A DNA stretch of 64,000 bases. It comes from an uncultured Pseudomonadota bacterium. GTDB lineage: Bacteria; Pseudomonadota; Gammaproteobacteria; Burkholderiales; SG8-39. Below are positions 1 through 64,000 of this stretch, one piece after another; within the stretch, counting starts at the first letter, position 1, and each line of letters begins with the position of its first letter. Both the position numbers and the translations under genes were made by a program. The DNA lies in NCBI GenBank assembly GCA_903834835.1, contig CAILKO010000066.1:1-64000 (forward strand). Reading direction: 5' to 3'. Below the pieces are notes generated by a model. That model was not told the origin of the DNA and made no database searches. It saw only the letters and a list, made by a program, of their open reading frames with translations.

Positions 1-87
1 AAATTATTTTTAATGTAATAATTTACTTTAATTATATGCATTAAGTTGTCTATTTATTTGTCGGCCGCAAGTCAATAGAATGCGTGG
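1..87. other. AT-rich intergenic segment at the left edge
   Basis: The first 60 bases contain only 8 G or C, against a clearly GC-rich remainder of the window, and the change to GC-rich sequence is abrupt near base 61. The segment carries several -10-like words (TATAAT-like stretches such as ATTATATG). It could be the promoter region of the first gene or the edge of a foreign or intergenic AT-rich patch that extends to the left. No gene is visible in it. Confidence 0.5.
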
Positions 88-756
88 GTGTCCCAGCCTT
101 CTATCTGCGCCCTCATTCCCCGTTCGCTGTCGCAAGCGGTCATCGCCCTGGTGCTCGCGAGCGCCTCTCTTCCGGCGCGCGCGGATCCGGTCCTGATGTT
201 TCTGGTGGGCTTTGCGCGCAATCTTGCCGAGTCATCCATGGCGCGCAGCGCTGGAACACGGGAGCCTGTAGCGCCCCGTCCGGCGACCTACCCTGGGACT
301 TCAGTTCAACCCGCACATGTCCAACGCCTCATCGATGACTGTTTCACCCACCTCAGTGAACGGCAGCGCGCCGAGATATTCGAAACGCTGAACGCGGAGC
401 TCCTTAAGCCGGCCAATGGCCTGGTGCGCGGCGAAATGATCCAGTACTTCGCCCAGACTGCGCTGCAGGTGCGCGCCCTGCAACTCAGGTTGAACCAGCT
501 TTCGGCCCCGGAGAAAGATGCCATGGCGGCCGACCTCGGAAGGACGCTGGCCGGACTGCCGGCGGAGGACCGCCGTCAGGTGGAAACCATCATTCGCAAG
601 CGACTGCTGCCGGTGCCATCGGACATAGGCGAGCGTTTCGCGGCAAGGATCGGGCAGGAACCCGCCGAGGAACTCGACGAAACCGGCGTCCCTGCGGCGC
701 TCGCCCGTGTGACACTGTCCCCCGCCGACAAGAGCGCCGCACAATCATCACCCTGA
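88..756 (+). CDS. Hypothetical exported protein
   Basis: I do not recognise this 222-residue protein. The first 32 residues look like a signal peptide: a hydrophobic stretch (VIALVLASASLP) followed by an ARA-D cleavage-like site. The mature part is mostly predicted helix, with charged helical segments such as HLSERQRAEIFETLN and a Leu/Gln-rich stretch around residues 115-135, and no cysteine-rich or catalytic motif. The start is uncertain: the track uses GTG at 88 without a clear Shine-Dalgarno sequence. It ends 30 bases before the convergent transporter ATPase gene and appears to be a single-gene unit. A periplasmic location is inferred from the signal peptide only. Confidence 0.6.
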   Translation: MSQPSICALIPRSLSQAVIALVLASASLPARADPVLMFLVGFARNLAESSMARSAGTREPVAPRPATYPGTSVQPAHVQRLIDDCFTHLSERQRAEIFETLNAELLKPANGLVRGEMIQYFAQTALQVRALQLRLNQLSAPEKDAMAADLGRTLAGLPAEDRRQVETIIRKRLLPVPSDIGERFAARIGQEPAEELDETGVPAALARVTLSPADKSAAQSSP

Positions 757-786
757 TCTCCCGGCGCCGAACGGGCGCCTGACGCC

Positions 787-2403
787 TCAGGCGTAGCCGG
801 CCGAGATCAGTTCCCGCGTGTAGTCCGAACGCGGCCGGGCGATCACTTCCTCCGTGGTCCCGCTCTCGACGATCAGACTCTCTTTCATGACCAGAACCCG
901 GTGCGCCATGGCGCGCACGACGTCGATGTCATGGGTGACAAGCACATAGCTCAATGCATATTTCTGCTGGAGCGCGGCCAGCAGCGTCAGCACCTGTTTC
1001 TGGATCGTGACGTCGAGCGCGCTGGTCGGCTCATCCAGCACCACAATCTCCGGCTTCACGATCAATGCCCGTGCGATCCCGATACGCTGGCGCTGCCCCC
1101 CTGAAAATTCGTGCGGATAGCGATCGAGCAGCGTCTCCGCAGCACCGGCCGGCACCGCGTCAGGCGCCTCGGGCACCAGCCCCACGTCGGCAAGCGCCTG
1201 CAATACCCGGATACGGCGTCCGGCCGCATCCAGGCCCGGCTCGTGTATCTCCAGACCTTCTCCGACGATCTGTCCGACAGTCATGCGCGGCGACAGCGAC
1301 GAGAGCGGATCCTGGAATACCACCTGTATCCTGCGCCGCAGCCCGCGTCGCGTCGCGGCGTTGCCTCCCTTCCAGTGGTCGGTACCGATGCGGATGTCGC
1401 CTTGCGCATGAACGAGATCGAGCAAGGCAAGCGCAAGCGTGGTCTTGCCGGAGCCCGACTCGCCGATCACGCCCAGCGTCTCGCCAGCATGCAGTTCGAA
1501 GTCCGCCTCGCGCACGGCGGTGTAAATCCCCTTCGAAAACCAGCCCGCAAACCCGGGCCGCGGCACCGGGAAGTCCACACGCACATCGCGACCCGCCGCC
1601 ACGACGCCCTCGCCTGCCGGCCGCACCAGGCGCTCCGGCCGGCTGTCGATCAGCATGCGTGTGTAGTCGTGCACCGGCGCACGCATCACCTGTTCGCAAC
1701 TGCCCTGCTCCACGATTTCGCCGGCGCGCATGACCGCAACGCGGTCCGCGTGGCGCCGCACGAGATTGAGATCGTGCGTGATGAGCAGCAGGCTCATGCC
1801 GGTCTCCTCCCGCAGGCGATCCAGCAGCGCCAGAATCTGCATCCGGATACTCGCATCGAGCGCTGTCGTCGGCTCGTCCGCGATCAGCAGCCTGGGGTTG
1901 CAGGCGAGCGCCATCGCGATCATCGCGCGCTGGCGCTGCCCGCCCGACAACTGGTGCGGATAGCTTCCGGCTCGCCGCACGGGATCGTCGATACCGACAC
2001 GCGCCATCGCCTCGACCGCCGCCTGCCGCGCCTGCGACGGGCCACAGGCCTCGTGCAGCGCAATCGATTCGGCAATCTGCGCTCCGACGGTCTGAACGGG
2101 ATTCAGAGCATTCATCGGCTCCTGAAAGACCACCGCGATCTCTCGACCGCGAAGCTGCCTGAGGGCCTGCGCCTGCATGCCAAGCACCTCACGACCCTCG
2201 AATTCAATACTCCCCTCCAGACTCGCCGACTCGATCAGGCGCACGAGTGACAGCGCAGTGACCGTCTTGCCGGACCCGGATTCGCCGACGAGCGCCAGAC
2301 GCTCCCCGGCCGCCACATCGAAAGACACACGGTTCACCACGCGCCGCCGCCCGAAGGCTATGGCGAGATTGCGCACACGAAGCCGCGGCGGCGCAGCGCT
2401 CAT
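787..2403 (-). CDS. Peptide ABC transporter, fused double ATPase (YejF type), system 1
   Basis: This 538-residue protein is the cytoplasmic energy unit of a peptide importer and carries two ABC domains in one chain, like YejF of E. coli (529 residues). Domain 1 has Walker A GESGSGKT near residue 41, signature LSGGQ at 152 and Walker B LLIADEP at 172. Domain 2 has Walker A GESGSGKT near 314, signature FSGGQ and Walker B IVVLDEP. Both domains look active. The track ORF begins at 2520, but the real start is the ATG at 2403, which overlaps the TGA of the upstream permease as ATGA. It is the last gene of the operon SBP, permease, permease, ATPase. Confidence 0.93.
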
Positions 2404-3461
2404 CGCGCATCCTCTTCGAGAACCTTGCGCGGGTCGAGCGCATCGCGCAGCGCATCCCCGACCAGGATGAGCAGCAGCAGCATCACGACCAGGACAGCAA
2501 ACGTCGAGAGCGAAATCCACCAGGCATCCAGATTGTTCTTACCCTGGCTGAGCAACTCGCCCAGACTGGGCGTATCGGACGGTACGCCCAGCCCGAGGAA
2601 ATCCAGGCTCGTCAGCGCGCCGATCGCGGCGGCCATCTCGAAGGGCACCAGCGTCACCACCGGAGTCAGGCTGTTGGGCAGAATGTGGCGCACCATGATG
2701 CGCAGATTGCTCTGTCCAAGGGCCCGCGCGGCACGGACGTAGTCGAGCGTCCGGTTTCGCAGGAACTCGGCGCGCACGTAGGCCGCTATGCCCAGCCAGC
2801 CGAACAGGGAAAGCAGCAGCACCAGCAGCCAGATGCTGGATGCGAACATCGAGGACAGGATGATCAGCATGTAGAGCGTCGGCATGGAACTCCATATTTC
2901 GCTCAGGCGCTCCATCACGATATCGGTCCAGCCGGCGAAATAACCCTGGACCGCCCCGTACAGGACGCCGATCAGCGCGCAGATGCCGGCCACCGCGATC
3001 GCGAACAGCACCGACACCCTGAAACCGTAGAGCAGCCGCGCAAGCAGATCGCGCCCGCGGTCGTCCGTGCCGAGCAGGTTCTCCGCATCCGGCGGCGCCG
3101 GGTTGGGCGAGCGGGAGAAATAATTGATCGTACGGTAGTGATAGGGATTGGGCGGAAACAGGACGAAATTGCCCGGGGCGCTCAGGTTCGCCCGTATCTC
3201 CGGGTCCAGATAGTCGGTCGGCGTTGCGAAGTCGCCGCCGAAGGTCGTTTCGGGCAGGTCCTGGACGAGCGGCAGATACCAGGCTCCCGCGTAACGCACC
3301 AGAATCGGACGGTCATTCGACAGGACTTCCGCGAACAGGCTCATCCCGAACAGCACAAGGAATATGACCAGACTCCAGACGCCGATCCGGTTGCCGCGGA
3401 AGCGGCGCCAGGCGCGGCGTGCCGGGCTTTGCGGGGACGGTGCTCCAGCTGCCGTGCTCAT
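2400..3461 (-). CDS. Peptide ABC transporter permease (YejE type), system 1
   Basis: This inner-membrane permease of the BPD_transp_1 (DppC/OppC) family has 353 residues. It has an N-terminal membrane segment (IGVWSLVIFLVLFGMSLFA), a long periplasmic insertion after it (residues about 50-130) as is typical of YejE, then a core of about five membrane helices. The cytoplasmic EAA loop that contacts the ATPase is visible as YVRAARALGQSNLRIMVRH. It pairs with the YejB-type permease 2 bases upstream and overlaps the ATPase start by 4 bases. The substrate is probably oligopeptides, by family. Confidence 0.93.
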   Translation of the reverse strand: MSTAAGAPSPQSPARRAWRRFRGNRIGVWSLVIFLVLFGMSLFAEVLSNDRPILVRYAGAWYLPLVQDLPETTFGGDFATPTDYLDPEIRANLSAPGNFVLFPPNPYHYRTINYFSRSPNPAPPDAENLLGTDDRGRDLLARLLYGFRVSVLFAIAVAGICALIGVLYGAVQGYFAGWTDIVMERLSEIWSSMPTLYMLIILSSMFASSIWLLVLLLSLFGWLGIAAYVRAEFLRNRTLDYVRAARALGQSNLRIMVRHILPNSLTPVVTLVPFEMAAAIGALTSLDFLGLGVPSDTPSLGELLSQGKNNLDAWWISLSTFAVLVVMLLLLILVGDALRDALDPRKVLEEDAR

Positions 3462-3463
3462 GC

Positions 3464-4507
3464 TCAGTCGAAGTAGCGCACGCGCGGATCCACCCAGAGG
3501 TAGCTCAGATCCCGCAACAGCGTCGTAGTGAGACCGATCAGCGTGAAGAAGAAAAGGTTCCCCAGCACCACCGGATAATCCCGCCGGATGACCGACTCAT
3601 AGGCAAGGAGGCCCAGTCCGTCGAGCGAAAACAGGGTCTCGATCAGGAGCGATCCAGTGAAGAAAGCCCCCACGAAGGCCGCCGGAAAACCAGTCATGAT
3701 CGGAATCATCGCATTGCGGAACACATGCCGCCAGAGCACCGTGCGTTCGTCCAGACCCTTCGCACGCGCGGTGAGCACGTATTGCTTGCGGATCTCCTCC
3801 AGCACCGAATTCTTCGTGAGTATGGTGATGATCGCGAAGCCGCCGAGCACCATCGCAGCGACGGGAAGCGCAATGTGCCAGAAATAATCCATGATCCTGC
3901 CGGCGATACTCAACTGCTCCCACCCCGTGGACGTGAGGCCGCGCAGCGGGAACCACTGCACGAAGGATCCGCCGGCGAAGAATACGAGCAGCACCACGCC
4001 CATGACGAAGCTCGGGATCGCGTAGCCCAGCAGTACGATGAAGGTCGTGGCAATGTCGAACCGGCTGCCGGCGCGCACCGCCTTCGCGATACCGAGCGGC
4101 AGCGACACCAGGTAGACAAGCAGAAAGGTCCACAGTCCGAGGCTGATCGACACCGGCAGTTTCTCGACGATCAGCTGCCAGACGCTCTTGCTGTAGAAAA
4201 AGCTCTTGCCGAGATCGAAGCGCGCGAACTGCCCGATCATCTGTACGAAGCGCTCGTGCGCAGGCTTGTCGAATCCGTACAGTTTCTTGATCTCCTCGAC
4301 GCGCGCCGCATCGACCCCCTGCCTGCCCCGATACCCGGTAGACGACGTCGAGGGACCTTCACCGCCCGCCTCGCGCCCCTGAAGCTGGGCCACCATCTGC
4401 TCGACCGGCCCGCCCGGCACGAACTGCGTCACGACAAAGGTGACAAGCATGATGCCGAAGAGTGTCGGGATCATGAGCAGCAGCCGCTTGAGGACATAGG
4501 ACCACAC
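3464..4507 (-). CDS. Peptide ABC transporter permease (YejB type), system 1
   Basis: This 347-residue inner-membrane permease is of the DppB/OppB family. It starts with the usual helix (YVLKRLLLMIPTLFGIML) and has the EAA loop VLTARAKGLDERTVLWRHV. As in YejB, there is an extended charged segment after the first helix (about residues 45-90). The track ORF starts at 4540. I chose the GTG at 4507 because it lies 2 bases after the stop of the receptor gene and follows a GGAGG inside the end of that gene. It forms a heterodimer channel with the YejE-type subunit, by family knowledge. Confidence 0.92.
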   Translation of the reverse strand: MWSYVLKRLLLMIPTLFGIMLVTFVVTQFVPGGPVEQMVAQLQGREAGGEGPSTSSTGYRGRQGVDAARVEEIKKLYGFDKPAHERFVQMIGQFARFDLGKSFFYSKSVWQLIVEKLPVSISLGLWTFLLVYLVSLPLGIAKAVRAGSRFDIATTFIVLLGYAIPSFVMGVVLLVFFAGGSFVQWFPLRGLTSTGWEQLSIAGRIMDYFWHIALPVAAMVLGGFAIITILTKNSVLEEIRKQYVLTARAKGLDERTVLWRHVFRNAMIPIMTGFPAAFVGAFFTGSLLIETLFSLDGLGLLAYESVIRRDYPVVLGNLFFFTLIGLTTTLLRDLSYLWVDPRVRYFD

Positions 4508-4509
4508 GG

Positions 4510-6309
4510 CTATTTCCTCCACCAGGTCTGCAGCACCCATTCCTCGGGCTGGTAGTAGCGCGGCGCCACGGCCGGTCGATTAAAGCGGCCCGCGCGATAG
4601 GCCACGCGGAAGGTATCCGCATACCACTGCGGGACCGCGTAGTAGCCGTGGCGCAGCACGCGATCGAGCGCCTTCAGGCTGGCAACGAGCTTCGGCCGCG
4701 TGGTCGCGCCGTTCACGGCCTGCAGCAGGACATCGACCGCAGGATCGCGCACGCCGACAAGATTGCTCGAACCCTCATTTTCGGCCGATTTCGACCCGAA
4801 GCGGTCGGTGAGTTCGCTGCCCGGGGTTTCCCTGCCCGGCACCCTGACCGTGAACAGATCGAAATCGAACACATCCAGGCGCTTCTGGATGAGCGCGAAA
4901 TCGGCGCGTCGGTACTCGCCCCGGATGCCGAGTTTCGCGAGCGCCTGGAAATACGGCGTGATGAAGCGCTCGGAGCCGCCGCTATCCAGATACTCGACGG
5001 TAAAGGCCTCGCCCTTGGCATTGCGCAGGGCCCCGTCGCGATAGGTCCAGCCCGCCGCGGCGAGCAGGTCGCGAGCGCGACGCAGATTGGCACGCAGACT
5101 GCCTGGCGGACGGGTCGATGGCGGCAACGGAACCGGATCCGAGAACACCTTGGCGGGCAGCCTGTCCCGCAGCGGCGCGAGCAGCGCCAACTCGTCCTCA
5201 CCCGGCAGACCATCGGATTCGAAATCGCTGCCGTTGAAGAAGCCGCGCACGCGCGTGTAAGCGTTGTACATGAGCTGCCGGTTCATCCAGTCGAAGTCGA
5301 AGGCCAGGCCCAGTGCCTCGCGCACTCTGGGATCCCGGAATTTCTCGCGCCGCGTATTGATGAGGGTGCCCTGGAAGTCGCCCGCATTGCGGGTTTTCAG
5401 CTCTTCGCGAACAAGCTCGCCGGAGTCGAATTTTGCACCGCGGTAGGTGCGCGCCCATTCCCGTGCCGAGAAAACCTGGATGTAGTCGAACTCCCCCGCC
5501 TTGAATGCCTCGGTCTGGGCCGTCGTATCCTTGTAGATACGGTAGGAGATCCGCTCGAAGTTATACAGGCCGCGGCGCACATTCAGATCGCGTGCCCAGT
5601 AGTTCGGGTCTCGCTCGTAGCTGATGTCCTTGCCGAAGTTGAGTTTGCCGATCCGATACGGACCGCTCGCGACCGGCTTGTCCAGAACCACCTGGTCGAA
5701 GGGCTTCCCGCTGCCCCACGCCCTGCTGAACACAGGCAGACCGCCAACCAGTAGCGGCAATTCAGCGCTCGGCCGTGCGAATTCAAAGCGCAGGCTGCGC
5801 GGCCCCGTCACGACCGCACGCTTCACCTCGGCGAAAATCACTCGATACTGGGGCGCTGCCTGCTTGCTCATGAGGGTGTCGAAGCTGTGCTTCACATCCT
5901 CGGCAAGCACGGGAGATCCATCCTGGAAACGCGCTGCGGGATTCAGCCTGAAGGTGACCGACAAACGGTCCGGCGGCACTTCGACATCCTCTGCAAGCAA
6001 TCCGTACCCGGTCGCCGGTTCATCCAGCATTCCGGTGAGCAAGGACTCGAACAGCAGGGCGCTCAGCCCCGGCGGGGGCGTGCCCTTGAGCGTGAAGGGG
6101 TTGTACTTGTCGAAGTTCGTGATGCGCAGCGGCGGCACGAGTTCGATTTCGCCGCCCTTGGGCGCCTTGGGATTTGCCCATTCGAAATGCGCGAACCCGG
6201 GCGGATACCTGATGTCACCGAACTGCGCGTAGGCATGGGCCGCGCCGGAATCCGCAACGCGCAGGAGCAGTACTGTCGCAAACGCAAGCCATCGCAGCGC
6301 AGGGTTCAT
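4510..6309 (-). CDS. Periplasmic peptide-binding protein (YejA type), system 1
   Basis: This 599-residue solute-binding protein of the SBP_bac_5 family supplies substrate to the permease pair encoded downstream. It has a signal peptide (LRWLAFATVLLLRVADSGAAHA) and the family opening DIRYPPGFAHFEWANPKAPKGG, which is characteristic of YejA-like receptors (E. coli YejA is 604 residues). The start is the ATG at 6309; the track start at 6315 is an in-frame TTG. It begins 15 bases after the ATPase gene of transporter 2, so both transporters may share one transcript. Confidence 0.92.
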   Translation of the reverse strand: MNPALRWLAFATVLLLRVADSGAAHAYAQFGDIRYPPGFAHFEWANPKAPKGGEIELVPPLRITNFDKYNPFTLKGTPPPGLSALLFESLLTGMLDEPATGYGLLAEDVEVPPDRLSVTFRLNPAARFQDGSPVLAEDVKHSFDTLMSKQAAPQYRVIFAEVKRAVVTGPRSLRFEFARPSAELPLLVGGLPVFSRAWGSGKPFDQVVLDKPVASGPYRIGKLNFGKDISYERDPNYWARDLNVRRGLYNFERISYRIYKDTTAQTEAFKAGEFDYIQVFSAREWARTYRGAKFDSGELVREELKTRNAGDFQGTLINTRREKFRDPRVREALGLAFDFDWMNRQLMYNAYTRVRGFFNGSDFESDGLPGEDELALLAPLRDRLPAKVFSDPVPLPPSTRPPGSLRANLRRARDLLAAAGWTYRDGALRNAKGEAFTVEYLDSGGSERFITPYFQALAKLGIRGEYRRADFALIQKRLDVFDFDLFTVRVPGRETPGSELTDRFGSKSAENEGSSNLVGVRDPAVDVLLQAVNGATTRPKLVASLKALDRVLRHGYYAVPQWYADTFRVAYRAGRFNRPAVAPRYYQPEEWVLQTWWRK

Positions 6310-6324
6310 CGCCAACCGACCGCC

Positions 6325-8079
6325 TCAGGTGAGACCGGGTACCGCGGCGAGCAGTTCCCGGGTATACGGATGTTCCGGGCGCGCGAAGAGCGTGTCCGCC
6401 ACACCTTGTTCGACGATGCTCCCGGCGCGCATCACGAGCACCTCGTCCGCGACATGGCGCACCACGGCAAGATCATGGGAGATGAACAGGTAGCTCATGC
6501 CAAAGTCGTCCTGGAGATCCTGCAGAAGATTCAACAACTGGGCCTGCACCGAGACATCCAGCGCGGAAACAGCCTCATCGCAGATTAGCACGTCCGGTTC
6601 GAGCGCCAGACAGCGCGCGACCGCGATACGCTGGCGCTGTCCACCGGAGAACTCGTGCGGATAACGCTGAGCCGCTTCCGGCGGCAGACCGACGCGGCGC
6701 AGCAACTCGCCTACCCGCTCGAGCCGCTCGTCCTCACCCGCACCGATCCCGTGCAGGCGCATCGGCTCCATGAGTAGGCGACCCGCCGTGAAGCGCGGGT
6801 TAAGCGACGCATGCGGATTCTGGAATACGATCTGCAGGCGACGCCGTTCGTTCATCGTGCGGGTCGCACCCGCAAGCGTGCGACCATCGAGCCGCACCAC
6901 TCCTGCGGACACGGGTAGCAGCCCCGCGATCGCGCGGGCGAGCGTCGTCTTCCCGGAGCCGGATTCGCCGACGAGGCCGAGCGTGCGTCCCCTTCCCAGG
7001 CGAAAGTTCACCTCCCTCACCGCCGGACGCTCGACGCGGCGCAGGCCTTCGCGCCCTGAATAGGAAACCGACAGCCCCTGCACCTCCAGGGCTGGCGGCG
7101 TGTCGACGTCGCGCTGTGCCGCTTGTGCCCGGGTCACCGGTTCAGACGGGTGCGATAGCTGATGTGTCACCAGACGGTCTGACGCGTCGACCTGATCCGG
7201 ATCGGCGTCTAGGAAATCCGCCACGACCGGCAGTCGCGCTCTGCGTCGATCCAGGCGCGGCCGGCACGCAAGCAACGCGCGGGTATAGGCGTCCTGCGGT
7301 GCCCCGAGGATCCGGTCTGCCGGCCCCTGCTCGCGTATCTCACCCTGGCGCATGACGACGATCCAGTCCGCGATTTCACCCACGAGTGCGAGATCATGCG
7401 AGATGAAGAGCATCGACATGCGCTGGCGCACCTTCAGCTCGGCCAGCAGTTCGATGATCTGCTTCTGTATCGTGACGTCGAGCGCCGTGGTCGGTTCGTC
7501 CGCGATCAGCAGGCGCGGCCCGCAGGCGATCGCCATCGCAATCATCGCGCGTTGCTGCTGTCCCCCCGACAGTTCGAAGGGATAGCTGTCCACGCGCCGC
7601 GCCGGTTCAGGGATGCCGACCTCATCGAGCAGCACGATCGTCCGCGCACGAGCTTGCTCTGCATCGAGGCCAAGGTGGAGCCTCAGCACCTCGCCGATCT
7701 GGAAGCCGACGCTGAACACCGGATTGAGCGAACTCATCGGGTCCTGAAAAATCATCGACATCTCGGCGCCGCGCAGCGCACGCAAGCCGGCGTAGTCCAG
7801 GGCCGTCAACTCCCTGCCGCGATACTGGATACGGGCCGCGGGATCGATGACTGAACGCCCGCGCGGAAGCAGCCCCATCACGGCAAGGCCGGTAACGGTC
7901 TTGCCACTGCCCGATTCTCCGACGAGCGCCACCGTCGCGTCCTCCGGAATGGCGAAGCTGATGCCCCGAACAGCCGGCACGGACTCCCGCTCGCTCGTCA
8001 GGAAGTTGACGCGCAGATCGCGCACCTGCAGCAGCGTGCCTGCATCGTCCTGCATCCCGCCCGACCCGGGAAGGCTCAC
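6325..8079 (-). CDS. Peptide ABC transporter, fused double ATPase (YejF type), system 2
   Basis: This is the energy unit of the second transporter, about 584 residues with two ABC domains. Domain 1 has GESGSGKT near residue 54, signature LSGGQ and Walker B LLIADEP; domain 2 has [13 protein letters not shown] and Walker B VLICDEA. The track ORF runs upstream to 8961 in the frame opposite the permease and is not real there. I chose the GTG at 8079: it overlaps the permease stop as GTGA and is preceded at 6 bases by GGAGG. An ATG at 8055 (MQDDAG) is the alternative. The glutamate after the Walker B aspartate of domain 2 is kept (DE). Confidence 0.9.
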   Translation of the reverse strand: MSLPGSGGMQDDAGTLLQVRDLRVNFLTSERESVPAVRGISFAIPEDATVALVGESGSGKTVTGLAVMGLLPRGRSVIDPAARIQYRGRELTALDYAGLRALRGAEMSMIFQDPMSSLNPVFSVGFQIGEVLRLHLGLDAEQARARTIVLLDEVGIPEPARRVDSYPFELSGGQQQRAMIAMAIACGPRLLIADEPTTALDVTIQKQIIELLAELKVRQRMSMLFISHDLALVGEIADWIVVMRQGEIREQGPADRILGAPQDAYTRALLACRPRLDRRRARLPVVADFLDADPDQVDASDRLVTHQLSHPSEPVTRAQAAQRDVDTPPALEVQGLSVSYSGREGLRRVERPAVREVNFRLGRGRTLGLVGESGSGKTTLARAIAGLLPVSAGVVRLDGRTLAGATRTMNERRRLQIVFQNPHASLNPRFTAGRLLMEPMRLHGIGAGEDERLERVGELLRRVGLPPEAAQRYPHEFSGGQRQRIAVARCLALEPDVLICDEAVSALDVSVQAQLLNLLQDLQDDFGMSYLFISHDLAVVRHVADEVLVMRAGSIVEQGVADTLFARPEHPYTRELLAAVPGLT

Positions 8080-9128
8080 TGCAGACCTCCGTCCAGCGCA
8101 TCGCGCAGGCTGTCGGTGAACAGACTGAAGGCCGTCACGAGCACGGCCATCGCGCCGGTTGCCGCCGCGAACTGCCACCAGTATCCGAGCAGGAGCTCGG
8201 TCTGGGATTCGCTCAGCATGCTGCCCCAGGACACCGTATCCACCCCGACACCGAATCCGAGGAAGCTCAGCACCACCTCGAACTTGATGAACAGCACCAC
8301 ATGCAAGGAGAGCTGAACCAGCACCACATGGCTGACGTTCGGAAGGATGTGAACGAACATGCGCTGTGCGTCGCTCGCGCCGATCGCCTGCGCCGCGAGC
8401 ACGTATTCGCGCGCGCGGTGCTTCATGTACTCCGCGCGCACCAGGCGGAAGATCCCGGTCCAGCCCGTGAGTCCGAGTATCAGGATCACGGTCAGCGTGC
8501 CTTTGCGTCCCAGCACGGCTGCCACAGCCAGAACCAGCAACATATAGGGCATGGAGGTCAGCACGCTGTAGAACCAGTTGAGCGCATCGTCCACCCGCCC
8601 GCCGCGATAACCCGCCTGGGCGCCGAGCAGCGTTCCGATCACCGTCGCAAGCAGTGCTGCCGCAAGCCCGACCAGTATCGATGTCTCCGAGCCTTTGATC
8701 GTTTTCAACAGCACGTCGCGTCCCCATTTGTCCGCGCCGAACGGTGCCGTGCTGTTGCGCTTCGCGCCTGCCAGCTTCAAATGACCCGCGCGTTCGATCT
8801 CTGCAAGGTCCGAGGCGAGCGGATCGACGATCCCGAGATCCTCTGCATCCCCGCGTGTGCCGGGATCGTCCGTCGCGGACTTGTCCCCCGCCTCGCCCCG
8901 CTCGGTTGCGGCGCCGCCCAGCGCGGGCGGTGCGTAGCTGAGCGCAGTCTCCTGCGACCACCCGCCAGCGACAAGGCCGGTCGCGGCACCAAGCATCAGA
9001 AGAAGAAAAGCGGCCACCACGAGCGCCGATACCAGTCCGACGCGGTCGCGCGCGAGGCGACGCAGCGTGAGGCGCCAGGGTCCCGTGCCCCCCCCTGTAG
9101 CGCCTCGCAAACGGGTATCGGGGCTCAT
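8076..9128 (-). CDS. Peptide ABC transporter permease (YejE/DppC type), system 2
   Basis: This inner-membrane permease has 350 residues. It has one N-terminal helix (LVSALVVAAFLLLMLGAATG), a polar insertion of about 100 residues, then a core permease domain with the EAA loop YVLAAQAIGASDAQRMFVH. The overlaps at both ends (ATGA with the upstream permease, GTGA with the ATPase) show tight translational coupling. Its sequence differs clearly from the YejE-type protein of system 1, so the two operons are not a recent duplication. Confidence 0.92.
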   Translation of the reverse strand: MSPDTRLRGATGGGTGPWRLTLRRLARDRVGLVSALVVAAFLLLMLGAATGLVAGGWSQETALSYAPPALGGAATERGEAGDKSATDDPGTRGDAEDLGIVDPLASDLAEIERAGHLKLAGAKRNSTAPFGADKWGRDVLLKTIKGSETSILVGLAAALLATVIGTLLGAQAGYRGGRVDDALNWFYSVLTSMPYMLLVLAVAAVLGRKGTLTVILILGLTGWTGIFRLVRAEYMKHRAREYVLAAQAIGASDAQRMFVHILPNVSHVVLVQLSLHVVLFIKFEVVLSFLGFGVGVDTVSWGSMLSESQTELLLGYWWQFAAATGAMAVLVTAFSLFTDSLRDALDGGLQ

Positions 9129-10069
9129 TTCAGCTGCACCCTTGGGTCCGCAACCCGGTAGAGCAGGTCCGACATCAGGTTCACCACCATGGTCGCGATT
9201 GCCACGTATACGGTCACCGCCTTGATGACCGGAAAGTCGCTGCGCTCCACCGCCATGATCACTTCGCGCCCGATCCCGGGGATGGAAAAGAACCGCTCGA
9301 TAAGGAAGGCGCCGGCGAGCAGCCCCGGCAGCTGGATCATCACGTTGGTGAGCACCGGGATCGCTGCATTGCGCAGCACGTGCACCCAGAGGATCCGGCC
9401 TTCGCCGAGCCCCTTGGCGCGCGCGGTACGCACGTAGTCCTGGCCGATTTCATCAAGCAGAAAACTGCGATACAGACGGATGTCCGGCGCAAGCGACACG
9501 ATGACACCCACCGCAACCGGCAGCACCGCGTAGCGCCCCAGGTTTTCCACGAGACTCGTACCCCAGCCCTGAACCGGGAACCAGCCCAGCCGGTAGGCGA
9601 ACAGGTACTGGAATACGATGATGTAGGCGAGGATGCTCACCGACTGACCGATGGTGCAGCCGATCATAATCGCGCGATCCGCCAATCTTCCCCGGTAGTG
9701 CGCGACGAGCAGCGCTGCAGCAAGCGCGATCAGCGTGCTCAGGACAAGCATCGGCACCAGCACCGCGAGCGAGGCGGCCAGCCGGGAGGTGAGCAACTGC
9801 GACACGCTCTCATTGGTCGCCCAGCTGCTGCCGAAGTCCGCGCTGGCCACCTGGGTAATGAAGATCCAGAGCTGGACGTAGAGCGGCTGATCGGTGCCGA
9901 GTTGCCGGCGGATGTTCGCGATTCGCTCCGGGTCCGGGATCTTGCCGGCGAGCAGATAGGCCGGGTCCCCTCCGATGTAGTTGAACAGCACGAACACGAG
10001 CACGATCACCCCGAGCAGGGTCGGAATGAACTGAATCAGTCTCCGTATGACGAAATCCCGCACGCTCAT
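9125..10069 (-). CDS. Peptide ABC transporter permease (YejB/DppB type), system 2
   Basis: This DppB-family permease has 314 residues, with the N-terminal helix FVIRRLIQFIPTLLGVIVLV and the EAA loop YVRTARAKGLGEGRILWVHV. It is shorter than the YejB-type subunit of system 1 and closer in length to DppB/OppB. The ATG at 10069 overlaps the TGA of the receptor gene as ATGA; the track start at 10111 lies inside that gene and is not needed. Confidence 0.92.
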   Translation of the reverse strand: MSVRDFVIRRLIQFIPTLLGVIVLVFVLFNYIGGDPAYLLAGKIPDPERIANIRRQLGTDQPLYVQLWIFITQVASADFGSSWATNESVSQLLTSRLAASLAVLVPMLVLSTLIALAAALLVAHYRGRLADRAIMIGCTIGQSVSILAYIIVFQYLFAYRLGWFPVQGWGTSLVENLGRYAVLPVAVGVIVSLAPDIRLYRSFLLDEIGQDYVRTARAKGLGEGRILWVHVLRNAAIPVLTNVMIQLPGLLAGAFLIERFFSIPGIGREVIMAVERSDFPVIKAVTVYVAIATMVVNLMSDLLYRVADPRVQLK

Positions 10070-11883
10070 CGGCGCCCCGCGGGCGCGTCCTCCAGATCGA
10101 TGTACAACCACTCCGCATGCAGCACGGGGTGTTTCCGATAACCGACGACCCTCGGCTGCAGCAGTACGTTGCGGTAACGGCTGTCGCCGAGTATCCAGGC
10201 CGTGTCGACTTCGAGCAACCGGGTCATCTCCCGGTACAGGCGGTCGCGTTCCTTGCCGTCCGGCAACAGACGCGCACGCTCGTAGCGCCGGTCGAAAGCT
10301 TCGGATCGATAGCAGGAGTAATTGGTCTGCCCGGTATTAGGACCGTACAAGAGCTGCATGAAGTTGTCGCCGTCCGGGTAGTCAGCGATCCACGCCGAGC
10401 CGCGCATCATGAGGCGGCACTGGTTCGCAAGCTTGATGAGTTCCGGAAAGCGGTCCTTGTGCACTGCCATGCGAATGCCGATGGAATCGAGCGAGCGCTT
10501 GAACAGTTCGTCGAACTGCCGGTCGCGCTCGGTCGGCGTCGAGGAGTAGCGGATGACCAGCGGCGAACCGTCCGGCAGGCTGCGGTAGCCATCCTCACCC
10601 CGACGATAGCCATAGCGATCGAGCAGCGCGTTCGCGGCCGAAGGGTCGTAAGGGATGCTGCTCCGGTAGGCCGGATCGTGTCCCGCGACGCCCGGCGGCA
10701 CCGGGAAATGCGCGCGCACCGCCTGGCCGTTGCGGATGATGCGGATCTGATCCTCTACCTTGTAGGCCATTGCGATCGCGCGGCGCAGGGCGATCTTTTC
10801 CCGGCTGTAGCCGCCGACCGGATTCGGTTCGTTCCCGATCCGTTCCGAAACGTTGAAGAAGGTGTAGGTGATCTCCGGGTCGACGCTGCGATCGAGCCTG
10901 AATCGGCCGGCATACTCGGGCCGCAAGGACCCGTCTTCGCGCATGAAGGTCGGCGCGAGTTCGGAGAGCTGGTACTCGATATCGGTCTCGCCGCGCAGGA
11001 ACGCGAGCCATCGGCTCTGCGCTTCGTCCATCACGCTCACTTCGACACGCCCGATACGCGGGAGCATGCGGCCCTGCATGCTTGCCGCAATCTTTCGGCT
11101 CACCGGGTCATTCCCCGGATCGGCGTTCCACGGCAGCTGCCGGAAATCCGGATTCGCATCGAGCACCATTTTCGAGGAGCGGATATAGCGTGTGAGCATG
11201 TAGGGACCCGTGCCTACCGGATGCGCCATGCTCTCCTCGCCATAGAACTCGATCGCTTCGCGGGCCACCGCGCCTGCGAGCGGAAAAGCCAGCAGATGCG
11301 GAAAATTCGGGTCCGGCTCACGCAGCCTGATTCTCAGCGTATACCGATCCGGGACCTGCAGCCCGGGAATCGGCGCGTCGTAGTCGAACCGTCCATCCTG
11401 CTTAGCGCGCTCTGCCAGCGCGTCGAGACCTGCGATCTTTCCTTCGAACAGGAAGACGTAGGGCGAGCGGTTACGGGGATCCAGAAAGCGCCGGATGGAA
11501 TAGTCGAAATCCCGCGCAACCAGCTCTCTGCGCCGCCCCTTGAAAGCCGGATCGGATGCGAAGTAGATGCCGGGCCGAATGCGCAGCGTATAGACCCGGC
11601 CGCCTTCGGAGACCTCCGGCAGCGTGCGCGCCAAATTGGGTACGACGCGAGCGGGACGCGCGAGATAATCATAGGTCAGCAGCGGGTCGAAGATCGCTTC
11701 GATGATGGTTCCGGAGTAGTAATCGGACACCTTGACCGGGTCGAAACCGGTTTCAGCCGCCTGAAAGGTGACCCGCAGCACCTTCTGGGGATCGGCAGCC
11801 GGGCACTGCGCCACCAGCGCAAAAAAGCAGGCGATCGCCGAGGACACGGCAAACCGGAGCTTTCGCCATCGAGCGCGGTTCAT
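10066..11883 (-). CDS. Periplasmic peptide-binding protein (SBP_bac_5), system 2
   Basis: This 605-residue receptor of the SBP_bac_5 family is the first gene of transporter 2. It has a signal peptide (LRFAVSSAIACFFALVAQCPAA) and the usual family opening KVLRVTFQAAETGFDPVKVSD. The track ORF extends to 12234, across the fabI promoter and 5' end. The signal peptide places the real start at the ATG at 11883, though no strong Shine-Dalgarno sequence precedes it. It is divergent from fabI with 81 bases between the starts. The ligand is likely a peptide or related amine compound; this cannot be read from sequence. Confidence 0.9.
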   Translation of the reverse strand: MNRARWRKLRFAVSSAIACFFALVAQCPAADPQKVLRVTFQAAETGFDPVKVSDYYSGTIIEAIFDPLLTYDYLARPARVVPNLARTLPEVSEGGRVYTLRIRPGIYFASDPAFKGRRRELVARDFDYSIRRFLDPRNRSPYVFLFEGKIAGLDALAERAKQDGRFDYDAPIPGLQVPDRYTLRIRLREPDPNFPHLLAFPLAGAVAREAIEFYGEESMAHPVGTGPYMLTRYIRSSKMVLDANPDFRQLPWNADPGNDPVSRKIAASMQGRMLPRIGRVEVSVMDEAQSRWLAFLRGETDIEYQLSELAPTFMREDGSLRPEYAGRFRLDRSVDPEITYTFFNVSERIGNEPNPVGGYSREKIALRRAIAMAYKVEDQIRIIRNGQAVRAHFPVPPGVAGHDPAYRSSIPYDPSAANALLDRYGYRRGEDGYRSLPDGSPLVIRYSSTPTERDRQFDELFKRSLDSIGIRMAVHKDRFPELIKLANQCRLMMRGSAWIADYPDGDNFMQLLYGPNTGQTNYSCYRSEAFDRRYERARLLPDGKERDRLYREMTRLLEVDTAWILGDSRYRNVLLQPRVVGYRKHPVLHAEWLYIDLEDAPAGRR

Positions 11884-11929
11884 GCTGTCGTACCGGAAAT
11901 GACTCGGGAAGCTCGCATCGCGCGGAAAG

Positions 11930-11935
11930 TATAAT
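11930..11935 (+). promoter_or_regulatory. Consensus -10 element ahead of fabI
   Basis: A perfect TATAAT lies 29 bases upstream of the fabI ATG, followed by GC-rich sequence. No good -35 hexamer is seen 16-18 bases upstream, so the assignment rests on the -10 match and its position. Confidence 0.45.
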
Positions 11936-11964
11936 GCGCGCCTACCCAACCTCCGGACTCCCGC

Positions 11965-12771
11965 ATGGGCTTTCTCGCCGGCAAGAAAATTCTGATCACC
12001 GGACTGCTGAGCAACCGCTCGATCGCGCACGGCATCGCGCGCGCTGCGCATCGCCAGGGCGCCGAACTCGCGTTCAGCTACCAGAACGAGCGCTTCAAGG
12101 ACCGCGTCACCGACATGGCGAAGGAATTCGACACCGATTTCGTCGTGCCCTGCGATGTGAGCTCGGACAGCGAGATCGAGAATCTCGTCGGCGCGCTTCA
12201 GTCGCGCTGGGACGGACTGGACGGGCTTGTGCATGCGATCGCCTACGCACCGCGCGAGGCGATCTCGGGCGAATTTCTGGATGGCCTGTCGCGCGAAGCG
12301 TTCCGCCAGGCGATGGAAGTTTCAACCTACAGTTTCCCCGCGCTCGCCAAGGCCGCACTCCCCATGATGAAGGGCCGCAATGCGGCGCTCCTGACCCTCA
12401 CTTATCTTGGCGCCGATCGCGTGGTGCCGAACTACAACACCATGGGGGTTGCGAAGGCCGGACTCGAGGCATCGATCCGCTACCTCGCGGCCCAGCTCGG
12501 GCCCCAGGGTATCCGCGTGAACGGCGTGTCCGCCGGGCCGATCAAGACGCTGGCGGCAAGCGGCATTGCCGGCTTCGGCAAGATCCTGAAGTATGTCGAG
12601 GAGCAGGCGCCGCTGCGCCGGAATGTCACCACCGAGGATGTCGGAAACGTAGCAGCTTTCCTGCTGTCCGAGCTGGCTGCTGCGGTGACCGGCGAGGTGA
12701 TCTACGTGGATGGCGGCTTCAGCCACGTGGTGGCCGGATTGCCGGGCTCAGGCGGGGAAGCCGCCGCCTGA
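11965..12771 (+). CDS. fabI: Enoyl-[acyl-carrier-protein] reductase (NADH)
   Basis: FabI reduces the enoyl-ACP double bond in the last step of each fatty-acid elongation cycle in the cytoplasm. The 268-residue protein has the divergent SDR nucleotide-binding start GKKILITGLLSNRSIAHGIA. The active-site set is Tyr147 (TYLGA), Tyr157, Met160 and Lys164 within YNTMGVAK, matching the FabI Tyr-x6-Lys signature. Length is typical. It stands alone on the plus strand after a TATAAT box and converges with the ppiD-like gene, 23 bases between stops. It sits beside yej-type genes; from general knowledge this pairing recurs in betaproteobacteria. Confidence 0.97.
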   Translation: MGFLAGKKILITGLLSNRSIAHGIARAAHRQGAELAFSYQNERFKDRVTDMAKEFDTDFVVPCDVSSDSEIENLVGALQSRWDGLDGLVHAIAYAPREAISGEFLDGLSREAFRQAMEVSTYSFPALAKAALPMMKGRNAALLTLTYLGADRVVPNYNTMGVAKAGLEASIRYLAAQLGPQGIRVNGVSAGPIKTLAASGIAGFGKILKYVEEQAPLRRNVTTEDVGNVAAFLLSELAAAVTGEVIYVDGGFSHVVAGLPGSGGEAAA

Positions 12772-12794
12772 ATGAGAACCTGCGAGGCGGGACG

Positions 12795-14699
12795 CTAGCG
12801 CGTCTCGCGCTTCTGCAGGACCTTCTCGTTGATTTTCACATCCGCCTTTGAACGCAGGCTTGCGACAAAGGCCTCGTACTGCGTGGAGCCATAGAGCCCG
12901 GCAACGCGCTGCAGATCGGCATTTGCCTGCTCGGCAGGTTTCGGCTCAGGCGGCGTGACGCGGCTGACGCGATACACCGCATAGCCGTCATTGCCCTTCT
13001 CCAGGCCGAAATACGCCGGCAGCCTGTCCGAGGGCGTTGCCACGACCTTCTTCAGCGCCTCGGTATCCAGCCCCTGCGGGGCCCCGCGCGTAACCTGCCT
13101 GGGCGCCGACCATGCAAGTTCGCCTGCGCCGCCCTTGCGCGTCTGCTCGAGCAGCGCGCCGCCCTTGGCCGCAGCGAGCTTCAACGCCCCCGCCAGGCGG
13201 AGTTTCTTCTCGATGTCCGCGCGTACCTCCTCGTAAGGCCGGGTCTTCGCAGACTGATGTTCCGTTACGCGTGCTGCCACGAGCGTGCTCGGTGCCACTT
13301 CCACGGCGTCCGTATTGCGCTTCGCCTTGATGGAATCGGGTGAAAAGAGTGCCCCGATCAGCTTTGGATTCGCCAGGAGTTTGGGCACCGAAGCCGGATC
13401 GCTTCCGATCCAGTCGGTCGCCTGCACCTTCAGCCCGAACTTCTCGGCGACCGGTCCGAGCCCGCTCGTCTGCTCGTAGACCATGTTGGAAAACGTTTCC
13501 GCCGCTTCGGCGAACTTCTGGGCTGCCTGCTTCTGCCTAAGTTCGGCGAGCAATTCGGCACGGACGTCTTCGAACTTGCGTGCTGACGCAGCGCGAATTC
13601 CGGTCACCCGGATCAGGTGGTAGCCGAATTCCGTCTCGACGATCGCGCTGGTCTCGCCGTCCTTCAGGGAGAAGGCCGCATCCTCGAAGGGCTTGGCCAT
13701 CATGCCCCGCCCGAAAAATCCGAGATCCCCGCCCTTGATTGCAGAACCCGTGTCCTGGGAAACCTTGCGCGCCAGATCCGCGAACGCCGCCGGACTCTTC
13801 TTGAGCTGTGCCGCGACGTCCTCCAGCTTGGCGCGTGCCGCTTTGCGGTCCGCCTCCGGCGCCGTGGGCGACGCCTGGATCAGGATATGGCTCGCACGAC
13901 GCTGTTCGTCGACCTTCATCTGTGCGCCGCGCTGCTCGTATACGGCCCGCAGATCGGCCTCCGTGGGCTGGACCTGTTTCGCGATCTCCTCGCCCGAGAG
14001 CACCAGATACTCCGCCTTGATGCGCTCCGAAGTTCTGAACTGGACTGCGTTCCCGTCGTAATAGGCCTTGAGCTTCGCCTCGTCCAGCGCCACTTCGCCC
14101 ATGAATTGCTGAGCCGGGACCAGCGCCTCCGAAACTTCGTATTTCTGCCCTTCCAGCACGGCCAGACGCTCGGCCACGCTGCGCGGCACGATCGCGGTGG
14201 TCGCGAGGGCGCGCCCGAGCATGCTGACCGCGAGGTCATGACGCATCTGGGATTCGAAAGTCGCGATCGTCATCCCCTGCGCACGCAACAGCGTCTCGTA
14301 GTTCTCATGCGAGAACTTGCCGCCGACCTGGAAGGCGGGGATCGACGCGATCGCCTCGCGCAAGCTGTCATCGCTGATGACGATGTTCGCCTTGGCAATC
14401 GCAGCGGCAACAAGCCTGCGCGCGATCAGACCGTCGAGCAAGGCTCTGCGCGATTCCGGGGTATCCAGGAATGAAGGATCGAAGTTGCGCCCGAACATGC
14501 CGCGCATGCGCTCCTGCTGCTGCTTCCATTCCTCTCCGAATTCGCGCTCGCTGATGGGCATGCCATCAACCTTCGCGACCTCGTCTGCGCCGCCTGTCCC
14601 GCGCGTATAGGACTCCAGACCGAAGAACGCGAACGGAACGACGACCAGGGCCAGCATGAGCTGTATCAGGCGCTTGCGTTTCTGTATGAAGTCGTACAT
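12795..14699 (-). CDS. ppiD: PpiD-like periplasmic foldase, SurA_N plus parvulin domain
   Basis: This 634-residue protein is a membrane-anchored periplasmic chaperone that helps outer-membrane and secreted proteins as they leave the Sec channel. It begins with cytoplasmic [13 protein letters not shown] and one membrane helix ([18 protein letters not shown]). A SurA_N chaperone domain follows, then a parvulin domain around residues 275-375 ([31 protein letters not shown]) and a second helical part. E. coli PpiD has 623 residues and the same order. The start is the ATG at 14699; the track extension to 14765 adds no family sequence. A palindrome (14844-14863) lies about 145 bases upstream. PpiD commonly neighbours hupB, but here about 11 kb of other genes intervene. 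Confidence 0.93.
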
Positions 14700-14842
14700 C
14701 TCGATCGTCTGGGGCGTTTCAGAGGGGGCGAATTGTAACCGCGTCGGGGCGGCCCACCCTCCCATGTCCAGGTAGGATCCGGTCCAGCGCAGTCACCCGC
14801 AATCCGCGTCGTGAGCAGCCTTTCAAGGCCCGGCAAGCATAG

Positions 14843-14863
14843 CTAGTAACGTTTTTGTTACTA
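14843..14863 (-). promoter_or_regulatory. Palindromic operator candidate, copy 1 (upstream of ppiD)
   Basis: The sequence TAGTAAC-GTTTTT-GTTACTA (14844-14863) is a perfect inverted repeat with 7-base arms. It sits directly after the stop codon of the amidohydrolase gene and upstream of ppiD. Read toward ppiD, the left arm overlaps a -10-like ATAAATAGT. The same palindrome occurs at 36904 and 57269. It lacks the GC-rich stem expected of an intrinsic terminator. Confidence 0.55.
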
Positions 14864-14864
14864 T

Positions 14865-16340
14865 TTATGCTTCCTTGGCCGGAATTTCCTCTTCCTTTGC
14901 ACTCATCAGAGCCGCCACCGCGTCCCCCACCACCGCCCCCTTGAAGAAATCCGGATTCATGCCCGCATGGAGCATGGCGACATTGGCGAACGTGAATTCC
15001 TGGAACTGCGCCTCATCGAGCAAGCCGTGATCCACAAGCTCCCAGGCCTCCTCCAGCACCTGCTCCATATCGGCCACATCCCAGTGACCGATGTCGGAGC
15101 TGAACATCGCCTTGAGGCGGCTGCCATAGGGGTTGAGACGGCTGTCGAAGCCTACCGAAACCAGCGGGTCGTCTGCCTCGCAGCCGAAGAAGAACGGCGC
15201 CTGAAACAGGCGCGCAAGGTCCTCCGACGAGCGGATACCGAGGTTGTCCAGCTCGTGACCGATGCTGTCATCTTCGCGCCAATGCATGCCCACCGGAAAG
15301 AATGTCGGATCGGAAGGATCCGGCCGGAAGCGCGCGAGTTCGCCTGCATACTGGTCGTACAGCGCCAGGAACTCGCGTTCGTCGAGGTGGCGCGGGTCGT
15401 AGTTGCCGATCTGGGACGGGTTGCGCTTGCTGCAATGACTCTGCAGCCCGGCGTACATCTCGCTCGCCCAGGCCACCCCGCCTTCGAGGAAGGCAAAGTT
15501 GAGACCCGGGAAGCGCTGGGTCACGCCCCCGAGCAGCAGCGCCTTCGCGAAGGCCTCGCCCGCTGCGGCAAAGCTGCCGACGTGGTTATGGATGTAGTGT
15601 GTGGTCGCCACCCGGCTGCCGTAGCCCGTTCCCGGGGCGTGCGCAGTGACCGCAACCCCGAGCGCCTTGCAGCGCGCCCAGACCGGGTCGTAGTCAAACG
15701 GTCCATCCATGCAGAGCGGGTCCATCCACGAGGCATAGCGGGCGAGTTCCGGCGCGCGCGCCGCGACCTCGGGAATCGGCCGGCGCACGTTGCTGTTCAC
15801 GAACACGGCCTTGTAGCCGAGCGTCCCCACCGCGTAGTCGAGTTCGTCGAGCGCCTCCTGCGGCGTGTTCGACGGGATGGTCGCCACCGGAGTCATGCGC
15901 GCGGCGTGCTCCGCATAGAGATCCGCATTCATCAGGTTCAGCGCCCTGCAGGCACCCCGCCGCAACTCTTCATCCTCCTCGCGCACATGCACCAGCGCGA
16001 TGGTCGGGTAGACGATCGAGAAATCCAGCCCGAAATCATCCATGCGCTCGCGGAACAGACGCGGCAGCATGGCCGTTGCCCGGTCGCGCGTATTGCGCGT
16101 CGGCAGGGACCAGGCGGTGGGCCTGGCCACGCGCTGGCGAAGGCGCTCTTCCGGACTCAGCCCATACCAGCCGCCCGCCTTCTGGCGCGCAAGATAACGT
16201 TCTACCAGTTTCGGCCCTCCCGCCTGCTTCAGGTAGTCGAAATAAATCGGCCCGCACTCGATCATGTGCGCATCTGCATCGATCACGGGATGCTTGAGAC
16301 GCGCGCGGATAGCCGCGGATGCGGTCGTGCGCTGGGTCAT
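14865..16340 (-). CDS. Amidohydrolase family protein (Amidohydro_2), paralogue 1
   Basis: This 491-residue protein belongs to the amidohydrolase superfamily, ACMSD/resorcylate-decarboxylase branch, whose members hydrolyse or decarboxylate organic acids at a metal centre. The N-terminal metal motif is VIDADAHMIE, with later conserved blocks DRATAMLPRLFRERMDDFG, NTPQEALDELDYA and SSDIGHWDV. The start ATG at 16340 has GGAG about 8 bases upstream; the track start at 16400 is too far upstream. It is third in the minus-strand operon crotonase, Bug receptor, amidohydrolase, so it probably acts on the same imported acid. It is clearly paralogous to the gene at 42070. The substrate is unknown. Confidence 0.85.
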   Translation of the reverse strand: MTQRTTASAAIRARLKHPVIDADAHMIECGPIYFDYLKQAGGPKLVERYLARQKAGGWYGLSPEERLRQRVARPTAWSLPTRNTRDRATAMLPRLFRERMDDFGLDFSIVYPTIALVHVREEDEELRRGACRALNLMNADLYAEHAARMTPVATIPSNTPQEALDELDYAVGTLGYKAVFVNSNVRRPIPEVAARAPELARYASWMDPLCMDGPFDYDPVWARCKALGVAVTAHAPGTGYGSRVATTHYIHNHVGSFAAAGEAFAKALLLGGVTQRFPGLNFAFLEGGVAWASEMYAGLQSHCSKRNPSQIGNYDPRHLDEREFLALYDQYAGELARFRPDPSDPTFFPVGMHWREDDSIGHELDNLGIRSSEDLARLFQAPFFFGCEADDPLVSVGFDSRLNPYGSRLKAMFSSDIGHWDVADMEQVLEEAWELVDHGLLDEAQFQEFTFANVAMLHAGMNPDFFKGAVVGDAVAALMSAKEEEIPAKEA

Positions 16341-16406
16341 GGAGTGGCTCCGTACAGGTTGAAGACAGGGCGTACCGGGCTCCCTCGAGCCCGGCAGCAA
16401 GCAGCG

Positions 16407-17381
16407 CTACTGGCCTTCAGGTTTGATTCCGGCGACCTTCATCGCGCGGGCAAACCGGGTGCCCTGCGACTTGATCGCTTCGGCGAACTGATCGGGAGAG
16501 CGATACAGCGCCTCCATCCCCTGCGTGCTCATCCGCGTCGCGAACTCCGCGCTCTGCGCCGCCTTGCCGAACGCGGCTGCAAGCTTGTCGATCGCAGGGC
16601 GCGGTGTGCGGGCCGGTGCAACGATACCCATATCGCCGGAAAAATCGATCTCGGGCGCGCCGAAGTCGCCCATCGACGGTACATCCGGCGTCAGTCGCGA
16701 GCGATCCTTCGTGCTGGCAGCCAGAACCCTCACCTTGCCGTCCTTCGTATGCGGCTGGAAATGCAAAAAGCCACCGATCCCGACAGGCGGTTCGCCGCCA
16801 AGGAAGGCCGTTAGCGCCTGGGACATGCCCTTGAAGGGCACGTGCAGCACTTCGATGCCGGCGGCTGCCTTGAAGCTGTCCATGAACAGATGGTGCAGCG
16901 TTCCGGTGCCGGCAGAGGCATAGCTGAGTGTGCCGGGCTTCGCCTTGGCGAGTGCAACGAATTCCTGGATGTTCTTTGCCGGGACCTTGTCGGTCACCGC
17001 GATATACAGGGTGGATGTCGCGAGCATCGCCACCGGCACGAGATCGTTCACCGGATCGTAGACGCCCGGGCGCATGGCCGGGACGATGGCCCACTGGGCG
17101 GCGTCCGCGAGCACCACGGTGTAGCCGTCCGCGGGCGACTGGAGCAGACGCTGGATGGCAAGCAGGCCCCCTGCCCCGGAAACATTCTCGACCACGACCT
17201 GCTGGCCGAGCGCCTGCGTGGCCATGGGCGCGACGGTACGTGCCACGAAGTCCGGCACGCCTCCGGGGTACGGAACGATCAGCCGTACCGGTTTGGACGG
17301 GAAATCCTGTGCCGATGCCGCACCCAGGGCGCAGGCCATCAGCATGCCGGCGAACAGCCGGCCTTTCACAATGTGCTTCAT
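16407..17381 (-). CDS. Bug-family tricarboxylate-type solute receptor
   Basis: This 324-residue periplasmic binding protein belongs to the Bug (TctC) family, which bind organic acids and are strongly expanded in Burkholderiales-type bacteria. It has a signal peptide (LFAGMLMACALGAASA) and the family signatures FPSKPVRLIVPYPGG and LSYASAGTGTLHHL. A strong GGAGGAGG precedes the ATG. No TctA/TctB membrane subunits are present in the window, so it either uses a shared transporter or acts as a sensor receptor, as is common for orphan Bug proteins. It lies between the crotonase and amidohydrolase genes of one operon. Confidence 0.92.
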   Translation of the reverse strand: MKHIVKGRLFAGMLMACALGAASAQDFPSKPVRLIVPYPGGVPDFVARTVAPMATQALGQQVVVENVSGAGGLLAIQRLLQSPADGYTVVLADAAQWAIVPAMRPGVYDPVNDLVPVAMLATSTLYIAVTDKVPAKNIQEFVALAKAKPGTLSYASAGTGTLHHLFMDSFKAAAGIEVLHVPFKGMSQALTAFLGGEPPVGIGGFLHFQPHTKDGKVRVLAASTKDRSRLTPDVPSMGDFGAPEIDFSGDMGIVAPARTPRPAIDKLAAAFGKAAQSAEFATRMSTQGMEALYRSPDQFAEAIKSQGTRFARAMKVAGIKPEGQ

Positions 17382-17415
17382 CTTTGCCTCCTCCAGAGTT
17401 GTCGGCGCGGACAGC

Positions 17416-18297
17416 TTACTTCCTGCGCGCCGCCGTGCGTGGCTTCGTCTTCTTCACCGTTTTCGCCCGTGCGCCCTTGAGACGGAACGGGCCGTGCGCC
17501 GGCTTGAAGCTCTTCTCGTCAAGGAACTGTCTGATGCCGGAATTGTAGGAATCTTCCGTGTCTCCCACGCCGACCACGAGGTACTGCGCCATCAGGTAGG
17601 AATAGGCATCCGGCACGCTCATGCTGCGCACATGCCGCACCGCATGCTTGGTCGCGCGAAGCGCGTTCGGGCTCTTCAGCATGAGCTTCTGCGCGAGTTC
17701 GCGCACCGTCTTGCGCAGACTGGCGGCGGGCACCGCCTTGTTGATGAGACCGATGCGCTCCGCCTCCACGCCGTCGAAAACCTCGCCCATGCAGGCGTGG
17801 TAGAGCGCGTGACGCGGCAGCACGGTGTCGGCAAAGATCTTCGCCACCAGTCCGCCCGGGATGATTCCCCAGTTGACCTCCGAAAGCGCGAATTTCGCAT
17901 TGCGCGCCGCAATCGCGAAGTCGCAGCCGATCATCTGCGTGAACCCGCCTCCCACGCAGTAACCCTCCACCATCGCAATCGTCGGCTTCGGATACTCGGA
18001 CAGACGCTCCCAGCGCCAGCGATGCCCGGCCTCGGAGGACTTGCGCTGCGCCTCGGGATTGCCCTCCTGCTCGCGGAAGAATTCCTTAAGATCCATGCCG
18101 GCGCTGAAGTGCCCGCCCTTGCCGCCGATCACCACCACCTTCACCTCGGGGTCCGTCGACATGCGTCCCAGCAGCTCATCCATCTCGAAATGCAGCTTGG
18201 GGTTCATCGCGTTGCGCTTGGCCGGACGGTTGAGCAGCGTCCAGGCGATGCCGTTCTCGAGCGTGACTTCCACGGTTTCGTACTGATACTTGGCCAT
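17416..18297 (-). CDS. Enoyl-CoA hydratase/lyase-like crotonase (HCHL type)
   Basis: This 293-residue crotonase-fold protein resembles hydroxycinnamoyl-CoA hydratase-lyase (vanillin synthase) in long stretches: NRPAKRNAMNPKL, AGMDLKEFFRE, YCVGGGFTQ, SEVNWGIIPGGLVAK and FLDEKSFKP. The catalytic glutamate corresponds to Glu140 in SEVNWG. The DLKEFFRE loop has Phe where I recall a substrate-contacting Tyr in the characterised enzyme, so the phenolic substrate may differ. A basic lysine/arginine tail ends the protein. The start is the ATG at 18297; the track start at 18474 lies inside the divergent gene. It is first in its operon with the Bug receptor and amidohydrolase. Role in acid side-chain cleavage is inferred. 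Confidence 0.85.
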   Translation of the reverse strand: MAKYQYETVEVTLENGIAWTLLNRPAKRNAMNPKLHFEMDELLGRMSTDPEVKVVVIGGKGGHFSAGMDLKEFFREQEGNPEAQRKSSEAGHRWRWERLSEYPKPTIAMVEGYCVGGGFTQMIGCDFAIAARNAKFALSEVNWGIIPGGLVAKIFADTVLPRHALYHACMGEVFDGVEAERIGLINKAVPAASLRKTVRELAQKLMLKSPNALRATKHAVRHVRSMSVPDAYSYLMAQYLVVGVGDTEDSYNSGIRQFLDEKSFKPAHGPFRLKGARAKTVKKTKPRTAARRK

Positions 18298-18363
18298 GCA
18301 TATCTCCCTTTCCCTTGTGGTCGGAGGCAAGTTAGCATACGGCCCGGTTTCGATGCAGCGCTG

Positions 18364-18378
18364 ATTCGCAGATCGAAT
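18364..18378. promoter_or_regulatory. Small inverted repeat in the divergent promoter region
   Basis: ATTCG-CAGAT-CGAAT lies in the 124-base space between the divergently transcribed HCHL-like gene and the citryl-CoA lyase-like gene. Its position suits an operator controlling both operons, but 5-base arms can occur by chance and no regulator gene is adjacent. Confidence 0.2.
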
Positions 18379-18421
18379 TGCGCCGCGTCGCATCAACAAC
18401 TCTAGAGAGAGGGAGCCCGCA

Positions 18422-19204
18422 ATGCGCACCGCACCGCTGACCACCGAAATTTCCACACTGGACGAAAAAGGCATCTACGTCCGTGGCAAGAGCCTGGTGG
18501 ATGACATCATCGGAGAAATCTCGTTCACGCAGATGATCTATCTGCACGTCATGGGCAGGATGCCGACCGACGGCGAGCGCAAGATCCTGGACGCTGTTCT
18601 CGTGACGCTCGTCGATCACGGCCTTGTGGCCTCGCTCGGAGCGCGGATGGTCTACCTTGGTGCGCCGGATGCAATCCAGGGTGCGATTGCCACGGGCATA
18701 CTGCAGCTGGGCAGTCAGTTCGGGGGCGTGATGGAACTGGTCGGCGGGCTGCTCGAGGAAATCATCGCAGCCAGCGATCCGGATGCGAAAGCGAAGGAAA
18801 TCGTCGAGCGCTATCGCTCCCAGAAACGCCCGGTCCCCGGTTTCGGACATCCGGATCACCGGCCCGAGGACCCGCGTACCCCGAAACTGCTCGCGGTCGC
18901 CGAAAGCGCCGGCGTTGAAGGCCGGTATATCGCAGCACTCAGAACGCTCGCGAAGGCGGTCGATACGGCCCTCGGCAAGCACATCACGATCAACGCCACC
19001 TCGGGACTCGCCGCCCTGCTGGGCGAGATCGGCATCCCCTGCAAGATCATGCGGGGTTTCGCCGCCATCTCGCGAGCGGCCGGCATCGTCGGCCACATCA
19101 ACGAGGAAATTCAGCGCCCGGCTGCGTTCACCGTTACCCGCATGATCCAGGACGCCGTGGAATTCACCGGCAAGATGCCGCCGTCCAAAACCGCCCAGGC
19201 TTGA
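18422..19204 (+). CDS. Citryl-CoA lyase-like protein (citrate synthase superfamily)
   Basis: This 260-residue protein has the citrate-synthase fold without the large N-terminal part of citrate synthase, as in stand-alone citryl-CoA lyase-like proteins. Visible family blocks are GEISFTQMIYLHVMGRMPT near the start, the active-site-like PGFGHPDHRPEDPRT at about residues 139-153, and ITINATSGLAALLGEIGIP. It probably cleaves or forms a C-C bond in a CoA thioester, by family. A GGGAG precedes the ATG. It leads a plus-strand operon with biotin carrier, biotin carboxylase and carboxyltransferase, spaced 26, 12 and 25 bases, so its product or substrate may feed a carboxylation step. Confidence 0.8.
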   Translation: MRTAPLTTEISTLDEKGIYVRGKSLVDDIIGEISFTQMIYLHVMGRMPTDGERKILDAVLVTLVDHGLVASLGARMVYLGAPDAIQGAIATGILQLGSQFGGVMELVGGLLEEIIAASDPDAKAKEIVERYRSQKRPVPGFGHPDHRPEDPRTPKLLAVAESAGVEGRYIAALRTLAKAVDTALGKHITINATSGLAALLGEIGIPCKIMRGFAAISRAAGIVGHINEEIQRPAAFTVTRMIQDAVEFTGKMPPSKTAQA

Positions 19205-19230
19205 TTTCAGAACCAGAGGATTCCACAGCC

Positions 19231-19728
19231 ATGAAACTGACGCAGGAAGACATCGTAGAAATCATCAAGCTCTTCGAACAATCGAAGTTCGACGTATGCC
19301 AGCTCGAAGTAGGCGAACTGCGGCTTACCTTGAGCAATGAATCGCTTGCAGCGGCACCCTTTGCGTCTGCGGCGATCGCGCCCCGTCCGGCTCCGATTCC
19401 TGCCGCGCCCGTGGCGGCAGCGGCCCCCGCCGCGACAGTCGTTGCGGCACCGGCAGCCGCCGCAAGCGCGGCGGCCGCAGACGAAGGTCTCGTCCCGGTG
19501 GCCGCGCCTGTGATCGGAACCTTCTATGCGTCCCCCGAACCCGGGGCAAAGCCTTTTGTCGAGGTCGGCGCGCGCGTCGACGTTGACACCACGGTCGGGC
19601 TCGTAGAAGTGATGAAGGTATTCAATGCAGTTGCTGCCGGTGTTCGCGGGCGGGTTGAGCGCATCGCCGTGAAGAACGAGCAGTTCGTGGAGTTCGGCCA
19701 GGCCCTGCTGCTGGTCCGACCGGACTGA
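19231..19728 (+). CDS. Biotin carboxyl carrier protein (AccB-like)
   Basis: This 165-residue protein carries the biotin that shuttles CO2 between the carboxylase and carboxyltransferase encoded next to it. The N-terminal AccB domain (residues 1-40) is followed by an Ala/Pro linker (about 42-84) and the biotinyl domain. The biotinylated lysine is Lys129 in EVMKVFNAV, where many AccB proteins have EAMKLMN. The start is the ATG at 19231, where the AccB family begins; the track start at 19201 overlaps the previous stop. Because the downstream carboxyltransferase is of the pyruvate carboxylase type, this copy may not serve acetyl-CoA carboxylation. I leave the symbol empty for that reason. Confidence 0.9.
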   Translation: MKLTQEDIVEIIKLFEQSKFDVCQLEVGELRLTLSNESLAAAPFASAAIAPRPAPIPAAPVAAAAPAATVVAAPAAAASAAAADEGLVPVAAPVIGTFYASPEPGAKPFVEVGARVDVDTTVGLVEVMKVFNAVAAGVRGRVERIAVKNEQFVEFGQALLLVRPD

Positions 19729-19740
19729 GCTGGCGCAGCC

Positions 19741-21108
19741 ATGAGCCTGAAGAGAGTCCTTGTCGCCAATCGCGGCGAGATTGCTGTCCGTATCGTCAGA
19801 GCCTGCCACGCACTCGGCATCGAGGCGGTTGTAGCGGTCTCTGACGCCGATCGCGACAGCCTGGCCGCACGAATGGCGGACCGCGCGGTCTGTATCGGCC
19901 CGGCGCGTTCCGCACTGAGCTACCTTAACGTGCCAGCGCTGATCACTGCGGCACGCGGCACGGGCTGCGACGCGGTCCATCCGGGCTACGGCTTTCTCTC
20001 CGAGCGCGCCGTGTTCGCCCAGGCCTGTGCGGATAACGATCTCGTGTTCATCGGTCCGGATCCCCGCGCAATACAGAAAATGGGCAACAAACTCGAAGCA
20101 CGCGCACTGGCGCGCGAATGCGGCGTGCCGCTCGCTGAAGGCTCACGGGACATCCGCTCGGTCGAGGATGCAGCCAGAATTGCTGCCGATGTCGGTTATC
20201 CCGTGCTGCTCAAGGCCGCCGCAGGCGGCGGTGGGCGCGGCATCCGCGTGGTGCGCGGCGCGGCTGACCTGCGCGGCGCCTATGAAGGCGCCTCGGCCGA
20301 GGCGCTCGCTGCGTTCGGCGACGGAACGCTGTACGTTGAACGCTACATCGAGGACGCGCGACACATCGAAATCCAGGTACTCGGCGACAACGCGGGCAAG
20401 GTACTCCACCTCGGCGAACGCGACTGCTCGCCGCAACGCCGCTACCAGAAGATGATCGAAGCCGCGCCTGCCGCCGACCTGTCAGAGGCGCTGCGCAGCC
20501 AGATGCAGAACGCCGCGGTGACACTCGCGAAGAACATCGGCTACAGAAACGCGGGGACCGTCGAATTCGTGGTCGACCAGCAACGTCAGGAATGCTATTT
20601 CCTGGAGATGAATACCCGGATCCAGGTGGAGCACCCGGTCACCGAGGTGGTGACTGGCATCGACATCGTTTCCTGGCAGATCCGGATCGCGGGCGGCGAG
20701 ACGCTCAGCCTTGAACAGGAGTCGATCCAGCCGAAAGGCTATGCGCTTGAATGCCGTATCAACGCCGAGTCTCCGCAGCATGGCTTCCGGCCCTCGCCCG
20801 GGCGCCTGACTGCATGGAATGCGCCAACCGGAGCCGGCATACGTCTCGACACCCATTGCTACGCCGGCTACATGGTCCCGCCCTTCTACGACTCCCTGCT
20901 CGCCAAGCTCATCGTGCACGGGGAAGATCGCGCGGCAGCCATTGCGCGCACACGGAATGCGCTCGCTGGTTTCGAGGTGCGAGGGGTCGATACAACGATA
21001 TCCTTTCTTTCCTACGTACTTCGCCAGGACGAGTTCCTCGATGCGCCGGTGAATACCCGGTGGCTGGAGCCCTGCGCACAGCGCTTTGCCGATCAACACG
21101 CTGCCTGA
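19741..21108 (+). CDS. Biotin carboxylase subunit (AccC-like)
   Basis: This 455-residue ATP-grasp enzyme carboxylates biotin on the carrier protein using ATP and bicarbonate. It shows the BC N-terminal domain (KRVLVANRGEIAVRIVRAC), the glycine-rich ATP loop KAAAGGGGRGI, the block RDCSPQRRYQKMIE and EMNTRIQVEHPVTE. The segment after QKMIE reads AAP, where many AccC proteins have a second glutamate (EEAP). It lies 12 bases after the carrier gene and 25 before the carboxyltransferase, so the three encode a dissociated biotin enzyme. Length is that of AccC (about 450). Confidence 0.92.
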   Translation: MSLKRVLVANRGEIAVRIVRACHALGIEAVVAVSDADRDSLAARMADRAVCIGPARSALSYLNVPALITAARGTGCDAVHPGYGFLSERAVFAQACADNDLVFIGPDPRAIQKMGNKLEARALARECGVPLAEGSRDIRSVEDAARIAADVGYPVLLKAAAGGGGRGIRVVRGAADLRGAYEGASAEALAAFGDGTLYVERYIEDARHIEIQVLGDNAGKVLHLGERDCSPQRRYQKMIEAAPAADLSEALRSQMQNAAVTLAKNIGYRNAGTVEFVVDQQRQECYFLEMNTRIQVEHPVTEVVTGIDIVSWQIRIAGGETLSLEQESIQPKGYALECRINAESPQHGFRPSPGRLTAWNAPTGAGIRLDTHCYAGYMVPPFYDSLLAKLIVHGEDRAAAIARTRNALAGFEVRGVDTTISFLSYVLRQDEFLDAPVNTRWLEPCAQRFADQHAA

Positions 21109-21133
21109 GTCTGCATCCCCGACCGGAGACACC

Positions 21134-22597
21134 ATGACTGCAATCCGATTCATCGACACCACGATCCGCGACGGCCAGCAAAGCCTCTGGGCGCTGGGCA
21201 TGCGCACCGGCATGATGGTGCCAGTCGCGCAACGCCTCGACGCCGCCGGCTTCGACGCGATCGAATTCACCGTCCCTGCGGTTCAGATCAAGAAGATGGT
21301 GCGCGACCTGCGCGAGGACTTCTGGCCCTGGATACGCATGGGCACCGAGCAGATGGGCAGGACGCCGCTGCGCATGACGGGCGGCTATCTGGGCGGCCTC
21401 GCGAAGTTCTCCGGTGCCGCGGGCAAGCTGCTGGTGCAGACCCTGGCCAATTACGGCGTCCGGTACGCCCGTATCTCCGAGCCCTGGAACGACTTCGAAT
21501 TCCTCGCAGCCGAACATGCGGGCATGGGCGAGCTCGGCATGACATCGATCGTCAACATCATCTACACGGTCTCGCCACGCCACACTGATGAATACTGGGT
21601 GAACCGCGCGAAGGCGGCCGCAGCATTGAAGCCCTGGCGGATCTGTTTCAAGGACGTGGGCGGCCTGCTCACTCCGGAACGTGTGCGCGAACTCCTTCCT
21701 AAGGTGCTGCGTGCCGTCGGCAAGATACCGGTCGAATTCCACGGCCACTGCAACAATGGCCTAGGTCCGGTGAATTTGCTCGAAATGGCGAAGGTCGGGG
21801 TGTCGATCATGCACTGCGCCATTCCGCCACTCGCCAATGCCTCGTCGCAGCCTTCGCTCTTCACCTCGGTGCGCAATCTGCGGGCGCTCGGATTCGAGTG
21901 CCAGATAGACGACGAAAGCCTGCGCCCGGTAGAACACCATTTCACGGCCATCGCGAAACGCGAGAATCTTGCGATCGGCATGCCCACGGAGTTCGACCAG
22001 AGCGTCTATCAGCACCAGGTGCCGGGCGGCATGATCTCCAACATGCGCCACCAGCTGAAGATCATCGGCATGGAACATCGCATGCCGGAGGCGCTCGAGG
22101 AGTCTGCACGAGTGCGCGCGGAGTTCGGATACCCGGTGATGGTCACACCCTTGTCCCAGTTCGTCGGCAGCCAGGCCGCGATCAACGTCATGACCGGCGC
22201 GCGCTACCGGCAGGTGACCGACGAGGTGATCCACTACGCCCTGGGCAACTGGGGACGCGAAGCCGTGAACGTGATGGACAAGGACGTCCGCGCGCTCATC
22301 CTCAACCGGCCACGCGCCGAGGAACTGCGCAAATGGACCCCGCCGGATGACTCCCTCGCCGACCTGCGCCGCAAATACGGTGCGAACCTGAGCGACGAGC
22401 AATTGCTGCTCAAGATCTACGGCGGAGACGATGCGCTCGATATCGCGGCCGCCCAGCCGTCGCCCGTGAACTACGCTGCAGACAGCAAACCTCTCATCGA
22501 CCTCATCCGGCAGCTCACGCTTTCCGACAAGCGTGGAACGATCTCGCTATCGAATGCCGACTTTTCCCTTACGCTGAAGCGTAACGCGGAGCACTGA
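21134..22597 (+). CDS. Pyruvate carboxylase/OadA-type carboxyltransferase
   Basis: This 487-residue TIM-barrel carboxyltransferase of the HMGL-like family transfers CO2 between biotin and a 2-oxo acid or related acceptor. The metal-site residues known from transcarboxylase 5S are present: Asp13 in TTIRDGQQS, carbamylatable Lys173 in CFKDVGGLL and His203/His205 in HGHCNNG. A PYC/OadA-like helical domain follows (MPEALEESARVRAEFGYPVMVTPLSQFVGSQA). It has no fused biotinyl domain, which fits the separate carrier gene. HGHCNNG differs from the common HxHDTSG, so the acceptor may not be pyruvate. The start is the ATG at 21134. It converges with the epimerase gene. Confidence 0.85.
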   Translation: MTAIRFIDTTIRDGQQSLWALGMRTGMMVPVAQRLDAAGFDAIEFTVPAVQIKKMVRDLREDFWPWIRMGTEQMGRTPLRMTGGYLGGLAKFSGAAGKLLVQTLANYGVRYARISEPWNDFEFLAAEHAGMGELGMTSIVNIIYTVSPRHTDEYWVNRAKAAAALKPWRICFKDVGGLLTPERVRELLPKVLRAVGKIPVEFHGHCNNGLGPVNLLEMAKVGVSIMHCAIPPLANASSQPSLFTSVRNLRALGFECQIDDESLRPVEHHFTAIAKRENLAIGMPTEFDQSVYQHQVPGGMISNMRHQLKIIGMEHRMPEALEESARVRAEFGYPVMVTPLSQFVGSQAAINVMTGARYRQVTDEVIHYALGNWGREAVNVMDKDVRALILNRPRAEELRKWTPPDDSLADLRRKYGANLSDEQLLLKIYGGDDALDIAAAQPSPVNYAADSKPLIDLIRQLTLSDKRGTISLSNADFSLTLKRNAEH

Positions 22598-22612
22598 ACC
22601 CGTCCCGCCTGG

Positions 22613-23578
22613 TCAGATGCCGAGCTTTGTGCTCCAGTCCAGCCAGTGCCGGATCGCGCTCTCCGGGGTGTAGCGCGGCCGGTATCCAAAGTCACTGTCG
22701 GCCCGTGAAATATCGAAATACCATGCGGACCGTGCCCCGCCCTGCGACTCCGGCGCGAACTCGATCTTCGCCCCGGGTATGGCGGCGCTGACCGCTGCGC
22801 AGAATTCCCCGAGGGCATACGTCCGCCCTGCCCCGATGTGATAGATGCTGTGCGGCAGCGCATCCGCCACGCAGGCGCGAACGATGCTGTCCGCGACATC
22901 GTCCGCATACACGAGATCGAAAGGCTGGTTGCTCGCATAGGGCAGGCTGATCGGCTTGCCCGCCAGCGCGCGCACGATGACATTCGGGATCACGAACATG
23001 CTTGCATCGCCGTGACGGGGCGCGAGTTTGCCCGGACCGTAGATGGACGCGAAGCGCAGTGCGGCGAATTCGATGCCGTACAGGCGCGCATAGTTCATGC
23101 CCATCAGCTCCGCAGCGACCTTGGTTGCGCCGTATACGCCGCTGTCTCCTGGACAGGACGGGTAGGACTCGTCTACTCGCAAGACCTCGCCAGGCTGCAT
23201 GGCCGGAAAGGGCGCGAGCGCCGCGACCGAACTCGTGAACACCACTCGCCGCACCCCCGCAATTCTGGCAGCCTCGAGCAGGCGCACGCTCGCGAGGGCA
23301 TTGATTTCGAAGCCTCGAAGCGGAACCTCGTCACACGCGCTGGGGTAGATCGCGGCGAGATGACAGATGCGCTCGATCCGCCGCTCCTTCAGGGTACGCG
23401 CGAGACTGTCGGAATCCAGGATGTCGCCTTCGACAAATTCGAAGCGGTCCGCAATGTCCCGCGTAAGCGAAAAATCCGGCCGGTTGTCGAACACAACCGC
23501 CTCATGACCCGCTGCGAGAAATTGCCGTGTGACCCAGCAGCCGTTCACCCCGAGTCCACCCGTGATCAAAACACGCAT
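22613..23578 (-). CDS. NAD-dependent epimerase/dehydratase
   Basis: This 321-residue extended-SDR protein has the nucleotide loop TGGLGVNG near residue 6 and the catalytic pair in VYGATKVAAE (Tyr-x3-Lys). Ser/Thr residues of the active site lie in FTSSVAAL. Members act on nucleotide sugars or other hydroxy/keto substrates. A GAGGAGG precedes the ATG. It is last in a minus-strand set with the thiolase (63 bases upstream) and, further upstream, the GlcG-like gene. In that setting a role on a CoA-pathway intermediate is possible but unproven. Confidence 0.85.
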   Translation of the reverse strand: MRVLITGGLGVNGCWVTRQFLAAGHEAVVFDNRPDFSLTRDIADRFEFVEGDILDSDSLARTLKERRIERICHLAAIYPSACDEVPLRGFEINALASVRLLEAARIAGVRRVVFTSSVAALAPFPAMQPGEVLRVDESYPSCPGDSGVYGATKVAAELMGMNYARLYGIEFAALRFASIYGPGKLAPRHGDASMFVIPNVIVRALAGKPISLPYASNQPFDLVYADDVADSIVRACVADALPHSIYHIGAGRTYALGEFCAAVSAAIPGAKIEFAPESQGGARSAWYFDISRADSDFGYRPRYTPESAIRHWLDWSTKLGI

Positions 23579-23641
23579 ACAACCTCCTCTCTGCTCGCAA
23601 ACCCCGACATTCCCAAGGTCGGGGAAACCAGTCGCCCGGCG

Positions 23642-24808
23642 TTATCGAGAACGTTCCAGAATACTGACGTAGTTCGCGACCGCCGCGCCGCCCATGTTGA
23701 ACACGCCCGCAAGGGACGCGCCCGGAATCTGCATGCCCTCCGCCTGCCCGGCAAGCTGCATCGCGGAGATCACGTGCATCGATACACCTGTTGCGCCTAC
23801 CGGATGTCCTTTTGCCTTCAGCCCGCCCGACGCATTGACCGGAAACGTCCCGTCACGCTGAACGACTCCATCGTCCAGCAGACGATAGCCCTGTCCTGCG
23901 GGCGCGAGCCCCATGGCCTCATAGCTGAGCAACTCGGCAATCGTGAAACAGTCGTGCACCTCTGCGAATGAGAGATCTTCAAGTCTGCACCCAGCCGCCT
24001 CAAGGGCCGCCGTCCAGGCTCGCCGGGGGCCCTCGAAAGCCAGCAGGTTTCGATCTCGGAGCGGCAGGTAATCGTTCACCTGCACGCGAGCGCGCAGCGA
24101 CACGGCGAACGGGAAATTCCGAGCCACAGCGTCATCTGCGAGGATCAGCGCAGCCGCGCCGTCGGATACCAGCGAGCAGTCGGTTTTACGCAACGGTGCG
24201 GCAATGAGCGGGTTCTTGTCGGACACCGTATTGCAGAATTCGAATCCGAGGTCACGGCGCATCTGCGCCCAGGGATTCGCCACGCCGTTTGCGTGGTTCT
24301 TGGCCGCGATCCGGGCGAGTGCCGCAGACTGCTCACCATAGGCCGAGAAATACTGCTGCGCAATGCCGGCAAAGATGCCGGGGAATCCGCCCGCGGGCGG
24401 TACCGCCTCGCCGGAGTAGGCGCAATCGCCCAGGATACGGGTGACCTCGGCCCCGCTTACCCCGGTCATCTTCTCGGCCCCGACCACCAGCGCAATCCGC
24501 GCACGCCCTGCTTCGATCGCGTCGCAAGCCGCGTAGAGTGCCGCGGAACCCGAGGCACATGCGTTCTCAAGTCTCGTCGCTGGCTTCCAGCGCAAGCCCT
24601 CGTCAGCCTCGTGCACCAGGGATGATGCAAAGATGTCGGGCGTAAACCCCCCGTTCAGGTTGCCCAGCCATACGCCGTCGATGTCATTGCCGTCCAGGCC
24701 GCCATGCGCCAGCGCCTCCCGCGCGGCGCGTACGATCAGATCCTCGAGACGCAGACCATCCAGACGACCGAACGGCAGGTGCGACCACCCCACGATGGAA
24801 ACCGGCAT
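23642..24808 (-). CDS. Thiolase family protein (SCP-x/SCP2 type)
   Basis: This 388-residue protein has the thiolase fold and probably cleaves or forms acyl-CoA thioesters. The nucleophile is Cys84 in ENACASGSAA; the histidines are His285 in EVHDCF and His335 in KGHPVGATG. The usual C-terminal catalytic cysteine motif is replaced by NMGGAAVANY, as in many SCP-x-like thiolases. No DUF35/OB-fold partner gene is adjacent, although one often accompanies this group. AGGAG precedes the ATG. It lies between the GlcG-like gene and the epimerase. Confidence 0.88.
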   Translation of the reverse strand: MPVSIVGWSHLPFGRLDGLRLEDLIVRAAREALAHGGLDGNDIDGVWLGNLNGGFTPDIFASSLVHEADEGLRWKPATRLENACASGSAALYAACDAIEAGRARIALVVGAEKMTGVSGAEVTRILGDCAYSGEAVPPAGGFPGIFAGIAQQYFSAYGEQSAALARIAAKNHANGVANPWAQMRRDLGFEFCNTVSDKNPLIAAPLRKTDCSLVSDGAAALILADDAVARNFPFAVSLRARVQVNDYLPLRDRNLLAFEGPRRAWTAALEAAGCRLEDLSFAEVHDCFTIAELLSYEAMGLAPAGQGYRLLDDGVVQRDGTFPVNASGGLKAKGHPVGATGVSMHVISAMQLAGQAEGMQIPGASLAGVFNMGGAAVANYVSILERSR

Positions 24809-25054
24809 GCGAAGCTCCTATGCGAATTTCATAACTCTACCTGACGTGCGAGCTCCGAGCGCGCGATCGGACACCGCAGCGGTCACGACCAAGTTTGCTG
24901 ATTTTCCGGATACGATCCGAACGAGAGTTCGTCAGAATTTTGTTGGTGACCGGCGTGTGGATCCGCCTCCGTCTGCGGGCGCAGCCGCAACCGGTACTGC
25001 CCCGGGTCGGGTACTTCCCGAGGTCTGACAGCTCGCGAAGCGAGCGCAGCGACT
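24809..25054. other. Intergenic, no gene seen
   Basis: This 246-base stretch lies between the thiolase start and the GlcG-like stop. It contains a hairpin-capable GCTCGC-GAA-GCGAGC near 25030, without a T-run on either strand. It may separate transcription of the GlcG-like gene from the thiolase-epimerase pair or hold the promoter of the latter. Confidence 0.4.
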
Positions 25055-25543
25055 TTACCGGCCGTCCGGACCGCTAGAGAAACGCGTGCGGTACTTCCGT
25101 CCAAGGTGTTGCACATCGTCGTCGGTCTTGAGCCCGGCCGAATGGATTCCGTGAACCGCGAGCGCTTCGTCCTTGTCTTCGGTATCGCCGGTGACGCCAA
25201 CGGCACCGATGACTTCTCCGCTTTCATCGCGAATCTGCATGCCGCCGCCCTCGGGGAAAAGCAGATTGTCGCTCTGGGCAATCAGGAAACTCACGAACTC
25301 CGGCTTCTCCTGCTGCCGGATACGTACCAGTTTGGAGCTGCGGCTCAGCGCCAGCGCTGCATACGCCTTGCCAAGAGCCATCTCGAAGCGAACCATCGAG
25401 GCACCGTCCTCCTTCTGGAAGGCCTTGACGATGCAACCAGGCTCCACCACCACCGCGCTGATCGGCCGGCAATCGAGCTCGGCACCGCGTTTCAGAATAG
25501 CTTCGATGATCTGGTTGGCCTGGGCGAGCGTTATGACGGGCAT
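25055..25543 (-). CDS. GlcG/HbpS family protein
   Basis: This 162-residue protein belongs to the GlcG/HbpS (DUF336) family, small proteins found in glycolate, diol and other catabolic clusters; some bind haem or cobalamin. The start ITLAQANQIIEAILKRGAEL and the block FPEGGGMQIRD-GEVIGAVGVTG are typical. No signal peptide is seen, which suggests the cytoplasm. A GGAG precedes the ATG. The last 25 residues (QHLGRKYRTRFSSGPDGR) are a polar tail. Its job in this cluster cannot be told from sequence. Confidence 0.85.
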   Translation of the reverse strand: MPVITLAQANQIIEAILKRGAELDCRPISAVVVEPGCIVKAFQKEDGASMVRFEMALGKAYAALALSRSSKLVRIRQQEKPEFVSFLIAQSDNLLFPEGGGMQIRDESGEVIGAVGVTGDTEDKDEALAVHGIHSAGLKTDDDVQHLGRKYRTRFSSGPDGR

Positions 25544-25675
25544 GGATTGTTCTCCTCGCGAACCGATTGCTGAATAGCCACGGCTGGCCCGAAGTCCAGC
25601 GGCAAGAATTTACCTGATAGAAATGAGAGCGAACCGCAGCGTATCGCGTCCGTAGAAGACGATGCCTCTTTTATT

Positions 25676-25693
25676 GGACACGGTGATGTGTCC
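25676..25693. promoter_or_regulatory. Perfect inverted repeat GGACAC-N6-GTGTCC
   Basis: GGACAC-GGTGAT-GTGTCC lies 23 bases past the 3' end of tRNA-Asp and about 133 bases upstream of the GlcG-like gene on the same strand. It could be an operator for the catabolic genes or a hairpin at the end of the tRNA transcript. The absence of a T-run on the minus strand argues against a standard intrinsic terminator. Confidence 0.35.
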
Positions 25694-25716
25694 GACGACG
25701 CTGATCCGTTGAATGT

Positions 25717-25793
25717 TGGCGGAGTGGACGGGACTCGAACCCGCGACCCCCGGCGTGACAGGCCGGTATTCTAACCAACTGAACTACCACTCC
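25717..25793 (-). tRNA. tRNA-Asp (GTC)
   Basis: The reverse strand reads as a 77-base tRNA with acceptor GGAGTGG/CCACTCC, anticodon stem CCGGC/GCCGG around CTGTCAC (anticodon GTC), T-loop TTCGAGT and an encoded CCA. It follows tRNA-Val in the same direction. Confidence 0.96.
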
Positions 25794-25874
25794 CTTTGCG
25801 GCGACTGACTGCTTACCACCCCAGCCTTGCAATGCGGCAACGTATCGATGCGTTGCAAGGCCTCTTCGATCTGC

Positions 25875-25949
25875 TGGTGGGTGCTGTAGGGGTCGAACCT
25901 ACGACATCTGCCTTGTAAGGGCAGCGCTCTACCACTGAGCTAAGCACCC
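25875..25949 (-). tRNA. tRNA-Val (TAC)
   Basis: The reverse strand gives a 75-base tRNA: acceptor GGGTGCT/AGCACCC, D-arm GCTCAGTGGTAGAGC, anticodon stem CTGCC/GGCAG with loop CTTACAA (anticodon TAC), T-loop TTCGACC and an encoded CCA. It lies 52 bases downstream of hupB. Confidence 0.96.
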
Positions 25950-26001
25950 GCGAGGCGATGTCCATTCCCCCGATACACACCCAGCGTCCATCGAAGGGCT
26001 G

Positions 26002-26274
26002 CTAGTTTAGCGCATCCTTCATCGCCTTTCCAGCACGAAAGCGCGGAACACGCGCAGCGGGAATGTCCACCTTGTCGCCCGTTTTCGGATTGCGCCCCAC
26101 TCTCGCCTTGCGATCACTCGCATAGAAACTGCCGAATCCCGCGAGGGTGACACTGTCTCCTTTTTTCAGACTCGTCTTGACGGCACCGACCATCGCGTCG
26201 ATCGCGCGCTCGGCGGCCGACTTGGAAATCTCCGCAGACTGCGCAATGTGCTCGATCAGCTCAGCTTTATTCAT
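26002..26274 (-). CDS. hupB: DNA-binding protein HU-beta
   Basis: This 90-residue histone-like protein bends and compacts DNA as a dimer. It has the complete HU sequence: MNKAELIEHIA at the start, SVTLAGFGSFY, and the DNA-binding arm with RNPKTGDKVDIPA followed by RVPRFRAGKAMKDAL. AGGAGG precedes the ATG. It follows lon by 39 bases, as in many proteobacteria. Confidence 0.97.
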   Translation of the reverse strand: MNKAELIEHIAQSAEISKSAAERAIDAMVGAVKTSLKKGDSVTLAGFGSFYASDRKARVGRNPKTGDKVDIPAARVPRFRAGKAMKDALN

Positions 26275-26313
26275 CCCAACCTCCTAATCCAGCGTTGCCG
26301 GACAGCGCCCTAG

Positions 26314-28752
26314 TCAATGCGCCCGAACTCCGGACTGATCCTCCGGCTTGGCGACATCCGCGCGCGGGGCAACCTGCTCTGGCAGCGGCTCGGGCTGACG
26401 GGTAAGCGCCAGTTCGAGAACCTTGTCGACCCACTTCACCGGAATGATCTCAAGCTTGTTCTTGATATTGTCCGGGATCTCCTGGAGATCCTTGACGTTC
26501 TCTTCGGGAATCAGAACAGTCTTGATCCCGCCGCGGTGCGCAGCGAGCAGTTTCTCCTTCAAACCGCCGATCGGAAGCACTTCTCCGCGCAGCGTGATCT
26601 CGCCTGTCATGGCGACATCGGCGCGCACCGGGATGCCCGTGAGGGCCGACACCATGGCGGTCACGATGCCGATGCCGGCGCTCGGCCCGTCCTTGGGCGT
26701 TGCGCCTTCCGGCAGGTGGATATGCAGATCGTTCTTCTGATAGAAGTCCTCGACGACACCCAGCCTGCGCGAGCGCGCCCGCACGACCGAAAACGCGGCC
26801 TGAATGGACTCCTGCATGACATCGCCCAGCTTGCCCGTGGTGATCGTCTTGCCCTTGCCGGGCATGGTGACCGCCTCGATGGTGAGCAACTCTCCGCCCA
26901 CCTCCGTCCACGCGAGACCGGTTACCTGACCGACCTGGTTTTCCTTTTCGGCCATGCCGAAGCTGTAGCGCCGCACGCCCAGGTACTTGTCCAGATTGCG
27001 CGGCGTGACCATGATGCGCTTCGGCTTGTCGCCGGCGCGCTTCTCGACCAGCAGTTGCTTCACGGCCTTGCGGCAGATCTTCGAGATATCGCGTTCCAGG
27101 CTTCGCACGCCTGCCTCGCGCGTGTAGTAGCGCACGATGTCGCGGATCGCGGGTTCATTCACTGAAAGCTCGCCATCGGACAAGCCGTTGTTCTTCATCT
27201 GCTTCGGCTGAAGGTACTTGATGGCGATATTGACCTTTTCGTCCTCGGTGTACCCGGAGAGGCGAATTACCTCCATGCGATCGAGGAGCGCAGGCGGGAT
27301 ATTCAGTGTGTTCGCCGTCGCGACGAACATCACTTCCGAGAGGTCATACTCCACCTCGATGTAGTGATCGACGAAGGTGTTGTTCTGCTCGGGGTCGAGC
27401 ACTTCGAGCAGCGCCGACGAGGGATCCCCGCGCCAGTCCATGCCCATCTTGTCGACTTCATCGAGCAGGAACAGCGGATTCTTCACGCCCACCTTGGCCA
27501 TGTTCTGCAGAATCTTTCCAGGCATGGATCCGATGTAGGTGCGACGGTGCCCTCGTATTTCGGATTCGTCGCGCACGCCGCCCAGGGACATCCTCACGAA
27601 CTTGCGGTTCGTGGCAAGCGCGATCGACTGCCCGAGCGAGGTCTTGCCCACCCCGGGTGGGCCGACGAGGCAAATTATCGGCGCCTTCATCTGATCCACG
27701 CGCGTCTGAACGGCCAGATACTCGACGATACGCTCCTTGACCTTCTCGAGGCCGTAGTGATCCCGATCCAGAACATCCTGGGCCGTCCTGATGTCCTTGG
27801 AAATCTTGGACTTCTTTTTCCACGGCAGATTGAGCAGCGTATCGATGTAATTGCGCACGACCGTCGCCTCGGCCGACATCGGCGACATGAGCTTCAATTT
27901 CTTCAGCTCGGCGTCCGCCTTCTTGCGTGCGTCCTTGGGCATGTGGGCGCGCTTGATGCGCTTTTCCATCTCCTCGATGTCGGCACCTTCTTCGCCTTCA
28001 CCCAGTTCCTTCTGGATCGCCTTCACCTGTTCGTTCAGGTAGTACTCGCGCTGGCTCTTTTCCATCTGGCGTTTGACGCGCCCGCGGATACGCTTCTCCA
28101 CCTGAAGAATGTCGATCTCTGTTTCAAGTTGCGACAGAAGATGCTCGAGGCGCGCCTTGACCCCGAACATTTCCAGCACCTGCTGCTTCTGCTCGAGCTT
28201 CAGCGGCAGGTGGGCCGCAACGGTATCCGCAAGACGCCCGCCCTCGTCGATGCCCGAGAGCGAGGTCAGTATCTCGGGAGGAATCTTCTTGTTCAGCTTG
28301 ACGTACTGGTCGAAGGCGGAAAGCAGCGCCCTGCGCATCGCCTCGATCTCTGCAGGGTCAGCCTCTTCTGCGGCGATCGGCGTCGCATCGCCTACCCAGT
28401 GCGACTTCATGTCCACGACATTTCGCACACGCGCGCGCGTGGTGCCCTCAACCAGGACCTTGACCGTACCGTCCGGCAACTTGAGCATCTGCAGGATATT
28501 CGAGACGCAGCCGATCTCGTACATGTCCTCGGCGCCGGGATCGTCCTTCGCCGCAGATTTCTGCGCAACCAGCAGGATGGATTTTCCGGCCTCCATCGCC
28601 GTCTCCATCGCCTTGATGGATTTTGGCCTGCCCACGAACAGCGGGATGACCATGTGGGGGAAGACGACGACGTCGCGCAAGGGCAGCAGCGGGTACTGCG
28701 CCGGTCCGGCGACTGAGCCGGCAACTGCCGGGGAATTGGGCGTATCTGACAT
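26314..28752 (-). CDS. lon: ATP-dependent protease La
   Basis: Lon degrades misfolded and selected regulatory proteins in the cytoplasm. The 812-residue chain has the Lon N-terminal domain ([23 protein letters not shown]), a coiled-coil middle part, the AAA+ module with Walker [10 protein letters not shown] and Walker [10 protein letters not shown], and the protease domain. The catalytic serine is near residue 691 in KDGPSAG and the lysine near 734 in GGLKEKL. The start is the ATG at 28752 (MSDTPN); the track start at 28821 adds unrelated sequence. It lies between clpX and hupB, all minus strand. The 209-base gap to clpX may hold its own, possibly heat-responsive, promoter. Confidence 0.97.
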
Positions 28753-28961
28753 GGAGGGCCTCTCTAGCCCGAAGCCATCGGGCATGGCATGCAACAAACA
28801 GGGAAGCGCGCCCTGACGCAACTCATGAGATTAGCCTACACGCATGCGCTGCACATCGCAACGCAGCATATCGCTGCATTCCACAAGAATCCACCAAGGA
28901 AAACAGGACAAAAGGAGACTAATTCCACAGACCGCCTTCCGGCGCCCGCACGCAACGAGCT

Positions 28962-30233
<1,272 letters not shown>

Positions 30234-30282
30234 AGATACGGCTCCTAATCAGGCTCCCTGTTCCGGAGGTGCTTCCAAAACA

Positions 30283-30296
30283 CGCGCTTTCGCGCG
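30283..30296 (-). terminator. Short hairpin between clpP and clpX
   Basis: A 5-bp all-GC stem (CGCGC/GCGCG) with a 4-base loop overlaps the end of clpP. Read on the minus strand it is followed by TGTTTTGG. It may be a weak or partial terminator that lowers read-through from tig-clpP into clpX. The stem is short, so this is tentative. Confidence 0.3.
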
Positions 30297-30297
30297 C

Positions 30298-30972
30298 TCA
30301 GCCGGCCTTGCCCGGCACCGCAGGGGCATCTCCCGCATCGCGGGAGGTGAGAACCTTGTCCACCAGGCCATATTTCACGGAAGCCTCCGCGGACATGAAG
30401 TTATCCCGCTCGGTATCGCGTGCGACTGCATCTACGGTCTGGCCGCTGTGCTTCGCGAGTATCTCGTTCAGTCGCTGACGCAGGTAAAGGATCTCGCGCG
30501 CGTGAATCTCGATGTCCGACGCCTGCCCCTGGAAACCGCCCATCGGCTGATGGATCATGACCCTCGAATTCGGCAGGCAGTAACGCTTCCCGGCCGCGCC
30601 GCTCGCGAGCAACAGCGCGCCCATGCTGGCGGCCTGGCCGACGCACAGCGTGCTGACATCCGGCTTGATGAACTGCATGGTGTCATAGATCGCGAGACCC
30701 GCAGATACCGAACCGCCCGGAGAATTGATATAGAAGAAGATGTCCTTGTCGGGGTTCTCGGACTCAAGGAACAGCAGCTGAGCGACGATGAGATTCGCAG
30801 AAACCTCGTTCACCGGTCCGACAAGAAACACCACTCGCTCTTTCAGCAGCCGCGAGTAGATGTCGTAGGCGCGTTCGCCTCGGCCAGACTGCTCCACGAC
30901 CATCGGCACCATGCCGAGGGCTTCTGGCTCCATCATGGATCCTGCCCGTCGCTGCCAGTCGAAATTGTTCAT
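30298..30972 (-). CDS. clpP: ClpP serine protease subunit
   Basis: ClpP forms the tetradecameric proteolytic chamber of ClpXP. The 224-residue precursor has the catalytic triad Ser116 ([11 protein letters not shown]), His141 (VMIHQPMGG) and Asp190 (DTERDNFM). A propeptide of about 20 residues before [11 protein letters not shown] is likely removed. The start ATG at 30972 overlaps the tig stop as ATGA, although ATGs at codons 13-14 are also possible. The track start at 31110 lies inside tig. Confidence 0.97.
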
Positions 30973-32273
30973 GCGTTGCTTTCCATCAGTTCGTCGAAGC
31001 TGATTGCCTTGTCGACCACCTTCGCGTTCGCCAGGACCCAGTCCACGACCTTGCTCTCCAGCGCGAGGCCCTCCATCTCGGAAAGGCGCTGCGGCTGCAT
31101 GTAAAACCACTTTACCACCTCGGCAGGGCTCTCATAGGCCTGCGCTTCGCGCTCGATCAGCGCACGCACTTCGGCCGGCTTCGGCTGGAGGGAGTGCACG
31201 CGCTGCAGTTCGCCGATCAGCAGGCCGAGCGCCACGCGGCGGCGCGCATTGGTTTCAAACACCGCTGGATCCAGCGGCAGCTTGTCCATGCGCAGCCCGC
31301 GCGCCTGCAGATCCTGCGCAGTCGCCTCGACCATGCGCTGAACTTCCATCTGGACCAGCGACATCGGCAATTCGAGCTGTGTGGAGTCGTGCAGCGCCTG
31401 AAGGGTCTGATTCTTGAGTCGTGTCTCGATGCGCTTCTTGACCTCGCGCTCGACATTGGCGCGGATCTCCGTGCGCATCTGCTCAAGGTCGCCCGACGCA
31501 ACACCGAGCGCCTTCGCAAGCTCGGCATCGAGCGGCGGAACGCGCCCTGCCTCGACTCGCTTGACGGCCACTGAGAACACAGCAGTCTTTCCGGCGACTT
31601 CCTTGCCGTGATAGTCCTCGGGGAACTTCAGTTCGAAGTCCTTGCTATCCCCGGCCGACATGCCGCGCACGGCCGCGTCGAACTCGGGAAGCATGCGACC
31701 GTCTCCGATGACGAAAGGCATTGCGGTGCCCTTGCCGCCCGCAAACGGCACACCGTCAATCTTGCCCTCGAAGTCCACCGTCACCCGGTCACCTTCCCCC
31801 GCAGCGCCCGCCCCCTCGACGTACTGGGTGCGTTGCTTGCGAAGAATGTCGATAGTTCGCTCGACCGCAGCATCATCCACCGTCACCGTCGGACGTTCGA
31901 TCGTCACGGCGGCAATATCCCCGATCTTGATTTCTGGATAAACCTCGAAGGTGGCGCTGAATTCGAGCGCCTTGTCGTCGGCCCCGTCTTTCTTCTCGAT
32001 TCGCGGATATCCCGCAACCTTGAGATCGGCCTCCTTGACGAGACTGTCGAACGCCTTCTGCACGGCCGCGGTGAGCACCTCCGATTTCACCTGCGAACCG
32101 TACTGCTTCGCGACCAGTGTGACCGGCACCTTGCCGGGACGGAAGCCGGGCAGCTTCGCCGTCTTCGCGAGTTCCTTCAGCCGCTCACCGACCTGGCGCT
32201 CCACATCATCTGCCGGTACGCTAACCGACACGCGTCGTTCCAGGGTACCGAGTGTCTCTATGTTGACTGCCAT
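30969..32273 (-). CDS. tig: Trigger factor, ribosome-bound chaperone and peptidyl-prolyl isomerase
   Basis: Trigger factor binds at the ribosome exit and shields new chains. The 434-residue protein has the N-terminal ribosome-binding domain with the signature PGFRPGKVP, an FKBP-type domain ([17 protein letters not shown]) and the long helical C-terminal domain. The start is the ATG at 32273 (MAVNIETLG) after a GGGGAAG sequence; the track start at 32384 runs through the tRNA-Leu region. It is the first gene of tig-clpP. Confidence 0.97.
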
Positions 32274-32354
32274 CAGGCTGCTTCCCCAAAAAAATCCATG
32301 AAAACCCGGATCGTCTGACAATCCAGGCGCAACAGCCGCACGCGGTATCGTCAC

Positions 32355-32439
32355 TGGTGCGAAGGGAGGGACTCGAACCCACACGCCTTTCGGCGCTGGA
32401 ACCTAAATCCAGTGCGTCTACCAATTCCGCCACCCTCGC
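32355..32439 (-). tRNA. tRNA-Leu (TAG)
   Basis: The reverse strand gives an 85-base class II tRNA with acceptor GCGAGGG/CCTTCGC, D-arm TGGCGGAATTGGTAGACGC, anticodon stem CTGGA/TCCAG around TTTAGGT (anticodon TAG), a long variable arm (GCGCCGAAAGGCG), T-loop TTCGAGT and an encoded CCA. It lies directly upstream of tig, as is common in betaproteobacteria. Confidence 0.96.
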
Positions 32440-32643
32440 CGCTGAGTCGTGCCGCGCGGCCCGCCTACACGGCCGGATATCATCCGAAAACCTTGTTGGC
32501 GTATACCAGCCACAACCCCGGTCAGACCGCCAGCAGACGCAGAACGCGTGGCACCCAGGGTGTGCAAGTGTTGCGGCTATTATACTGGCTAACGCTCCCT
32601 TCCCCGATCCTGGGGCCCTAGAAAAATCCTTAAGAATCAATCG

Positions 32644-33489
32644 GTGTCAGTCGCTACTTCAATCTCGCACTACGAAAATTTCCCGGTTGCATCGATTCTC
32701 CTGCCGCGGGAACTGCGTGTGCCGATCGCCCACATCTACCACTTTGCGCGCAGCGCCGACGACTTTGCCGACGAGGGCGATGCGCCCGCCGCGGCACGCC
32801 TTTCTGCGCTCGACGAGTATCGGACGGAACTCGACCGCATCGAGCGCGGGGCTGCGACCGAAGCCCCGCTCTTTCGCGCGCTCGGTGAAACGATCCGCAC
32901 CTACGGGCTGCCCCTGCAGCTGTTTCGCGACCTGCTGGACGCATTTTCCCAGGATGTTGTGAAGCAGCGCTACGCGAGCTTCTCAGAACTGCTCGACTAC
33001 AGTAGGCGCTCGGCCAACCCGGTGGGCCGGCTGCTGTTGCACCTGTTCGATGCCGCGACTCCGCGGAACCTTGACTGGTCGGACTCGATCTGCAGTGCCT
33101 TGCAGCTTGCAAACTTCTGGCAGGACATCGCTATCGACTGGCGCAAGGGGCGAATCTACCTTCCGCAGGACGAGATGGCACGCTATGCCGTAACCGAGGC
33201 TCATGTCGCAAACGGCCGCTGCGACGAAGCCTGGCGCGCGCTCCTCGCTTTCCAGACCGCGCGCACGCGGGAAATGCTTGAGTATGGCGCGCCGCTCGGC
33301 AGCGTGCTTCCCGGGCGCGTCGGACTCGAGATCCGTGTGTCGGTCGCGGGCGGGCTGCGCATACTGAAGAAACTGGATGGCGCCGGCCAGGACATGTTCC
33401 GTCATCGGCCGGTGCTGCGCTGGCACGACTGGCCCCTGCTCCTCGCCGGGTCGCTTTTCCCCTCTCGCACACCGGCGGTCAGCGCATGA
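32644..33489 (+). CDS. hpnC: Hydroxysqualene synthase HpnC
   Basis: HpnC converts presqualene diphosphate to hydroxysqualene in the three-enzyme bacterial squalene route. The 281-residue all-helical protein has the aspartate motif SADDFADEG near residue 37 and the second motif NFWQDIAIDWRKGRIYLP. The start is a GTG at 32644 (MSVATSISHYENFPVAS) with only a weak ribosome-binding site. A TATACT box lies about 58 bases upstream. It is the first gene of a translationally coupled hpnCDE operon. Confidence 0.93.
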   Translation: MSVATSISHYENFPVASILLPRELRVPIAHIYHFARSADDFADEGDAPAAARLSALDEYRTELDRIERGAATEAPLFRALGETIRTYGLPLQLFRDLLDAFSQDVVKQRYASFSELLDYSRRSANPVGRLLLHLFDAATPRNLDWSDSICSALQLANFWQDIAIDWRKGRIYLPQDEMARYAVTEAHVANGRCDEAWRALLAFQTARTREMLEYGAPLGSVLPGRVGLEIRVSVAGGLRILKKLDGAGQDMFRHRPVLRWHDWPLLLAGSLFPSRTPAVSA

Positions 33490-34319
33490 CTCCCGACCAG
33501 TATTGCCAGAACAAGGCCGCCGCAAGCGGATCATCGTTCTATTACAGCTTCCTGTTCCTGCCCGAAGCGCGTCGACGCGCGATCACCGCGCTCTACGCAT
33601 TCTGCAGGGAGGTGGACGACGTCGTTGACGAGACCTCCGACTCTCAGGTCGCTGCGATGTCGCTTGCCTGGTGGCGGACCGAGGTAGGCAAGCTTTTTGA
33701 CGGCACCCCCACCCATCCCGTGACCCGTGCGCTCGAGCCCGCCCTTCAGCCCTACGGCATCACCGCCGACTACCTGAACGAGATCATCAACGGCATGGAG
33801 ATGGACCTGACGCAGTCGCGCTACCTGGACTATGCGGGTCTGGACCGATACTGCTACCGCGTCGCTGGCGTGGTGGGCGTTCTTGCTGCCGGCATATTCG
33901 GTTATTCCAACCCGCGCACGCTCGACTACGCGAAAGCGCTCGGGACCGCGTTCCAGCTCACCAACATCATCCGCGATGTCGGCGAGGATGCGCGCCGTAA
34001 CCGGGTCTACCTTCCGATGGACGAAATGAAGCGCTACGGCGTTCCGGCCGCGGACATCCTGAACGCGCGCGAAAGTGATGGTTTCCGCGCACTCATGAAG
34101 TTCCAGACTGAACGCGCGCGAGCTCACTATGCGAACGCTATGGATCTTCTTCCTGCGGAGGATCGTCGCACCCAGCGACCCGGCCTGATCATGGCCGCCA
34201 TCTACAGCAGCCTGCTCGACGAGATCGAGCGCGAGGGCTTCCGCGTGCTTACGCAACGCACGGCGCTTACGCCCGTGCGCAAACTGTGGATCGCCTGGAA
34301 AACATGGATGCGGGCCTGA
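33486..34319 (+). CDS. hpnD: Presqualene diphosphate synthase HpnD
   Basis: HpnD joins two farnesyl diphosphates to presqualene diphosphate, the first step before HpnC. The 277-residue protein has the opening YCQNKAAASGSSFYYSFLFLP, the first Asp motif CREVDDVVDE and the second, RDVGEDARRNRVYLP. It overlaps hpnC as ATGA. Length is typical for the family. Confidence 0.95.
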   Translation: MTPDQYCQNKAAASGSSFYYSFLFLPEARRRAITALYAFCREVDDVVDETSDSQVAAMSLAWWRTEVGKLFDGTPTHPVTRALEPALQPYGITADYLNEIINGMEMDLTQSRYLDYAGLDRYCYRVAGVVGVLAAGIFGYSNPRTLDYAKALGTAFQLTNIIRDVGEDARRNRVYLPMDEMKRYGVPAADILNARESDGFRALMKFQTERARAHYANAMDLLPAEDRRTQRPGLIMAAIYSSLLDEIEREGFRVLTQRTALTPVRKLWIAWKTWMRA

Positions 34320-34327
34320 GCCGCACG

Positions 34328-35566
34328 ATGCCGGCCCGTCATGTCGCAGTCGTCGGTGCGGGCTATGCCGGCATGGCTGCTGCGGTCGCCCTGGCCGATG
34401 CCGGCGTGCGCGTGAGCATTCACGAAGCCGCATCGGTCCCAGGGGGCCGCGCACGACGAGTGGAACTGCGCGGCGTTGTCCTCGACAACGGTCAGCATGT
34501 GCTGCTCGGTGCCTACCGAGTACTGCTGGGACTAATCGCAAAGGTCGGCGTCCCGTCGCAGGCCCTGCAGCGCGTTCCGCTGGAATTGCGTTACGCCGAC
34601 GGCTTTCGACTGCGCGCGCCGCCTCTGCCGGCGCCCCTGGGACTGCTCGCCGGTCTCCTTGGCGCACGCGGGCTTTCCTGGGGCGAGCGTCTGCAGGCCA
34701 CGCGCTTCATGCTTGCCATGAAACGGCAGAAATTCAGGCTCGCGCGGGACATGAGCGTCGATGCCCTGCTTGCCGCCTACCGCCAGGACGGCCGACTCGC
34801 CTCCCATCTCTGGGTTCCGCTGTGCGTGTCAGCGCTGAACACCCCGAGTGCACTCGCCTCTGCAAGAATATTTCTCGCAGTGCTGCGGGACGGTCTGGCC
34901 GGCACGCGCGCGGACAGCGATCTGATGTTTCCGCGCGTGGATCTGTCCGCGCTCTTCCCCGAGCCGGCTGCCGACTATGTGCGTGCTCGCGGTGGCGAGT
35001 TGCACCTCGATTCCCGCGTGCAGGATCTCGCCGCGCTGCGGAACAGGCATGATGCCGTGATCGTCGCTACAGCCCCGCAGCACGTCAAGACGCTGTTGCC
35101 GGAATACGAACCTGGCTATGCCTATCAGCCGATTGTTACCTGCTACCTGCAGTACGCGACGAAGGTCGCACTGCCACTCCCCATGCTCGGCATTGCCGGG
35201 GCGACCGTACAGTGGGTGTTCGACCGTGGCGCCCTGTTGGGTGCGCACGGACAGCTGGCCTGCGTGATCAGTGCCGAGGGCCGTCATCAGGCGCTCGATC
35301 ATGAATCGCTTGCAGCGGCCTGCCACCTCGAACTCGCGCGCGCGCTACCCGGGCTGCCTGCACCGCTGTGGAATCGCGTGATTGCCGAAAAACGCGCAAC
35401 GATCCGGGTCGACCCGGACCTGCCCCGCGTCGACGAGAGTGCCCCGGGGCCGGGCATCGTCCTCGCAGGAGACTACCTCGATCCCGATTACCCCCCCACG
35501 CTGGAGGCTGCCGTGCGCAGCGGCCTGCGGGCAGCCGGCCTCGTCCTTGCGCGAGGCGCACGGTAA
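34328..35566 (+). CDS. hpnE: Squalene-forming FAD amine-oxidase-like protein HpnE
   Basis: HpnE reduces hydroxysqualene to squalene and completes the pathway. The 412-residue protein has the FAD-binding start HVAVVGAGYAGMAAAVALADAG, then GGRARR, and the C-terminal FAD block VLAGDYLDPDYPPTLEAAVRSG. The start is uncertain: ATG at 34328 gives the family N-terminus, while ATG 34304 or GTG 34286 would overlap hpnD. No squalene-hopene cyclase is in the window, so hopanoid formation must be completed by genes elsewhere. Confidence 0.92.
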   Translation: MPARHVAVVGAGYAGMAAAVALADAGVRVSIHEAASVPGGRARRVELRGVVLDNGQHVLLGAYRVLLGLIAKVGVPSQALQRVPLELRYADGFRLRAPPLPAPLGLLAGLLGARGLSWGERLQATRFMLAMKRQKFRLARDMSVDALLAAYRQDGRLASHLWVPLCVSALNTPSALASARIFLAVLRDGLAGTRADSDLMFPRVDLSALFPEPAADYVRARGGELHLDSRVQDLAALRNRHDAVIVATAPQHVKTLLPEYEPGYAYQPIVTCYLQYATKVALPLPMLGIAGATVQWVFDRGALLGAHGQLACVISAEGRHQALDHESLAAACHLELARALPGLPAPLWNRVIAEKRATIRVDPDLPRVDESAPGPGIVLAGDYLDPDYPPTLEAAVRSGLRAAGLVLARGAR

Positions 35567-35595
35567 AAGATACATCTGACGCGCCGCAGTCCTGG

Positions 35596-35712
35596 CTACA
35601 GCGCCCTTGCGCCGGATAGTCGCACTGCGGCCGCCAGACGTTTCACATCGCGGCGGATGATCTCTGCGTGCTCCTCGGGCGTACTCGGCGTCACTTGATT
35701 GATCCGCCTCCG
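35596..35712 (-). pseudogene. Remnant of a Bug-receptor C-terminus
   Basis: One reverse frame reads INQVTPSTPEEHAEIIRRD and then KRLAAAVRLSGARAL before a stop. This resembles the last helix of Bug/TctC receptors (TPEE...I...D...V...AG). An in-frame TGA precedes it by about 3 codons, and the rest of a receptor gene is absent, so it looks like a decayed fragment between hpnE and the glyoxalase gene. The match is by eye and short. Confidence 0.35.
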
Positions 35713-35745
35713 TCATTCACTGCCATGTTGGCACCGGCTGGCGCA

Positions 35746-36171
35746 CTACCACTCGCCTGTATTCGGCATCGAGACCCAGGGCTCGGCCGGCGACAACGCG
35801 ACGCCCTGCTGCAACAGTTCGACAGATATGAGATCAGGTGATCGAACGAAGGCCATGCGGCCGTCGCGCGGAGGACGTGCGATCGCATAGCCGAGGTCTC
35901 GCATGCGACTGCAAACCGCGTAGATATCGTCGACCTCATAGGCCAGGTGGCCGAAGTTGCGCCCATGGGTGTAGGGCTCGGTCTGGTCCCAGTTATGGGT
36001 GAGTTCGACCGCCGGCAGATCCGGCCGCGTATCGGCGGCAAGAAATACGAGCGTGTAGCGGCCTGCGGGATTGTCCGCGCGCCGGACCTCGGACAGGCCG
36101 AGCCCCTTGCAGAAAAACCTGAGTGCCGCGTCGAGGTCGCGGACACGAACCATGGTGTGGAGATACTTCAT
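35746..36171 (-). CDS. Glyoxalase I-like VOC protein
   Basis: This 141-residue VOC-fold protein resembles lactoylglutathione lyase, which isomerises the methylglyoxal-glutathione adduct. The four metal ligands of GloA are in place: His5 (YLHTMVRV), Glu56 (VELTHNW), His75 (FGHLAYEV) and Glu118 (SVELLQQ). The start [18 protein letters not shown] is close to GloA. The tail after residue 122 ([19 protein letters not shown]) is longer than usual. It stands alone. Confidence 0.82.
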
Positions 36172-36284
36172 GTCGGAGACTCCCTTTCCGGTACTGTTCG
36201 CAGGATTGCGCCCCGCACTGCGCCGATCATAGGCCAGGCGATGGTATTCTGCTTGGCCCCGCGTCCACGATCACGTGCCGCACC

Positions 36285-36869
36285 ATGACCAAAACCCGTC
36301 TAGAGGCTTTCAGTGACGGCGTAATCGCGATAATCATCACGATCATGGTGCTCGAAATGAAGGCACCGCACGAGCCGACACTCGCCGGCCTCGCGCCGCT
36401 CGCACCGGTGTTCGTAAGCTACGTGCTGAGTTTTGTCTACGTCGCGATCTACTGGAACAACCACCATCACCTGCTCCACGCGGCGCAGCACGTGAGCGGG
36501 CCGATCCTGTGGGCCAATACGCTGCTGCTGTTCTGGCTCTCCCTGATTCCCTTCGTCACCGCATGGATGGGCGAGAACCACTTCGCCACGATCCCCGTCG
36601 CGCTTTACGGCCTCGTTCTGCTATGCGCGGCAAGCTCCTACTACCTGCTAGTCCAATCCCTGCTCGCCCACCACGGCAAGGACTCTACGCTCGCGCGCGC
36701 CATCGGATCCGATCTGAAGGGCAAGCTCTCCTTGCTGATCTATCTGGTAGCGATTGCTGTGGCGCTGATACATCCCTGGGTGGCGGGAGGGCTGTACGCG
36801 CTGGTCGCACTCATCTGGTTGATACCTGATCGCCGGATCGAAAAAGCACTTTCCGACGCGAAGCAGTGA
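36285..36869 (+). CDS. TMEM175-type potassium channel protein
   Basis: This 194-residue membrane protein belongs to the TMEM175 (DUF1211) family, whose bacterial members form tetrameric K+ channels with six helices. The hallmark is the first helix RLEAFSDGVIAIIITIMVLE with FSDG at residue 9. Further helices are visible (VFVSYVLSFVYVAIYW, ILWANTLLLFWLSLIPFVTAW, LIYLVAIAVALI). The WNNHHHLLHAAQHV loop after helix 2 is typical. The start is the ATG at 36285; the track start at 36123 adds no family sequence. Confidence 0.88.
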   Translation: MTKTRLEAFSDGVIAIIITIMVLEMKAPHEPTLAGLAPLAPVFVSYVLSFVYVAIYWNNHHHLLHAAQHVSGPILWANTLLLFWLSLIPFVTAWMGENHFATIPVALYGLVLLCAASSYYLLVQSLLAHHGKDSTLARAIGSDLKGKLSLLIYLVAIAVALIHPWVAGGLYALVALIWLIPDRRIEKALSDAKQ

Positions 36870-36902
36870 ACCTGCGGAGCCCTGCCGCCTAACTGTCGCA
36901 TA

Positions 36903-36924
36903 ATAGTAACAGATATGTTACTAT
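36903..36924 (+). promoter_or_regulatory. Palindromic operator candidate, copy 2 (upstream of the exported methyltransferase)
   Basis: ATAGTAAC-AGATAT-GTTACTAT is a perfect inverted repeat with 8-base arms in the 155-base space before the methyltransferase gene, about 100 bases from its start. A -10-like CATAAT overlaps the left arm on the plus strand. It matches copies 1 and 3 in sequence, spacing and placement relative to the -10-like element. Confidence 0.6.
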
Positions 36925-37024
36925 ATATCATCTCCTCCCTCTGTTTTCGCGCCCTATTCAGACACCCGCTTTCAAGTAAGATAGGCGGGTAAATCTACAG
37001 TCCTTATCCACTGGAGGAGAGAGC

Positions 37025-37840
37025 GTGAAAGCATCGAATATCGCCCGGAATCTGTTTGCCGCATCCTGCATGTCCCTGGCAGCCATGACGGCCGTCGCGC
37101 AGGACGCCGCCAAACCTCAGTTCGAGCCCCAAGTCGGGCAGGCAGGAAAGGATGTCGTCTGGGTGCCGACGCCCCAGGCGCTGGTGGACAAGATGCTCGA
37201 AATGGCCAAGCTGACGCCAAATGACTTCCTGATCGACCTCGGATCCGGCGACGGGCGTACGGTGATTACAGCCGCCAGGCGCGGCTCGAACGCCCTCGGG
37301 ATCGAATACAACCCCGATATGGTCGAGCTTTCCCGGCGCAACGCGCAGAAGGAAGGCGTCGCGGAGAAGGCCAGGTTCGAAAAAGCCGACATCTTTGAAA
37401 GCGATTTCTCGAAGGCGCAGGTGATTTCGATGTTCCTGCTGCCTTCGATCAACCTGAAGCTGCGTCCGAAAATCCTGAATCTGAAACCGGGTACGCGCAT
37501 CGTCTCCAACTCTTTCGACATGGAAGACTGGCGGCCGGACGACACGCAACGAGTCGAAGGTTGCAGCGCCTGGTGTACAGCACACCTCTGGATCGTCCCT
37601 GCAAAAGTCGAAGGGACCTGGAAGCTTGGCAACAGCGAACTGACCCTCAAACAAAGCTTTCAGATGCTTACGGGCACGCTCAAGACCGGCGCCAGTTCCG
37701 TGGAGGTAAGCGGCCGCGTGCTGGGCGACCAGATCAGCTTCACGGCTGGAAAGGCTGAGTATTCAGGCAAGGTCGACGGCAAGACCATCGCCGGAAAGAC
37801 GAAGGCCGGCGCTGCCTTCAAGGCTGCGCAAGGGTCCTGA
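37025..37840 (+). CDS. SAM-dependent methyltransferase-like protein with signal peptide
   Basis: This 271-residue protein has a signal peptide (ARNLFAASCMSLAAMTAVAQDA) before a class I methyltransferase domain. Motif I is DFLIDLGSGDGRTV near residue 67, followed by LGIEYNP and a product motif region. A C-terminal beta-rich part of about 75 residues (EVSGRVLGDQISF...AEYSGKVDGKTIAGK) is unlike a plain methyltransferase. Export is odd because SAM is cytoplasmic; the domain may bind another ligand or the N-terminus may be a membrane anchor. The GTG start follows GGAGGA at about 6 bases. A palindrome lies upstream and a strong terminator downstream, so it is a single-gene unit. Confidence 0.8.
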   Translation: MKASNIARNLFAASCMSLAAMTAVAQDAAKPQFEPQVGQAGKDVVWVPTPQALVDKMLEMAKLTPNDFLIDLGSGDGRTVITAARRGSNALGIEYNPDMVELSRRNAQKEGVAEKARFEKADIFESDFSKAQVISMFLLPSINLKLRPKILNLKPGTRIVSNSFDMEDWRPDDTQRVEGCSAWCTAHLWIVPAKVEGTWKLGNSELTLKQSFQMLTGTLKTGASSVEVSGRVLGDQISFTAGKAEYSGKVDGKTIAGKTKAGAAFKAAQGS

Positions 37841-37863
37841 GTCTGTCAGCCGGAAAAGAAAAA

Positions 37864-37888
37864 GCGCCGCGTTGCGGCGCTTTTTTTT
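37864..37888. terminator. Intrinsic terminator, probably bidirectional
   Basis: GCGCCGC-GTT-GCGGCGC followed by eight T residues lies 23 bases past the methyltransferase stop. The A-rich sequence on its left gives a T-rich tail on the minus strand, so it can also end the acyl-CoA dehydrogenase transcript that converges from the right. Confidence 0.9.
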
Positions 37889-37912
37889 CGCCCGGAATGG
37901 CGCGCTGGAACG

Positions 37913-39067
37913 CTAGAACGAACGCGGCATCTTGAGGATGTGCTCTCCAACGTAGGAAAGGATCAGGTTGGTAGAGATCGGAGCCACCTGGTAGAGACGC
38001 GTCTCCCGGAACTTGCGCTCCACGTCGTACTCCGCCGCAAAGCCGAATCCGCCGTGGAACTGGAGACAGGCGTTCGCCGCTTCCCAGGACGCATCCGCCG
38101 CGAGCAGCTTGGCCATGTTCGCCTCCGCGCCGCAGGGCTGGTTGGCGTCATACAGCGCGCAGGCCTTGAAACGCATCAGGTTGGCGGCCTCGACATTCAC
38201 ATAGGCGCGCGCGATCGGGAACTGCACGCCCTGGTTCTGGCCGATCGGACGACCAAAGACCACCCGCTCGGTCGCGTACTTGCTTACCTTGTCTATGAAC
38301 CAGTAGCCGTCTCCGATGCATTCGGCCGCGATCAGCGTGCGCTCCGCATTCAATCCGTCCAGGATGTAACGGAACCCCTTGCCTTCCTCACCGATCAGGT
38401 TCTCTTCGGGAATTTCAAGGTTGTCGAAGAAGAGCTCGTTGGTTTCGTGATTCACCATGTTGGTGATCGGACGCACCGTCAGTCCCTTGCCGACCGATTG
38501 CTTGAGATCCACCAGAAATGTCGACAGACCGTCGGATTTTTTCTTTACTTCCGATACCGGTGTCGTACGCGCCAGCAGGATCATGAGGTCCGAGTGCTGA
38601 ACGCGGGAGGTCCACACTTTCTGACCATTCACCACATACCGGTCGCCCTGCTTCACGGCCGTCGTCTTCAGCTTGGTCGTATCCGTGCCTGTCGTGGGCT
38701 CGGTAACCGCCATCGACTGCAGCCGCAACTCGCCGGCGGCGATCTTCGGCAGATAGCGCTTCTTCTGCGCCTCGGAGCCGTTGCGCAGCAAGGTCCCCAT
38801 GTTGTACATCTGTCCATGGCAGGCTCCGGAGTTGCCCCCGGAACGGTTGATCTCTTCCATGATGACCGAGGCTTCCGTGAGACCGAGTCCGGAGCCGCCG
38901 TATTCCTGGGGAATGAGCGCGGCCATCCAGCCTGCCTTGGTCAGCGCTTCGACGAATGCCTCAGGGTAGGCGCGTGCCTCGTCCACCTTGCGGAAGTATT
39001 CAGACGGGAACTCTGCACACAGCGCGCGCACGGCGTCCCGGATTTCATGATGATCAGTATTGTTCAC
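37913..39067 (-). CDS. Acyl-CoA dehydrogenase
   Basis: This 384-residue FAD enzyme desaturates an acyl-CoA at the alpha-beta position. Family blocks are MAVTEPTTGTDTTKL, VVNGQKVWTSR, ERVVFGRPIGQNQGVQFPIA and LQFHGGFGFAAEYDVER. The usual C-terminal catalytic glutamate (YEGT) is absent; the sequence there is YQVAPISTN. A glutamate is present at Glu242 (LNAERTLIA), where isovaleryl- and long-chain enzymes carry theirs. The GTG start at 39067 follows GAGGG; the longer track ORF is discarded. It is divergent from the RraA genes and probably acts in the same pathway. Confidence 0.92.
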   Translation of the reverse strand: MNNTDHHEIRDAVRALCAEFPSEYFRKVDEARAYPEAFVEALTKAGWMAALIPQEYGGSGLGLTEASVIMEEINRSGGNSGACHGQMYNMGTLLRNGSEAQKKRYLPKIAAGELRLQSMAVTEPTTGTDTTKLKTTAVKQGDRYVVNGQKVWTSRVQHSDLMILLARTTPVSEVKKKSDGLSTFLVDLKQSVGKGLTVRPITNMVNHETNELFFDNLEIPEENLIGEEGKGFRYILDGLNAERTLIAAECIGDGYWFIDKVSKYATERVVFGRPIGQNQGVQFPIARAYVNVEAANLMRFKACALYDANQPCGAEANMAKLLAADASWEAANACLQFHGGFGFAAEYDVERKFRETRLYQVAPISTNLILSYVGEHILKMPRSF

Positions 39068-39242
39068 GTGGTCCCTCTCGGTTCTGGGCGCGCGGCAGAT
39101 CTGGCCACCGGCGGGAGCGCATTCTATCCCGCTGCCGGCGCCGTTCTCGCTCCGGTTAGAATCCCGCGGCCACCCGCTGCGCCGCGCATCCCCCCTGTCA
39201 GCGCAGTGCCGGCAGGCCATATCTACGGAGGAGCGGCAATCG

Positions 39243-39917
39243 ATGACCCAGGAAAATAATGCATCGTACGTGCAGCGGCTCAGACGGCTGGATTGCTGCG
39301 CCGTCTCCGATGCGCTCGACAGCCTCAAGCTGCAAGGCGTCGTGCTCGGACTGCCGCAGCGATCCGGCGCCGGCAGGATCGCGGGTTGCGTCGTAACGGT
39401 AAAGATGGGGACCGGCGCTCCGCCGCCCGGGCCCGTTCGCCATCTCGGGAGCACCGCAATCGAGCAGAGCGGCCCGGACACGGTAATCGTCTGCGAACAG
39501 CGCACCGGCGTCGACGCAGCCTGCTGGGGCGGACTTCTGTCGCTGGGAGCGAAGGTTCGCAATGTCGCCGGCATCATTGCGGACGGCCCGGTCCGCGATA
39601 TCGATGAGGCGATCGCCTACGGCCTGCCAGTCTTCGCGCGCTCCCTGCTGCCTCTCACGGCGCGCGGCCGGATAGTTGAGAAAGGCACGAACGTTCCCGT
39701 CACGATCGGCTCGATTGAAGTGAATCCTGGCGACTTCGTGATCGCCGACGGCAGCGGCGTGGTATTCATTGCTGCTGCAGACATCGAAAAGGTGCTCGAC
39801 GCTGCCGAAAAACTCGTCGGCAAAGAAGCTGCCATGGCCAAAGCCATACTGGCAGGAACGCCCATCAGCAAGGTCATGGGCGGCGACTACGAAACCATGC
39901 TGAAAGGAAAATCATGA
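39243..39917 (+). CDS. RraA-type aldolase family protein, paralogue A
   Basis: This 224-residue protein belongs to the RraA family, which includes 4-hydroxy-4-methyl-2-oxoglutarate aldolases and the E. coli RNase E inhibitor. The aldolase active-site pair is present as Arg118-Asp119 in IIADGPVRD. The later block IGSIEVNPGDFVIADGSGVVFI is typical. GGAGG precedes the ATG at 39243; the track start at 39060 is too early. It is the first of three adjacent paralogues and overlaps the second as ATGA. An aldolase or decarboxylase role on a 2-oxo acid is inferred. Confidence 0.88.
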   Translation: MTQENNASYVQRLRRLDCCAVSDALDSLKLQGVVLGLPQRSGAGRIAGCVVTVKMGTGAPPPGPVRHLGSTAIEQSGPDTVIVCEQRTGVDAACWGGLLSLGAKVRNVAGIIADGPVRDIDEAIAYGLPVFARSLLPLTARGRIVEKGTNVPVTIGSIEVNPGDFVIADGSGVVFIAAADIEKVLDAAEKLVGKEAAMAKAILAGTPISKVMGGDYETMLKGKS

Positions 39918-40576
39918 TCAAGGGAACACCCGACGCAAACGTAGCGCGGGCCGCGAAGCTCGATACAGCATCGCTCAGCGATGCCATGGACAAGCTGGGC
40001 GTCGTGGGACAGTGCTACAGGATCGGCCCCCGCGTGCCCAGCTTCCGCATGGCCGGACGTGCCTTCACGGTGCTCTACGGCCCCGCCGCCACGCCGCCGG
40101 GCACCGTGGGCGATTTCATCGACGACGTACCACCAGGCCATGTGATCGTCCTCGACAACGGCGGGCGCGACAACGCGACGGTCTGGGGCGACATCCTGAC
40201 CGAGGTGGCTCACCGTCGCGGCATCGCCGGCACCGTCATCGACGGAATCTGCCGCGACGTCGCGCTTTGCACCGAACTCGGCTATCCCGTTTACTCCCGC
40301 GGCCACTGGATGCGCACCGGCAAGGACCGCGTCCAGGTTGAAGCCACCAACGTAACCGTGAATATCGGCGATGCGCGCGTATCCCCGGGAGACATCATGC
40401 GCGGCGACGCCGACGGCGTCGTCGTCCTTCCGCGCGAACATGAAGACCGCATACTCGAGACTGCCGAGACCATCCAGGAGGCTGAGAACGGCATTCGTCG
40501 TGCGGTGCGCGGCGGCATGCGGCTCGACGAGGCGCGCAAGAGCCATGGTTACCACAAACTCCAGAGCAAGAGCTGA
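39914..40576 (+). CDS. RraA-type aldolase family protein, paralogue B
   Basis: This second RraA-family protein has 220 residues. It keeps the active-site signature as Arg114-Asp115 in VIDGICRD and the block ARVSPGDIMRGDADGVVVLP. It differs from paralogue A in most positions, so the duplication is old. ATGA overlap with A and a 2-base gap to C show one transcript. The three may form a mixed hexamer, or each may handle a different intermediate; neither can be read from sequence. Confidence 0.88.
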   Translation: MIKGTPDANVARAAKLDTASLSDAMDKLGVVGQCYRIGPRVPSFRMAGRAFTVLYGPAATPPGTVGDFIDDVPPGHVIVLDNGGRDNATVWGDILTEVAHRRGIAGTVIDGICRDVALCTELGYPVYSRGHWMRTGKDRVQVEATNVTVNIGDARVSPGDIMRGDADGVVVLPREHEDRILETAETIQEAENGIRRAVRGGMRLDEARKSHGYHKLQSKS

Positions 40577-40578
40577 GC

Positions 40579-41259
40579 ATGGCGATCGACCAGTTCGACC
40601 CTGAGAGCACCACCCGGCGGGACATCGAACGGGTGTCGCCGGAGCTTGTCGCAGCCGCAGCGAAACTTCCGTCGTCGACGCTGCACGAGGCCGCAGGCAA
40701 GATCGGCGTGATCGATCACGCGATCAAGCCGGTCGCCTCGTCCTTTCGCATCGCGGGCCCGGCGGTCACGGTGCACTCGCCCGCCGGCGACAATCTCTGG
40801 ATACACCGCGCGATCTACGCGGCAAAGCCGGGCGATGTCCTTGTGGTTTACGTGAACGACAAGTACGACAACGGCTACTGGGGCGAAATCATGTCGACCG
40901 CCGCGCGGCAGCGCGGACTTGCCGGCATGGTCATCGACGGCTGCGTTCGGGACGGCGAATTGCTGGAGGGCATCGGCTTTCCGATCTTCTCTCGCGGTCT
41001 TTGCATCCGCGGGACCGGCAAGGATTTCGGCGCGCGCGGCTGGATCAACGCGCCCGTCCGCATTGGCGATGTCACCGTCGCACCGGGCGACCTCATCGTT
41101 GGCGACACCGACGGCGTCGTCGCGATTCCGCGCGCCCAGGCAGCAACTGCGGTCGAAGCGGCGAAGAAGCGCGAGGCGCACGAACAGGAAATCATGCGCC
41201 GCATTCGCGCCGGTGAATCCACGATCGACATCTACGGCTGGCAGGTTCCGAAACGCTGA
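40579..41259 (+). CDS. RraA-type aldolase family protein, paralogue C
   Basis: This third RraA-family protein has 226 residues. The active-site signature is Arg124-Asp125 in VIDGCVRD, and TVAPGDLIVGDTDGVVAIP follows. The C-terminal region (AAKKREAHEQEIMRRIRAGESTIDIYGW) resembles that of 4-carboxy-4-hydroxy-2-oxoadipate aldolases in spirit, but I cannot assign the substrate. It is followed by the crotonase gene 22 bases downstream. Confidence 0.88.
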   Translation: MAIDQFDPESTTRRDIERVSPELVAAAAKLPSSTLHEAAGKIGVIDHAIKPVASSFRIAGPAVTVHSPAGDNLWIHRAIYAAKPGDVLVVYVNDKYDNGYWGEIMSTAARQRGLAGMVIDGCVRDGELLEGIGFPIFSRGLCIRGTGKDFGARGWINAPVRIGDVTVAPGDLIVGDTDGVVAIPRAQAATAVEAAKKREAHEQEIMRRIRAGESTIDIYGWQVPKR

Positions 41260-41281
41260 GGCGGTCGAGCGCGATTCGCCG

Positions 41282-42061
41282 ATGATTTCCGCTATCCCCG
41301 ACGACGCGCCGGACGGACCGCCGCTGCTGCAGTTTGAAGGGACGCGCGCGGTCATTACCCTGAACCGTCCGCGGGTCCACAACCGGCTTGAGCTCGACGA
41401 TCTGCCGAAGCTGGGGGCCCTCCTGCAGCGGGTGGAGCAGGATCCGGACGCGCGCGTCCTGCTGCTTACCGGCCGCGGCCAGACTTTCGGTTCCGGCTTC
41501 GATCTGAATGCCCTGGGCGATACGACGGAACTTGATCAATTTGCCGCGCTCGGAGACGCGATCGAGAACCTTCGCATCCCGAGCGTGTGCTCGCTGAACG
41601 GACCGGTCTACGGCGGCGCGACCGACCTCGCGCTTGCCTGCGACTTCCGTATCGGTCTGCCCGGCTGCCGCACCTTCGTGCCCGTGGCCCGGCTTGGCAT
41701 ACAGTTCTACGGAAGCGGCCTGCGTCGCTTCGCAGAGCGGCTCGGCCTGCACGCCGCCAAGAAACTGCTGCTTGCCGGCGCCACCCTGGAGGAAGCCGAA
41801 CTGCGCCGCATCGGCTTCCTGGACGAAGTGGTCGAGCCGACCGCCCTCGCCGCGCGCAGCGTGATGCTGTGCGACCAGCTCGCTGCCAACGCGCCGCTTG
41901 CTGTTCAAGGCATGAAGCGCTGTCTCGATCGCGTGGCGCGGGGCCAGTTCGATGCGAATGCGGCCCGCGCCGACATGCTTGCGTGCCTTTCGAGCGAGGA
42001 CTTCCAGGAAGGACTTGCTGCCCTGCGGGCACGGCGCGCACCGGTGTTCCGCGGGCGCTGA
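41282..42061 (+). CDS. Enoyl-CoA hydratase/isomerase family protein
   Basis: This 259-residue crotonase-fold protein has ITLNRPRVHNRLELDDL, the oxyanion-hole region GFDLNALG and VYGGATDLALACDFRI. The usual catalytic glutamates are not obvious: the segment after DFRIG reads VPVARLGIQFYGSGL, where hydratases have FG.PE...G. It may be an isomerase, hydrolase or lyase rather than a hydratase. The ATG at 41282 follows the aldolase operon closely. It converges with amidohydrolase 2. Confidence 0.82.
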   Translation: MISAIPDDAPDGPPLLQFEGTRAVITLNRPRVHNRLELDDLPKLGALLQRVEQDPDARVLLLTGRGQTFGSGFDLNALGDTTELDQFAALGDAIENLRIPSVCSLNGPVYGGATDLALACDFRIGLPGCRTFVPVARLGIQFYGSGLRRFAERLGLHAAKKLLLAGATLEEAELRRIGFLDEVVEPTALAARSVMLCDQLAANAPLAVQGMKRCLDRVARGQFDANAARADMLACLSSEDFQEGLAALRARRAPVFRGR

Positions 42062-42069
42062 CCCCTGTC

Positions 42070-43530
42070 TCAGCCGCGCCTGGTGGCGATCGCGGCGCAG
42101 TCTTTCTCCACCACCGTGCCCTTGAAGAAATCCGGGTTCATCGCGGTGTACATTTCGGCGACGTTGGTGAACGTGAACTTGCGGAAGTCCTCCGGGGTGA
42201 TCATCCCGTCCTCGACCATCTCGTAGGTTTCGGTCACGACCCTAGCCATCACGGGCACATCCCAGTGTCCCAGATCGGAGCCGAACATCGCCTTCAGCTG
42301 CCGGCCGAAGTGATTGAAGCGCCGGTCAAAAGCAAGCGCCGTGAGCTTGTCCTCTCCCTCCGCGCCGAAATAGAAGTTTTCGACGAACAGATCCGCCGCC
42401 TCGGCAGGCGTGCGTGCCCCGAGCTTCGCGAAATCGTCAATCGTGTGCTCGTTCTCCGGCGGCTGGGCCATATAACCCTCGCCCTTGCGGATCAGCTCCG
42501 CCTTCGGACCGAGACGCTCTCCGCCGTATTTCGCGAAGTACGCCGCCATCTGGTTGCGATCGGTCAGCGCGGGGTCGAGCGTGCGCCTCAAGGCACGCAC
42601 GTTGCGTTTCTCGAATCGCTCGATCAGCGCGTTATAGATCATGCTGCCGAAGCCGGCACCGCCTTCGAGAAAGCCGAATTTGAGCTTCGGAAAGCGCGCC
42701 GTCACGCCACCGAGGTAAAGCGCGCGGCACACCATGTCGTTGCCCGCCGCAAAGTGGCCGGCATGATTGAACGAATAGTTCGAAATCGACTGGTGCGTGG
42801 CGCTGCCCCCGAACATGCCTACGTGCGAAGTTGGCGCCACCCCGAGGTCGACGCACTTCTGCCATACCGGGTCGTAGTCGTATTCGCTGTCCAGCGTTAG
42901 GTAATCGAGATATGTCGCGTACGGCGCCCATTGCGGAGCCTCGCGTGCCACCTTCGGCAGGGGGCGACGCTGATAGCCCGCGACAGTGATCGCCTTCATG
43001 CCGAGCACCTTCACCGCATAGTCGATTTCCTCGAGCGCTTCCTGCGGTGTGTAGGTCGGTATCACTGCGGCCGGCGTGATCCGGTCTGCATGCCCCTTCA
43101 GAACTTCCCAGTTCAGCTTGTTTACCGCTCGGCACAGGGCGCGCCGCATTTCCGTTTCGGGGAACGTGATGAAATTCAGCCCGTAGGTCGTGTAGGCCAG
43201 CATGAAATCGATGCCGAGCTCGTCCAGCCGCTCACGCAACAGGTTCGGCAGCATGGCGGTGGCGCGATCGAGAGTGTTCGCCGGCACGGCCCAGAACGAC
43301 GGACGGCACATGCGCACATCCTCCCGCGTGGCGTGATCGGCGTGATACCAGCGGTGAAGCGCCAGCTCCTTCAGCGACTTCTCGAACCTGCCCGCGATAT
43401 CCGGACCCGCAACTTCCTTCAGCACATCGAGCAGCGCGAACTCGCTTTCCACGATATGACCATCCGCGTCGATGATCGGATGCCCGAGCTTGGCGCGTAC
43501 GTCCGCTCCCGTGAGTTCCTTGCCGCTCAT
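42070..43530 (-). CDS. Amidohydrolase family protein (Amidohydro_2), paralogue 2
   Basis: This 486-residue amidohydrolase is clearly related to the one at 14865: shared blocks include PIIDADGHIVE, DRATAMLPNLLRERLDELG, YTPQEALEEIDYAV and YDYDPVWQKC. The C-terminal SDLGHWDVPVMARV also matches. By family it is a metal-dependent hydrolase or decarboxylase of an organic acid. AAGGAGG precedes the ATG at 43530, and its ATG overlaps the oxidase stop as ATGA, so the two are coupled. Its partners here are an FMN oxidase and, converging, RraA aldolases. Confidence 0.86.
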   Translation of the reverse strand: MSGKELTGADVRAKLGHPIIDADGHIVESEFALLDVLKEVAGPDIAGRFEKSLKELALHRWYHADHATREDVRMCRPSFWAVPANTLDRATAMLPNLLRERLDELGIDFMLAYTTYGLNFITFPETEMRRALCRAVNKLNWEVLKGHADRITPAAVIPTYTPQEALEEIDYAVKVLGMKAITVAGYQRRPLPKVAREAPQWAPYATYLDYLTLDSEYDYDPVWQKCVDLGVAPTSHVGMFGGSATHQSISNYSFNHAGHFAAGNDMVCRALYLGGVTARFPKLKFGFLEGGAGFGSMIYNALIERFEKRNVRALRRTLDPALTDRNQMAAYFAKYGGERLGPKAELIRKGEGYMAQPPENEHTIDDFAKLGARTPAEAADLFVENFYFGAEGEDKLTALAFDRRFNHFGRQLKAMFGSDLGHWDVPVMARVVTETYEMVEDGMITPEDFRKFTFTNVAEMYTAMNPDFFKGTVVEKDCAAIATRRG

Positions 43531-44738
43531 TTCCGTTCCTCCTTGCGCAACGGTTGCACAGCTGGCATCGATGCCGCCGTGATCCGTCCGTCCTTCCAAA
43601 GATTTTCATGCCCCAGATCGCGCAGGTCTACGCATCCTAGCTGACGCTGATTCGCATCGACTTCGTCACGCAGTATCGCAATCGCGCGCTCGACCCCGGC
43701 CTGGCCTCCGGCTGCCAGGCCGTAGAGCGTGGCGCGGCCCACGAACGTGAAGCGCGCCCCGAGCGCCAGCGCCACGAGCATGTCCGCACCGCGCCGCAGG
43801 CCGCTGTCCAGCATGACCGTCAGACGATCGCCTGCTGCGGCGACGATCGCCGGCAACACCTCGATCGTCGCGGGTGCTCGGTCGAGCTGCCTGCCGCCAT
43901 GATTGGACACGATGATCCCGTCAACCCCCAGTTCCGCCGCGCGCAGCGCATCGTCCGGATGAAGGATGCCCTTCAGGACCAGTCTCCCCGGCCATAGTCT
44001 GCGCAGGCGATCAACGTCCTCCCAGCGCGGCATGCCTGGAAGCCCGGAGTGGAAATATCGCATCACGTCCCGTGCGCCGGAGCCCGGTGGCGCGTAGCGA
44101 ACCCAGTTTTCCATCGTGGGCATGCCGCCATTCGAAAAATAGCTGTACAGCCAGGCAGGGTGCCGGAGCGCCTCGCATACGACGGAGGGTTTGAAGCTGA
44201 AGCTGCCGAACGAGAACCGGTTGCGCAGATCGCGTTCGCGGCGGCTGCGTGCCTCGGAGTCCACGGTCACAACCAGCGTATCCACTCCCGCGTCGCGCAG
44301 CCGCCGCAGGATATCCTCGTCATGCGCCCGGTGCCGGGTCATGTAGAGCTGGAACCACATGCGTCCGGACGCGGCCTGCGCACAGGCCTCGATCAAGCCA
44401 TTGCTTGCGCCTGACATTACAAAGGGCACGTCCGCGCGCGCGGCAGCCCGCGCCAACAACAGATCGGCGTCCGGACGGAACACTGCGGCACTCCCGGTCG
44501 GCGCGATGCCGAAGGGACTTGCGTACTGCCTGCCGAACAGGGTGACCGACTGGCTCGCCGCAGAGAAATCCCTCAGATAGCGCGGCAACAAGCGGTAGGC
44601 ATCAAAGGAAGCGCGATTGCGCGCAATGCCCTGCTCGTCCTCGGCACCGCCATCGATGAAATCGAACAGCATGGCCGGCAGGTAGCGCTTCGCTTCCTGA
44701 CGCAGGTCTTCGATATTCACCGCACCTGCAATCTTCAC
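43527..44738 (-). CDS. FMN-dependent alpha-hydroxy acid oxidase/dehydrogenase
   Basis: This 403-residue TIM-barrel flavoenzyme oxidises an L-2-hydroxy acid to the 2-oxo acid (family of lactate, glycolate and mandelate enzymes). Visible are MLFDFIDGGAEDE, FGIAPTG, WFQLYM, VTVDSEA, VLKGILHPDDA, the catalytic histidine in SNHGGRQLD and the FMN phosphate site SGLRRGADMLVALALGA. The track start is a TTG at 44753; I prefer GTG at 44738, preceded by GGGAG. It begins 20 bases after radA, so it may be read through from alr-radA. A product 2-oxo acid would suit the nearby RraA aldolases. Confidence 0.88.
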   Translation of the reverse strand: MKIAGAVNIEDLRQEAKRYLPAMLFDFIDGGAEDEQGIARNRASFDAYRLLPRYLRDFSAASQSVTLFGRQYASPFGIAPTGSAAVFRPDADLLLARAAARADVPFVMSGASNGLIEACAQAASGRMWFQLYMTRHRAHDEDILRRLRDAGVDTLVVTVDSEARSRRERDLRNRFSFGSFSFKPSVVCEALRHPAWLYSYFSNGGMPTMENWVRYAPPGSGARDVMRYFHSGLPGMPRWEDVDRLRRLWPGRLVLKGILHPDDALRAAELGVDGIIVSNHGGRQLDRAPATIEVLPAIVAAAGDRLTVMLDSGLRRGADMLVALALGARFTFVGRATLYGLAAGGQAGVERAIAILRDEVDANQRQLGCVDLRDLGHENLWKDGRITAASMPAVQPLRKEERK

Positions 44739-44758
44739 CGGTCTCCCTCTCAAACAGC

Positions 44759-46129
44759 CTAAAGGTCGCGCAGCAACTGCACCGCCTGATCGATCCGTTC
44801 CACCGCGATCACCTCAAGTCCGGAAATTCTTCCCTTCGGCTGATTCGCTTTCGGAACGACCGCCCTCTGGAATCCGAGCTTGGCCGCTTCCTTCAGGCGG
44901 TCCTGGCCGCGAGGTGCCGGCCTCACCTCCCCCGCCAGTCCAACTTCACCGAAGATTGCAACCTTCCCGGGAATCGGTCGGTTGGTGAGGGACGATACGA
45001 CGGCCAGCGTGACCGCCAGATCCGCAGCGGGCTCCCCGATGCGCACCCCGCCGACCGCGTTTACGAACACGTCCTGTTCATGGGTTGCGATACCTGCGTG
45101 CCGGTGCAGCACCGCGAGCAGCATCGCCAGCCGATTCTGCTCCAGACCGACGGAAAGACGGCGCGGATTCGGCGCGTGGCTCGTATCGACCAGCGCCTGG
45201 ATTTCCACGAGCAGCGGGCGCGTCCCTTCAAGTGTCGCCAGCACGCATGTGCCCGACACTTCCTGCGAATGATGGGACAAGAAAAGCGCCGAGGGATTGC
45301 TCACCGTGCGCAGGCCTTTTTCCGTCATGGCGAACACGCCGAGTTCATTCACCGCACCGAAACGATTCTTGATCGCGCGTACGAGGCGAAAGCTCGAATT
45401 GGGATCGCCTTCGAAGTAGAGCACGCTGTCAACAATGTGCTCCAGCACCCGTGGGCCGGCGATCGCGCCTTCCTTCGTGACGTGCCCGATCAGCAGCACC
45501 GCCGTGCCGCTCGACTTCGCAAATCGCGTGAGCTGGGCGGCGCATTCGCGCACCTGGGCGACCGACCCGGGCGCCGACTGCAGGCTTTCGGAATACACGG
45601 TCTGGATCGAGTCGATCACGACTACTCTGGGCCGCTTTGCCTCGAGCGTCGCAAGGATGCGCTCGAGCTGGATTTCCGCCAGGAGGCTGACCCCTTCCGC
45701 GGCCGAGCCCGATCCGAGGAGTCCGAGGCGCCTCGCGCGCAGCGCGATCTGATCGGCAGACTCCTCGCCGCTCACGTAGAGCAACGCTGCCGGCGCCATG
45801 CTCACCAGCGCCTGGAGCAGCAGCGTGGATTTTCCGATACCCGGATCACCTCCTATGAGAACGACCTGGCCCGCAACCAGCCCGCCGCCCAGCACCCGGT
45901 CCAGCTCCCCGATGTCGGTCGGCAACCGGGCGAGCTCGCGCGCCTCGACTTCCGAAAGCGGGCGTGGCTCGCTCGCCGTGGCGAGCCCCGCATAACGCCG
46001 CCCGCCGGGCTTTTCGGCTATGGTCTCCGTCAGGCTGCCCGGCGCCCCGCAGGCAGGGCAGGCGCCGAACCACTGCAATGCCGTAGCGCCGCACTCCGCG
46101 CAAACATAGGCCGTCTTTGCCTTGGCCAA
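44759..46129 (-). CDS. radA: DNA repair protein RadA
   Basis: RadA is a RecA-like ATPase that helps branch migration in recombination. The 456-residue protein has the N-terminal zinc finger (CAECGATALQWFGACPACG), Walker A GGDPGIGKSTLLL, the RadA motif KNRFG and a C-terminal Lon-like domain. The start is a TTG at 46129, giving MAKAKTAYVCAECG, with AAGGA 7 bases upstream and only one base from the alr stop. Length equals the family norm. Confidence 0.95.
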   Translation of the reverse strand: MAKAKTAYVCAECGATALQWFGACPACGAPGSLTETIAEKPGGRRYAGLATASEPRPLSEVEARELARLPTDIGELDRVLGGGLVAGQVVLIGGDPGIGKSTLLLQALVSMAPAALLYVSGEESADQIALRARRLGLLGSGSAAEGVSLLAEIQLERILATLEAKRPRVVVIDSIQTVYSESLQSAPGSVAQVRECAAQLTRFAKSSGTAVLLIGHVTKEGAIAGPRVLEHIVDSVLYFEGDPNSSFRLVRAIKNRFGAVNELGVFAMTEKGLRTVSNPSALFLSHHSQEVSGTCVLATLEGTRPLLVEIQALVDTSHAPNPRRLSVGLEQNRLAMLLAVLHRHAGIATHEQDVFVNAVGGVRIGEPAADLAVTLAVVSSLTNRPIPGKVAIFGEVGLAGEVRPAPRGQDRLKEAAKLGFQRAVVPKANQPKGRISGLEVIAVERIDQAVQLLRDL

Positions 46130-46130
46130 C

Positions 46131-47228
46131 TCAGAGTCCTTCGTCTACGCAATGGAAATCTGCGATTTCCGATACCGGCACACGGGGCGCAAGCGCGCAG
46201 AAGAGTTCGTAGCTGACAGTCCCGGCCGCCGCCGCGACGTCGTCCGCAGGCAAGCCGGCACCCCATAGCGTGACCGGGCTTCCGACGCCCGCCTCGGGCA
46301 CAGGATCCAGATCCACGCAGATCATGTCCATGGACACCCTGCCCACCGTCCCGGTCCGCTTGCCGCCGACCAGCACCGGCGTGCCGTTCGGCGCGTGGCG
46401 CGGATAGCCGTCCGCATAGCCGCAGGCGACGACCCCGATCCGCATGGGCCGCGGCGCCTCAAAAGCATATCCGTAGCCGACCCTGTCCCCCTTCGCGAGC
46501 GACTGGACAGCGATCAACCTGGTCGTGAGCTGCATTGCCGGCAGCAATCCCAGCGATTCCGCGCTCCGCTCTGCGAAGGGCGACCCACCATAGAGCATGA
46601 TGCCCGGCCGCACCCAGTCGCCGTGCGAGGCCGGATAGCGGATCAGTGCGGCGGAATTCGCGAGCGAGCGCCGTCCTTCCAGATCACGTACTGCGTCGGT
46701 AAAGCGCTCGAGTTGCGGCGCGATCCCCGCGCCATCCGCGTCCGCGAAGTGGGTCATCAGCCCGATCTCGCCTACAGAAGGAAGCGCCCGCAGCGCCCCA
46801 TAGGCTGCAGCGACCTGTTCCATTGGAAATCCCAGTCGATTCATCCCCGTATTCAGCTTGAGATAGGCCGAAATTGCACCCGACCCGGCTGGCGCCTCAC
46901 GGAGCATCTCGATCTGACCTGCCTCATGCACCACGGTCGTGATGCCGTGCGCAGCAACCAGGGCGGCGTCCGAAGCGCTGAAGATGCCCTCCAGCAGCAA
47001 CACACGATGCGCCGGATGCGTGGCCCGTAGCAGGACCGCCTCCGCAAGATCCAGCACAGCATAACCGTCCGCGGCCGAAAGAGCCCGGGCTGCCCGCTCC
47101 AATCCATGACCGTAGGCGTTCGCCTTGATCACCGCCCAGACACCCGCAGTCCCCGCGTGGCGCCGGGCGACATCAAGGTTGTGCGCCAATGCTCGGGTGC
47201 TGATGGAGGCGCGTATCGGTCGTGACAT
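46131..47228 (-). CDS. alr: Alanine racemase
   Basis: Alr makes D-alanine for peptidoglycan. The 365-residue PLP enzyme has the lysine motif VIKANAYGHGL near residue 33 and the second catalytic region GYADGYPRHAPNGTPVLVGGKRTGTVGRVSMDM. The start is the ATG at 47228 (MSRPIRASI); the track start at 47384 would cross the divergent promoter region. It is divergent from lplT, with 183 bases between starts, and leads alr-radA. Confidence 0.95.
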   Translation of the reverse strand: MSRPIRASISTRALAHNLDVARRHAGTAGVWAVIKANAYGHGLERAARALSAADGYAVLDLAEAVLLRATHPAHRVLLLEGIFSASDAALVAAHGITTVVHEAGQIEMLREAPAGSGAISAYLKLNTGMNRLGFPMEQVAAAYGALRALPSVGEIGLMTHFADADGAGIAPQLERFTDAVRDLEGRRSLANSAALIRYPASHGDWVRPGIMLYGGSPFAERSAESLGLLPAMQLTTRLIAVQSLAKGDRVGYGYAFEAPRPMRIGVVACGYADGYPRHAPNGTPVLVGGKRTGTVGRVSMDMICVDLDPVPEAGVGSPVTLWGAGLPADDVAAAAGTVSYELFCALAPRVPVSEIADFHCVDEGL

Positions 47229-47411
47229 GAATCGTGGCCTGTGTGACAAGCAAGCTGCCTGGAGTGCGCGATATTGAAGCACAAACGCACGACGACTCCC
47301 CCCGCTTGCGCAGCCACCTGCACCATTCTGGCGCGTGGCGTCCAGCGGCAGATTAATTCTGCCGTGATATAACGCCCGCTCCATTCAGGAGGAGCGCTCG
47401 CGCCAATCCGC

Positions 47412-48683
47412 ATGAGCCTTGGTTTCTACATCATCATGGCTGCGCAGTTCTTTTCGTCGCTGGCGGATAACGCGCTGCTGGTGGCGGCGATCGCATTGCT
47501 GATGCAGTCCGACGCACCTTCCTGGCTGACGCCCTACCTGAAGTTCTTCTTCGTGATTTCCTATGTGGTCCTGGCGCCCTACGTCGGCGCCTTCGCGGAC
47601 ACCCGGCCGAAAGGCATGGTGATGCTGATCGCGAACAGCATCAAGATCGTCGGGTGTGTATTGATGCTGTTCCACATCAATCCGCTTGCGGCCTACGCCC
47701 TGGTAGGGCTGGGCGCGGCCGCCTACTCGCCGGCCAAGTATGGCATCGTCACCGAATACCTGCCGCATCGCATGCTTGTCGTGGCGAACGGCTGGATTGA
47801 AGGACTGACGGTCGCGTCCATCATTCTTGGCACGGTGCTGGGCGGGATGCTGATCAGCCCACGGGTATCCGGCCCCCTTCTGGGACTCGGAATTCCGCTT
47901 GTCGACTCGCCCGCTGGCTGCGCGATCATCATCATCACGGCGATCTATGCCCTGGCCGTATTTTTCAATCTTTACGTGCCGGAAACCGGCGTGGAAATGA
48001 AGCCGCTGCCTCCGAATCCGATGGAAACACTGAGGGATTTCTGGAAAAACGTGACGCTGCTCTGGAAGGACCATCTCGGCCAGATCTCGCTCGCGGTGAC
48101 AACGCTGTTCTGGGGCGCTGGCGCGACGCTGCAGTTCATTGTCATTGAATGGGCGCGGGTTGCGCTCGGCTACGATCTGTCCAAGGCTGCAATGCTGCAG
48201 GGTGTTACCGCCCTGGGCATCGCCTGTGGCGCGATCGTCGCTTCGATGCGGGTCTCGCTGCAGCATTCCGTCAACGTGATACCACTGGGCATCGCCATGG
48301 GTATCGTGGTCATCGGCATGATCTTCGTGCAACACGCGTGGCTGGCGATGATCCTGATGGTGGTGATCGGCGGCCTCGCAGGCTATTTCGTGGTTCCCAT
48401 GAACGCCCTACTGCAGCATCGCGGCCACCGGCTATGCGGCGCGGGCCGCTCGATAGCCGTGCAGAACTTCAACGAAAACAGTTCCATTCTCGTCATGATC
48501 GCCGTGTACTCGCTGCTGATCGGCGCCGGCGTCCACATCTATGCAGTGGTAGTCCTGTTCGGGCTGTTCGTCTCCTGCACGATGCTTGTGGTGCTGATGT
48601 GGTTCCGGCGCAATATGAAGCGTTACCGCAGAGAAATCGCGCGCCAACTGGTCCACGCGCGACGCGCAGGCCCGGAGCACTAG
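47412..48683 (+). CDS. lplT: Lysophospholipid transporter LplT
   Basis: LplT is a major-facilitator inner-membrane flippase that brings lysophospholipids inward for re-acylation. The 423-residue protein opens with the family hallmark GFYIIMAAQFFSSLADNALL and has about 12 membrane helices. No Aas acyltransferase gene is adjacent, unlike in E. coli. A TATAAC box lies about 40 bases upstream of the ATG. The tail is basic (RRNMKRYRREIARQLVHARRAG). Confidence 0.93.
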   Translation: MSLGFYIIMAAQFFSSLADNALLVAAIALLMQSDAPSWLTPYLKFFFVISYVVLAPYVGAFADTRPKGMVMLIANSIKIVGCVLMLFHINPLAAYALVGLGAAAYSPAKYGIVTEYLPHRMLVVANGWIEGLTVASIILGTVLGGMLISPRVSGPLLGLGIPLVDSPAGCAIIIITAIYALAVFFNLYVPETGVEMKPLPPNPMETLRDFWKNVTLLWKDHLGQISLAVTTLFWGAGATLQFIVIEWARVALGYDLSKAAMLQGVTALGIACGAIVASMRVSLQHSVNVIPLGIAMGIVVIGMIFVQHAWLAMILMVVIGGLAGYFVVPMNALLQHRGHRLCGAGRSIAVQNFNENSSILVMIAVYSLLIGAGVHIYAVVVLFGLFVSCTMLVVLMWFRRNMKRYRREIARQLVHARRAGPEH

Positions 48684-48702
48684 ACCAGAGGCGGATTTCC
48701 GA

Positions 48703-49503
48703 CTAGCTCGCGCCGGATTCGCCCAACGCGCGACGCGCGAGCAGCAGGTCTTCCCAGGTCTTCGCCTTATCGGGAAGATTGCGCAACAGATAAGCCGGGT
48801 GATAGGTAATGACCAGCGGCACGCCGGCATAGCGGTGCACCTTGCCGCGCAGGCTGGCGATCGACGCATCCGAATCAAGCAGGGTACGGGCTGCGAAACG
48901 CCCCAGGCCGAGTATGAGCTTCGGGCCCACCAGTTCCACCTGGCGCGCCAGATGGGGCGCGCAACGCGCCACCTCTCCGGGTTCGGGATTTCTGTTACCC
49001 GGCGGACGACATTTCAGCACGTTCGCAATATAGACATTCTCGCCCCGCTTCAGGCCGATGGCTGCCAACATGCCGTCGAGCAGCTTTCCGGCCTGTCCGA
49101 CAAAGGGCTCCCCCAGACGATCCTCCTCGGCCCCGGGTGCTTCACCGACCAGCATCCATTGCGCGCGCTCGTCACCGACGCCGAACACGGTGCGGTTGCG
49201 TCCAGCGTGCAAACCGCAGGCGCGACAGCCCGACACGGCCTCTTTCAGTGCGCGCCAGTCCATCCTGCTGATCAACGCCTCGCGCCCGCTGTCCGCAACC
49301 GCATTCGCCACACTTTCTGCACTGCTTGCAGAACGTGCGCGGGTCGGCGGTGCTGAATCCGCATGGATCGCTCGCGCCGTCGCGGATTCAGCCGCCGCAG
49401 GTACTTCGGCAACCCGCTCATCAACGGCTGTCGGCCGTTCGCGTAGCCTCCAGATGGGGCCTAACCCCATTTCGGTCAGGATTTCATCGCGATCGTGGCG
49501 CAT
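48703..49503 (-). CDS. Uracil-DNA glycosylase, family 4 type
   Basis: This 266-residue protein removes uracil from DNA. The catalytic core is at residues about 85-255: GCRACGLHAGRNRTVFGVG, GEAPGAEEDRLGEPFVGQAGKLLD and NVLKCRPPGNRNPEPGEVARCAPHL. The cysteines of these blocks fit the iron-sulphur cluster of family 4 enzymes. The first 80 residues are an Ala-rich, poorly conserved extension that is common in proteobacterial members. It is third after tsaB and rimI, 8 bases from rimI. Confidence 0.93.
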   Translation of the reverse strand: MRHDRDEILTEMGLGPIWRLRERPTAVDERVAEVPAAAESATARAIHADSAPPTRARSASSAESVANAVADSGREALISRMDWRALKEAVSGCRACGLHAGRNRTVFGVGDERAQWMLVGEAPGAEEDRLGEPFVGQAGKLLDGMLAAIGLKRGENVYIANVLKCRPPGNRNPEPGEVARCAPHLARQVELVGPKLILGLGRFAARTLLDSDASIASLRGKVHRYAGVPLVITYHPAYLLRNLPDKAKTWEDLLLARRALGESGAS

Positions 49504-49511
49504 CCGGGTTC

Positions 49512-49994
49512 TCAGAGTCTCAGCGAAAAAATAAGTGCGTCTTCGCGCCCGCCGTGGGCCGGGTAGTAGCCCCGCCTCACCGCGAGCTGCTCGAAGCCCG
49601 CGCTTGCATAAAGCGCAATGGCAGGCGGATTACTCGGCCGCACTTCCAGGAAAAGCCGCTCCGCCCCGAGCGAGCGGGCGAGCGCGACCGATTCACCCAG
49701 CAGGGCACGACCATGGCCCTCACGCTGCGCTTCCGGAGCGATCGAAAGGTTCAGCAGGTGCGCTTCTCCAGCCACCGCGGAAATCACGAAATAACCGATC
49801 AACAATCCGCCAAGGCGCGCTACCCTGCAGGAATATCCCGCATGCAGCGAATCCGAAAAATTCTGCTGAGTCCACGGATGCGAATAGACCGCGTTCTCGA
49901 TCCGGATGACCTCAGCAAGATCAGACTCGGTCATCCACGCAAGCACCCGTGGCGAACCAACCTGGTGGTTGACGACGCTTGGTACCGCGCTCAT
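49512..49994 (-). CDS. rimI: Ribosomal-protein-alanine N-acetyltransferase RimI
   Basis: RimI acetylates the N-terminal alanine of ribosomal protein S18. The 160-residue GNAT protein has the acetyl-CoA site EAQREGHGRALLGE and the ending block LEVRPSNPPAIALYASAGF. It overlaps tsaB as ATGA; the tsaB-rimI pairing is common in bacteria. Confidence 0.93.
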   Translation of the reverse strand: MSAVPSVVNHQVGSPRVLAWMTESDLAEVIRIENAVYSHPWTQQNFSDSLHAGYSCRVARLGGLLIGYFVISAVAGEAHLLNLSIAPEAQREGHGRALLGESVALARSLGAERLFLEVRPSNPPAIALYASAGFEQLAVRRGYYPAHGGREDALIFSLRL

Positions 49995-50695
49995 TTCGCG
50001 CGCCGCTCTTCGGTTGTCAGGGCAACACGGTCCCGAAGATAGAACGGTGCCGCCTCGGCCGCATCAATCCCGCGGCCCTCTGACACGCGCAAGGCTGCGA
50101 TCCTCGCGATCGCGGCCGCGACAGGCCTCGCTTCGGGTCGCACCGCGACCAAAGCCGTGCCCAATACGGCGCGCAACGCCTCACCGTGCGCGGCAAAACC
50201 GCTACCGCACCCCAGCCAGCCTGCTCCAGGTGGCGGCACCACGAGGCCCGGGGCAATACATGCCGGAGCGCCGACGTGCCGCCAGTCCGCGGTGTCGGCA
50301 ACTATTCCGCGCTCCATCGCGCAGGCGTACACCTCGCCCATGCGCGCATCTAGGCAGACGATGACCCTGTCACTGCCAGCATCCTCAGCTATCGCCTCGA
50401 ATGAATCCACGGGCACGAGCGGCAGCGCACGCGCGAAAGCGAGGCCTTGCGCTACGCCGCAGGCGATGCGCACTCCGGTGAAGGCCCCTGGGCCGGCACC
50501 AAAGCCCACCGCACAGAGATCGTCCACGCCCAGTCCGGCCCGGTGAAGCAGTTCTTCAAGCAGCGGGATCAACTCTTCGCCGTGCCGGTTCTCCGCAGCG
50601 CGTTCGAGCGAGATGATCTCGCCATCGCGCCAGATGGCAACGGAGCACCATTGGGTGGACGTTTCCAGGGCGGCGAGTATCAGGACCAGCTCCAA
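49991..50695 (-). CDS. tsaB: tRNA threonylcarbamoyladenosine biosynthesis protein TsaB
   Basis: TsaB is the partner of TsaD in forming the t6A base of ANN-decoding tRNAs. The 234-residue ASKHA-fold protein has LILAALETSTQWCSVAI and GFGAGPGAFTGVRIACGVAQGLA. The track start is a TTG at 50695; no ATG or GTG lies in a better place, so TTG is likely. It is first in tsaB-rimI-udg and is divergent from the D-aminoacylase-like gene. Confidence 0.92.
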   Translation of the reverse strand: MELVLILAALETSTQWCSVAIWRDGEIISLERAAENRHGEELIPLLEELLHRAGLGVDDLCAVGFGAGPGAFTGVRIACGVAQGLAFARALPLVPVDSFEAIAEDAGSDRVIVCLDARMGEVYACAMERGIVADTADWRHVGAPACIAPGLVVPPPGAGWLGCGSGFAAHGEALRAVLGTALVAVRPEARPVAAAIARIAALRVSEGRGIDAAEAAPFYLRDRVALTTEERRAK

Positions 50696-50865
50696 TCGCG
50701 ATACGACATGGTAAGCAGTCCATTTTATGCCCGCCGCCGGCGCGGCCAGCGTGTCTGATCCGTTCCGACCTGCGATACGGTCGAACGACGCCCGCTTGCG
50801 CAGGCTAGACTTGTATCGCCAATGCCGCCCCAGGGCGACAACAGCACCGCCCCCGGAGGAGGACT

Positions 50866-52587
50866 ATGAGCAAGGATTTCGATCTCGTCATACGCGGCGG
50901 TACGCTCGCAGATGGCAGTGGTGCAGAACTCCGGGAGGCCGATGTCGCAATCCGGGACGGCAGAATCGCCCAGGTCGGCCGCTTCGATGGATCCGGGACC
51001 GAAGAGATCGACGCCCGGGGCCTGCTGGTCACGCCGGGATTCGTCGACATACACACGCACTATGACGCCCAGGTAACCTGGGACGAGCGCTTCGCCCCCT
51101 CGTCCGATCATGGCGTCACGACCGTCCTGATGAGCAATTGCGGCATCGGTTTCGCACCGTGCCGCACCGAGCAGCGCGAACTCCTCATGAAGTTGATGGA
51201 GGGGATCGAGGACATTCCCGCACCGGTCATGGCCAAGGGCATTCCCTGGCAATGGGAAAGCTTTCCCGAGTTCATGGACTACCTCGCCACCCAGAGGCGG
51301 GACCTTGATTTCGCAGTCCAGGTGCCCCATGCGCCGGTCCGGGTCCATGTGATGGGAAAACGGGGCGCGCAACGTGAGCCCGCGACCGATACCGACATCC
51401 AGCATATGGCGGGCATCGTGCGCGAAGCGATGAAATCCGGCGCCTACGGCTTTTCCACCTCCCGAACCATGAATCACCGCCTCAAGGACGGCGCACTCGC
51501 CCCGACGATCACGGTGGCGGAGGAAGAGCTGCGTGCCCTGGCACTCGCCGTGCGCGATTCCGGCCGGGGCGTGCTGCAGATGGTCGACGATTTCCACGCC
51601 ACCAGCGAGGACGATTCGGCCGAGTTCGCCATGTGGGAGCGGCTGGTCGCAGGTTCCGGACGACCGATGTCCTTCAGCCTGACCCAGAGCAATGCCGCAC
51701 CCCAGCGCTGGCGCGCGCTGTTGCGGCTCATGGAACAGGCAAACGCCCGGGGCCACCGGATAAAGGGGCAGGTTTGTGCACGCGCCGTAGGCAGTCTCTA
51801 CGGCCTCGAACTCTCTAACCACCCGTTCACCGGCTGCCCGAGCTACGAACGCATCGCCGCGCTGCCGCTCGCCGCGCGCATCGCGGAAATGCGCAAGGCC
51901 GACACGCGAGCGCGCATCCTTGCGGAGCAGCCGGTCGGGCTGCCCGAGCGCCGCATGCTATCGAATCGCGCCGTGGACGCAATTTTCGAATTCGGCGATC
52001 CGCCCGATTACTGCCCGCCGGCGGACCGCACGCTGGAGCGCCGTGCCAGGGCGCTCGGCATCTCCGGTCTGGAACTCGCCTACGACCTTCTTACGCAGGG
52101 CGACGGAAATACCCTTTTCTACTATCCGGCCGCCAATTACGTCGACAGAAACTTCGATGCAGTCGAAGCCATGATGAATCATCCTGACAGCATCCTCGCG
52201 CTTGGCGACGGAGGGGCACACGTGGCACGCACCTGCGACGCGAGCCTTCCGACCTTCGTGCTTGCCTACTGGACCCGCGACCGCGCCGGTGCGCGCATGC
52301 CGATTGCAACCGCGGTGCGGCGCCTTGCCCGTGAGACAGCGGAACTCGTCGGGATGAGGGATCGCGGACTGGTCGCCCCGGGCCTCGTCGCCGACCTGAA
52401 TGTGATCGACTACGATCGACTGACCCTGCACGCGCCCCGCCCCGTGAAGGATCTGCCGACCGGGGCGACGCGGCTGTCGCAGAAGGCGACCGGCTATGTG
52501 GCGACCGTAAAGAGCGGTGAACTCATCTACCGCGAAGGCCAGCCAACCGGTGCGCTTCCGGGCCGCCTGCTGCGCTCGATTGCCTGA
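50866..52587 (+). CDS. D-aminoacylase/N-acyl-D-amino-acid deacylase-type amidohydrolase
   Basis: This 573-residue amidohydrolase of the D-aminoacylase group hydrolyses N-acyl or related amide bonds at a zinc site. The N-terminal beta part (DLVIRGGTLADGSGAE) leads to the metal motif VDIHTHYDAQ (His63, His65), with a cysteine in SNCGIGFAPCR that serves as a zinc ligand in the family, and a later GDGGAHVARTCDAS block. GGAGGAGG precedes the ATG. It is a single gene, unrelated in branch to the two Amidohydro_2 proteins. Confidence 0.9.
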   Translation: MSKDFDLVIRGGTLADGSGAELREADVAIRDGRIAQVGRFDGSGTEEIDARGLLVTPGFVDIHTHYDAQVTWDERFAPSSDHGVTTVLMSNCGIGFAPCRTEQRELLMKLMEGIEDIPAPVMAKGIPWQWESFPEFMDYLATQRRDLDFAVQVPHAPVRVHVMGKRGAQREPATDTDIQHMAGIVREAMKSGAYGFSTSRTMNHRLKDGALAPTITVAEEELRALALAVRDSGRGVLQMVDDFHATSEDDSAEFAMWERLVAGSGRPMSFSLTQSNAAPQRWRALLRLMEQANARGHRIKGQVCARAVGSLYGLELSNHPFTGCPSYERIAALPLAARIAEMRKADTRARILAEQPVGLPERRMLSNRAVDAIFEFGDPPDYCPPADRTLERRARALGISGLELAYDLLTQGDGNTLFYYPAANYVDRNFDAVEAMMNHPDSILALGDGGAHVARTCDASLPTFVLAYWTRDRAGARMPIATAVRRLARETAELVGMRDRGLVAPGLVADLNVIDYDRLTLHAPRPVKDLPTGATRLSQKATGYVATVKSGELIYREGQPTGALPGRLLRSIA

Positions 52588-52599
52588 ACCAGCTCGCCG

Positions 52600-52941
52600 C
52601 TAGCGCTGCCGCAGTTCCCGGCTTGCGTCGTAGACATCGCGCCTGAGCCGCTCGCGCTCCTCCGGGCTCAAGCGGTTGCCGCCGTCCTCGCGTCGCATGC
52701 GTTCACCACGGTATTCATCCCGCGCGGAATTCACGTCCTCGCGCAGGCGTTGGCGCTCTTCCGGATTCATGCGTTGCTGCGCCGGCCAGCCGGCGCGTTC
52801 CTGGCGAGGTGCACGCTCGCGCGGTCCATGGCCCGGCTGGGAATAGGCAAGCAGCGGCAAGGCGCAGACGAACATGGCTGCAAGCGCCACGCGCCGCGCT
52901 GCCCGACCGCGCCTGAATGCCTGATTCACACGATTCTTCAC
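52600..52941 (-). CDS. Small exported protein with tandem PEER repeats
   Basis: I do not recognise a named family for this 113-residue protein. It has a signal peptide (ALAAMFVCALPLLAYS) and a basic, glutamine-rich middle. Two near-identical repeats of about 21 residues follow: NPEERQRLREDVNSARDEYR and SPEERERLRRDVYDASRELR. They should form helices with alternating charges. It ends the strand before the convergent aminoacylase gene and is divergent from the OmpR/EnvZ-type pair. A periplasmic stress or scaffold role is possible but not shown. Confidence 0.75.
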   Translation of the reverse strand: MKNRVNQAFRRGRAARRVALAAMFVCALPLLAYSQPGHGPRERAPRQERAGWPAQQRMNPEERQRLREDVNSARDEYRGERMRREDGGNRLSPEERERLRRDVYDASRELRQR

Positions 52942-53097
52942 GGTCGTTAGTATGCAGCACAGTCTCTATGCGGATCGCGCCAATGCTTGCATGCAAGCGC
53001 TGGTAATTTGTAACAATTCATGTCCGGCACCGACAGCAGCCTTGGCCGGCTTCGTCGGCCGTTACAACCAGGCGGCACCAGGGCTTATGCTTCCCAC

Positions 53098-53823
53098 ATG
53101 ACACAACTGAAGACAAGGCTACTGGTCGTGGACGACGACCAGAAACTACGCGAACTGCTGGTGCGCTATCTCGGCAGCCAGGGATACGAGGTCAAGGCCG
53201 TAGCCGATGCCGCTGGGATGGACCGCCAGCTGTCCCGGGAACGCTACGACCTGCTCGTGCTCGATCTCATGCTCCCGGGCGAGGATGGCCTGTCAATCTG
53301 CAGGCGGCTGCGCACAGCCGATCCCGCAGTCGCGATCGTCATGCTTACCGCGAAGGGAGACGAGGTCGACCGGATCGTCGGTCTGGAGATGGGCGCCGAC
53401 GACTACCTGCCCAAGCCCTTCAATCCGCGCGAACTCGTCGCCCGGATCAATGCCGTACTCAGGCGCCGCGCGCCGGCCGGCCCGCCGGGTGCGCCGGCCG
53501 AGGCCGAAGGCACCCACCTGTTCGGTGAGTTCGAACTGAATACCGCAACACGTACGCTTACCCACGCGGGCAAGCCTGTTTCGCTTACGACGGGAGAATT
53601 CGCCGTGCTGAAGGTTCTGGTTCGCCATGCACGCCAGCCCATGTCGCGCGACAAACTCATGGAGCTCGCGCGTGGTCGTGAATACGAGGTCTTCGACCGG
53701 TCCATCGACGTTCAGATTTCGCGCTTGCGCAAGATCATCGAGAAGAACCCGTCCCAGCCTCGCCATATCCAGACAGTCTGGGGCTTCGGCTACGTGTTCG
53801 TGCCCGACAGCGATACGCGCTGA
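53098..53823 (+). CDS. ompR: Response regulator, OmpR type
   Basis: This 241-residue response regulator has the receiver domain with the phosphorylation site Asp56 (LLVLDLMLP), Thr83 and Lys105 (PKPFNP), then a winged-helix DNA-binding domain ending in IQTVWGFGYVFVPD. The opening and the DNA-binding domain fit OmpR of betaproteobacteria, often of osmotic or envelope control. The start is the ATG at 53098. It overlaps the kinase gene by one base (TGATG). Confidence 0.88.
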   Translation: MTQLKTRLLVVDDDQKLRELLVRYLGSQGYEVKAVADAAGMDRQLSRERYDLLVLDLMLPGEDGLSICRRLRTADPAVAIVMLTAKGDEVDRIVGLEMGADDYLPKPFNPRELVARINAVLRRRAPAGPPGAPAEAEGTHLFGEFELNTATRTLTHAGKPVSLTTGEFAVLKVLVRHARQPMSRDKLMELARGREYEVFDRSIDVQISRLRKIIEKNPSQPRHIQTVWGFGYVFVPDSDTR

Positions 53824-55154
53824 TGCAGGCGCAGCGCTCCGTGGTTCTGCCGGACTCTCTCCTCGGACGAAGCTTCGTGCTGATTGCCCTGCTGCTGGTG
53901 TTTTCAGTGCTGGCGTCGTTTCAGATCTACCGCATTCACGAGCGCGAACCGCGCGCGAGAGAGCTCGCCCAGCAAACGATCTCCGTCGTCAATCTGACCC
54001 GGGCCGCGCTCGTGAATGCGGCCCCTGCCTCGCGGCGAAACCTGCTGCGCGAACTGAACGAACGCGAGGGAATCCGCGTATTCCCTTCCGTCGCCGGCGA
54101 GACGCTGAGCCCGCTTCCGGACGGCGCGCTGTTCAGCATGGTCTCCGACCGGGTGCGCAACGAGCTCGGATCAGGAACGCGCTTCGCGTTCTCGCGGGAT
54201 GCCGACCCGGGATTCTGGGTAAGTTTTTTCATCGACGGCGATGAATTCTGGGTAATGCTGCCGCGCGAGCGTCTGGAACCGGGTTTCGGTCTGGGCTGGC
54301 TCGGGTGGGGTATCGGCCTGTTCGCGATCGCGCTCGGCGGCGCCTGGCTCATCGCCGCACGTCTGACGCGCTCGCTTGCGGCGCTCTCGCACGCGGCTCT
54401 GCTGATCGGCCGCGGCGAATCGCCACCGCCGCTGACCGAATCCGGCCCGCGTGAGTTGCGTGCGGTATCGAGTGCTTTCAACCGGATGACGCGCGACCTC
54501 TCGGCGATCGAACGCGAGCGCGCCACCGTGCTCGCGGGGATCAGTCACGATCTGCGCACCCCGCTCTCCCGATTGCGGCTTGAACTCGAGATGAGCGGCG
54601 CCCAGGAACAGGCAGCCCGGGGCATGGCGAGTGATATCGAGGAGATCGACACCGTCATCGGCCAGTTTCTGGACTATGCGCGTGGCGAAGCAGAAGAAAC
54701 GTCCGAAACAAATCTCGACGAGCTGCTGGGCGAACTCGCAGAACATTACACAAGGCGCGCGGACGAGGTACAGTTCGTCCCCTGCGGAACTGGTGGCGTC
54801 CGCGTAGCACGCACCGCGGTAAGGCGGGCCGTTGCGAATCTGGTCGACAATGCCCTGCGGCATGCCGGAGGACCGGTCGAGGTCCGGATTCGGCAGGCGC
54901 TCGGCGAAACCTGGGTCGAGGTGCTTGACCGGGGGCCCGGAATCCCTGAATCCGAAGCCGACCGGATGAAGCTTCCGTTTACGCGCATGAATCCGGCGCG
55001 CAGCGGTACCGGCGGGTCGGGTCTCGGGCTCGCCATTGTGGAGCGCATCGCGCATCTGCACGGCGGTCGGCTCGAGCTTCTTCCGCGAGAAGGCGGCGGT
55101 CTTTGCGCGAGACTGGTGCTTGCCGCAGGAGTCAGGGCGACGCTGCAGGAGTAG
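53823..55154 (+). CDS. envZ: Sensor histidine kinase, EnvZ type
   Basis: This 443-residue membrane kinase is the partner of the upstream regulator. It has helix 1 (FVLIALLLVFSVLASFQIY), a periplasmic domain of about 110 residues, helix 2 (LGWGIGLFAIALGGAWLIAA region), a HAMP domain and the H-box GISHDLRTPLSR with His242. The ATPase domain has NLVDNALRHAG, DRGPGIP and GGSGLGLAI. One- base overlap with the regulator shows coupling. Signals sensed are not visible. Confidence 0.88.
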   Translation: MQAQRSVVLPDSLLGRSFVLIALLLVFSVLASFQIYRIHEREPRARELAQQTISVVNLTRAALVNAAPASRRNLLRELNEREGIRVFPSVAGETLSPLPDGALFSMVSDRVRNELGSGTRFAFSRDADPGFWVSFFIDGDEFWVMLPRERLEPGFGLGWLGWGIGLFAIALGGAWLIAARLTRSLAALSHAALLIGRGESPPPLTESGPRELRAVSSAFNRMTRDLSAIERERATVLAGISHDLRTPLSRLRLELEMSGAQEQAARGMASDIEEIDTVIGQFLDYARGEAEETSETNLDELLGELAEHYTRRADEVQFVPCGTGGVRVARTAVRRAVANLVDNALRHAGGPVEVRIRQALGETWVEVLDRGPGIPESEADRMKLPFTRMNPARSGTGGSGLGLAIVERIAHLHGGRLELLPREGGGLCARLVLAAGVRATLQE

Positions 55155-55194
55155 TGCTAGGCGCGGGAGATCCGCGGGAAAGACATAAGGAATC

Positions 55195-55833
55195 ATGAGC
55201 AGGCTTGAAAATCTGTTTGAAAAAAATCGCGCCTGGGCGGAACGTACTGCGCAGTCCGACCCGCGTTTTTTCACAAAACTCCTCTCGCAGCAGAACCCGG
55301 ACTACCTGTGGATAGGCTGTTCCGACAGTCGGGTGCCTGCAAACGAGATCGTCGACCTGCTGCCCGGTGAACTTTTTGTCCATCGCAACGTTGCGAACGT
55401 CGTGGTGCACACCGATCTCAATTGCCTCTCCGTTCTGCAATATGCCGTAGACGTGCTCAAGGTGGACCACGTGATCGTCTGCGGGCACTACGGCTGCGGC
55501 GGCGTGCAGGCCGCCATGCAGGACCGCCGCCTCGGCCTGATCGACAACTGGTTGCGCCACGTCCAGGACGTTGCCAACAAGCACCGCGAGAAGCTGCAGC
55601 GGACCCCGGGCGACGAAAGTCGCTTTCGGCGGCTGTGCGAACTGAACGTGATCGAGCAGGTGCTCAACGTGTGTCAGACCACCATCGTCCAGAACGCCTG
55701 GGAGCGCGGCGACACGCTCACCGTCCATGGCTGGATCTACGCGCTGTCCGACGGGCTGCTGCGCGACCTGCCACTGTGCGTCAGCAACCCAGCGGACCTT
55801 GCCGCAAGCTATGAGGACGCAGTGCGCGACTAG
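55195..55833 (+). CDS. can: Beta-class carbonic anhydrase
   Basis: This 212-residue enzyme interconverts CO2 and bicarbonate. The zinc ligands are Cys42, His98 and Cys101, with the Asp44-Arg46 dyad in GCSDSRVPANE; GHYGCGGV is intact. Spacing equals that of E. coli Can. AAGGA precedes the ATG. It is 40 bases from the sensor kinase. It could supply bicarbonate to the biotin carboxylases of the cell. Confidence 0.95.
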   Translation: MSRLENLFEKNRAWAERTAQSDPRFFTKLLSQQNPDYLWIGCSDSRVPANEIVDLLPGELFVHRNVANVVVHTDLNCLSVLQYAVDVLKVDHVIVCGHYGCGGVQAAMQDRRLGLIDNWLRHVQDVANKHREKLQRTPGDESRFRRLCELNVIEQVLNVCQTTIVQNAWERGDTLTVHGWIYALSDGLLRDLPLCVSNPADLAASYEDAVRD

Positions 55834-55911
55834 CTGCGCCCGGCAGCGCGATACCGCACCGGCGCGTGACTGCTCCGGTACCCGACCCCACCCGTACAAA
55901 GGAACTCGACC

Positions 55912-56670
55912 GTGCAACTGAAAGACAAGGTAGCAATTATCACCGGTGCCGCGCGCGGCCTCGGGCGTGCCTACGCCGAAGCCATGGCCCGCGAGGGCGC
56001 GGCGGTCGCCGTGGGCGATGTGCGCGACTGCGACGCGACTGTCGCTGCGATACGCGAGGCGGGCGGACGTGCGATCGGCATGTCACTCGATGTCGCGAAG
56101 CTCGATTCCTGCAAGGCGCTTGCCGATGCCGCGATGCGCGAGTACGGACGCATCGACGCGCTCGTCAATAATGCCGCGCTCTATGGCGATCTGAAGGGTG
56201 GGCGTTTCGACCAGCTGTCGGAGGACCAGTGGGATCGAGTAATGCAGGTGAATATCAAGGGCGTGTGGAACTGCTGCCGCGCGGTGATCCCCCACATGCG
56301 GACGAACAAGGCGGGGTCGGTGATCAACATCTCCTCGCTTGCGCCCGTGTACGGCATGCCCTATGCGCTCGACTATTCGGTATCGAAGGGCGCGGTCATT
56401 GCGCTTACACGCTCATTGGCGCGCGAACTCGGTCGCGACTGGATCCGCGTCAATGCGATCGCGCCGTCGGCGGTCATGACCGAGGGCACGCGCGATTACT
56501 TCGGAGACAAGCTGGAGAAAGCGAGTCAGGTGATCGCCGCGGGCCAGACGCTGCAGCGCAATCTGCAGACCGAAGACCTGACCGGCACGGTGATCTACCT
56601 TGCCTCGGATGCGAGCCGCTTCGTCACGGGTCAGACCATCATGGTGGACGGCGGAACCGTTTTCCTCTGA
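55912..56670 (+). CDS. SDR family oxidoreductase
   Basis: This 252-residue classical short-chain dehydrogenase has the cofactor loop TGAARGLG near residue 12, NNAALYG, and the active site with Ser in INISSLAP and the Tyr-x3-Lys of YSVSKGA. An aspartate after the second beta strand (VGDVRD) suggests NAD preference. The C-terminus FVTGQTIMVDGG is standard. The start is a GTG at 55912. The substrate is unknown. Confidence 0.9.
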   Translation: MQLKDKVAIITGAARGLGRAYAEAMAREGAAVAVGDVRDCDATVAAIREAGGRAIGMSLDVAKLDSCKALADAAMREYGRIDALVNNAALYGDLKGGRFDQLSEDQWDRVMQVNIKGVWNCCRAVIPHMRTNKAGSVINISSLAPVYGMPYALDYSVSKGAVIALTRSLARELGRDWIRVNAIAPSAVMTEGTRDYFGDKLEKASQVIAAGQTLQRNLQTEDLTGTVIYLASDASRFVTGQTIMVDGGTVFL

Positions 56671-56692
56671 AACAGGCGATGAAACTCCGACC

Positions 56693-57226
56693 TCAGATCG
56701 GTATACGGGCGAGCGGCGTATAGACCGACGTACGCGGACCCTGGGTGGAACGCACGAGAATGATCTCGTTCTGGGGCCAGTCCGTGCAGGCTTCCCGGGG
56801 CAGTACCGCATCGACCGACGCGGAATCCGCTTTTCGCACGAGCGTCACATGCGGTACGAAGTTACGCGCTTCCAGCAGGAAATCTGCCTCGCGCAGCCCC
56901 TCCTCGAGCGCTCCCACCAACGCCGTCAGCCGGGGGGATGCAAGGCCCGGTGCCGCATAGACGATGCCCGCTTTTTCCCAATAGCGAATCTCCTCCAGCC
57001 TGAACAGCTCCTGACCGGCGCCATGACGCGTACGCAAAGCCCGCATGGCCGCTGCGACGGCCGCGTTGACACGCGGTGTCGGAACGCTCCCCAGAAAGGC
57101 CAGGGTGAGATGAAGGTTCTCCGGCGGCACCGCCCGTCCGCCGTATCGTCCCGAGAGCTCTACCGCGAGCGCGCCGAGGCTTGCGGCGAGCGCCGGCGAG
57201 GGCCACAGACCGAAGAACAACCTCAA
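56693..57226 (-). CDS. thpR: RNA 2',3'-cyclic phosphodiesterase ThpR
   Basis: ThpR (2H phosphoesterase family) opens 2',3'-cyclic phosphates on RNA. The 177-residue protein has both HxT motifs: LHLTLAFLG at residue 38 and FVPHVTLVRK. The track start at 57355 is wrong, because the family begins at LRLFFGLWPSP and because a palindrome lies in the extension. I chose the TTG at 57226, preceded by GGGAAGGCGGG. It converges with the SDR gene. Confidence 0.9.
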   Translation of the reverse strand: MRLFFGLWPSPALAASLGALAVELSGRYGGRAVPPENLHLTLAFLGSVPTPRVNAAVAAAMRALRTRHGAGQELFRLEEIRYWEKAGIVYAAPGLASPRLTALVGALEEGLREADFLLEARNFVPHVTLVRKADSASVDAVLPREACTDWPQNEIILVRSTQGPRTSVYTPLARIPI

Positions 57227-57267
57227 CCCGCCTTCCCGGGTTCGTCCCTGTGCGCCTTGCCCGGACG

Positions 57268-57289
57268 ATGGTAACGTTTTCGTTACTAT
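57268..57289 (-). promoter_or_regulatory. Palindromic operator candidate, copy 3 (upstream of thpR)
   Basis: TGGTAAC-GTTTTC-GTTACTA (57269-57288) differs from copy 1 by one base in the left arm and one in the spacer. It lies about 43 bases upstream of the chosen thpR start. On the minus strand, GATATAGT overlaps the arm as a -10-like element, as in the other two copies. Confidence 0.55.
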
Positions 57290-57351
57290 ATCGGGTCTCC
57301 GCCGGCCCGATCCCTGCCCTCTTCCTGTCGGTCTGCCCCCGGGCCGCGTGC

Positions 57352-57825
57352 TCATGCACGCTCCAGCAGCGCCACAGCCTGAGCCGCGATGCCTTCCCTG
57401 CGACCGGTGAAGCCGAGGTGTTCGGTCGTAGTCGCCTTCACATTCACCCGTCCGCGCTCGATGCCGAGATCGGCCTCGATATTGGAGACCATCTGCGAGA
57501 TGTGCGGCGCCAGACGCGGCGCCTGCGCGATCACCGTCGCGTCCAGATTTTCGATCCGGTAACCCAGCGCCCCGATCTTGCTGCCCACCTCGCGCAGCAG
57601 CAACCGGCTGTCCACATCCTTGTAGGTCGCGCTGCTGTCCGGAAAGTGGCGACCGATGTCCCCGAGTGCCGCAGCCCCTAGCAGTGCATCGCAGATCGCA
57701 TGCAGAAGCACATCTGCGTCCGAATGGCCGTCAAGACCGCGCTCATGCGGGATGTCCACCCCGCCCAGCACCAGCCGCCGTCCGGGAACCAGCGCATGCG
57801 CATCGTATCCCTGCCCTATTCTCAT
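57352..57825 (-). CDS. ispF: 2-C-methyl-D-erythritol 2,4-cyclodiphosphate synthase
   Basis: IspF catalyses the cyclisation step of the MEP isoprenoid pathway. The 157-residue protein has the metal ligands Asp8, His10 (GYDAH) and His42 ([12 protein letters not shown]), and the ending block [21 protein letters not shown]. The start ATG at 57825 overlaps the ispD stop as ATGA. Products supply farnesyl diphosphate for hpnCDE. Confidence 0.96.
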
Positions 57826-58544
57826 GTTGCTGCTCCCGATGCGCGCGCCGACAGGATCGATTCCGCGATTGCGAGATCCTCCGGCCAGGTCACTTTCAGA
57901 TTCTCCCCACTGCCCGTCACCAGGCGAGGGTGGAGCCCCATTGCTTCCAGTGCGCCCGCCTCGTCCGTCACCGGCCCGTCCGCCCTGCGCAGCGCTTCGG
58001 CGAGCGTGCCCGCTCGGAACATCTGAGGGGTCTGTGCCAGCCAGAGTCCGGACCGATCTTCCGTGCGGCCTACGCGCCGCGCGCCGCCGCAGGCAGCGTC
58101 CTCCTTCGCAGCGCGCTTTACGGTATCTGCGACCGGAATCGCGAGTATCCCCCCTACAGAGTCGCCTGCACAGGAGACGATCAGCCGATCTAGCGCCGAC
58201 GCGGGCAGGCAGGGGCGCGCCGCATCGTGGACCAGCACCCAGTCGTCGGCGTCGACCACAGACATGGTAGCGATCAGCCCGTTGTACACGCTGTCGCGAC
58301 GCGAGCCTCCCCCACAATAGAGTGGCTCCAGACGCGAGCCGAAAGCGCTCCAGTCCTCTTCGGCGAAGCGCCGGTCATCGGGCGACAGCACCACAAACAC
58401 TGTTTCAACAGGCTCGACGCACACCGCGCGCACCGCGTGCCAGAGCATGCTGCGCCCCGCGAGCGGCGCGTACTGTTTGGGCGCCCCAGCCTGTGAAAAG
58501 CGTGAGCCGCTTCCAGCGGCGGGAATCAATGCAAAGAAGGCCAC
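57822..58544 (-). CDS. ispD: 2-C-methyl-D-erythritol 4-phosphate cytidylyltransferase
   Basis: IspD adds CMP to methylerythritol phosphate in the MEP pathway. The 240-residue protein has the nucleotide loop [20 protein letters not shown] and the block [12 protein letters not shown]. The GTG at 58544 is the likely start, where the family begins; the track start at 58727 is inside the divergent gene. A polar insertion ([22 protein letters not shown]) is somewhat longer than the usual loop. It is coupled to ispF. Confidence 0.93.
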
Positions 58545-58668
58545 GTCTGTTCTGAACCTGCCTGTCCGAGGGGGTGCCAGTGTGCCACGTGTCGCCGCTG
58601 CCGGCGTAAAGTGTGGACTGGCGCGGCCCTGATCCGGGGTAACACCGCGCGCACAAACCCGATCAGGC

Positions 58669-59319
58669 ATGGACATAGACAAGACCCCCAACCCTGCAGA
58701 CGCCCCGTCGACACAGGCGCCGCGCAAGCTTGTCTGCCTCGAAACCTACTGGGGAGATCACAACGGGCGCATGTTCCAGGACACCTCAGTCCTCCCCTTT
58801 CTTCAAGCGCTCGCCGGGCGACTGGACCCGCCGGTCGCGCTCGCCCACCGCCATGTGGAATCGCTCGCCCATCTTGCCCAGTACACCGCTCATCCAGACG
58901 GCATCCTGTGGCGCGATCCCGAGACCTTCGACGTGCCGGTGTTCTATCTCTCCTTCCACGGTTCCCCCGGCACGCTGAAGAGTGCGATGGAACGGCTCGA
59001 GCCTGCGATGGTCGTCAATGCGTTCCGCAACTGGGGGCGCAACTACCCGAACCTGGTGTACTTCTCCGCCTGCAGCGTGCTGGCGGGCGAGGAAGGCCGC
59101 AGCTTCGCGCAGGCGTTCCTCGCCGAATCGGGTTGTCGCGCGGTGCTCGGGTACGCAACGGATGTCGACTGGACCGAAAGCATGCTGATCGACCTTCTGT
59201 TCCTGAACCGCTTCTATCGCGACCCGGATCCCTGGGCAAATCTGGAGGCGATCCACGCATCGGTTCTGGAAGACTTCACGCCTGCGAGACGTCTCGGCTT
59301 CGAACTGCACCGGCCTTAG
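58669..59319 (+). CDS. Lone caspase-like/CHAT-like fold protein
   Basis: This 216-residue protein has the His-Cys arrangement of the caspase/CHAT clan: FYLSFHGSPG with His97 and, 38 residues later, VYFSACSVLAGEEG with Cys135. The strand-turn pattern before both residues is typical, and RSFAQAFLAESGCRAVLGYATDVDW continues as in CHAT-type domains. There is no signal peptide, membrane helix or fused effector domain. It probably acts alone in the cytoplasm as a peptidase or scaffold; activity is inferred. It is divergent from ispD and followed by a hairpin terminator before mfd. Confidence 0.65.
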   Translation: MDIDKTPNPADAPSTQAPRKLVCLETYWGDHNGRMFQDTSVLPFLQALAGRLDPPVALAHRHVESLAHLAQYTAHPDGILWRDPETFDVPVFYLSFHGSPGTLKSAMERLEPAMVVNAFRNWGRNYPNLVYFSACSVLAGEEGRSFAQAFLAESGCRAVLGYATDVDWTESMLIDLLFLNRFYRDPDPWANLEAIHASVLEDFTPARRLGFELHRP

Positions 59320-59349
59320 GCCGACCGCATCACCAGCGCAGCTGGCCGC

Positions 59350-59408
59350 TATAATTCCTCCCGACGACAACGCCGGAGAAGCTCTGCTTTTCCGGCGTTG
59401 TGCTTTTT
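59350..59408 (+). promoter_or_regulatory. TATAAT box followed by a hairpin terminator ahead of mfd
   Basis: A TATAAT at 59350-59355 is followed only 12 bases later by a hairpin: CAACGCCGGA (59368) pairs with TCCGGCGTTG (59391), with an extra inner GAAGC/GCTTT pairing, and then TGCTTTTTTG. The hairpin may end the transcript of the caspase-like gene. A transcript starting at this -10 box would run straight into it, giving either a tiny RNA of about 45-50 bases or attenuation of mfd. No good -35 box is seen. Confidence 0.5.
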
Positions 59409-59470
59409 TGAATTCGCGGACGACACACACTGGATCCGTAGGCTGCGTTATCTCGCGGCACCATCGCCGA

Positions 59471-62400
59471 ATGCCGAAGCAATCCGATTCCCTGATCACG
59501 CCGACCCGCAACCGCTATCGCGGCCTGCACGGTTCAAGCGATGCCCTGGTGCTCGCGCGCCTTGCCGAGACCGCGCGCCCGCTTGCGGTGGTCTCGGCGA
59601 CCCCGCAGGACGGTCAGCGTCTGGTCGAGGAAATCAACTGGCTCGCTCCCGGCCTGCGGCTGCGGCTGCTGCCCGATTGGGAGACGCTGCCCTATGACCG
59701 CTTCTCGCCCCACCAGGACCTCGTCTCCGAGCGTCTCGCGACCCTGTACGAAATCAGCCGCGGCGACTTCGATCTGCTCGTGGTGCCCGCCACCACTGCG
59801 GTGGTCCGGCTATGCCCCCCTTCCTATCTGTCGGCCTACACCTTCTTCCTTGAGGCCGGGCACCGGCTGGATCGCGACAAACTGCGCAGCCAGCTCGTCA
59901 TCGCGGGTTATCAGCATGTCACCCAGGTCGTTGCGCCGGGCGAGTACTGCTTTCGCGGCGGACTGATCGACCTTTTCCCGATGGGCAGTGCCACGCCGCT
60001 GCGCATCGATCTGGACGACGAGCGCATCGACACCCTGAAGATGTTCGATGTGGACACTCAGCGCACCATCTATGAAGTGCCGCGGGTACGCCTGCTCCCG
60101 GCGCGAGAATTTCCGATGGATGAGGCCGCCCGCACGCACTTCCGCAGCAGGTTCCGCGAGGTGTTCGAAGGCGACCCCTCACGCAAGGAGCTGTACAAGG
60201 ACATCTCGAACGGCATACCCACGGCGGGTGCGGAGTATTTCCTGCCGCTCTTCTTCGAGACCGTGTCCACGCTGTTCGACTATCTGCCGGCCGAGACCAC
60301 CCTCGCGATGCACCATGACGTTGCCGGTACGATCGACGAATTCTGGCGCGATGCGCAGTCGCGCTACAAGGCACTCGGTCACGACCCGGAGCGGCCGCTC
60401 CTGCCGCCCGCCCAGATGTTCGTACCGGCGGAGGAGTTCTACACGCGCGCACATGCGCATGCACGTATCGACCTCGCTCATGCGCCAGGCGAGGCGGGCA
60501 CGCGCGCGGACGCACCGCTCGATACGGCCGATGGCGCGCCGCTCACCGCCCCGCTGCCGCGTCTTGCGATCGACCGCCGCGCTCAGGACCCCCTCGCGGC
60601 GCTGAAGCACGCGCTCGACGCCTCGGTCGAGCGCGTACTGATCTGCGCCGAATCGCCGGGACGGCGGGAGACCATGCTGGGCTATTTCGCCGAGTACGGC
60701 CTGAAGCCCGTCCCTGTCGAGAACTTTCAGGAATTCATCGCCGGCAACGCACCGCTGGCACTGACTGTCTCGCCGCTTGCGTGGGGCTTCCGTTTTCCTG
60801 CCGAGGGATGGGCCGCAGTCACCGAATCGGAGCTGTATGCCGGTATCGTGCGGAACAAGGCGCGCAGCCGGGAAAAAGCCAGTTCCGTCGAAGGGATGCT
60901 GCGCGATCTCTCCGAGCTGAAGGTCGGCGACCCGGTCGTGCACGCCCAGCACGGCATCGGACGCTACCAGGGGCTTGTCACGCTCAACCTGGGCGACGGC
61001 GACGCCGAGTTCCTGTTGCTTACCTACGACGGCGAGGACAAGCTCTACGTGCCCGTCTCCCAGCTCTCGGTCATCTCGCGCTATTCCGGCGCGCAGCCGG
61101 AGGCCGCCCCGCTGCACCGCCTGGGCAGCGGCCAGTGGGAAAAGGCCAAGGCAAAAGCGGCAAAGCAGGTGCGCGACACCGCGGCGGAACTGCTTGCGCT
61201 CTACGCCAGGCGCGCGGCGCGCGAGGGCATTTCTTTCGCCATCCGCCAGCATGATTTCGAGGCCTTTTCGGAAGGTTTCGGTTTCGAGGAAACAGTCGAT
61301 CAGGCTGCTGCCATCGAAGCCGTGGTGCGCGACATGAGCTCCGGCAAGCCCATGGACCGGCTGGTCTGCGGCGATGTCGGCTTCGGCAAGACCGAGGTGG
61401 CGCTGCGAGCCGCCTATATCGCGGTGGCGGACGGCAAACAGGTCGCGCTTCTGTGCCCCACGACCCTGCTCGCCGAGCAGCATTTCCAGACATTCTCGGA
61501 CCGCTTCGCGGACTGGCCCGTCCGGCTCGCGGAACTCTCGCGCTTCCGCTCCGGGAAAGAGACGGCCGAGGCGATAAAGCGCCTCGCCGAGGGCAGCGTC
61601 GATATTGCAGTCGGCACCCACAAGCTGCTTTCGCGCGACGTGAAGTTTGCCCGCCTCGGCCTGGTCATCATCGACGAGGAGCACCGCTTCGGGGTGCGTC
61701 AGAAAGAGGCGCTGAAGGCGCTGCGCGCCGAAGTCGACGTGCTCACGCTGACCGCGACCCCGATCCCCCGGACGCTGGCAATGTCGCTCGAGGGCATCCG
61801 CGACTTCTCGGTGATCGCGACCGCACCCCAGCGCCGGCTTGCGATCAAGACCTTCGTGACCCACTTCAGCGAAGGCATCATCCGCGAGGCCGCCATGCGC
61901 GAGCTGCGGCGCGGCGGCCAGGTGTACTTCCTGCACAACGACGTCGCGAGCATCGAACGCATGCGCGAGCGACTGACCGACCTGCTGCCCGAGGCGCGCA
62001 TTGCGGTGGCCCACGGCCAGATGCCCGAGCGCGAGCTGGAGCGGGTCATGCGCGAGTTCACGCTTCAGCATTCCAACCTGCTGATCTGCTCGACAATTAT
62101 CGAAACAGGCATCGACAACCCGAGCGCGAACACGATCATCATCAACCGCGCGGACAAGTTCGGGCTCGCCCAGCTGCACCAGCTGCGCGGCCGCGTCGGG
62201 CGTTCTCACCATCAGGCCTATGCCTTCCTGATCGCGCCCGAGAAAGAGGAGCTTACGCAGCAGGCCAAGAAACGGCTGGAGGCGATCCAGATGATGGAGG
62301 AACTCGGCTCGGGCTTCTATCTCGCGATGCACGACCTGGAAATCCGCGGCGCGGGCGAAGTGCTCGGCGATTCCCAGTCCGGCGAAATACAGGAGATCGG

Positions 62401-62920
62401 CTTCTCGCTCTATACCAAGATGCTTGAGCGTGCGGTGCGCGCCCTGCGGCGCGGCCAGAGTGTGGACCTGGAGCAGACCACAGACATCAGCACGGAAATC
62501 AACCTGCACGTGCCCGCCCTGCTGCCGCAGGACTACTGCAGCGACGTGCACGAACGGCTGGCCCTTTACAAGCGCCTCGCGGACGCCGAATCCGACGATG
62601 ATCTGGAATTCATACGCGAGGAACTGATCGACCGCTTCGGCACGCTGCCGGACCAGGCAAGCGCCCTCATCGCCTGCCATGCGCTGCGAATCGCTGCGTT
62701 GCCTGCGGGTGTCATCCGCATCGATGCCACCCACGAGGCGCTGCAGTTCACCTTCGTACCCAAGCCGCCGATTGAACCGCTTCGAATCATCGATTTCATC
62801 CAGAAGCGGCGTGGCGCACGCCTTGCGGGGCCCGACCGCCTGCGCGTCGATGTAAAAATGCCGGAATGGCCGGAACGCGCAAAAAATGCCCATGACATCC
62901 TGCGAATTCTTTGTGCGTGA
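59471..62920 (+). CDS. mfd: Transcription-repair coupling factor Mfd
   Basis: Mfd removes RNA polymerase stalled at DNA damage and recruits UvrA. The 1149-residue protein (E. coli 1148) has the UvrB-homology N-terminus, the CarD-like RNA polymerase interaction domain (LKVGDPVVHAQHGIGRYQGL), helicase motifs GDVGFGKTEVAL, DEEHRFG and QLRGRVGRS, and a TRCF C-terminal domain. The start is the ATG at 59471 (MPKQSDSLI). It overlaps the Sel1-repeat gene by 35 bases. Confidence 0.97.
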   Translation: MPKQSDSLITPTRNRYRGLHGSSDALVLARLAETARPLAVVSATPQDGQRLVEEINWLAPGLRLRLLPDWETLPYDRFSPHQDLVSERLATLYEISRGDFDLLVVPATTAVVRLCPPSYLSAYTFFLEAGHRLDRDKLRSQLVIAGYQHVTQVVAPGEYCFRGGLIDLFPMGSATPLRIDLDDERIDTLKMFDVDTQRTIYEVPRVRLLPAREFPMDEAARTHFRSRFREVFEGDPSRKELYKDISNGIPTAGAEYFLPLFFETVSTLFDYLPAETTLAMHHDVAGTIDEFWRDAQSRYKALGHDPERPLLPPAQMFVPAEEFYTRAHAHARIDLAHAPGEAGTRADAPLDTADGAPLTAPLPRLAIDRRAQDPLAALKHALDASVERVLICAESPGRRETMLGYFAEYGLKPVPVENFQEFIAGNAPLALTVSPLAWGFRFPAEGWAAVTESELYAGIVRNKARSREKASSVEGMLRDLSELKVGDPVVHAQHGIGRYQGLVTLNLGDGDAEFLLLTYDGEDKLYVPVSQLSVISRYSGAQPEAAPLHRLGSGQWEKAKAKAAKQVRDTAAELLALYARRAAREGISFAIRQHDFEAFSEGFGFEETVDQAAAIEAVVRDMSSGKPMDRLVCGDVGFGKTEVALRAAYIAVADGKQVALLCPTTLLAEQHFQTFSDRFADWPVRLAELSRFRSGKETAEAIKRLAEGSVDIAVGTHKLLSRDVKFARLGLVIIDEEHRFGVRQKEALKALRAEVDVLTLTATPIPRTLAMSLEGIRDFSVIATAPQRRLAIKTFVTHFSEGIIREAAMRELRRGGQVYFLHNDVASIERMRERLTDLLPEARIAVAHGQMPERELERVMREFTLQHSNLLICSTIIETGIDNPSANTIIINRADKFGLAQLHQLRGRVGRSHHQAYAFLIAPEKEELTQQAKKRLEAIQMMEELGSGFYLAMHDLEIRGAGEVLGDSQSGEIQEIGFSLYTKMLERAVRALRRGQSVDLEQTTDISTEINLHVPALLPQDYCSDVHERLALYKRLADAESDDDLEFIREELIDRFGTLPDQASALIACHALRIAALPAGVIRIDATHEALQFTFVPKPPIEPLRIIDFIQKRRGARLAGPDRLRVDVKMPEWPERAKNAHDILRILCA

Positions 62921-63887
62921 CCTGCGCGCAAGGCTCGCGATCGTGCCTGCAGCAGTCCTGCGCAGCCTGATCGCAGCCCTGTTCGCACTCGCAAGCGCGT
63001 TCGTGGCGGCCCAGACAGCCACTCGCAATGCGCCAGAGGCCTTCGATGGCCGGCTGCTGCCTGCAATCGGCGCGCTGGAGCGCGGCGATTTCACCCAGGC
63101 CGTGGAATCCCTGAAGCCCGTCGCGGCCTTGGGGAGCGTCGAGGCGCGCTACCTGCTGGGGATTGCCTACGAACTCGCGCCAGACTCTGCAGGGGGCGTG
63201 AAGGCAGCCCGCGCGGTCTACCTGGAAGCGGCCCGCGCGGGACATCCGGGCGCGCAGAACAACCTCGGGGCAATGCTGATTGACGGTCGGGGTGGCGATC
63301 GGGACGAGATCGAAGCGGCGCGCTGGTATGCGCAGGCCGCCGCCCAGGGCAGCCTCGAAGGCCAGTACAACCTGGCACTGCTCCATGGCCGCGGCCGTGG
63401 CGTGGCGCGGGACGATGCGGAGATGGCGCGTCTGCTGACCCTGGCCGCAGAACAGGGTTATGCGCGCGCCCAGGCGCAGCTTGGCCGCCTGTACCTGGAC
63501 GGCGTCGGCGTCCGGGAAAGCCCGCCCCTCGCAAAAAAATGGATCGAAGCCGCGGCGCGGCAGGGTCACGTCGGCGCCCAGCACATCCTCGGCACCCTGT
63601 ACCAGAAGGGCATAGGCACCGCGCGCGACTTCGATGCCGCGCTCGCCTGGTTTACGCGCTCCGCCCAGAGTGGCAACAGGGCTGCAATGGAAGAGGTAGC
63701 CAGGATTCATGAACTCGGCCTCGGCACACCTGCGGACCCTGTGCTCGCGGCCGAATGGCGAGCGAAGGCAGCCGGCATCCAGCCGGCGCGCCGCGCCGCC
63801 GCGCCGGCCGGACGCGCCGATGACGCCAGCCGCCCTGAGGCGCAGGACAGCACGAAACCGCAGGAACCAATTGAAAGGACGCCATGA
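62886..63887 (+). CDS. Exported Sel1-repeat protein
   Basis: This 333-residue protein has a hydrophobic N-terminal signal (VLRSLIAALFALASAFVAAQ) and about six Sel1-type helical repeats (for example EARYLLGIAYE, GAQNNLGAMLIDG, EGQYNLALLHGRGRG, RAQAQLGRLYLDGVG). Such repeats form protein-binding solenoids. The tail is Ala/Pro-rich and polar. ATG 62886 is used by the track; ATG 62892 is an alternative. It sits between mfd and serB with overlaps at both ends, and its function is unknown. Confidence 0.85.
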   Translation: MPMTSCEFFVRDLRARLAIVPAAVLRSLIAALFALASAFVAAQTATRNAPEAFDGRLLPAIGALERGDFTQAVESLKPVAALGSVEARYLLGIAYELAPDSAGGVKAARAVYLEAARAGHPGAQNNLGAMLIDGRGGDRDEIEAARWYAQAAAQGSLEGQYNLALLHGRGRGVARDDAEMARLLTLAAEQGYARAQAQLGRLYLDGVGVRESPPLAKKWIEAAARQGHVGAQHILGTLYQKGIGTARDFDAALAWFTRSAQSGNRAAMEEVARIHELGLGTPADPVLAAEWRAKAAGIQPARRAAAPAGRADDASRPEAQDSTKPQEPIERTP

Positions 63888-64000
63888 ATCTCGTCGTGCA
63901 GGGTCCCGCACTGGGACGTATGGACCTGGAGGACTTCGTCGCGCTCGCGCGTCCGAGCGCGCTCGAGCGCCTCGGCGAGCATGCCGCGCGTCTGCGCGAC
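63884..64000 (+). CDS. serB: Phosphoserine phosphatase SerB, N-terminal part
   Basis: The frame opens with MNLVVQGPALGRMDLEDF and runs off the right edge after 39 residues. The opening fits the N-terminal domain of betaproteobacterial SerB, the last enzyme of serine synthesis, and serB commonly follows mfd in these genomes. The ATG overlaps the previous stop as ATGA. The catalytic domain is not in the window, so the call rests on the N-terminus and context. Confidence 0.7.
   Translation, partial: MNLVVQGPALGRMDLEDFVALARPSALERLGEHAARLRD

Follow-up and report, generated by a model that had tools for sequence, protein, structure and literature searches.

Three genes of the RraA-like family, here called RraA1, RraA2 and RraA3, stand in tandem on the forward strand at positions 39243-41259 of the window, the 64,000-nucleotide stretch of DNA from an uncultured Pseudomonadota bacterium that was analysed (Table 1). 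Each gene runs through an intact frame from an ATG start to a TGA stop, the RraA1/RraA2 overlap is exactly 4 bases and the RraA2/RraA3 gap exactly 2, and these coordinates and frames agree with the tandem of three family members described in an earlier note on this DNA. The Arg-Asp pair that the same note saw in every copy is likewise present, within the motifs DGPVRD, DGICRD and DGCVRD. All three proteins score far above the PF03737 (RraA-like) cut-off of 24.5 bits, and the other two copies are 31% and 29% identical to RraA1. The trio accounts for three of the four PF03737 genes in the window genome (3.37 Mb in 74 contigs, 88.9% complete). The fourth (L045:13161-13736, reverse strand; G000:C25:94161-94736) encodes a protein 42% identical to RraA2 over 143 amino acids and lies near a Rieske oxygenase gene, with a LigY/LigJ-like amidohydrolase about 10 kb off, possibly marking a second, divergent aromatic cluster. 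A scan of the locus for promoters and terminators gave no signal above chance. Near the cassette lies a gene for a TMEM175-family potassium channel (window positions 36285-36869; PF06736, 108 bits), and at 32644-35566 three successive genes resemble, by eye, the hopanoid/squalene synthesis genes hpnC, hpnD and hpnE.

Table 1. Positions in the window of the RraA genes, their neighbours and selected active-site codons.
Feature	Positions	Strand	Details
Acyl-CoA dehydrogenase	37913-39067	-	divergent from the trio
RraA1	39243-39917	+	224 aa; PF03737, 107 bits
RraA1 Gly97	39531..39533	+	at the metal-side Asp102 position of the P. putida aldolase
RraA1 R118-D119-I-D-E122	39594..39608	+	R and D invariant in 75/75
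RraA2	39914-40576	+	220 aa; PF03737, 131 bits
RraA3	40579-41259	+	226 aa; PF03737, 147 bits
RraA3 R124-D125	40948..40953	+	R123-D124 of 3noj; invariant in 54/54
Crotonase-fold protein	41282-42061	+	259 aa; PF00378, 104 bits
Amidohydro_2 amidohydrolase	42070-43530	-	486 aa; convergent toward the trio
FMN-dependent hydroxy-acid dehydrogenase	43527-44753	-	convergent toward the trio

The earlier note had listed the surrounding genes as likely pathway partners, and for most of them comparison with other RraA1 loci argues otherwise. No other RraA1 locus has an equivalent of the 486-residue amidohydrolase or of the FMN-dependent enzyme (listed there as a hydroxy-acid oxidase), and for the acyl-CoA dehydrogenase there are just weak, distant ones; we therefore rejected all three as pathway members, since they are not conserved across these loci. 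The partners that are conserved are a LigB-family dioxygenase together with either a LigY-type hydrolase or a non-canonical crotonase. Among the named neighbours in the window, only the crotonase gene is contiguous with the trio and on the same strand, starting 22 bases after RraA3. A syntenic orthologue, 43-49% identical, follows RraA3 in Paraburkholderia-type loci, whose order is CoA-transferase, dioxygenase, RraA1, RraA2, RraA3, crotonase, thioesterase; the window belongs to this crotonase subtype and retains just the segment from RraA1 to the crotonase. Classical enoyl-CoA hydratases have two catalytic glutamates. Both are missing in the window crotonase and its orthologues, where the alignment places Asp and Ala/Val instead (GGATD..., VPVAR...). 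Within the stretch scanned, crotonase-subtype loci hold no LigY-type gene, so the crotonase could replace the C-C hydrolase; it is possibly such a hydrolase, or it may catalyse another step.

In samples of its own family and class the trio looked singular. No second such triple was found among 98 genomes of the same family, and the matches listed for those genomes include just one other adjacent RraA pair, of a different type and with a gap of 212 bases, which excludes chance adjacency as the origin of the tandem. That pair (L131:6729-8418; G066:C9) falls outside the RraA1 and RraA2 subfamilies and lies near CoA-transferase and acyl-CoA dehydrogenase genes. In a class sample of 369 genomes, RraA1 was found in the window genome alone (E <= 1e-25). 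The uniqueness that these samples suggested was overturned by scans of named genomes and plasmids. Four Paraburkholderia share the ordered triple with Peristeroidobacter soli and a sphingomonad MAG, and a Comamonadaceae MAG has the RraA1-RraA2 pair. All three RraA genes also occur on plasmids of Polymorphobacter, Aminobacter and Rhodococcus koreensis; plasmids from Bradyrhizobium, Sphingobium and Novosphingobium (pNL1) have RraA1-RraA2. Many further loci came from profile searches that covered 399 genomes in the family to which one Paraburkholderia locus belongs, 351 in that of the sphingomonad MAG and 348 in the order of the MAG holding locus L024; with 7-8 candidates scored per genome, the numbers of loci are lower bounds. 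The triple is thus widespread rather than peculiar to one strain, and its patchy presence makes horizontal acquisition by the window genome most likely.

We scanned 80 loci with 7 kb flanks, plus the earlier loci, using profiles built from the first loci, and removal of sequences at least 95% identical left 75 non-redundant RraA1 loci. RraA2 lies directly downstream of RraA1 in 66 of these, and 46 hold the full tandem triple. A LigB-family extradiol dioxygenase (LigZ-like) is encoded in 58/75 loci, a LigY-type amidohydrolase (LigY-like C-C hydrolase) in 40/75 and a Rieske oxygenase in 35/75; 68 of the 75 have a LigZ-like and/or LigY-like gene within about 7 kb. The smallest units consist of a LigY-type hydrolase, RraA1 and RraA2 alone (L114, L115, L116 and L119), which links the pair to the LigY product. 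RraA1 is found without RraA2 in 8/75 loci, some of them in MAGs whose completeness is not established, and is the sole match in one MAG (G472); RraA1 can therefore probably work without RraA2. In the 51 loci holding all four genes, the identity matrices of the three RraA proteins correlate at r = 0.88-0.91, compared with 0.61-0.74 between the RraA proteins and the dioxygenase. By these sequence comparisons the trio moves and diverges as a unit while the upstream enzymes change, and the correlated divergence reflects shared transfer history too, not interaction alone. The constancy of the trio alongside variable dioxygenases and hydrolases is in keeping with a module whose substrate is a small intermediate shared by the breakdown of many aromatics. 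Some loci are visibly disturbed. In L076, RraA1 and RraA2 appear as a single ORF, which we left aside as probably due to a frameshift; frame breaks around the RraA1/RraA2 junction in this locus (G769:C9), and in the dioxygenase, RraA1 and RraA2 of L103 (G863:C43), reflect pseudogenes or sequencing errors. On plasmid p1 of Sphingobium fuliginis KK22, the annotation splits a LigY-type amidohydrolase (L029:8481-9496), located upstream of RidA-RraA1-RraA2, into two overlapping pieces, for which a frameshift is the probable cause.

One of the surveyed loci, L122, is identified by its gene content as the cluster for DDVA (5,5'-dehydrodivanillate, a lignin biphenyl) of Sphingobium SYK-6, the lignin-dimer degrader studied in most depth. 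The amidohydrolase of L122 matches the solved LigY (6e6i) with 100% identity over 332 residues, and the gene order is MFS transporter, LigB-family dioxygenase, RraA1, RraA2, LigY, a large unrelated gene and a Rieske protein carrying the Pfam LigXa C-terminal domain (LigXa_C). The SYK-6 tags are SLG_07720 for ligZ, SLG_07750 for ligY and SLG_07770 for ligXa (PMC12997858). Taken together, the LigY identity, the gene order and the tags make RraA1 and RraA2 the pair of unassigned genes that separates ligZ from ligY; by numbering, they would be SLG_07730 and SLG_07740, tags of which we found no mention in the literature searched. In this pathway, LigY converts the meta-cleavage compound to 5-carboxyvanillate and 4-carboxy-2-hydroxypenta-2,4-dienoate (CHPD) (PMC6874591), and CHPD proceeds by way of HMG to 2 pyruvate (PMC12673573). 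Table 2 of the latter paper, published in 2025, gives the alkene hydration enzyme of SYK-6 as "not identified", and in Paenibacillus an unrelated hydratase (UxuA) has been proposed for the same step (PMC12673573). Pfam scans of L114 and L122 found no other hydratase candidate adjoining the pair; L122 does have an ordinary crotonase-family gene, about 5 kb upstream. Between ligY and ligXa, a 1007-codon ORF (L122:9396-12419, reverse strand) contains GDPGGGKST, a P-loop-like motif that recalls NACHT-type NTPases. In the genome containing L122 (G1016) there is also a second cassette at about 2.1 Mb (L107:4891-9540), with genes for a LigY-type protein, a dioxygenase, RraA1, RraA2, RraA3, a flavin reductase-like protein and a Rieske protein.

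Relatives of the SYK-6 cluster contain the same kinds of gene in other orders. The window operon differs from it in having no adjoining ligZ or ligY and in possessing RraA3, which the DDVA cluster lacks, along with the crotonase. No dioxygenase or LigY-like gene adjoins the trio in the window genome: the nearest dioxygenase homologue, up to 51% identical, lies on another contig (C32), and a LigY-type gene, up to 69% identical, lies about 91 kb from the trio near the far end of the same contig (C66). As these homologues are unlinked and resemble those of other cassette subtypes, DDVA may not be the substrate here. A LigJ-type hydratase role for the amidohydrolase conserved in other RraA1 loci is disfavoured, the Polymorphobacter protein scoring 545 bits to LigY versus 197 to LigJ; more distant members are less clear-cut (274 versus 207). 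We also considered a flavonoid A-ring (fde/ifc-type) pathway, prompted by the occurrence of the genes in Paraburkholderia, Bradyrhizobium and apple-rhizosphere Rhodococcus, and set it aside because that pathway uses a glyoxalase-type dioxygenase, whereas the partner here is of the LigB family.

The earlier note had described the three copies as RraA-type aldolase paralogues; sequence and phylogeny do not support their being aldolases of one kind, and their active sites differ. In the numbering of the P. putida aldolase, whose study states that most family homologues have one of two metal motifs (PMC5065237; 3noj), RraA3 retains E36, N71, H75, R123, D124, G144, T145, K147, R195 and E199 in 54 of 54 sequences, the only copy with the full HMG/CHA residue set. 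Position 102 of RraA3 is Glu or Asp in 53 of the 54, usually Glu, where 3noj has Asp. RraA3 shares these mechanistic residues with the HMG/CHA aldolases (LigK, GalC, ProA and the P. putida F1 enzyme 3noj); it groups with 3noj (support 0.95, FastTree), its best solved relative at 135 bits, and passes the NF006731 equivalog (197 versus a cut-off of 179 bits), while falling below the narrower ligK_PcmE model (178.6 versus 304.5). It is accordingly predicted to be a standard HMG/CHA-type pyruvate aldolase. RraA1 and RraA2 stand outside that aldolase clade and do not reach NF006731 (75 and 94 versus 179). Both have lost the equivalents of N71, H75 and R195 and kept the metal/enolate site: D102, R123, D124, T145, K147 and E199 are invariant in 67/67 RraA2 sequences, and RraA1 has R123 and D124 in 75/75 and E199 in 72/75. 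Position 102 of RraA1 is Gly in 72 of 75 sequences and Glu in 3, and position 127 is Glu in 72 and Thr in 3; the metal-side acid in RraA1 seems to have changed place, with Gly97 compensated by Glu122. The metal motifs of the window proteins thus differ, reading G-X20-R-D-X2-E in RraA1 (G97, R118-D119, E122), D-X20-R-D in RraA2 (D93, R114-D115) and E-X20-R-D in RraA3 (E103, R124-D125). The RraA1 version matches a second family motif, G-X20-R-D-X2-E/D, reportedly described by Mazurkewich et al. in 2014.

In the FastTree phylogeny RraA1 is monophyletic with 74 orthologues (support 0.98), and the RraA1+RraA2 clade (support 0.92) contains the genome's fourth RraA and 3k4i. The 3k4i entry, an uncharacterised structure of PSPTO_3204 from Pseudomonas syringae, is the best solved relative of RraA2 (161 bits), groups with it and keeps D-X20-R-D and the K147 and E199 positions. 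The AlphaFold model of RraA1 (pLDDT 86.9) gives good-scoring PDB matches that all have the RraA fold; that of RraA2, built from a shallow alignment (pLDDT 62.8), was left out of the analysis. RraA1-3 match PF03737 only, and not the FAH-superfamily fold of 2-hydroxypenta-2,4-dienoate hydratases of the MhpD/BphH type, so any hydratase role would be convergent with those enzymes. The RraA fold itself can support (de)hydration: FlDet from Flavobacterium, a divalent cation-activated KDGR dehydratase/decarboxylase of the RraA family, is reported to eliminate water from a 2-keto-3-deoxy acid (PMC8563752). Its likeness to RraA1 and RraA2 is at the family level, and it acts in an alginate pathway as the product of a single gene rather than a pair.

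From these observations we propose, as a reading with about an even chance of being right, that the trio makes up the last module in an extradiol (meta) cleavage pathway in which RraA3 is the aldolase and RraA1 and RraA2 act just before it, in ketonisation and hydration. We infer that the substrates would be carboxylated, often methoxylated, lignin-type aromatics, as in DDVA degradation. A Rieske O-demethylase would yield a catechol; ring opening would then fall to a LigZ-like dioxygenase, and removal of the aryl part, leaving the C6 acid CHPD, to a LigY-like hydrolase (possibly the crotonase in the window subtype). RraA1 and RraA2, jointly or in sequence, would then ketonise and hydrate CHPD to HMG, which RraA3 would split into two pyruvates. 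We propose ketonisation and hydration for the pair on the strength of the minimal LigY units and of the loci where no other hydratase lies beside it, and the metal-bound pyruvyl enolate chemistry of the RraA fold suits such a role. The idea in the earlier note of three catalytic-looking copies acting on related 2-oxo acids is therefore plausible in a refined form, in which the copies are not equivalent. More tentatively, RraA1 and RraA2 may together constitute an RraA-fold CHPD hydratase, the missing enzyme of the LigZ/LigY pathway, with a shared active site at the RraA1-RraA2 interface; given the loci with RraA1 and no RraA2, a fixed two-subunit hydratase would not be general.

Other roles for the trio deserve consideration. 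The copies could be three separate aldolases or decarboxylases for different 4-hydroxy-2-oxo acids or oxaloacetate, with no hydratase among them; each does keep one of the two metal motifs tied to aldolase/oxaloacetate decarboxylase activity (PMC5065237), and the module would still act late in the pathway. We think this rather unlikely, as RraA1 and RraA2 are missing the N71, H75 and R195 that are invariant in RraA3, and are kept with LigY where no RraA3 is near, though one aldolase should do. Alternatively, RraA1 and RraA2 could be tautomerases of the ring-fission product that work ahead of the C-C hydrolase or alongside it, leaving hydration to an unlinked enzyme. Enolate chemistry fits the RraA fold, and RidA-family proteins, possible tautomerases or deaminases, stand beside RraA1-RraA2 in 16/75 loci, suggesting that ketonisation or isomerisation may be required; yet dioxygenases and hydrolases vary around an unchanging trio, more as expected for a common late intermediate than for a variable ring-fission product, and we judge this alternative improbable.

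The gene overlap, nearly fixed order and strongly correlated divergence of the trio would also suit a mixed oligomer: an RraA3-based aldolase with RraA1 and/or RraA2 in structural or regulatory roles. Against this stand 12 LigY-containing loci with RraA1 and RraA2 and no local RraA3, the genomes with RraA1 alone, and the retention of catalytic residues in every copy, which together make such an arrangement very unlikely. The wider suggestion of a mixed oligomer in the earlier note may still hold for RraA1 and RraA2, which are nearly always found together, although RraA1 stands without RraA2 in 8/75 loci. We attach practically no weight to a role as RNase E regulators, the true RraA function: the fold is shared, but all three proteins score far under the cut-off of the RNase E-regulator equivalog NF006875 (43, 50 and 59 versus 136), so that no copy groups with these non-catalytic proteins, and they are about 60 residues longer and encoded in a catabolic operon setting.

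If RraA1 and RraA2 do act as proposed, they would provide a candidate enzyme for hydration of the C6 fragment in DDVA-type pathways, located in the model strain's own operon, and would extend to hydratases a fold associated chiefly with aldolases and RNase E regulators. The RraA1-RraA2 pair may serve as a genomic marker for uncharacterised meta-cleavage pathways in many bacteria. An odd-looking local triplet thus points to a broadly conserved pair of genes within a lignin pathway that has been studied closely.
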